A DNA stretch of 23,320 bases from IMG/VR virus record IMGVR_UViG_3300021962_000676, positions 1 through 23,320 of that record; one strand, given 5' to 3'. The notes under the pieces are model-generated. The model saw only the letters and a program-made list of their open reading frames with translations. It searched no databases and was not told the DNA's origin. This DNA comes from a virus. Of this stretch, positions 1 through 23,320 are shown in pieces. How positions within the stretch are numbered: position 1 is the first letter of the stretch; every line of letters begins with the position of its first letter. A program made the translations under genes and the position numbers.

Positions 1-132
1 CTTCGACGCGGCCATTGAAGCGGCCGTGATCGCGATAAAATTGAGCGTCGCGGTGATCGCCGTAGCGACTGCGACGCTTCCGAAAGCGTCCATCAGAGCG
101 ATCCAGACAACCGGATTTGCGAAAATTGGCAT
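1..132 (-). CDS. N-terminus of tail-tip assembly protein (partial)
   Basis: This is the first 44 codons of a gene that runs off the left edge. It starts with ATG at 132, three bases after the stop of the NlpC-like gene, and stays open to base 1. The visible residues begin MPIFANPVVWIALMDAF and continue as a hydrophobic, Ala/Val/Ile-rich stretch without charge from about residue 15 to 40. Known for the family: lambda-like phages place gpI or a gpJ-type tip/host-specificity protein directly after the NlpC/P60 gene, and many of these proteins start with such a hydrophobic Ala-rich segment. The assignment rests mainly on position; only the N-terminus is visible. A small membrane protein is the alternative. 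Confidence 0.5.
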   Translation of the reverse strand, partial: MPIFANPVVWIALMDAFGSVAVATAITATLNFIAITAASMAASK

Positions 133-135
133 AGA

Positions 136-555
136 TTAAATTTGCCAGCACCTCGCACCGTTGAGCGTCGCAAGCGGAGCGAAGATCAGTCCTGCGCGTC
201 CTACGAAAGCGGAGCAGTGACCGAGATAAATCCCGATGGCGTTTCCGCGTCCGGTGTCCGCAACGATCAAATCGCCACGCGAGCAACGCGTCGTTTCTAC
301 CTCGACGATGCCGCAGGATTTGCGCGCATCCAAAAGGATGCCACAAACTCCACCGAGCTTGCGCAGCAGACGCATGGCAGACGCCGCAGAATCGTATTTG
401 CCGCGAAGATCGGCAGCAGGGTCAACGCCAGTCACCATCTCCACCCAGTCGGCCGCAAACAGGCAGCAATCGCTACTTCCCCAGACAAACGAAACGTCGC
501 GCCGCTCCTCGATGTAAGCGGCAAGCAACGTCGGCCAATGATCAGCGCGCGTCAT
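136..555 (-). CDS. DUF6950 / NlpC-P60-like tail peptidase
   Basis: A 139-residue protein that resembles the DUF6950 family, small papain-fold (NlpC/P60-like) proteins of phage tail tips. The signature is visible: WGSSDCCLFAADWV around residues 25-38, where C30 is the expected nucleophile, then TGVDPAADLRGKY (42-54), and a second half containing RGDLIVAD (93-100) and a C-terminal RCWQI. H113 in YLGHC is a possible catalytic His, but the family is variable there and I cannot confirm activity. Known role: in the lambda gpK position such proteins help tail-tip assembly and may cut peptidoglycan at DNA entry. The start ATG at 555 overlaps the upstream stop as ATGA, so the two genes are probably translationally coupled. 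Confidence 0.8.
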   Translation of the reverse strand: MTRADHWPTLLAAYIEERRDVSFVWGSSDCCLFAADWVEMVTGVDPAADLRGKYDSAASAMRLLRKLGGVCGILLDARKSCGIVEVETTRCSRGDLIVADTGRGNAIGIYLGHCSAFVGRAGLIFAPLATLNGARCWQI

Positions 556-1208
556 CGAGTGGTGTCCGGCTCCGATGTTTCAGATCCGCCGTTCCAGTTG
601 GTGCTGTTGGTCTGGTTTTGATTGCCCCAGAAAATGGTTTTTTCTTGGATCGCGTTCACGAATTCCAGACCGAGATCTGGTAGCGTGATCGAAGCGTAGG
701 TCGGGAACAAGGTCTGTTGATCCTCGTCGGTGTATCGGATCTCACGCGTGCGCTTAAAATCAATGAGCTTGTTCTCCGCGCTCATCGTAATGAGCGAAGA
801 TTGCCCGTCGTCGCTGATTTGCATCACGTCCATGCGACCAGAAAAAACTGTGATCGGTGACGAGATGAGACCGGCAGTCGGAGAGAGTGCTCCGAACATG
901 ATCGAGCACGCACGGCCTTGATAATCCTCTTCGAGCGCGTCGTAGACAAGCGCGGTCGGCACTCCTGATAACTGCATCGTGATTCCTCGAGCTGCCAGAT
1001 CCGTCGTTTCTTGCACCGGTGAAATCGTTCCGAGCGTGCCGAGACCGAGATATCCGGTGCCGTTGTAGGTCAGCGTGCCGTAGCCTGTCCAAAGGTAAAG
1101 CGGCGTGGAAAAGTCGAGTGACGCCATCAGGATCGGCGAGATCTGCGCGGTCGTTACCTGCGTCACCATGTCTGCCGAGATCGTCCTGCCGGCCGTTGTT
1201 ATGCTCAT
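552..1208 (-). CDS. Tail-tip/hub protein in gpL position
   Basis: A 218-residue protein of a family common in siphophage tail modules between the tape-measure and NlpC genes. Visible hallmarks are an N-terminal LDFSTPLYLWTGYG stretch, EEDYQGRACSIMFG (about 93-106), VFSGRMDVMQI (about 120-130), and the highly typical YTDEDQQTLFP motif followed by GLEFVNAIQEKTIFWG. From family knowledge the protein is structural and sits at the tail tip, equivalent to the lambda gpL position; exact fold and function are inferred. The C-terminus is Asn/Ser/Thr-rich and low in complexity. It overlaps its neighbours on both sides by ATGA (at 1205-1208 and 552-555), giving a tightly coupled M-L-K-like block. Confidence 0.75.
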   Translation of the reverse strand: MSITTAGRTISADMVTQVTTAQISPILMASLDFSTPLYLWTGYGTLTYNGTGYLGLGTLGTISPVQETTDLAARGITMQLSGVPTALVYDALEEDYQGRACSIMFGALSPTAGLISSPITVFSGRMDVMQISDDGQSSLITMSAENKLIDFKRTREIRYTDEDQQTLFPTYASITLPDLGLEFVNAIQEKTIFWGNQNQTNSTNWNGGSETSEPDTTR

Positions 1209-1786
1209 GTTGCTACGTCCTCTATGATCGAAAAGCTGATGCCGTAAATTGAAGCCAGATCAATCGCCCACTCAGTCGAAGGTGACGTGAGCCGGAACAC
1301 GCCCTTGGCGCTGGAGTAGGTGATCGGCGTGCTGACGGCGTAGCTTGAGCGCAGCACCGGGAACACCTCGACCGACGAAGACGAGTTGACTTGAATCACC
1401 TTGTACAAGCTGGTCGAGATTTGCAGCCAGTCGCCGAGCGCGAACGATCCCGTGCCGCCTGAGTAAGTCAGCGTGGTAGCATTCGCGGTTGCAGTTGCGA
1501 CGAGCAGCGTTCCGGTGACGCCTCCTCGATTGGTCGGGTTCGCGTAGTCTTGGAAATAAAATGTGCCGCGCTGAGCTGCGAGAAGGAACGAGATCATGGT
1601 CTCGGCATCAGCGCGCACCATCGGCGGACAATCTACGGCACCCATCCACGCTTGTCCCGGCCAGTTGTATTGCTGCACCTGCATCGTGAACGGCGAGACG
1701 TTGCGAGCGACCGCCGAGACGCCCGTAAAGCTCAGGCGGCTTGCCTTAAACGGTGAAGGCGGCGAAAGCGGATAGGTTATAGCCAT
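1205..1786 (-). CDS. Distal-tail-like protein in gpM position
   Basis: A 193-residue protein whose first half matches a familiar siphophage minor tail family: FTMQVQQYNWPGQAWMGAVDCPPM (about 33-56, with the WPGQ-W core), then AETMISFLLAAQRGTFYFQDY (about 61-81), followed by a beta-rich C-terminal part with the repeated pattern of a short viral tail domain. These proteins sit directly downstream of the tape measure and are thought to attach the tip to the tail tube. The start ATG at 1786 lies 12 bases after the tape-measure stop and has an AAGGA-type ribosome site at a normal distance, one of the clearer SD sites in the window. Role is assigned by family pattern and position. Confidence 0.75.
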   Translation of the reverse strand: MAITYPLSPPSPFKASRLSFTGVSAVARNVSPFTMQVQQYNWPGQAWMGAVDCPPMVRADAETMISFLLAAQRGTFYFQDYANPTNRGGVTGTLLVATATANATTLTYSGGTGSFALGDWLQISTSLYKVIQVNSSSSVEVFPVLRSSYAVSTPITYSSAKGVFRLTSPSTEWAIDLASIYGISFSIIEDVAT

Positions 1787-1798
1787 GATGTTTTCCTT

Positions 1799-3082
1799 TT
1801 AGGCGATCGCTGCGCGATACGATCCACCACGGCGCACCATGTCGGGAATCTCGGCCTTAAGCCGCTTGCGTTCCTGCTCAAGAATCGGCGCAAGATCGGA
1901 GCGCGAGACGCCGCTTGCGATGTTGTAGGTGACGTTGATCGACGAGCCGCTAGATCGGCCGCCGCTTCCGCCTCCATTCGGAATGATGCTGCCGGATGAA
2001 CTCGGAACGAAAAGCTCTGGTCCTTTTTCTCCGACGACGTAGGCGTTTCCGGCGCCTACGGGTCCACCTCCAGCGCGCATTCCTGCAATGAAATCTCCGA
2101 TTCCTTTCGCAAACGGAGTCGTGACTTCCTGTTTGAAGACGAGGCGCAGTAGATCTTGCGCAAGTCCCTTGATGATCTCGCTCAAGTTTCCTCCAGAAAT
2201 CGCAGCGTCTTCGAAGCCTTGTGCGATCGCTTGGCCTGCATCCGTTGCAAGCTGCCTTGATTCGGCGATCAAAGGGTTGAGCCTGCCATATATCTCAACC
2301 AACTGATCTTGCAGGATTATGCGCTTACTTTGATTATCTAGAGTCGTCAACGATAGCTGTCCCATTATATCGGACTCTTTCGCTTTAAGCCCAATTATCT
2401 TTTCACTAACAGAAACTTCTTCGACATACATTTTGCTTTGAGCAACGCCCAAAGCCTCTCTCGATTTCATGTAGCTCTCGTTCACGGAAAAAAGGTTTTG
2501 CGCGACTCCTATCTCAATGCCTTTTGCCTTGTTGATTTCTTGCTGATACTTCAGCGGATCGGTTCCTTTGATCGCTTCGGCATTGGCTCGGATTTGCTGC
2601 GCTCTCTTTTTGTCCAACTCGATTGCCTGAGATTGTCCAAGTCCGACATTTTGTAACTGCTCATCGAGATTTGCTGCCTCTTGAGCGCCTAACTTCAACG
2701 CGTCGGCATCTCGCAGGAGTCTAATTTCTAATGCTTTTGCAGCAATATCACCTTCTGTGAATACGCCTGCTAAATTAGCCGCAGCCAACGCAAGTGTTCT
2801 CTGGATTGCCATTGCAGCATCATCAGCGAATCCAGTTGCGACTGTCAGTTCGTCCAGATCTTCAGACGTAAGACCAAGCCTCTTTGCATTTTTTTCTGCG
2901 TCTTCAAGCGACGCGTCCATCCGTTTAATTCCACCAACGACGGCGCCAAACCCGAAGAATGTCGCCATCCCAACGCCGACTTGCTTGGCCGTCGTGTGCA
3001 TCTTCGACATCTTATTCTGCACGCTCGCGAAAGCCTGTGCGGTCTGGTCCACCGCCTTCAGTTGAAATGTTGCGCTTGCCAT
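1799..3082 (-). CDS. Short tail tape-measure protein
   Basis: A 427-residue tape-measure protein. It sets tail length and is ejected with the DNA. The N-terminus (FQLKAVDQTAQAFASVQNKM) is typical of the family. A hydrophobic stretch follows at about 35-52 (VGVGMATFFGFGAVVGGI). The middle (about 55-310) is rich in Ala, Gln, Lys and Glu and predicted helical/coiled. The C-terminus contains the near-invariant block GNAYVVGEKGPELFVP at about 345-360, followed by SGSIIPNGGG and a basic tail. Using the usual 0.15 nm per residue gives at most about 64 nm, a short tail for a siphovirus. The ATG at 3082 follows the stop of the frameshifted chaperone by one base (TAAAATG), with no good SD, so translation is probably coupled to frameshifting. 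Confidence 0.88.
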   Translation of the reverse strand: MASATFQLKAVDQTAQAFASVQNKMSKMHTTAKQVGVGMATFFGFGAVVGGIKRMDASLEDAEKNAKRLGLTSEDLDELTVATGFADDAAMAIQRTLALAAANLAGVFTEGDIAAKALEIRLLRDADALKLGAQEAANLDEQLQNVGLGQSQAIELDKKRAQQIRANAEAIKGTDPLKYQQEINKAKGIEIGVAQNLFSVNESYMKSREALGVAQSKMYVEEVSVSEKIIGLKAKESDIMGQLSLTTLDNQSKRIILQDQLVEIYGRLNPLIAESRQLATDAGQAIAQGFEDAAISGGNLSEIIKGLAQDLLRLVFKQEVTTPFAKGIGDFIAGMRAGGGPVGAGNAYVVGEKGPELFVPSSSGSIIPNGGGSGGRSSGSSINVTYNIASGVSRSDLAPILEQERKRLKAEIPDMVRRGGSYRAAIA

Positions 3083-3083
3083 T

Positions 3084-3556
3084 TTATTTCGCGAGTTGGT
3101 TCCTGTGGTCTATGTAAGCAAGCCAGCCGTTCAATTCTTGAACCGGCATGGCAGCGACCTCGTGCGCAAACTTTCCGAGGCGATCCGCGATGGCGTAAAC
3201 GGCGAGGAAGTCGGAAGCGTCCCCACCGTGGATCAGTTTTTTAGTTCCTCGACCGTCGGCGCCTCCGTCGAGATGATCGAGTTCGCGACCCGTGCGACGA
3301 TGTTGCTGTCAGCCTTGTTCAGCAGCGTCGGCTTGTGGTCGATGTCGAACAGCTTTTTCCCTTCAGCGTCGGACGCTTTGAGAATCAGAATATCGACGAG
3401 CAGCTCCATGTCGTTCTCTCGGCTCTTGCGGTAGAGCTTGTTCTTCTCCGAGAGCGTGACCGGCGTCGCGTAGATCGTGAGCTTCCACTCAGGCACCTCG
3501 ATCGTTTTGGTGCCGAGTGAAGCGAAGTGTTCCCTGACAAGGTCGATTGCGTCCAT
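3084..3556 (-). CDS. GT-type frameshifted tail-assembly chaperone
   Basis: This is the extended product made if ribosomes slip back one base at the A AAA AAC site (3236-3242). After the slip, reading continues CTG ATC CAC and runs 50 more codons to TAA at 3084-3086, giving about 157 residues. The extension includes DFLAVYAIADRLGKFAHEV and ends MPVQELNGWLAYIDHRNQ then LAK. The pattern Met-Pro-x-x-Glu-Leu-x-x-Trp-Leu-Ala-Tyr is typical of the T part of G/GT chaperones. Known role: G and GT bind the tape measure and recruit tail tube subunits, then leave the finished tail. The extension has no start codon of its own in a sensible place and fills the otherwise unexplained 150 bases before the tape measure. 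Confidence 0.82.
3233..3556 (-). CDS. Tail-assembly chaperone (G-like, zero frame)
   Basis: A 107-residue protein in the position of lambda gpG, between tail tube and tape measure. It opens MDAIDLVREHFASLGTKTIE, carries a beta-type segment (WKLTIYATPVTLSEKNKLYR, about 24-43), then an acidic helical part with LLVDILILKASDAEGKKLFD (about 52-71), a pattern shared by many siphophage chaperones that start by recognising the tail tube. It ends in ELKN and TGA. The last three codons CTA AAA AAC form the -1 slippery site used to make the longer GT-type product. The start ATG at 3556 lies eight bases after the tail-tube stop; SD is weak. Confidence 0.8.
   Translation of the reverse strand: MDAIDLVREHFASLGTKTIEVPEWKLTIYATPVTLSEKNKLYRKSRENDMELLVDILILKASDAEGKKLFDIDHKPTLLNKADSNIVARVANSIISTEAPTVEELKN
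3236..3242 (-). promoter_or_regulatory. Programmed -1 frameshift slippery heptamer A AAA AAC
   Basis: Read on the minus strand, the end of the G-like gene is GAA CTA AAA AAC TGA. The phase is exactly X XXY YYZ (A AAA AAC), one of the most efficient bacterial -1 slippery heptamers. The zero frame stops one codon later, and the -1 frame stays open for 50 codons to one base before the tape-measure ATG. I see no strong stem-loop right after it, only a small CCAC/GTGG inverted repeat; lambda also works without a strong one. Confidence 0.82.
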
Positions 3557-3564
3557 GCGTCACG

Positions 3565-3951
3565 TCACACTGTCAAAGTCGAAAGCGTCCCATTTCCTTC
3601 GATGGAGATTGAGCCTTCGACCATGCCGTCAAACGCCGCATTGACATCAAACTTCGTCACTACGCCAGCGCCGCTGTAATAGGTCGCGGCCGCAGCGATG
3701 CCCATCGGATAGAGATTCACGGTCACGGACGAGCCGATGGAGCAAAGCACCTGACCGGCATCGATCGGGTCCCAGAATACATCGCCCGACACGCTGAAAG
3801 TTTTCATCGTGCCGCGACGCGTGCGATAGGTGTCGCCGATCACGCTATCTTCGACCGTGTCTGAGGAATGCGAGAGAGCGTAGTTTTTCAACTCGCCAAT
3901 CGTAGTGGATGAGATTTTGACGGTGCCAGAGCGTCCGAGTGTGTTAGCCAT
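3565..3951 (-). CDS. Major tail tube protein
   Basis: A 128-residue tail tube protein that stacks in rings to form the tail shaft. The pattern is that of the short tube family: N-terminal GRSGTVKISSTTIGELKNY (about 5-23), an Asp/Thr-rich loop (SSDTVEDSVIGDTYRTRRG, about 29-47), then SVSGDVFWDPIDAGQ (about 53-67), VTVNLYPMG (about 76-84), and the C-terminal FDGMVEGSISIEGNGTLS block (about 107-124). Alternating short beta strands throughout fit the tube fold. It sits between the terminator-like gene and the chaperone, as in lambda (U-V-G). The ATG at 3951 follows the upstream stop by one base (TAACATG) with no visible SD. Confidence 0.85.
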   Translation of the reverse strand: MANTLGRSGTVKISSTTIGELKNYALSHSSDTVEDSVIGDTYRTRRGTMKTFSVSGDVFWDPIDAGQVLCSIGSSVTVNLYPMGIAAAATYYSGAGVVTKFDVNAAFDGMVEGSISIEGNGTLSTLTV

Positions 3952-3952
3952 G

Positions 3953-4384
3953 TTAATCGATTGTTAGATAAATGCAGTTGAAAGTATGCCGAGCGGTTCC
4001 CCAGCGTCTGTCCTCGTCCGGCTCTATTACATAATCCACGGACGTTAAATGCAGATCATCGCACGCTCCGCCAAGCGTCACGTCGGCCAGCATTGCGGCC
4101 TCGACCGCAGCCGAGCCGGTATCGAAGAGGTCGTCGATCAGGTAGGTGCCGCTTTCCGCTGTGAAATAATCAACAACGAGTTCCAGTTGCCGGTATTGCG
4201 TGCGGTTGTTCGGAGCGAGCGTCCTGACCTCGATGCGCTCGGACACTGCGTAGATCGCAGCGGAAGGAAAGCTCACGCTGGCAATAGCGTTGTTCCGACC
4301 GCGTAAAATGTTGACGGTTGGGACGACGAGAGCCGCCGTGAGTTTCGTTGCGGCAGTGTTGCGGATGTCTGTGCGTGTGCTCAT
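3953..4384 (-). CDS. Tail terminator protein (gpU-like)
   Basis: A 143-residue protein matching the gpU/tail-terminator pattern: an N-terminal helix (TDIRNTAATKLTAALVV), the short VNILRGRNNAIASVSFPSAA segment (about 24-43), a strand-rich centre with YRQLELVVDYF (about 64-74), an acidic LIDDLFDTGSAAVEAAMLAD helix (about 81-100), then TLGGACDDLHLTSVDY (about 102-117) and a final strand ending CIYLTID. The TLGG-x-x-x-DL element and the closing strand are typical. Known role: it caps the growing tail tube and joins it to the head. The start overlaps the stop of the upstream gene as ATGA (4381-4384). Confidence 0.78.
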   Translation of the reverse strand: MSTRTDIRNTAATKLTAALVVPTVNILRGRNNAIASVSFPSAAIYAVSERIEVRTLAPNNRTQYRQLELVVDYFTAESGTYLIDDLFDTGSAAVEAAMLADVTLGGACDDLHLTSVDYVIEPDEDRRWGTARHTFNCIYLTID

Positions 4385-5181
4385 GCGGCTTCTTTAATTG
4401 GCATTGCTCCTCCGACCTTGGCGAATCCCAGATTGACTGCGCGGTTTGCCATGACTGCGGCCACCTTTCGTTCCGTCGTTTTGATCCGTGACGTTAGCAC
4501 GGCATCAATTTTCGATTGGTAGTTCGGGATCTTTATATTGTAGGCGATGGCTTGAAGATATGGATTAGGACCAAAGTTTGATCTTGAAAATCCGAACAGA
4601 CCAGAGCCGCCAGCTTGCGGTTTTAGCTTGTCGGAGAACTTTTTGTAACGTGCTCCGGTCTTCTTTGCAGAAGAGTTCCAACCAGACACCGACCAACCGA
4701 CACGATCTTCAATTTCTTTTCTGTATTTCTTGAAATCTGCTCCAAATGCCAGCGCGACAGCCTTGCCGGTGACACGTCCTCGAGAATTTCTGCGGCTCAT
4801 GTGCTCTTGGCGGATGGCTCCTATGTTCTCCAGCAACTTCATCCCATAATATCCTTTCAGATTCGGATTCATCAGAAGCTCGCGCATCTTCGCGATGTTT
4901 CTCGTGCGAGTATATTTCGCCATGGACTTGTAAAATCCGCCCTTCGTCGCCTTTGCTTCGAGATCCGAATATACAAGCGGCTGTGCCAGCTTTGAAAGGT
5001 CGCCTCGAACTGCGTTGACGCCTTGCTGCTTTGATTTCGGAGGAGTAAATTTGATCAGCGTCTGGAGTATGTATTTTGCCTCCTCCTTGATCACGAGTCC
5101 GAGATCAACCTTGGCCGCGTTGGCAAGTTTAGCCAACGCCATCTCGAGTTTCGCAGTGTCCGCTTTGATCGAAAAGCTCAT
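4381..5181 (-). CDS. gpZ/HK97-gp10-like tail completion protein
   Basis: A 266-residue, strongly basic protein in the slot between the head-tail connector and the tail terminator, where lambda has gpZ and HK97-like phages have gp10. The N-terminus (MSFSIKADTAKLEMALAKLA, then VIKEEAKYILQTLIKFTPP at about 30-48) follows the gp10-like pattern of a strand, a long helix and a TPP turn. The family is usually 110-200 residues, so this one is long; the extra middle (about 75-200) is Lys/Arg-rich and not recognised. The codon and base composition is somewhat A/T-richer than neighbours. Function is inferred from position and the N-terminal pattern only. It is ATGA-coupled on both sides. Confidence 0.6.
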   Translation of the reverse strand: MSFSIKADTAKLEMALAKLANAAKVDLGLVIKEEAKYILQTLIKFTPPKSKQQGVNAVRGDLSKLAQPLVYSDLEAKATKGGFYKSMAKYTRTRNIAKMRELLMNPNLKGYYGMKLLENIGAIRQEHMSRRNSRGRVTGKAVALAFGADFKKYRKEIEDRVGWSVSGWNSSAKKTGARYKKFSDKLKPQAGGSGLFGFSRSNFGPNPYLQAIAYNIKIPNYQSKIDAVLTSRIKTTERKVAAVMANRAVNLGFAKVGGAMPIKEAA

Positions 5182-5498
5182 ATCTGTTTGCAGACGTCGA
5201 TTTCGACTCCGGTTCCTTCTGCATCGAATCGAAGTTGCTCAACGAAGTAGGTCACGCCAGAGCGCACGAGCGTCTGAGTTTGAGCCGGCGTCGTTCCGAC
5301 CTGATTCGTGGTCAGGAAGATCGTGAACTTGGATTCGTCGCGGCGCTGATTCTCAAACTCGTCGAACGCATTCCGCGACGAAGACCAGATGCCTGTGACC
5401 GTGCTGCCAAGATAGCTAAACGTGACGCCGGCCTGCGCCATGATGCCGTCGTAATCGGCTTGGAGTTGGGTCGAATCAAAGTCTCGGACGGCGGCCAT
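5178..5498 (-). CDS. Head-tail connector (gpFII/stopper-like)
   Basis: A 106-residue protein in the lambda gpFII position, first of the connector genes. It has an N-terminal helix (FDSTQLQADYDGIMAQAG), strands VTFSYLGSTVTGIW (about 25-38), a polar middle, and a C-terminal pair of strands VRSGVTYFVEQLRFDAEGTG then VEIDVCKQI. The pattern G-x-x-Y-x-V-x-x-x-x-x-D-x-x-G followed by a final strand is typical of small stopper/connector proteins. It would close the portal after packaging and offer the site for tail docking. Its ATG at 5498 follows the glycosyltransferase stop by 16 bases. The assignment is by context and strand pattern. Confidence 0.62.
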   Translation of the reverse strand: MAAVRDFDSTQLQADYDGIMAQAGVTFSYLGSTVTGIWSSSRNAFDEFENQRRDESKFTIFLTTNQVGTTPAQTQTLVRSGVTYFVEQLRFDAEGTGVEIDVCKQI

Positions 5499-5514
5499 AC
5501 TTACACGCCGAACG

Positions 5515-6216
5515 TCAAAGGATGCGCGAAGCCGGCGAAAGCGCGTCGTTCTGCGAATCGCCGCTGAGAACGTGCCAGAACTCAGAGCGGACGGCGCCGC
5601 AGATGATCGACGGAGCGGAGTTTATGGTGAACACGCTGCGAGCGTCGCGCAGCAGACGCGGCAGATGCGACGACCGGCGCGCAGTCAGGATCGAATCCTT
5701 GGCGATTCCAGCCCTTCCGAGCGCCGCGGCATGGCTAGGGTCTGCCAGCGTCACGAAAGGCCCGCATATTCGATCCATTGCCTGTTCCTCGAGAGTCTCG
5801 AGCGAGTAGCGATTGCGCTGCGAGTAGCCGAACGGCGAGAAGATGCCCACGTCAGGAGTCAGATAGTAGTCGGCGAGGCTTGGCATCTGATCGATCAGGT
5901 CGAAGACAGGCTTGCGGTCGATGCCAGCGAGCAACGAATTTCGGCCATAGACAAACTCGAGCCACGTCTGACCAGATTCGACGAACTCGTTGAAACGATT
6001 CGGCCAGATTTCGAGATCCAGAAGCATTCCAAAGTCGTGATCCGCGCGCTGACTCAGCAGCGATGGCCGGCAGTAGCTGACGCAGTCGAAGAACTCGTGA
6101 TACTGCTCGAGGCACTCGACAAAAACCTCGTCGCCGTCAGCCGCGAAGTGCCGCGCGATTGGCAGGATTCGGATAATGTCGCCGAGCCGCTGCGAATAGG
6201 CGATGCAGATTTTCAT
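5515..6216 (-). CDS. GT9/heptosyltransferase-like glycosyltransferase
   Basis: A 233-residue protein with the N-terminal signature of GT-B glycosyltransferases of the heptosyltransferase (GT9) kind: MKICIAYSQRLGDIIRILPI (1-20) and a following strand DEVFVECL (29-36). The closing region RDARSVFTINSAPSII (about 190-205) matches the GT9 pattern where a nucleotide-sugar-binding loop follows a strand and an N-S-x-P turn. At 233 residues it is clearly shorter than the usual 320-350, so the linker and second Rossmann domain are compressed; this is common in phage copies, but loss of activity is possible. It is ATGA-coupled to the methyltransferase upstream. Likely substrate unknown; a sugar on the virion or host envelope is inferred. 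Confidence 0.68.
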   Translation of the reverse strand: MKICIAYSQRLGDIIRILPIARHFAADGDEVFVECLEQYHEFFDCVSYCRPSLLSQRADHDFGMLLDLEIWPNRFNEFVESGQTWLEFVYGRNSLLAGIDRKPVFDLIDQMPSLADYYLTPDVGIFSPFGYSQRNRYSLETLEEQAMDRICGPFVTLADPSHAAALGRAGIAKDSILTARRSSHLPRLLRDARSVFTINSAPSIICGAVRSEFWHVLSGDSQNDALSPASRIL

Positions 6217-6836
6217 CGTGAGAAGATCATCGTCAAAATGTTCTGCATCTTGCTGTCGCTTTTGCGGATCTTGTCTTCTGGATTGCCGCAGTAAATTTTC
6301 CGCATTCCTTGCCTTTCAAAAACGCGAGCGAGCGAATCAGAATTGAAGTGCCAAAGGTGTTCTCCCGGTCGGCGATGCTTCCACGAGGTAAACCATTTAT
6401 CTCCGAGGATGTAATGATACCAAGGCACCGAGACGACCACGCACTTCGCGTTTACCTTTGGCAGTTTTGCGAAGTGCTCGAGCGAGTCGAAGAACGTCAC
6501 TACGTCCCACGCTCCTTCCTGCCAGTCTGGATCAACGGTCACAAAGTCAGGCGCCGGATAGGGCGACACGTCGAAACCGTAAAGCGTTGCAGTCGGCTTT
6601 GCTCGGCCGATCTCTGCCAGAAACGCACCGGTGCCAAATCCCACGTCGCAGATCGTCGCAAAGTCGCCTGCGTGCTGCATCACTAGCTTCGCGCGAATCG
6701 CAGACAGTTCTGCCTGCGGGTAATTCTCATAGCGTGCGACATAGGCGTGATCATAACGCGCCGTGATCTTGCGGCTGACCGATTTGAGCGCGCCGATTTC
6801 TTTGCAGAATTTATATCCGACCGGAGGTTTGGTCAT
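6213..6836 (-). CDS. Class I SAM-dependent methyltransferase
   Basis: A 207-residue methyltransferase of the Methyltransf_23-like kind. Motif I is CDVGFGTGAFL (63-73), the acidic end of strand 2 is D89 in LYGFDVS, motif IV region is WDVVTFFDSLEHF (110-122), and VVVSVPW (133-139) is the post-IV strand. The RRPGEHLWHFNSDSLARVF segment (about 155-173) is a hallmark of small-molecule and sugar methyltransferases that accompany glycosyltransferases. It has no DNA-methyltransferase motif (no DPPY, NPPY or PC). Together with flanking glycosyltransferase genes, O-methylation of a glycan is the best guess. It overlaps its neighbours by ATGA at both ends, so the three genes form one translational unit. 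Confidence 0.85.
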   Translation of the reverse strand: MTKPPVGYKFCKEIGALKSVSRKITARYDHAYVARYENYPQAELSAIRAKLVMQHAGDFATICDVGFGTGAFLAEIGRAKPTATLYGFDVSPYPAPDFVTVDPDWQEGAWDVVTFFDSLEHFAKLPKVNAKCVVVSVPWYHYILGDKWFTSWKHRRPGEHLWHFNSDSLARVFERQGMRKIYCGNPEDKIRKSDSKMQNILTMIFSR

Positions 6837-8530
6837 GATGGATTTCGCAGCTCGAACAGTTCCTTGCCAGCCTTGTATCGCTCCGGCGAGTTATTGTGAT
6901 CATACGTTTTGTCATTCGGAGCGCGTCCGAATATTGGATGCAAATGTTCAAACGTGATGCGGTCTCGTGCGTCAATGACCACGCCGTCCTTCCACGCTCG
7001 CGCGCTGAACTCGTTGTCCGAAAAAACCGATTCGTAGCCTTCGTGAAATAGTTCTTTGCCCTGCTGCTCGTATCGAGCGCGCGAGCAAATTGCCATGCAA
7101 AGCAAAGTGTCTGTGCGATTGCCGTCATTTACCGCGATCACGAACGAATCAAATGCCGGATCTTTATCTTTGACCTCGGCCAGCAATTTCTCATCCCAAC
7201 CGAGAGACGGCACCCAGTCGTCCGAGAGCTGAACCAAGATGTCTCCGGTCGCCTGCCTTGCCGCGCGATTCCATGCAGCGACGCACGACTTTTTGTCAGA
7301 GACTACGCTGAGAAAATAATCAGCCATCTCCATCGAATCCTTGTCGTCCGAATCGACCGCTAAGATGTGTTCAATCTGCGACGCATTGGTGGCCGATGTG
7401 AGCCAAGCGTCACGGCAAGCGACGGCCTGAGACGAACGATGCCGCGTCGCATGGAGCAACGAGATGCGCGGAGTCTTGCCGGCGTAATACTGCGATTGCA
7501 GAAATGTTGCGCGTGCCAAGTTCCCGTGCGCGCGAAACGCACGCGCTGCCAGATCGTATCCTGCCCAAGTATACCACTTCACCTCGTGCGTCCACGGTCG
7601 GTCAGCCTCGAGCGGTTCGCGAAGCTCTAGCATTTTGTCTGCCCAATAACTTGCGCGCTGCGTGTCGTTCTTTTCAAAATACAAAAGAATCAGATGGGCA
7701 ATCGCCTCGCGGCACCACGGATAAATTGCGTGCGCTTCCATCAGGTAGGTGAGCGCCTCGCGGTGACTATTGCAGAGCTTCGCCAAGTTGATGAGCGTCT
7801 CGTAACGAAAAGCCGGTTGCAGATTAGGAAACGAAATTGCGATCTTTCCGAACGAGATTGCAGCGTTGGTATTGACCGAGCAGTAATGCTCTTGGTGAAT
7901 GTAGAAATACTGCGCGGCGACCTCGCGCACCGAGTGAGCAAGGATTCGCAGATTCCGCCGGCGGTTCTCGCGTTTAACGATTGCCGGCGAATGAATCCAG
8001 ACCGGCGCCTGCCAGTCCTCGTGCTTGTCCTTTGGCAGAAGGAGCAGGTTTTCATGAACCTCGTGATGCCAGATGCGCCGGTCGTGGAACGCGTGCCTGC
8101 GGATTGCGCGCTCGCGATACAGTCGCTTGCCGCTGCCTCGCACGTCGTAGTAAGCACGCACCATCAGCACCTCGGCCGGCAGTAGCGCGAGCTTCTCGCG
8201 GAATCCTTCGACCTTCTCGATTAAATCGTCGCAGTCAGCCCAAACCAGCCAGTCTCCGGTTGCCTGCGCGAATGCCTTGTTCCGTGCCGCTGCAAACGAA
8301 TCGACGTGGTCCCAAGCCTCGGCGCCCAACTGGTTCTTGTGCTCGCTAAAAACGAACGGAATGCCCTTCTCCGCGCACCAGTCACGCGCCATCTGTTCAG
8401 TCTCGTCCGGCTTCTTGATGCCGATGGCACGCACCAACGAAAGCTCGTCGAAGATTGGTGCGAACGAGTTCAGCATCGAAAGGATGTGCTCGATCTCGTT
8501 TCCGCAGATTACGCACAGAGAAATTCGCAT
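6833..8530 (-). CDS. Two-domain GT2-type glycosyltransferase with TPR-like middle
   Basis: A 565-residue protein. The N-terminal domain begins MRISLCVICGNEIEHIL and has FAAARNKAFAQATGDWLVW followed by ADCDD (99-102 is the metal-binding DxD region), a classical GT2/GT-A fold. The middle (about 240-350) is helical with TPR-like spacing of Ala, Tyr and Leu. A second GT-A-like domain starts at about 354 (PRISLLHATRHRSSQA) and has its own ATGDILVQLSDDW (427-439). So one chain carries two candidate catalytic sites. The start is ATG 8530: although the frame is open up to 8818, that part lies antiparallel-free inside the capsid gene and reads as Arg-rich shadow sequence. It follows the capsid terminator directly. 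Confidence 0.85.
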   Translation of the reverse strand: MRISLCVICGNEIEHILSMLNSFAPIFDELSLVRAIGIKKPDETEQMARDWCAEKGIPFVFSEHKNQLGAEAWDHVDSFAAARNKAFAQATGDWLVWADCDDLIEKVEGFREKLALLPAEVLMVRAYYDVRGSGKRLYRERAIRRHAFHDRRIWHHEVHENLLLLPKDKHEDWQAPVWIHSPAIVKRENRRRNLRILAHSVREVAAQYFYIHQEHYCSVNTNAAISFGKIAISFPNLQPAFRYETLINLAKLCNSHREALTYLMEAHAIYPWCREAIAHLILLYFEKNDTQRASYWADKMLELREPLEADRPWTHEVKWYTWAGYDLAARAFRAHGNLARATFLQSQYYAGKTPRISLLHATRHRSSQAVACRDAWLTSATNASQIEHILAVDSDDKDSMEMADYFLSVVSDKKSCVAAWNRAARQATGDILVQLSDDWVPSLGWDEKLLAEVKDKDPAFDSFVIAVNDGNRTDTLLCMAICSRARYEQQGKELFHEGYESVFSDNEFSARAWKDGVVIDARDRITFEHLHPIFGRAPNDKTYDHNNSPERYKAGKELFELRNPS

Positions 8531-8548
8531 GACGCTTTGCGATCTGTC

Positions 8549-8590
8549 AAAAACAAGAAACCCTGCGCCGGTAAAAGCGCAGGGTTCTCG
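8549..8590 (-). terminator. Intrinsic terminator after the major capsid gene
   Basis: On the minus strand, CCCTGCGC, an 8-base loop TTTTACCG, and GCGCAGGG form a perfect 8-bp GC-rich stem (arms 8577-8584 and 8561-8568). Flanking A and T bases extend it with one bulge. The 3' arm is followed by TTTCTTGTTTTT (8560-8549). It lies 18 bases or more after the capsid stop at 8608 and just before the glycosyltransferase start, so it would limit read-through into the glycan and tail genes. Confidence 0.88.
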
Positions 8591-8607
8591 AAGCGAACCA
8601 GATTGCT

Positions 8608-9576
8608 TTAGCTGTATTGCGTGGTGATCAACTGAGCCGCGTTCGAATTGACAACCTTCTCGGCGACGTAATGCGAAGATCGCACGACGTTCGACCGGAT
8701 CGTCTCGTCGCGGTAGGTCGTCACGCCGATGACCGGACCATACTCGGACCAGTTGAGCGTGAAGCCAGCACCGCCGCCGAAGTAGCCGGCGCCGCCATCG
8801 GAGACCGAGCCGACCCAAGCCAGCGTGTTGCTCCAGATATTGGAGCTAGAGAATGCAACACCTTCGTTGGCGCTGTCGTAGGACGATCGACCGATCAGCA
8901 CTTCCTGCACGCCCAGCGCCTCGGCAGCAGCCGCGAGACCGACGTTCAGGAACGTGTCGGACGAAACACCAGCACCGCGCAGGCGGTTCTGAAACTTCGT
9001 CGAAGCCTTGATGCGATTGTAAACAGGACTCGAAAGGACAACTCTGAGATTGTCGATCGACTCGCCCTTCGCGAGCAGACGATCTTTGCAGTCATCAACG
9101 TCAGCACCGAAATCGAACGTCGCCAGATTCGCGGCCGTGTAAGCGGTCGCAGAATTGGTCGCGGTGAAGACGGTATTGTCGAAGATTTTCGCAGCGACGC
9201 GAAGCTCGTGCGAGAGCATCAGCGAACGCTGAGAGAGCTTGCCGGCGATGACTTCAGCGTCGAAGAACCGCGCCATGTCAGCGGTCACAACGTCATCGAT
9301 GGTATTCTCGATGCCGTATTCAATCGCGGTGTAGGTGTCCTGAGTGAACGACTGCGTCGCGCGAGGATACGCACCACCGACAGCGCGCTGCTTGGCGCTC
9401 TGCTTGAGAAGTTGCGCTTCCTTGAGGAGAAAGGTCGGATACTGCCCAGCGCGCACTGGCACGTTGAGCACTGGCATGACCTTGGTTCCGATGAGTCCGT
9501 TCTCCCAGTCTTTCGACTGTTCGAGGACACCGGCGATATCGCCACGGAATACCGCGGCTGCATTTGAGTAAGCCAT
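8608..9576 (-). CDS. Major capsid protein (HK97-fold)
   Basis: A 322-residue major capsid protein, directly after a decoration protein and a protease/scaffold gene. The sequence has the usual features of this family: an N-terminal arm (AVFRGDIAGVLEQSKDW), an extended strand with GGAYPRATQSFTQDTYTAI (about 67-85), the IENTIDDVVTADMARFFD region, a long spine-like helix with LMLSHELRVAAKIFD (about 119-133), LRVVLSSPVYNRIKAS (about 177-192), and a C-terminal AGFTLNWSEYGPVIGVTTYRDE block. It has no long N-terminal delta domain; scaffolding is supplied by the separate upstream gene. The leader before ATG 9576 is A/T-rich (TTAAAAATTTACTCAA) with no SD, striking for a gene that must be highly expressed. 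Confidence 0.9.
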   Translation of the reverse strand: MAYSNAAAVFRGDIAGVLEQSKDWENGLIGTKVMPVLNVPVRAGQYPTFLLKEAQLLKQSAKQRAVGGAYPRATQSFTQDTYTAIEYGIENTIDDVVTADMARFFDAEVIAGKLSQRSLMLSHELRVAAKIFDNTVFTATNSATAYTAANLATFDFGADVDDCKDRLLAKGESIDNLRVVLSSPVYNRIKASTKFQNRLRGAGVSSDTFLNVGLAAAAEALGVQEVLIGRSSYDSANEGVAFSSSNIWSNTLAWVGSVSDGGAGYFGGGAGFTLNWSEYGPVIGVTTYRDETIRSNVVRSSHYVAEKVVNSNAAQLITTQYS

Positions 9577-9595
9577 TTGAGTAAATTTTTAAGGA

Positions 9596-9955
9596 TTAGA
9601 GACTGTTCAGCTTGGGAATGAATTCGACCACTGCGCCGGCCTCGGTCGCAGTCGTCAGAGTTTTGCCGAGAATCACGGTGCCGCTGACGGCTCCGAGACC
9701 GTTAGCGCCGATATAAATCGTGTCACCGACCGTAATCGGACCGGCGAGCATCGAAATTTTTTGCGTGCCTTGACCGTGCAGGAAAGCGACGGTGACATAG
9801 TCACCAGAGGCAGCATCGATCTGCGTGATGCCATCGACCGAGCCGGCCGTAGCAGCGAGACCGACACCGCGATTGTTGGAGATGACGACCGCGCGGAACG
9901 CGGTCAGAGCGCTGTTGGCGACGAAGGTGCCTGCGCCGAGATATTGAGTAGCCAT
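9596..9955 (-). CDS. Capsid decoration protein (DUF2190-like)
   Basis: A 119-residue beta-rich protein that matches the DUF2190/cement family: MATQYLGAGTFVANSALTAF at the start, a central DGITQIDAASGDYVTVAFLHGQGT run, then AGPITVGDTIYIGANGLGAV (about 71-90), and a closing VVEFIPKL strand. Known role: it binds the outside of the expanded capsid lattice and stabilises it, as lambda gpD does. It sits between the protease-scaffold and capsid genes, the usual place. Its leader before ATG 9955 is CTAAAAATAAC with no SD, like that of the capsid gene. Confidence 0.85.
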   Translation of the reverse strand: MATQYLGAGTFVANSALTAFRAVVISNNRGVGLAATAGSVDGITQIDAASGDYVTVAFLHGQGTQKISMLAGPITVGDTIYIGANGLGAVSGTVILGKTLTTATEAGAVVEFIPKLNSL

Positions 9956-9967
9956 GTTATTTTTAGA

Positions 9968-10942
9968 TTAGAGTTTGATCAGTTCGCCGGCCTGCACGCG
10001 CGAGCGGAAGGAAGCGTATTCAGTTGGATTGTTTTTCACCGAGAACGAGATGGCGGCAGCCTTGTCGCCTTTGAGTTCGACGCACTTCGCGGCGACGAGG
10101 GTCTCAAATTTCGACTCGACCTTCGCAGGCGCAGCAGCCTCGGCAGAGACCGAAGCGACAGCAGGAGCGCCAAAGGTCTTGGCGAATTCCTTCAGCGCAG
10201 ATTCAGCAGCGAACTTAGCCGCGAGTTGCACCGCTTCGGTTTGAGCGCTCATGGCAGCAGCCGCATCCGGCTTCTTGTCTTGAGGCGCAATCGCCTCGAG
10301 CTTCGTCATGCGCTCATTCATAGACATGATGGCCGATTCGATCATGGCCGCGATTTCTTTTTGCAATTCTGGATTCATATTTAGGAGTTCGATTTCAATT
10401 TCAGGCGGTTCCGATCCGATTTGAATCGTATCGGTGCCAGTATTATCGGTCTGAAGTTGATTCAGTTTCCGAGAAAAGAAGCCTGCCGGATTCGCCGCAG
10501 GGTCGCTCACGATGTCTACGGAATAAATTTCCGAGCATCGTTGCAGCATTGTCTTCTTGTCCGAGGACATTTCACTCGGACCAGAAAACGCAATGGACAG
10601 TCCGAACGTGTCAGGAATCTTGTTCGCGATCTCCAGTATGTAATTCCGATGCGGAGATGACTGGAGCAGATTCAAATCACCGATCAGTTTTTGGCCGACG
10701 ATGCTGAAGTTATCGATGTAACCAACGATATCGCCGGCGCCAGAGTTGTGATTCAGATTCACCTTGAGTCCGCCGGCATACGATTCCGCTGCGGTCTTGA
10801 CCTGTTCCAAGGTCTTCGAGTCGATGACCACTTTGTGACCCAAGGCCACGCCCTCGGTGATCAGCGAGACACCACGAATGATGCCTTTGACCTCATCGAT
10901 TACGCCGGCAGCCGCTGAAAATGAAATGATATCCGCCATCAT
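9968..10942 (-). CDS. Prohead protease fused to scaffold
   Basis: A 324-residue protein with two parts. Residues 10-157 are a phage prohead serine protease: GVIDEVKGIIRGVSLITEG, KVNLNHNSGAGDIVGYI with candidate catalytic H65, IPDTFGLSIAFSG with candidate S116, and CSEIYSVDIVSDPAANPAG (136-154), which ends this family. Residues about 185-324 are Ala/Glu/Lys-rich and helical, the profile of a scaffold, ending in a conserved-looking basic and polar tail (YASFRSRVQAGELIKL). This is the lambda C/Nu3 layout. An in-frame ATG at 10378 (M189) could start a 136-residue scaffold alone. The start is ATG 10942 or the next codon at 10939. Which residues are catalytic is inferred from family pattern. Confidence 0.82.
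   Translation of the reverse strand: MMADIISFSAAAGVIDEVKGIIRGVSLITEGVALGHKVVIDSKTLEQVKTAAESYAGGLKVNLNHNSGAGDIVGYIDNFSIVGQKLIGDLNLLQSSPHRNYILEIANKIPDTFGLSIAFSGPSEMSSDKKTMLQRCSEIYSVDIVSDPAANPAGFFSRKLNQLQTDNTGTDTIQIGSEPPEIEIELLNMNPELQKEIAAMIESAIMSMNERMTKLEAIAPQDKKPDAAAAMSAQTEAVQLAAKFAAESALKEFAKTFGAPAVASVSAEAAAPAKVESKFETLVAAKCVELKGDKAAAISFSVKNNPTEYASFRSRVQAGELIKL
10376..10378 (-). promoter_or_regulatory. Possible internal start codon for separate scaffold
   Basis: ATG at 10378-10376 is in frame with the protease-scaffold gene (codon 189) and stands exactly at the junction between a Glu/Ile-rich linker and the helical scaffold part. The preceding bases CTAAAT resemble the A/T-rich leaders of several genes here. 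There is no SD. By analogy with lambda Nu3 it may yield a 136-residue scaffold; inference only. Confidence 0.35.
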
Positions 10943-10963
10943 TGTGATGGCTAACCGTCAAAA

Positions 10964-11167
10964 CTACTTCGGCTCGGACTGTTCGAGACGCTTGGCCTCG
11001 GTCTCAATATATCTGGAAAGGCGGACGAGTTCGGCCTTGATTGCAATATCGGAAGGCGTGAACGGCTTGTGACTTCGCTTGTCACGAAACGTCAACAGAC
11101 GAACGCGCTGTGCAATTCCTTCGAGCTGTCGAGCTACGCGTCGCAGACGAGCATCTGCGTGCCTCAT
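10964..11167 (-). CDS. Small charged hypothetical protein
   Basis: A 67-residue protein, strongly charged (many Arg, Lys, Glu), helical, with no transmembrane segment or signal peptide. I do not recognise it. The start is set at ATG 11167, which overlaps the stop of the upstream XhlA-like gene as ATGA; a longer frame to 11269 starts with a non-ATG codon and would cover the upstream gene. It is the last gene of the adhesion/lysis block, 21 bases before the protease-scaffold gene. The position after the holin and XhlA-like gene suggests a lysis-related or regulatory role, but it lacks spanin features (no lipobox, no TM). Confidence 0.6.
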   Translation of the reverse strand: MRHADARLRRVARQLEGIAQRVRLLTFRDKRSHKPFTPSDIAIKAELVRLSRYIETEAKRLEQSEPK

Positions 11168-11418
11168 TGCCGCTTTGACAGATAGATGATAACCCAGCCT
11201 ATAACCGCAATGACCGACGCAACGGCGGATGCGATGAGCGCAGTTTGAGCGCCAACGATAGCTTTCCAAATCTCCAGTTTAGTGACTCGCCCGTTTGTCC
11301 GCTCCACCTGTGCGATGATTCGATCGGCCTTCCGGCACATCTCATCCTGAGCAGCCATAATGCGGCTCAGAGTTGCGTTGATCGAGTTGGGATTAAAATC
11401 CTCGGGATGATCGCTCAT
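11164..11418 (-). CDS. XhlA-like one-TM holin accessory protein
   Basis: An 84-residue protein with a hydrophilic helical N-terminal part and a single C-terminal transmembrane segment (about 55-80, AIVGAQTALIASAVASVIAV and on) ending in basic SKRQ. The ERTNGRVTKLEIWKAI stretch (39-54) before the membrane segment is the hallmark of hemolysin XhlA-like phage proteins, which work with a holin to permeabilise the membrane. ATG 11418 is chosen; an upstream TTG at 11454 would overlap the holin gene. It follows the holin stop by 10 bases and overlaps the next gene by ATGA. Confidence 0.72.
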   Translation of the reverse strand: MSDHPEDFNPNSINATLSRIMAAQDEMCRKADRIIAQVERTNGRVTKLEIWKAIVGAQTALIASAVASVIAVIGWVIIYLSKRQ

Positions 11419-11428
11419 GGTTGGTAAT

Positions 11429-11863
11429 TCACTTCTTCTGGTATCGTGCACCAAACCACCAGTACATCATGGTCCATGCGCCAAAATTGGTTTCGCTGGC
11501 TAGTGCCGAGCGTGTGTCGCCGACGCTCGTGAAGTAGACGGTGGCGATAAAGATCGCACCGACCCAAGTCAGTCCCGGTCGCGTAGCGCGAGAGAACGCA
11601 TCCACGACGAGGTAAAGATTGACGATGACCGGATGCGCGTTCGCAGGAATCGCGATGGCGCCTTGAGTCTTCTGCGACTCGGTGAATGCCTTCCATGCTT
11701 CGGTCTTCTCCGCAGACTCCGTGCGCGCTTGCATCAAGCGGATCTCGATGTCCGCTTCCTTGCCCTTGCGGAACGTGTCGAACCACGAGGTCGCGATGTG
11801 CAGCACCGACCCGAAGATGCCGCCGCCAATCGCTGAGGAGAAGAAGTCGAAGATCGAGGTCAT
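11429..11863 (-). CDS. Holin of the 3TM / GTA-release type
   Basis: A 144-residue membrane protein with the pattern of the Holin_3TMs family: an N-terminal amphipathic/membrane part (MTSIFDFFSSAIGGGIFGSV), a charged helix (about 33-66, KGKEADIEIRLMQARTES), a hydrophobic segment with VIVNLYLVVDAFSRATRPGL (about 79-98; the TRP turn is typical), VGAIFIATVYF (about 101-111), and a C-terminal WTMMYWWFGARYQKK. Known role: forms lesions in the inner membrane at the end of infection. ATG 11863 is chosen because it overlaps the upstream stop as ATGA; an upstream non-ATG start to 11932 is unlikely. No endolysin gene is visible in this window. Confidence 0.75.
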   Translation of the reverse strand: MTSIFDFFSSAIGGGIFGSVLHIATSWFDTFRKGKEADIEIRLMQARTESAEKTEAWKAFTESQKTQGAIAIPANAHPVIVNLYLVVDAFSRATRPGLTWVGAIFIATVYFTSVGDTRSALASETNFGAWTMMYWWFGARYQKK

Positions 11864-12093
11864 GACTTGTTTATCGTCGCGGTCGATGTCGGCTTGTCTA
11901 TTGCCAGCACGCCGTTGCAACTGACGTTCCATTCGTTGCCGGTGCGCTCACTGGTGCATGGGACGTTGATCGAAAAGTGCTTGAACAGGTATTCCTTTTG
12001 CGCCTTTTCGCCCTCAAATATACGCCAGACATGGTCAAGTGTCCCGCGACCGGGTTCGCCTCGGCTCTTGTTGAATCGAATGATGTATTTCAT
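11860..12093 (-). CDS. Small conserved hypothetical protein
   Basis: A 77-residue soluble protein starting MKYIIRFNKSRGEPGRGT, with HVWRIFEGEKAQKEYLFKHF in the first half and a Cys-containing second half (NVPCTSERTGNEWNVSCNG). I recall similar short proteins from environmental tailed phages next to fibre and oxygenase genes, but no function is known to me. It is predicted alpha/beta and carries no membrane segment. It overlaps the oxygenase stop at its 5' end (ATGA, 12090-12093) and the holin start at its 3' end, so it is translated as part of this operon. Confidence 0.65.
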   Translation of the reverse strand: MKYIIRFNKSRGEPGRGTLDHVWRIFEGEKAQKEYLFKHFSINVPCTSERTGNEWNVSCNGVLAIDKPTSTATINKS

Positions 12094-12764
12094 ACGACCT
12101 CAACCGGAGTTGAACACGTCTTTGCTAGATTGTATCCGACGCTCAAATTGAAATGCACGAACTTGATCGGCTTGTCCGAACCATGTCGGCCGAATGAATG
12201 CGGCAACCACGCATTTGTGATGAGCATGAGTCCCGGCTCTGGCACAAAGTTGATAGCATTACTCGCCGGAGTTGCTATGCTCATGTCTTGCTCCGGCAGA
12301 TTGATCTGCACCTTGCCGCATCGCGGGTCGTGAAACATGGCCCGCGAACAGCCCTCTGGTGTCTCTAGGAAATAGAACCCGACCAGTTGATGGCCACCGC
12401 CGTGGACGTGCCGTTCCATGAACGAATGCTTGTGGTGCTTCTGTGTCCACATTGCGTCAAGGGTGACGTTGAAGTTATCCATCGCGTAACCTTGGCTCTG
12501 CAATATTCCCCAAGCGTTGTGGCCGACGTAGCTGCAAAAATCCTTTACACGCGAGTCACCAGCGAAACTTTCAGTCTGATGCAGCGGGTATAGCTCATGC
12601 ACATCGTTACCGATCTTGCTCAGTAATTCATCGGAGACTTCGCTCACGGATGCGATGAACTCCGGCTTCTTGCTGGAATAAATCGCAGACGGGAAGTAAT
12701 TGAACGTAAAAAACTCCGGCTGCTTTACCGGCTCCTCCACCTTTGCTTTGCGTTTCTTAAACAT
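12090..12764 (-). CDS. 2-oxoglutarate/Fe(II)-dependent oxygenase (phage type)
   Basis: A 224-residue protein of the 2OG-FeII_Oxy_5-like group often found in cyanophage and marine T4-like genomes. It has N-terminal strands (FFTFNYFPSAIYSSK), a helical part, then the double-stranded beta-helix core: MERHVHGGGHQLVGFYFLE (116-134) with H119/H121, an FHDPR turn (144-148, with D146), and NAWLPHSFGRHG (184-195) where H189 is the distal iron ligand candidate and R193 could bind 2-oxoglutarate. Which of H119, H121 and D146 bind iron cannot be settled by eye. It adjoins the fibre-assembly-like protein and adhesin, so hydroxylation of a virion protein is plausible. It overlaps the upstream gene by 8 bases. 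Confidence 0.75.
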   Translation of the reverse strand: MFKKRKAKVEEPVKQPEFFTFNYFPSAIYSSKKPEFIASVSEVSDELLSKIGNDVHELYPLHQTESFAGDSRVKDFCSYVGHNAWGILQSQGYAMDNFNVTLDAMWTQKHHKHSFMERHVHGGGHQLVGFYFLETPEGCSRAMFHDPRCGKVQINLPEQDMSIATPASNAINFVPEPGLMLITNAWLPHSFGRHGSDKPIKFVHFNLSVGYNLAKTCSTPVEVV

Positions 12765-13278
12765 CGAGCTTCACCCAGTTGGTTGAGGATTCATCCCAGC
12801 GGTATCGGCCTTCTGGCCTTGGGACCGGAGCAACATACCTGAGTCCGTCTTCGCTGGCCACCCAGCTCGGGAAAGGAGGAACACTAGACTCGACCCACTC
12901 GTTTGTCTCTCGGTCGAACTTGTATGGGTATGCACCTTTGACCGTCGGTCGCGGCGGCTGAATTGGTCGCAAGGTTTCTTCGTTCAGCGTCCAGTTAGGC
13001 AGCAGGCTTGCCCGTGCTTCAGCAATCTTAGCCGCCTTTTCTTCGGCTGTCATCGGGCGAACGTGGTGAATGTCCGTGTAAACGCCGTCCACCAATTCGT
13101 AGACGCACTCAGCGCAGACCTCAAACAGCCCTGCGGTTGGAGGAGCAACACGGACGAACCTCGCAAACTCAGGAGGCAGATTGTCGGTGTCTATACCGGG
13201 AAAAGCCTGCCGAAAGTTATCACCAAAAATGGGATGCTCGAAGGCTCTGCCGTCTTTGACTCGTATGTATAGTTCCAT
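12757..13278 (-). CDS. Tail-fibre-assembly-like hypothetical protein
   Basis: A 173-residue protein of a family I know only as hypothetical in environmental phages. It begins MELYIRVKDGRAFEHPIFGDNF and has PMTAEEKAAKIAEARA (about 75-90), which is reminiscent of tail-fibre assembly proteins. The C-terminus has two copies of an aromatic motif: YPYKFDRETNEWVES (about 117-131) and GRYRWDESSTNWVKL (about 157-171), a short Tyr-x-Trp/Phe-Asp...Trp-Val module seen in fibre chaperones. It directly follows the glycine-rich adhesin (TAATG overlap at 13278), the usual place for a fibre chaperone. The function is inferred from position. Confidence 0.6.
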   Translation of the reverse strand: MELYIRVKDGRAFEHPIFGDNFRQAFPGIDTDNLPPEFARFVRVAPPTAGLFEVCAECVYELVDGVYTDIHHVRPMTAEEKAAKIAEARASLLPNWTLNEETLRPIQPPRPTVKGAYPYKFDRETNEWVESSVPPFPSWVASEDGLRYVAPVPRPEGRYRWDESSTNWVKLDV

Positions 13279-14186
13279 TATTCGTCTGCTGTTCGAGTTG
13301 ACGGGAAAGACCTAGCGCATCCCGGCCAGATGATGCGGACTGCGCCGACTCGCCCAAGGCCGGAAGTGCCAGTACCGGATGATACCACACAGCAGCCACA
13401 ATAAAGCGTGTAGCATCCCCCAAGACCACCACCTGCACCATATAAACCGCCAGCACCTCCAGCAGGTGTATTATATGCGTAACCAAGCCCTCCGGTGCTT
13501 CCAGTAACACCTCCGCTGCCTCCTCCACCTCCTAAACCTCCGGCACCAGCAGTAGCGCCAGCAATACCACCGGCTCCGTTTGCTCCACTCCCTAAGATCC
13601 CAGTCCCGCCGCCGCCACCCGAGCCACCAGTAAATAACATTAATTGTGGAGCAAAGCTTGCACAAGAACAATTTTGACCGTCACCGCCGCCGCCACCGGC
13701 ACCACCAGCACCAGCAGTGCCGCTGCCACCGGCACCATTACCGCCAGTACCTGAGTAACCGCCAGCACCGCCACCGCCAGATCCTGAGCCAGCACCACCG
13801 TTACCGCCACCGCATCCTGCAAATGTGCCGCCGAGGCCGCCAGCCGCAGTGTAGCCACCGCCGTTGCCAAGCGCCGCAAAACCACACGCATTGGCAATAC
13901 TATCTCCCACGCTATAACTTGAACAGGTACGAGGTCTGCCTCCGCCAACGGTCATAGAATACGAGTTTCCCGGAATTACTGTTTTATTATTCCGGTATCC
14001 AAGACCGCCACCGCCAGATCTGCCTCCTCCAATAGCGATCATAGAAACTTTAGTTACACCAGCAGGCGCAACCCATGAGTAAGTGCCCTCAGTGGTGTAT
14101 GCTTGCTGGCCTGTAACTGGCCCAGTCTTACCACTCCACCCAAACGCCTTAGCCGACGCCGCACCTCGTGTAGTAATCGCTGGCAT
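13278..14186 (-). CDS. Glycine-rich tail adhesin
   Basis: A 302-residue protein. The start MPAITTRGAASAKAFGW is a familiar fibre N-terminus. Residues about 29-50 (AYTTEGTYSWVAPAGVTKV) are the Gly_rich_2 domain opener; the remainder up to about 285 is dominated by Gly, Ala and Ser with runs such as GGGGAGGYSGTGGNGAGG (137-154), interrupted by variable Tyr/Cys/Phe segments. Known from phage S16 gp38: glycine-rich stretches can pack as polyglycine-II sheets holding variable receptor-binding loops at a fibre tip; similarity in composition suggests the same principle. It has 11 Cys, among them CSCASF, CYTLYCGCC. ATG 14186 is chosen; the longer frame to 14300 overlaps the upstream gene. Confidence 0.8.
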   Translation of the reverse strand: MPAITTRGAASAKAFGWSGKTGPVTGQQAYTTEGTYSWVAPAGVTKVSMIAIGGGRSGGGGLGYRNNKTVIPGNSYSMTVGGGRPRTCSSYSVGDSIANACGFAALGNGGGYTAAGGLGGTFAGCGGGNGGAGSGSGGGGAGGYSGTGGNGAGGSGTAGAGGAGGGGGDGQNCSCASFAPQLMLFTGGSGGGGGTGILGSGANGAGGIAGATAGAGGLGGGGGSGGVTGSTGGLGYAYNTPAGGAGGLYGAGGGLGGCYTLYCGCCVVSSGTGTSGLGRVGAVRIIWPGCARSFPSTRTADE

Positions 14187-14194
14187 GGTGTCGT

Positions 14195-14650
14195 TTATTT
14201 GAACTGAGTCTGGCTGGCGAACACGATGAACGTGCGATCCGCCGTCTTGGTGATGGTGTAGGTGTAGATGTCCCAACTTGAGGCATTGCCAGCAGACCAC
14301 GCAGTGCCGCCTTGGTATTTCGGCGTCACCGTGGTGCCATCAATCTGAAGCACGTTATTATAGTAGGCGGTCGCACCTGTTGCTACGATGTGAACACAGG
14401 AGATGGTCTGCCCGACATTGAGATAAGAGTTTAACGAACGCGCTTTTGAAAACGTAATGTTTAGCGTCCAGTTGGCAGTCGCAGAAGCACTGGCGTATAT
14501 GACCGACTGGGAGTTGATCTCGTAGATAATCGTTCCAGTGGCCGCGACTCCGGTGATGGTCGTAGGCTCAACCGCACTCGTCAGCGCAGCCCTGACCAGC
14601 GTAGGCTGGACAACCGGATTGTAGGTGAATGCTGAAGAGACCGTTGGCAT
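14195..14650 (-). CDS. Beta-rich virion protein, fibre-tip-like
   Basis: A 151-residue secreted-like beta protein with the sequence pattern of a structural domain seen in fibre-tip proteins of environmental phages: NPVVQPTLVRAALTSAVEP, a centre with IIYEINSQSVIYASASATAN (about 41-60) and WTLNI, then VGQTISCVHIVATGATAYYN (about 79-98), IDGTTVTPKYQGGTAWSAGN (about 103-122) and a strand ending FIVFASQTQFK. It has no catalytic motif. It lies between another small virion protein and the adhesin, starting two bases after the preceding stop (TAAAAATG). Likely part of the fibre/baseplate; the exact role is unknown. Confidence 0.65.
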   Translation of the reverse strand: MPTVSSAFTYNPVVQPTLVRAALTSAVEPTTITGVAATGTIIYEINSQSVIYASASATANWTLNITFSKARSLNSYLNVGQTISCVHIVATGATAYYNNVLQIDGTTVTPKYQGGTAWSAGNASSWDIYTYTITKTADRTFIVFASQTQFK

Positions 14651-14652
14651 TT

Positions 14653-15099
14653 TTAGTAGGCTCCGCCAAACGCTGTGACCTGCAACGCAGTGCCAGCCGC
14701 AGTGGTAGTCACGGTCGTAGAGGCATAAAGCGCAAACGCCGCAGGTAGCACAAGAGGTGCCGGGAATGTGTAGGTCGTGGTAAACGCCGCTGCCGTGGTG
14801 CTTGGCGTCACTGCGGTGACCGCGATTTCAAGAATCATAAACGCGGTCGTGCCGTCCCAAAGCCAGATGTCCACGAGGTTGGCAGCGTTGATAGTCGAGA
14901 TGCCTGTGCCAGCAGCGTTCACTTGGATCGAATCGATCCGCAGTCCGTTGGTGGAAACGGGAACGAATGCCGTGATGTTAGCACCGGCCAGCGATGCGGT
15001 AGCCGTGGGCGCACGGGTCGTGCAGGCGGTCTGCGCCACCAGCGTCAGCGTCTTGGCATACGGTGTCTGTGCGAAGATAGGTGTAGATGTAACGGCCAT
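14653..15099 (-). CDS. Small beta-rich virion protein
   Basis: A 148-residue protein dominated by Ala, Thr and Val. It has SLAGANITAFVPVSTNGLRI (about 36-55), a Gly/Thr strand region, then LVDIWLWDGTTAFMILEIAV (about 75-94), a Thr/Ala-rich strand pair, and a final TALQVTAFGGAY. The pattern resembles small structural proteins that accompany fibres in environmental phages, and no enzyme motif is present. The start ATG at 15099 follows the fibre stop by three bases; GGAGGA near the end of the fibre gene would serve as a good SD, the clearest in this block. Function is otherwise unknown. Confidence 0.62.
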   Translation of the reverse strand: MAVTSTPIFAQTPYAKTLTLVAQTACTTRAPTATASLAGANITAFVPVSTNGLRIDSIQVNAAGTGISTINAANLVDIWLWDGTTAFMILEIAVTAVTPSTTAAAFTTTYTFPAPLVLPAAFALYASTTVTTTAAGTALQVTAFGGAY

Positions 15100-15102
15100 A
15101 AA

Positions 15103-18100
15103 TTAAAATCCTCCAAAGTTATTTGCTAAGAAAATGTTGCTGCCTGTTGAGGCTGAACTTGAGCCAGCAGCAATCGTGATTGCTCCGCTTCCGTTGGTAA
15201 TTGTTATGCCAGAGCCAGCCGTCAAAGTTGCTTTTGTCAGTGTATTTCCGGTCGTGTTGCCGATGAGCAACTGGCCATCGGTGTATGTCGTCTGACCTGT
15301 TCCGCCCTTCGCCACCGTAACTGTATCACTCAGAGTCGACCCAGCCGCCGTGACGGTGATCGCTGCACTCCCGTCAAAATTGACGCCATTGATCGCGCGA
15401 GGAGTAGCGAGAGCCGTGGCTGTCGCTGCGTTGCCCGTGGTAGAGCCAGACGAGCCGCTGGCATTGCCGGTTAAATTCGCGGTGATTGTGCCAGCGGTGA
15501 AATTACCAGAAGCATCGCGGGCAACAATTGCAGAGGCAGTGTTGGCTGACGCTGCCGTCGTCGCGCTGTTTGAGACTTTAAGAGCAGTCGCAATTGTATC
15601 GAGCTTCGTGTCGGCAATTGCGGCGGATGCATTGATGTCTGCGTTCACGATAACGCCTGCTGCGATTGCGGTGGCATTTCCGACGCTCGACACATCGCCA
15701 GTCAGATTCGCATTCGTCGTTACGTTTCCAGCCGTCAGTCCAGCAGCCGTGCCGGTAATGTTCGTGCCGACAAGTGATGCTGGCGTGCCAAGTGCCGGAC
15801 TAGCTCCAAAGGATGTCAGCGAGGATGCGGTAACACCGGAAGCAAGAGTCGCGCCGGTGAGCGTGCTAGCGTCTGCCGTGATAGTGATTGCCGCAGTCCC
15901 GTCAAAGTTAGTTCCGTTGATTGCGCGCGCCGTGGCCAATGCTGTTGCCGTCGCCGCGTTCCCGGTCGTCGAGCCAGACGAGCCGCTCGCGTTGCCGGTG
16001 AGATTCGCGGTGATCGTCCCGGCGGTGAAATTACCGGACGCGTCACGCGCAACGATTGCCGATGCCGTGTTGGCCGATGCTGCGGTCGTCGCTGAATTGC
16101 TGACCTTCAGCGCAGTCGCAATCGTGTCCAGCTTGGTATCGACGATCGCGGCACTCGCATTGATGTCCGCATTGACGATCACTCCAGCAGCGATTGCCGT
16201 CGCATTGCCAACGCTGGTCACATCGCCAGTGAGATTCGCGTTCGTGACTACGGTTGCGGCATTGCCGACGCTAGTGACACCTCCAGTGAGATTCGCATTT
16301 GTGATCACGGTCGCAGCGTTGCCGATGCTCGTGACACCTCCGGTCAAGTTTGCGTTCGTGACGACCGTGGCAGCGTTACCGACGCTGGTCACGCTACCAG
16401 TCAGATTTGCGTTTGTCACCACCGTGGCCGCAAAGCTGCCGGTGCCGCTGCCAGTCACGCCTCCGGTGAGCGTGATCGTCTGGTCGCCGGTGTTAGCTCC
16501 AGAGACCGAGGTCGTGCCGGTGACTGCAAGCGTCGGAGTCGATGCGCCAGAGACCACGACGGAATTGACCGAGGTCGGCACGATGGCGCCGAGCGTCAGA
16601 CTGATGGCCGGCGTGGTCGTAGATGTCGCAACGGTGCCGGAGACTCCGTTCGCCGTGGTCACCGACACGCTCGTGACTGTGCCGCTTCCTCCAGCCGCGA
16701 CGAAGGAAGTGTTCGTGCCGTCGCTCTGAAGCACCTTGCCGCTCGCTCCGACCTGCGACGGAAGCAGCGCGTTCAGCGCATCATTCGCCGTCGTCTGACC
16801 CGTGCCACCCTTGGCGATGGTCACCGTGTCCGAGAGGGTCGACCCGGCAGCCGTTACAGTAATATTCGCACTCCCGTCGAAGCTCGTGCCGTTTATCGTT
16901 CTCGCAGTTGCAAGCGCGGTTGCGGTCGATGCATTCCCGGTCAGCGCAGCGGTGATCGTGCCTGCGGTGAAGTTGCCAGACGCATCACGAGCCACGATTG
17001 CGGAAGCTGTATTCGCCGACGCCGCAGTCGTGGCAGAGTTCGAGACCTTCGACGCGGTCGAGATCGTCGCGAGCTTCGTATCCACGATGGCCGCGCTTGC
17101 GTTGATATCAGCGTTGACGATCACGCCCGCTGCAATCGCGGTGGCGTTCCCAGTGCTCGTGACATCGCCGGTCAAATTTGCGTTCGTGACTACGGTCGCT
17201 GCAAAGCTGCCCGTGCCACTTCCAGTGACTCCACCAGTCAGCGTGATGGTCTGATCGCCGGTGTTCGTTCCGCTCACCGCGGTTGTGCCAGTAACTGCAA
17301 GCGCCGGCGTCGAGGAACCGGACAGAGTCACGGCGTTGACGGTCGTCGGCGTGATTGCACCGAGCGTCAGGCTGATTGCTGGCGTCGTCGTGCTGGTCGC
17401 GACCGTTCCCGAGACACCGTTTGCGGTCGTGACCGAAACACTCGTCACCGTGCCAGAGCCGCCTGCCGCAGTGATCGTAATCGATCCCGGTGCGTTCGCG
17501 ATCGTGACACCGCTGCCGGCGGTCAGCGTTGCCTTTGCGAAATCTCCGTTTGAGCCGATGAGCAACTGTCCATCGGTTGACGCTCCGACGAGATCCAGAA
17601 TTGAAGTGACGCCGCCACCGCCGCCGCCCGTGCCACGCGCTGCGCTTAGAGTCCACGCAGATGTGTTTCGCGATGGCTTATCCTTGTTGTCATCAGTGTT
17701 CGAGACGTAGGAATCGCCATTGTATGCAACGAGGTCGAGGCGCTGATATCTTTCGCTCGCCTGCCACTTGCCTCGCGGATTCAAACCCTTCGGCTCGGCA
17801 AATTCTTTTCGCAGTTGGTCAATCTGATTGGCTCTTGGAAACCGTGAAAGCTCGTCGATGACGATTGATTTTACCTTGGACGGAATCTCCATTGCCGCCG
17901 CAGCGATCAAGTCTTTCGCCTGCTGTTCGATTTCCTTCGTCTTGTTTTTTTCCGCCAGCAGCACCGAGTATTTCGCGGCCGTGGTTCGTTCCAGATTGCG
18001 AAGCAGTTCGTCAACTTTTTCGGTCAGATTGATTTCTATGGAATCTGCCAACTCGCCTGATTTGTTTTTCGCAAATTCCTCAAGCTCGCTGCGAAGTTGC

Positions 18101-18243
18101 GGCTCGATCACCTCGAGGTTTTTTTCAATTTCGTCCGTCAGAAATTGCCGCATCTGCGGAAGCTGCTCGACGAGTTCTTTCAACTCGGTTCGCTGAATTA
18201 GAGCCAGTTCAACCAGACGTTCGATTTTGAGTTGGGTATCCAT
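15103..18243 (-). CDS. Long tail fibre with coiled-coil base and repeated shaft
   Basis: A 1,046-residue fibre. Residues 1-150 are charged and coiled-coil (LKIERLVELALIQRTELKEL and on), likely the virion attachment part. Residues 153-204 form a carbohydrate-binding-like module (NPRGKWQASERYQRLDLVAY then NGDSYVS), like CBM5/12 fibre modules. A Gly-rich hinge follows (204-211). The rest is a Thr/Ala/Ser/Val-rich shaft made of repeats: two copies of a 98-residue unit, four copies of a 19-residue unit, and three copies of a 115-130-residue unit. It ends GSNIFLANNFGGF. ATG 18243 is chosen; a TTG at 18258 overlaps the portal stop (TTGA) exactly as in the terminase gene and is a fair alternative. 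Role: host recognition; shaft length may vary. Confidence 0.85.
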   Translation of the reverse strand: MDTQLKIERLVELALIQRTELKELVEQLPQMRQFLTDEIEKNLEVIEPQLRSELEEFAKNKSGELADSIEINLTEKVDELLRNLERTTAAKYSVLLAEKNKTKEIEQQAKDLIAAAAMEIPSKVKSIVIDELSRFPRANQIDQLRKEFAEPKGLNPRGKWQASERYQRLDLVAYNGDSYVSNTDDNKDKPSRNTSAWTLSAARGTGGGGGGVTSILDLVGASTDGQLLIGSNGDFAKATLTAGSGVTIANAPGSITITAAGGSGTVTSVSVTTANGVSGTVATSTTTPAISLTLGAITPTTVNAVTLSGSSTPALAVTGTTAVSGTNTGDQTITLTGGVTGSGTGSFAATVVTNANLTGDVTSTGNATAIAAGVIVNADINASAAIVDTKLATISTASKVSNSATTAASANTASAIVARDASGNFTAGTITAALTGNASTATALATARTINGTSFDGSANITVTAAGSTLSDTVTIAKGGTGQTTANDALNALLPSQVGASGKVLQSDGTNTSFVAAGGSGTVTSVSVTTANGVSGTVATSTTTPAISLTLGAIVPTSVNSVVVSGASTPTLAVTGTTSVSGANTGDQTITLTGGVTGSGTGSFAATVVTNANLTGSVTSVGNAATVVTNANLTGGVTSIGNAATVITNANLTGGVTSVGNAATVVTNANLTGDVTSVGNATAIAAGVIVNADINASAAIVDTKLDTIATALKVSNSATTAASANTASAIVARDASGNFTAGTITANLTGNASGSSGSTTGNAATATALATARAINGTNFDGTAAITITADASTLTGATLASGVTASSLTSFGASPALGTPASLVGTNITGTAAGLTAGNVTTNANLTGDVSSVGNATAIAAGVIVNADINASAAIADTKLDTIATALKVSNSATTAASANTASAIVARDASGNFTAGTITANLTGNASGSSGSTTGNAATATALATPRAINGVNFDGSAAITVTAAGSTLSDTVTVAKGGTGQTTYTDGQLLIGNTTGNTLTKATLTAGSGITITNGSGAITIAAGSSSASTGSNIFLANNFGGF
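15259..15282 (-). repeat. 24-nt near-identical direct repeat, fibre 3' copy
   Basis: The segment encodes part of TDGQLLIG. On the plus strand it reads GCCGATGAGCAACTG, one variable base, CCATCGGT, and matches the copy at 17554-17577 with one mismatch. The spacing is 2,295 bases, a multiple of three. Confidence 0.8.
15286..15681 (-). repeat. Fibre shaft unit B, copy 3
   Basis: About 132 codons beginning GNATAIAAGVIVNADINASA and ending KGGTGQTT. It matches copies 1 (16789-17151) and 2 (15865-16209) closely in protein but differs at many third codon positions. Core shared element: SNSATTAASANTASAIVARD then ASGNFTAGTIT. Confidence 0.85.
15865..16209 (-). repeat. Fibre shaft unit B, copy 2
   Basis: About 115 codons, directly after the 57-nt array (the first GN residues are shared with its last unit). 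Same protein pattern as copies 1 and 3, including a GNASGSSGSTTGNAATATALA stretch also found in copy 3 but missing in copy 1, so copies 2 and 3 are the closer pair. Confidence 0.85.
16204..16431 (-). repeat. Four tandem 57-nt repeats in fibre shaft
   Basis: Four in-frame units at 16375-16431, 16318-16374, 16261-16317 and 16204-16260. Each encodes 19 residues of form AATVVTNANLTGxVTSVGN, with small changes (V/I, S/G/D). The protein is nearly identical, but codons differ between units. Confidence 0.92.
16394..16689 (-). repeat. Fibre shaft unit A, copy 2
   Basis: A 98-codon unit: GSGTVTSVSVTTANGVSGTV, a Thr/Ser-rich core, then VSGxNTGDQTITLTGGVTGS and ATVVTNANLTG. The counterpart is at 17168-17463. 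Its last residues are shared with the first unit of the 57-nt array. Confidence 0.85.
16789..17151 (-). repeat. Fibre shaft unit B, copy 1
   Basis: A 121-codon unit ending KGGTGQTT. It has the short AALTGNASTATALATAR form without the Gly/Ser insertion of copies 2 and 3. It follows unit A copy 1, giving the order A1-B1-A2-(57-nt array)-B2-B3 in gene direction. Confidence 0.85.
17168..17463 (-). repeat. Fibre shaft unit A, copy 1
   Basis: A 98-codon unit matching 16394-16689 at about the same residues, with changes such as ITPTTVNAVTLSG versus IVPTSVNSVVVSG. DNA differs at many synonymous sites. Confidence 0.85.
17554..17577 (-). repeat. 24-nt near-identical direct repeat, fibre 5' copy
   Basis: This is the partner of 15259-15282, also within a TDGQLLIG motif followed in both cases by KATLTAGSG. 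One mismatch in 24 bases. Confidence 0.8.
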
Positions 18244-18254
18244 CGATGAATTGA

Positions 18255-20534
18255 TCAATTCGATTTCTCGGTCTGAGTCGAACCGTCAGGAGTTGATGTG
18301 GCCGGCCTTGAAAAATTGATGAGTTCTGCGATGCGACTGGCTTCTTTGACTTGATCAGCCTGCACATCGAGTCGCTCAACGATTTTTGTCGCCCACGAAT
18401 ATCCTTCGTCTCCGCCCCAGCCCATCCACGCCTGCCATCCGCGACCCTGCTCGCTCCACGTCTCGCCCTTTTTATCGACCTCGTGACGATCAAAGAATGC
18501 CTTCATGCGCTTGACGCTATCCACTGAGAGCGGACGCTTGTTCATGATGTCGCGCGCGCGTGCAATTCCTACGCTGGTCATTCCGCGTTGAGACGGTGGC
18601 TTTGATGCGCGCACCTCGAGCGAGCGCTTCGCATTCTGCACCATCGCATCGGTCGGAATGTAACTGTCGGTTTCGAAATTGATGGTGACGCAGTCCGATT
18701 CGAGCGCGACGTCCTTCTTCGGTAAGTTGGCGACGCTGGCTGAAACTGATTGGGCTGCTTCCTTTGCCATGCCAGCAGAGATCATAAGCGACTGCGCGGA
18801 TTCTGGAGTCAGATCGCCCTTGCGAAGATTCTCAATGATCGCGAGCACCGCCGCAATTTGTGCGCCGTTTAACGGAGCAATCTGCGCGGAGATGTCTGGG
18901 AACGCTTCAGCACCGGCGACATCGCTCGGAACGGCATCACCTGATCCACCGCTTCCGCCACTTGAATCAACCTGCGCCGCTGCTGCTGCCGCTCCGACGT
19001 TGTCGCCTGCCGCTGCCGCCGCCGCTGGCGTCGAAGGAAGCGAACTAGTCACGAGACGAATCGACGTTTCCGGCACGCCGTATTTCGTCGAAAGTTCCTT
19101 GATGAAGCTCGCCTCGATTGCGATCTGCTCGAGCCGCGAGAAAGCGTCGGTGCCTTCTTCGCTCGCGATCTCTGCCAAGCTCTTTGCGCCTTGCCGATTC
19201 TCGTTCAGATTCGCCGCAGACTCGCGACCGACATCGATCGATAGCTTGGCCGGGAATCTCCACTCGCCGGCAGTCGCTCGACGCAGCGCCTGCACCATTG
19301 TCTCGCCGGCCTTCAGGCTTGGCGCAGTTAAATCTCCGCGAGCGATTGCGTCGATCAGCACCGCGTTTTTGATCGGGTCCAGAACCTTGTCCACAAGCAC
19401 GCCCTGATGACGCGTGAACACGCGATCAGCCGCAGCGAATTCTGCGCGCACGCTCGGACCTTGGTAACCTTGCGAACCGAAAAGCACCGCCTGCGGTATT
19501 CCGACCGCGAGCGAAATCTCGTGCATGAGATGCTGCACGAATCCGGTGAACGCCTGCGATGGTCGCGACGGCATGACCTCGATTTTGTCCGCGTTGCCGA
19601 AGTAACGAATCATGCCGACATCGCTGAGTTCGTTCTGCTGCTGCTGCCCGTTGCCTAGCGTGACCGCTGGATTCGGCGTAAAAAGATTGCGTGGATTCGC
19701 CGTGCCACGATCCGAAAATACAAGTGCAGCCTGCTGCGACGCAAAGCGCACGCCAGCTTTTTCAGCCTCGAGAATTTCATAAAGCGAGCGAGCGGTGCGG
19801 ATGCCAGAATGAAAGTCGGTGACGCCGCGGTATTGATCGACGCGGAACGGGTCAAAGTAGTGGCAGAAATTAGCCGCCGGAACGTCCTCTGGATTGAAGT
19901 AAACGCCAGAGCGATCGACTCGGAAGATTCGATATGCAATCGGCTCGCCGAAATCGTTTGTCACAATCCCTTGGTAATAATTTTGCCCGACGTCCGATTG
20001 CATATTCGGATTTCCAATGCGAGTCGCCGGAACGAGCTGAATCTTCAGACCTTCGCCGGCGCGCCGAATCACGAATCCGCAATCGCCATCCACCGGACGT
20101 TCCTCTGCCGCGAGCTGGATTAACTTTTTGAACGAGTGCCTGCCGGTAACGTCCGCGCTTTTGCACCACGCGTGAAAGTATTCGGAGACCTCCGCGTTGT
20201 ATTCGCGGTCACCAGTCATCGGCGAGTATTCGGTCGGCGTGAGATTGATGCCGAAGACACGAGACGACGCGCGGATCTCTGGCACGTTCTCCACCAGATC
20301 GCGAGCTTCCCACATCATGATGATGCGGTCGCGAACCGTCTGCGGTGACTCGCTGACCTGTCCGTATTGCTTCGGATTGTAGAGTCGATTCGTCCTCGCC
20401 GCGTTATACTCGAAGAGCGCCTTCGTCACGCGCGACTCCAGCCGGCTCAATCCCCAAGACGGCGCGACGTTGTCGATGGCTTTATCCAGCCACGTTTTAT
20501 TGGCGACAATTTGCGACGGGTCGAAGGTTTCCAT
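18255..20534 (-). CDS. Lambda-type portal protein with extended C-terminus
   Basis: A 759-residue portal; lambda gpB is about 530. Residues 30-500 follow the lambda portal family: YNAARTNRLYNPKQYGQ (43-59), RDLVENVPEIRASSRVFGIN (78-97), EERPVDGDCGFVIRR (144-158), the GIRTARSLYEILEAEKAG region (244-261) and a FGSQGYQGPSVRAEFAAADR clip/stem region (352-371). After a poly-Ala/Ser-Gly linker (503-535) comes a LNGAQIAAVLAIIENLRKGD helical element (555-574) known from other portal C-termini, and then residues 616-725, a separate module with YIPTDAMVQNAKRSL, TSVGIARARDIMNKRPLSVD, FFDRHEVDKKGE and WGGDEGYSWATKIV. This last module recurs in phage head proteins; function unknown. ATG 20534 follows the gpW-like stop by two bases. 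Confidence 0.9.
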   Translation of the reverse strand: METFDPSQIVANKTWLDKAIDNVAPSWGLSRLESRVTKALFEYNAARTNRLYNPKQYGQVSESPQTVRDRIIMMWEARDLVENVPEIRASSRVFGINLTPTEYSPMTGDREYNAEVSEYFHAWCKSADVTGRHSFKKLIQLAAEERPVDGDCGFVIRRAGEGLKIQLVPATRIGNPNMQSDVGQNYYQGIVTNDFGEPIAYRIFRVDRSGVYFNPEDVPAANFCHYFDPFRVDQYRGVTDFHSGIRTARSLYEILEAEKAGVRFASQQAALVFSDRGTANPRNLFTPNPAVTLGNGQQQQNELSDVGMIRYFGNADKIEVMPSRPSQAFTGFVQHLMHEISLAVGIPQAVLFGSQGYQGPSVRAEFAAADRVFTRHQGVLVDKVLDPIKNAVLIDAIARGDLTAPSLKAGETMVQALRRATAGEWRFPAKLSIDVGRESAANLNENRQGAKSLAEIASEEGTDAFSRLEQIAIEASFIKELSTKYGVPETSIRLVTSSLPSTPAAAAAAGDNVGAAAAAAQVDSSGGSGGSGDAVPSDVAGAEAFPDISAQIAPLNGAQIAAVLAIIENLRKGDLTPESAQSLMISAGMAKEAAQSVSASVANLPKKDVALESDCVTINFETDSYIPTDAMVQNAKRSLEVRASKPPSQRGMTSVGIARARDIMNKRPLSVDSVKRMKAFFDRHEVDKKGETWSEQGRGWQAWMGWGGDEGYSWATKIVERLDVQADQVKEASRIAELINFSRPATSTPDGSTQTEKSN

Positions 20535-20536
20535 TT

Positions 20537-20776
20537 TCAGTTTCCGTTAAAGCTAACGAACGTGACGTCGGTGGTATCGCCGGCAACTACATCGATCGCG
20601 CTCATGATCTGCCCGAGCATCCGATTGAGCGCAGTCAGATCCGCGCGCGTGACGCTTTTGCCGTTGAGCGAATAGCTTGAGTTCAGCAGCACCGCTTGAA
20701 TTGCGTCAAGCGTCTTGGTCTTTAGCGTTTGCAGCGTTGCCGCATCGAGGTCTTGGAACGGATTGTCGTTAGCCAT
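20537..20776 (-). CDS. Head-completion protein (gpW-like)
   Basis: A 79-residue protein between terminase and portal, the place of lambda W. Pattern: a first helix (DAATLQTLKTKTLDAIQAVL, about 11-30), a short hairpin with SSYSLNGKSVTRADL (about 33-47), then a second helix (TALNRMLGQIMSAIDVV). The hairpin-between-two-helices plan fits gpW, which joins the portal and stabilises packaged DNA. The C-terminal TTDVTFVSFNGN is an extra strand. ATG 20776 has no SD; the 38-base gap before it contains a 15-base palindrome. Confidence 0.75.
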   Translation of the reverse strand: MANDNPFQDLDAATLQTLKTKTLDAIQAVLLNSSYSLNGKSVTRADLTALNRMLGQIMSAIDVVAGDTTDVTFVSFNGN

Positions 20777-20790
20777 CTAAACCGCGCGAA

Positions 20791-20805
20791 TCGTCAAATT
20801 GACGA
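20791..20805. other. 15-base palindrome before gpW-like gene
   Basis: TCGTCAAATTGACGA has perfect 7-base arms around a central A. It is in the 38-base terminase-gpW gap, the largest gap without a gene here apart from the terminator region. It could be a protein-binding site or chance; it has no T-run and is not a terminator. Confidence 0.4.
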
Positions 20806-20814
20806 ATGGACTAA

Positions 20815-22608
20815 CTAGGCCACGGCTTGCGGGACGTGATAGCGAATCAGACCAGCAATAGTCGCTACGCATAGCATCATCGCCGAAGTGTCCAGACCGT
20901 GATTCGGCGCGTTGCTTTTGACCTCGCGCCATTCCCAGACGCCGGTGCGGATCTCGACCTTGTGCTCACCGCGGATGTGCTCGAGGTAGATCGGATTAAC
21001 GTCTGCCGGCAATTCCCACTTCAGATCGCCTCGGCCTTCGAGAGCAGATGAAAGCACGTCCTTGAAGTAGTCGCCGCTCCAGTTGTAAAAATAGACGTCT
21101 CCGCCTCGGTAGTCGCTGACCTGCGGATCGGAGAATGGATAGTTCACGAGCTGACCGGTGTTCTCATCTCGAAGCGGCCACGTCCTGCGAGCGAAACCTT
21201 TCATGGAGCGCCAGCCGAAGTCTGCTGAATCGCGGTCCACGTCGCTCGGTCGGTATCCTCGGTCCTGCGCGACGCATCCGTCGGAGACCTTAAGCCGGTG
21301 CTGAAGCGCTCGAAGCTGGTCGCGCGTGTCCACTCTGCCAAAATAAAGCTGACGGTATCGCGGACCTTCTGAGGTCGAGAACGCGCCGACCTCGACCCAC
21401 CAGTGATCCTGCTGCCGGTCGATGGTCATGAATCGTCCGACCTCGTTCGGTATCTCCTCGGCGCCTGCGTAGTCGGTCACCTTGTAATCCGACTTCCCGA
21501 GGAAGATGTTCACGACCTTTTTTTCCACAATCCACGGCAGCGCCTGCCGCTTGGTCTTGAACTCTTGGCGCAGCCTGTCGTCTCCGGTGCGCTGCGCGTG
21601 ATTCTCAGCCTGAACGAACTCCTCCACGAGCATCCGCATCGGTCGCGCGACCAGTGCCTCCACGCGAAAACTCTGCACCTCCTTTGGCGCTGTCGGATTT
21701 TGCGGAACGTAGATTCCTGAGCGTTTCCAAGCCTCGCGCGTCGTGTCCGCGTCTGGACTCTCATGACCACAATGGATGCAGCGGAATCGGCAGGAATCGA
21801 CTGCCTTGGCTACATCCCAAGTGTCGTCGTCACGCTTGGCTGTGCGGTCCCAAACGACGCCGGCATATTTGCCTGCTTCGCTCGTCGTCTGCGCGAATTG
21901 AATCGGATGAATCTTCGAGCACGCTGGACACTTGGCCGACCACTCTTGCTGGTTGCCGGTGCGGTAGCTCGTGTCCTCCACGTTGCCAGTCTCGGCGTCC
22001 ATGATCGGCGCTTGGCTTATGTTGTAAATCTTCGAGCGTCCGACCTCCTCGAACTTCGAGACGCGAGCAATGGCGTGCGCGTAAATCTCCTGCCAGCGCG
22101 GAAGCCAAATCTCGTCGTTCACTTTGTAACGAATCGACTGCGACTGCTGCGAGGAAAGCGACGCAGCGTTCATGACAAGAAAGAATCCGCCGAAGTAAAT
22201 TTCGGTAGTCATGCGCTGCGGACCTGCACGCGGAAGCATTGCGGCCACTGGCCGGCAGCGTTCAATCAAAGGATTCAACCGCGACTTCGCGTGTCGCTCG
22301 ACCATCTCCTCGGTCTGCATCGTCCACGAGATCGGACCAGCGTCATTCGCGATGAGCCACGGCACCCAGATGTCGGCCACGAGCGTGCCGCCGATCTGCA
22401 CCGCCTTTCGAAAATGCACTCGACGCACCAGCGGATTCTGGAGTGCGTCGAAGATTGGAATCAGCCACGGAGTGATCCGCGCGTTGAACGGTCCCGGCGT
22501 CGCGTAGCTTTCCGGCAGCGTGATGTGCCGGCGCGCCCAGTCGTAAATCGGCGAGCGGTCTGGCTGCGGCAGGCGCAGCTTAGAAAGGATAGCGTCGGAA
22601 GCGGTCAA
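20815..22608 (-). CDS. Terminase large subunit, GpA type
   Basis: A 597-residue packaging motor/nuclease of the lambda GpA (PF05876) group. Visible motifs: PGPFNARITPWLIPIFDAL (38-56), Walker A-like FRKAVQIGGT (66-75), YKVNDEIWLPRW with Walker B-type D165-E166, a Cys pair CPAC (227-230) with a second CIHC (277-280) forming a probable zinc site, the nuclease start MTIDRQQDHWWVEVG with D397, QDRGY (D449), and NHGLDTSAMML with D573. Length is slightly under lambda gpA (641). The only sensible start is TTG at 22608, whose TTGA overlaps the stop of the upstream gene. No ATG lies within the first 90 codons. Confidence 0.93.
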   Translation of the reverse strand: MTASDAILSKLRLPQPDRSPIYDWARRHITLPESYATPGPFNARITPWLIPIFDALQNPLVRRVHFRKAVQIGGTLVADIWVPWLIANDAGPISWTMQTEEMVERHAKSRLNPLIERCRPVAAMLPRAGPQRMTTEIYFGGFFLVMNAASLSSQQSQSIRYKVNDEIWLPRWQEIYAHAIARVSKFEEVGRSKIYNISQAPIMDAETGNVEDTSYRTGNQQEWSAKCPACSKIHPIQFAQTTSEAGKYAGVVWDRTAKRDDDTWDVAKAVDSCRFRCIHCGHESPDADTTREAWKRSGIYVPQNPTAPKEVQSFRVEALVARPMRMLVEEFVQAENHAQRTGDDRLRQEFKTKRQALPWIVEKKVVNIFLGKSDYKVTDYAGAEEIPNEVGRFMTIDRQQDHWWVEVGAFSTSEGPRYRQLYFGRVDTRDQLRALQHRLKVSDGCVAQDRGYRPSDVDRDSADFGWRSMKGFARRTWPLRDENTGQLVNYPFSDPQVSDYRGGDVYFYNWSGDYFKDVLSSALEGRGDLKWELPADVNPIYLEHIRGEHKVEIRTGVWEWREVKSNAPNHGLDTSAMMLCVATIAGLIRYHVPQAVA

Positions 22609-23084
22609 GGTTTCATGATCGATTCTGTTAAAGTCTCAATCGGCTCCCAAGCAAACTCATCGACGAACCAGCACCAAGGTTTATGCGAGGACATCTTGCA
22701 GCGATACGGAGCATTGCACGCTTCGATCCAGCCTAAGATTTCAATTTCAGTGTCCTCTCCAATAGTGCCGATCACAATTCGATTTTTGTCTATGTCTCTC
22801 GGAGTCACTTTACAGTAGGCTCGATTTCTTGCCCATCGCACGTCGATTCTCGTCCCATCAATATCTGGGACTGAAAACACATCGACTCCAAGCTCGGTAT
22901 CAATTCCAAGCGCAACTGATACGGCAAGTTCCGCGCAGGCAGCGTGTCTATGATTATCAAGCAACTGTCCTGCCCATTGCTCTGCAAATGCCGGTTTGCT
23001 GTTTCTCCGTTCTGCGCTGCGTTGCCTCGCCTCGCCTTTTGATTTTGCCAACAAAATCTGACTGTCAGTGAGTCGTATTTTCAT
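22605..23084 (-). CDS. Nuclease-fold-like protein between terminase genes
   Basis: A 159-residue protein I know only as a hypothetical family near terminase and replication genes. The middle shows a possible PD-(D/E)XK arrangement: a helix with E52 (AACAELAVSVALG), then D74-x-D76-G and I-D81-V-R83, followed by a strand and YCKVTPRDIDKNRIVIGTIG (90-109) and ILGWIEACNAPY. These pieces resemble small phage restriction-like endonucleases or a degenerate version. The catalytic Lys is not clear. ATG 23084 overlaps the upstream gene by 20 bases; its stop overlaps the terminase TTG. A role in packaging (for example nicking or DNA-end processing) is speculative. Confidence 0.6.
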   Translation of the reverse strand: MKIRLTDSQILLAKSKGEARQRSAERRNSKPAFAEQWAGQLLDNHRHAACAELAVSVALGIDTELGVDVFSVPDIDGTRIDVRWARNRAYCKVTPRDIDKNRIVIGTIGEDTEIEILGWIEACNAPYRCKMSSHKPWCWFVDEFAWEPIETLTESIMKP

Positions 23085-23320
23085 GGCTTACGTCTCTCGA
23101 CTGCGCCAGCGCCTCGCCCTCGAACTGCGAGATGTTCGCGTTGATGACCTCGCGGATCTCTTCGAGGATGACGCCGCCTTCCATGTTCGCCTCGGCAGCG
23201 TTCTTGCCGACGACGCGCGGTCCTAGCTCAACCTCCAGCTTCAGCCGCAGCAGCAGGTCCAGCTTCTGACCCAGCGTAACCAGCATCGCCTCGACCACGT
23301 CGCGGTCAATCCCGTCGCCG
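23065..23320 (-). CDS. Probable terminase small subunit, C-terminus (partial)
   Basis: The C-terminal 84 codons of a gene entering from the right edge; the frame stays open to 23320. The helical sequence includes VTLGQKLDLLLRLKLEVELG and EGGVILEEIREVINANISQF, ending in TGA at 23065-23067. The ELGPRVVGKNAAEAN segment and a following long helix fit the oligomerisation/C-terminal part of small terminase subunits, which pick the phage DNA and feed it to the large subunit. The assignment rests mostly on its place one gene upstream of TerL; the DNA-binding domain is outside the window. A GTG at 23298 is probably internal and not the true start. Confidence 0.5.
   Translation of the reverse strand, partial: GDGIDRDVVEAMLVTLGQKLDLLLRLKLEVELGPRVVGKNAAEANMEGGVILEEIREVINANISQFEGEALAQSRDVSHENTTH

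Follow-up and report, generated by a model that had tools for sequence, protein, structure and literature searches.

A predicted mobile helical module on a lambda-family phage portal, present also as a small bacterial gene

Introduction

Phage portals to which further domains have been added are already known. According to the available parts of two publications, PBECR, 2H and InPase domains are fused to portal or MuF proteins among the so-called polyvalent proteins (PMC5512222), and a Nudix domain has been described in fusion with MuF, with the portal or with the capsid-processing peptidase (PMC9503650). The closest described relatives of the portal analyzed here are lambda gpB and the Phage_portal_2 family (PF05136). 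The portal is encoded by a virus record of 23,320 bases (this whole stretch of DNA is called the window below), and it carries at its C-terminus a module that shares with polyvalent and other head-packaged fusion proteins the occurrence of one domain on portal, MuF or head protease carriers. However, the added domains in the available text of these two sources (PMC5512222, PMC9503650) are mostly known enzymes, whereas the module has no Pfam match and exists also as a stand-alone bacterial gene. No description of it was found in the open-licence literature on portal and capsid fusions, TUDOR together with phage, DUF3140/DUF2945, PHROG 2859 or the virion proteomics of its carriers, and the available part of PMC7824862 makes no mention of it.

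The portal gene and its C-terminal extension

Judged by profile and fold, the 759-residue protein read from the minus-strand open reading frame (ORF) at 18255–20534 is a lambda-family portal with a separate module fused to it. Phage_portal_2 matches residues 77–373 (E 3.7e-39, 135.3 bits, above the curated cut-off of 32.9 bits), PHROG 21 (portal) covers residues 14–499, and the best solved match of a full-length AlphaFold model (28 alignment rows, mean pLDDT 68) in Foldseek is the mature lambda portal 8xow_B (E 3.2e-15), in agreement with the portal identity that a previous reading from sequence only had assigned. The part alike to lambda gpB in both profile and fold ends near residue 491. Lambda 'Portal protein B' in the PDB has 533 residues, so that the window portal is 226 residues longer, close to the excess of about 230 reported in that reading, and what has been added consists of two linkers, an optional hairpin and the module. 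The features of the gene are as follows:

18255–20534, minus strand: portal gene with C-terminal extension, 759 amino acids (ORF, profile and fold matches)
19062–20534, minus strand: portal core, residues 1–491, lambda-family portal fold (Phage_portal_2, PHROG 21, Foldseek 8xow_B)
18897–19061, minus strand: low-complexity Ala/Gly/Ser linker, residues 492–546 (pLDDT <50; sequence)
18729–18890, minus strand: helical element beginning LNGAQ, residues 549–602, optional (helices, pLDDT about 77–88)
18363–18662, minus strand: module, residues 625–724 (PHROG 2859; AlphaFold; conservation)
18258–18314, minus strand: variable disordered tail, residues 741–759 (pLDDT <50)

Beyond the core, the full-length model predicts a disordered linker, a helical hairpin (549–602), a second linker (605–614) and a helical domain (about 624–741), with pLDDT below 50 at residues 492–546, 605–614 and 741–759. 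This is the succession of low-complexity linker, helical element and module that had been proposed. Neither the linkers nor the tail are basic in sequence. The helical element is more than 60% gapped in all 41 portal relatives with intact N-termini and, having no counterpart there, is considered an optional extra.

Portals of this and of other families show further variations of this tail. An LNGAQ-like element also precedes the module in a different portal family, where a PF04860 portal from a Coriobacteriia MAG (L220) has the order LNGAQ hairpin, module and MuF. Two related portals (L002 and L011) have extra pieces C-terminal to the module, namely a 'FPD.EQR.AVC' motif and DUF5824 (E 2e-4 and 3.6e-7), and the portal tail is thus a string of exchangeable modules. 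A Mu-type portal (L126) has a short Lys/Arg-rich stretch behind its module, resembling the tails of the Xanthomonas copies described below.

Three neighboring genes of the window concern the head:

20815–22608, minus strand: terminase large subunit, upstream of the portal on the same strand (PHROG 15, E 3.5e-42)
9968–10942, minus strand: candidate head protease/scaffold gene without the module, named only from its place ahead of the major capsid protein gene and the look of its sequence, with no PHROG match
8608–9576, minus strand: major capsid protein, downstream of the portal (PHROG 1005, E 6.6e-33)

We also would like to point out two other ORFs of the minus strand. The gene order is unusual at 15103–18258, where a tail-fibre-like ORF of 1051 residues comes immediately after the portal and ahead of the candidate head protease, a long way from the remaining tail genes. 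A glycosyltransferase-like ORF (6833–8818; PHROG 14945 and 13126) separates the capsid gene from the tail genes; as it opens with a TTG that falls within the capsid gene, the true start is probably located later.

A compact and highly conserved helical domain

The motifs GIARARDIMN, FFDRHEVDKKGE and WGGDEGYSWATKIV, on which the sequence-only reading had based its module, are present in the translated sequence, and the span given there (616–725) is close to the boundary used here (625–724). PHROG 2859, annotated as of unknown function, matches residues 617–727 with an E value of 7.5e-16, far above chance. Differently from a module-only family, PHROG 2859 is a whole-protein cluster without assigned function, of whose 740 positions 155–269 span the module. 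When residues 606–740 were folded alone with 83 relatives, AlphaFold predicted five helices (mean pLDDT 92.4, pTM 0.79), and in this model the module is an independent compact all-helical domain.

Searches for known relatives returned little. Twenty diverse module rows had no convincing match to any Pfam or NCBIfam model, no PDB sequence matched the module profile, and Foldseek matched no PDB fold below E 0.001. In a second structure comparison the best Z score (4.5) belonged to a designed protein, and parts of ATP synthase and ClpB followed at Z ≤4.5; these matches are taken as common helical arrangements, which decide neither for a new fold nor for a known one. The bacterial family DUF3140 (PF11338) has a similar length and a collinear RH ... 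WG(G/H)D pattern, its profile matches that of the module weakly (hhalign P 0.007–0.009, with eight other families also compared), and a TUDOR gene lies beside one of nine DUF3140 loci. However, 20 module rows gave no PF11338 match at E up to 1, and kinship between the two families is left as a lead, since one of 200 column shuffles scored as well as the real profile and the reversed profile scored better.

Identity to the window was compared for core and module over 54 portal relatives, of which 41 have intact N-termini in the alignment. Among these 41, the mean is 68.3% for the core and 73.5% for the module, the latter being the better conserved part in 34 of them; in five distant relatives the module retains 65–69% identity vs. 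34–35% for the core. In an alignment of 28 portals, including three from other portal lineages, 27 of the 37 invariant columns fall within residues 627–711. Eleven columns (G, R, F, H, G, A, W, W, G, G, G) are invariant across 84 viral and bacterial module rows, the window included, which reach down to approximately 37% identity to the window. Residues R642, R650, R659, R676, R683, H684, D687, K688 and D709 show little or no variation.

These comparisons bear on the simplest explanation of a long portal, namely that residues 500–759 merely form the crown or barrel in a family of longer portals. Portal relatives retrieved with the full-length query carry the module, and therefore within this clade it was inherited with the portal. 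However, disordered linkers set it apart from the core, it evolves more slowly than the core, and it also occurs without any portal in viruses and bacteria (see below). We consequently reject the ordinary long-portal explanation as highly improbable, and the separate domain of the sequence-only reading is upheld.

Viral carriers and a common gene slot

A tblastn search with the module found 85 places in 85 phage records, one each, a set that includes several GenBank/RefSeq pairs and many near-identical Vibrio phages; 20 of 20 viral contigs likewise hold one module each. In Pfam architectures the module takes different positions, as in Roseobacter phage CRP-811 (module-TUDOR-S78 protease-capsid), Limnohabitans phage DC31 (module-S78_2) and HRTV-28 (portal-module-MuF). 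In Vibrio phage 1.013.O the module is followed by a DUF2213-like region (E 0.002), and HGTV-1 has the two the other way round (E 0.0014), both matches being below the cut-off. A Pfam census of 58 viral carriers counted S78 (14), DUF5872 (9), Phage_capsid (6), TUDOR (5), Phage_portal (4), Phage_portal_2 (3), S78_2 (3), Portal_Mu (2), DUF2213 (2), Clp (2), ferritin (2) and ART-PolyVal (1). At least three portal families (PF05136, PF04860 and PF06074) and several protease families (S78, S78_2, ClpP and DUF2213) are thus fusion partners. Stand-alone viral copies are found in Vibrio 1.123.O, SCTP-2 and PaBG, the last one between the genes for RNA 2′-phosphotransferase and topoisomerase II. The stand-alone genes and the S78 and S78_2 fusions bear out the statement, in the sequence-only reading, that the module occurs alone or fused to protease-like proteins. 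In a search for plasmid polyvalent proteins the module was matched in only 3 of 72,556 plasmid records. Note also that two small phage proteins (L106 and L110) unite an ADP-ribosyltransferase (ART)-like domain with the module, L106 alone having no Pfam match at E 0.01.

Among predicted viral structures the module had 53 matches at E ≤0.001, and the named carriers among 50 listed structure matches include prohead protease, XkdF, Mu gp29 portal, GTA portal, TUDOR, Dps and ParB. By sequence and predicted structure the module is one mobile family. So many unrelated carriers could suggest a neutral hitchhiker, i.e., a selfish or functionless module retained by fusion, but the eleven invariant columns, maintained over rows so distant from the window, and the retention of the module as a bacterial gene argue for function, which leaves the hitchhiker explanation hardly credible.

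Gene order was examined at 113 phage loci outside the window's portal group (16 named phages, 17 module-only loci from a first scan and, among the matches listed by a second, the best 80). At 74 of these loci a portal/MuF domain precedes the module on the same strand, whether within one ORF or in a separate one, and at one locus a portal lies downstream. A protease/capsid domain is found downstream at 82 loci and upstream at three, these slot counts having been made with custom profiles, some of which were seeded from sequences judged protease-like, so that the protease label is partly our own judgement. No head gene is present at 19 loci, and 24 of the 113 carriers have no recognised partner domain. 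In the portal set, a portal/MuF domain precedes the module at 61 of 62 loci, the remaining one (L064) ending at a contig edge. At least 13 switches between portal and protease carriers are needed on a tree of 140 module sequences, which has few columns and many unresolved forks. The simplest reading of these gene orders would be a single gene slot between portal and protease, in which the module is fused to the left, with the portal C-terminus, or to the right, with the protease N-terminus, once per genome.

Such a slot would suit an assembly factor that bridges portal and protease/scaffold during procapsid nucleation, since a module bridging this contact could sit on either side of it; the fusion to either neighbor, the single copy per genome and the range of portal and protease families used as partners are all in keeping with this role. 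However, genes that share a slot can fuse through position alone, portals and proteases of such diversity would need to offer one common partner surface, and the bacterial stand-alone copies have no capsid to build. The assembly explanation thus agrees with the slot but is at odds with the bacterial copies, and we consider it rather unlikely.

The module in bacterial genomes

In bacterial and archaeal genomes 267 relatives were detected. Of the 80 ORFs retained from this set, 70 contain no other recognised domain. In 28 of the 80 loci a separate Hva1_TUDOR gene lies 28–154 bp away on the same strand, either up- or downstream; two further Hva1_TUDOR genes lie at 1.0 and 1.6 kb, and two phage-like loci have a module-TUDOR fusion. 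The TUDOR genes tested were confirmed by Pfam, and the pairing is seen in records of Pseudomonadota and Verrucomicrobiota. What is new here, as read from these predicted genes, is the presence of the module in bacteria as a small gene by itself, often with Hva1_TUDOR encoded next to it. The view of a module belonging to phage head genes consequently stands for the portal/protease slot of phages, but not as an exclusive assignment.

The module was detected in 7 of 299 genomes spread across one phylum and in 20 of 35 Xanthomonas genomes. Sixteen of 17 Xanthomonas copies possess a Lys/Ala-rich tail (15–26% Lys, ≤3% acidic residues), and the seventeenth (L242) has a short aberrant one. One of these tails resembles the histone-H1-like HC2 family, with a match below the Pfam cut-off. 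At the Xanthomonas loci (for instance L185, L195 and L213) nearly all copies finish with 'AKAAGRPYPNLVDNMAVA' after the Lys/Ala tail, which constitutes a second conserved motif. A conserved bacterial operon beyond TUDOR, for which Ku/LigD or stress genes were expected, was also considered and rejected, as a Pfam survey covering 80 of 91 neighbor ORFs picked from 24 genome loci returned Hva1_TUDOR ten times and otherwise scattered families.

A possible role inside the procapsid

In tailed-phage heads, the C-termini of portals and the N-termini of proteases and capsid precursors point into the procapsid interior. The carriers would thus place the module inside the procapsid before DNA entry, with twelve copies tethered in a ring when it sits on the portal C-terminus, and within the procapsid core when it belongs to a protease or delta-type N-terminus. 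The window portal would accordingly bear a mobile accessory domain of approximately 100 residues on a flexible arm. We suggest, with a little under an even chance of being right, that the module is a putative nucleic-acid-binding domain held in this compartment. Its conserved Arg/His/Trp surface would be the putative binding site, and if it does bind nucleic acid, the module would contact the genome during packaging, so as to hold, order or shield the DNA at the portal, and it may exit together with the genome. In bacteria, the TUDOR partner or the histone-H1-like tail would play a similar DNA-bound role.

Several observations hint at nucleic acid: the near-invariant Arg, His, Asp and Lys residues (the set from R642 to K688), the mildly positive mean net charge of the module copies (+5 to +6), the Lys/Ala-rich tails in Xanthomonas, the Hva1_TUDOR neighbors, the ferritin-like domain in two of the 58 viral carriers, two structure matches named 'DNA-binding protein Dps' and 'ParB/Sulfiredoxin' (one each) and, as a further hint, the gene neighborhood of the PaBG copy. 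Against DNA binding, no known DNA-binding fold was matched in the PDB by Foldseek or in the second structure comparison, and the names Dps and ParB attach to the carriers and not to the module. The positive charge is modest, and some copies are acidic, with a range down to −14; the linkers and tail of the window portal are, as stated above, non-basic, and the basic tail occurs mainly in Xanthomonas, with its HC2 match under the cut-off. The carriers without a recognised partner domain and the loci without a head gene also count against the proposal.

The same location would also suit an injected effector, that is, a small host- or defense-directed domain, perhaps an unrecognised enzyme, riding on a head-packaged protein and delivered with the genome in the manner of polyvalent-protein domains. 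In the available parts of the respective sources, Nudix fusions to MuF, portal or capsid-processing peptidase are read as packaging and injection (PMC9503650), and the PBECR, 2H and InPase fusions to portal or MuF are read in the same way (PMC5512222). The ART-like domain joined to the module in two phage carriers and the single ART-PolyVal match among the viral carriers agree with such a role, in which the near-invariant R/H/D/W set could be catalytic. However, a resident bacterial gene with a TUDOR neighbor, present in 20 of the 35 Xanthomonas genomes, is unlike a toxin or counter-defense domain; effectors usually diversify, whereas the module is nearly frozen; and PADLOC gave no substantial match to a defense-system model (one member of 20, at 0.0072). 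Delivery as an effector is thus, in our opinion, unlikely.

Extending the proposal of a nucleic-acid-binding domain to all its carriers leads to a broader and more tentative possibility, which we hold with clear reservation: an undescribed nucleoid-type domain may be common to cells and viruses. Bacteria would use it in a two-protein system with Hva1_TUDOR, or with a histone-like tail, and bacterial and archaeal tailed viruses would mount it in their heads on portal, protease or capsid precursor, with as many as twelve tethered domains handling DNA at its point of entry.

Significance

The module is a near-invariant domain of bacterial and haloarchaeal tailed viruses and of bacterial chromosomes, without a Pfam or NCBIfam model or a solved relative. 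The constant position between portal and protease indicates where a search should begin, and the small bacterial copies ease biochemistry. If the module is injected, it would represent a widespread effector of a kind not yet recognised; if it binds DNA, these viruses would have added a DNA-handling ring to their portal.
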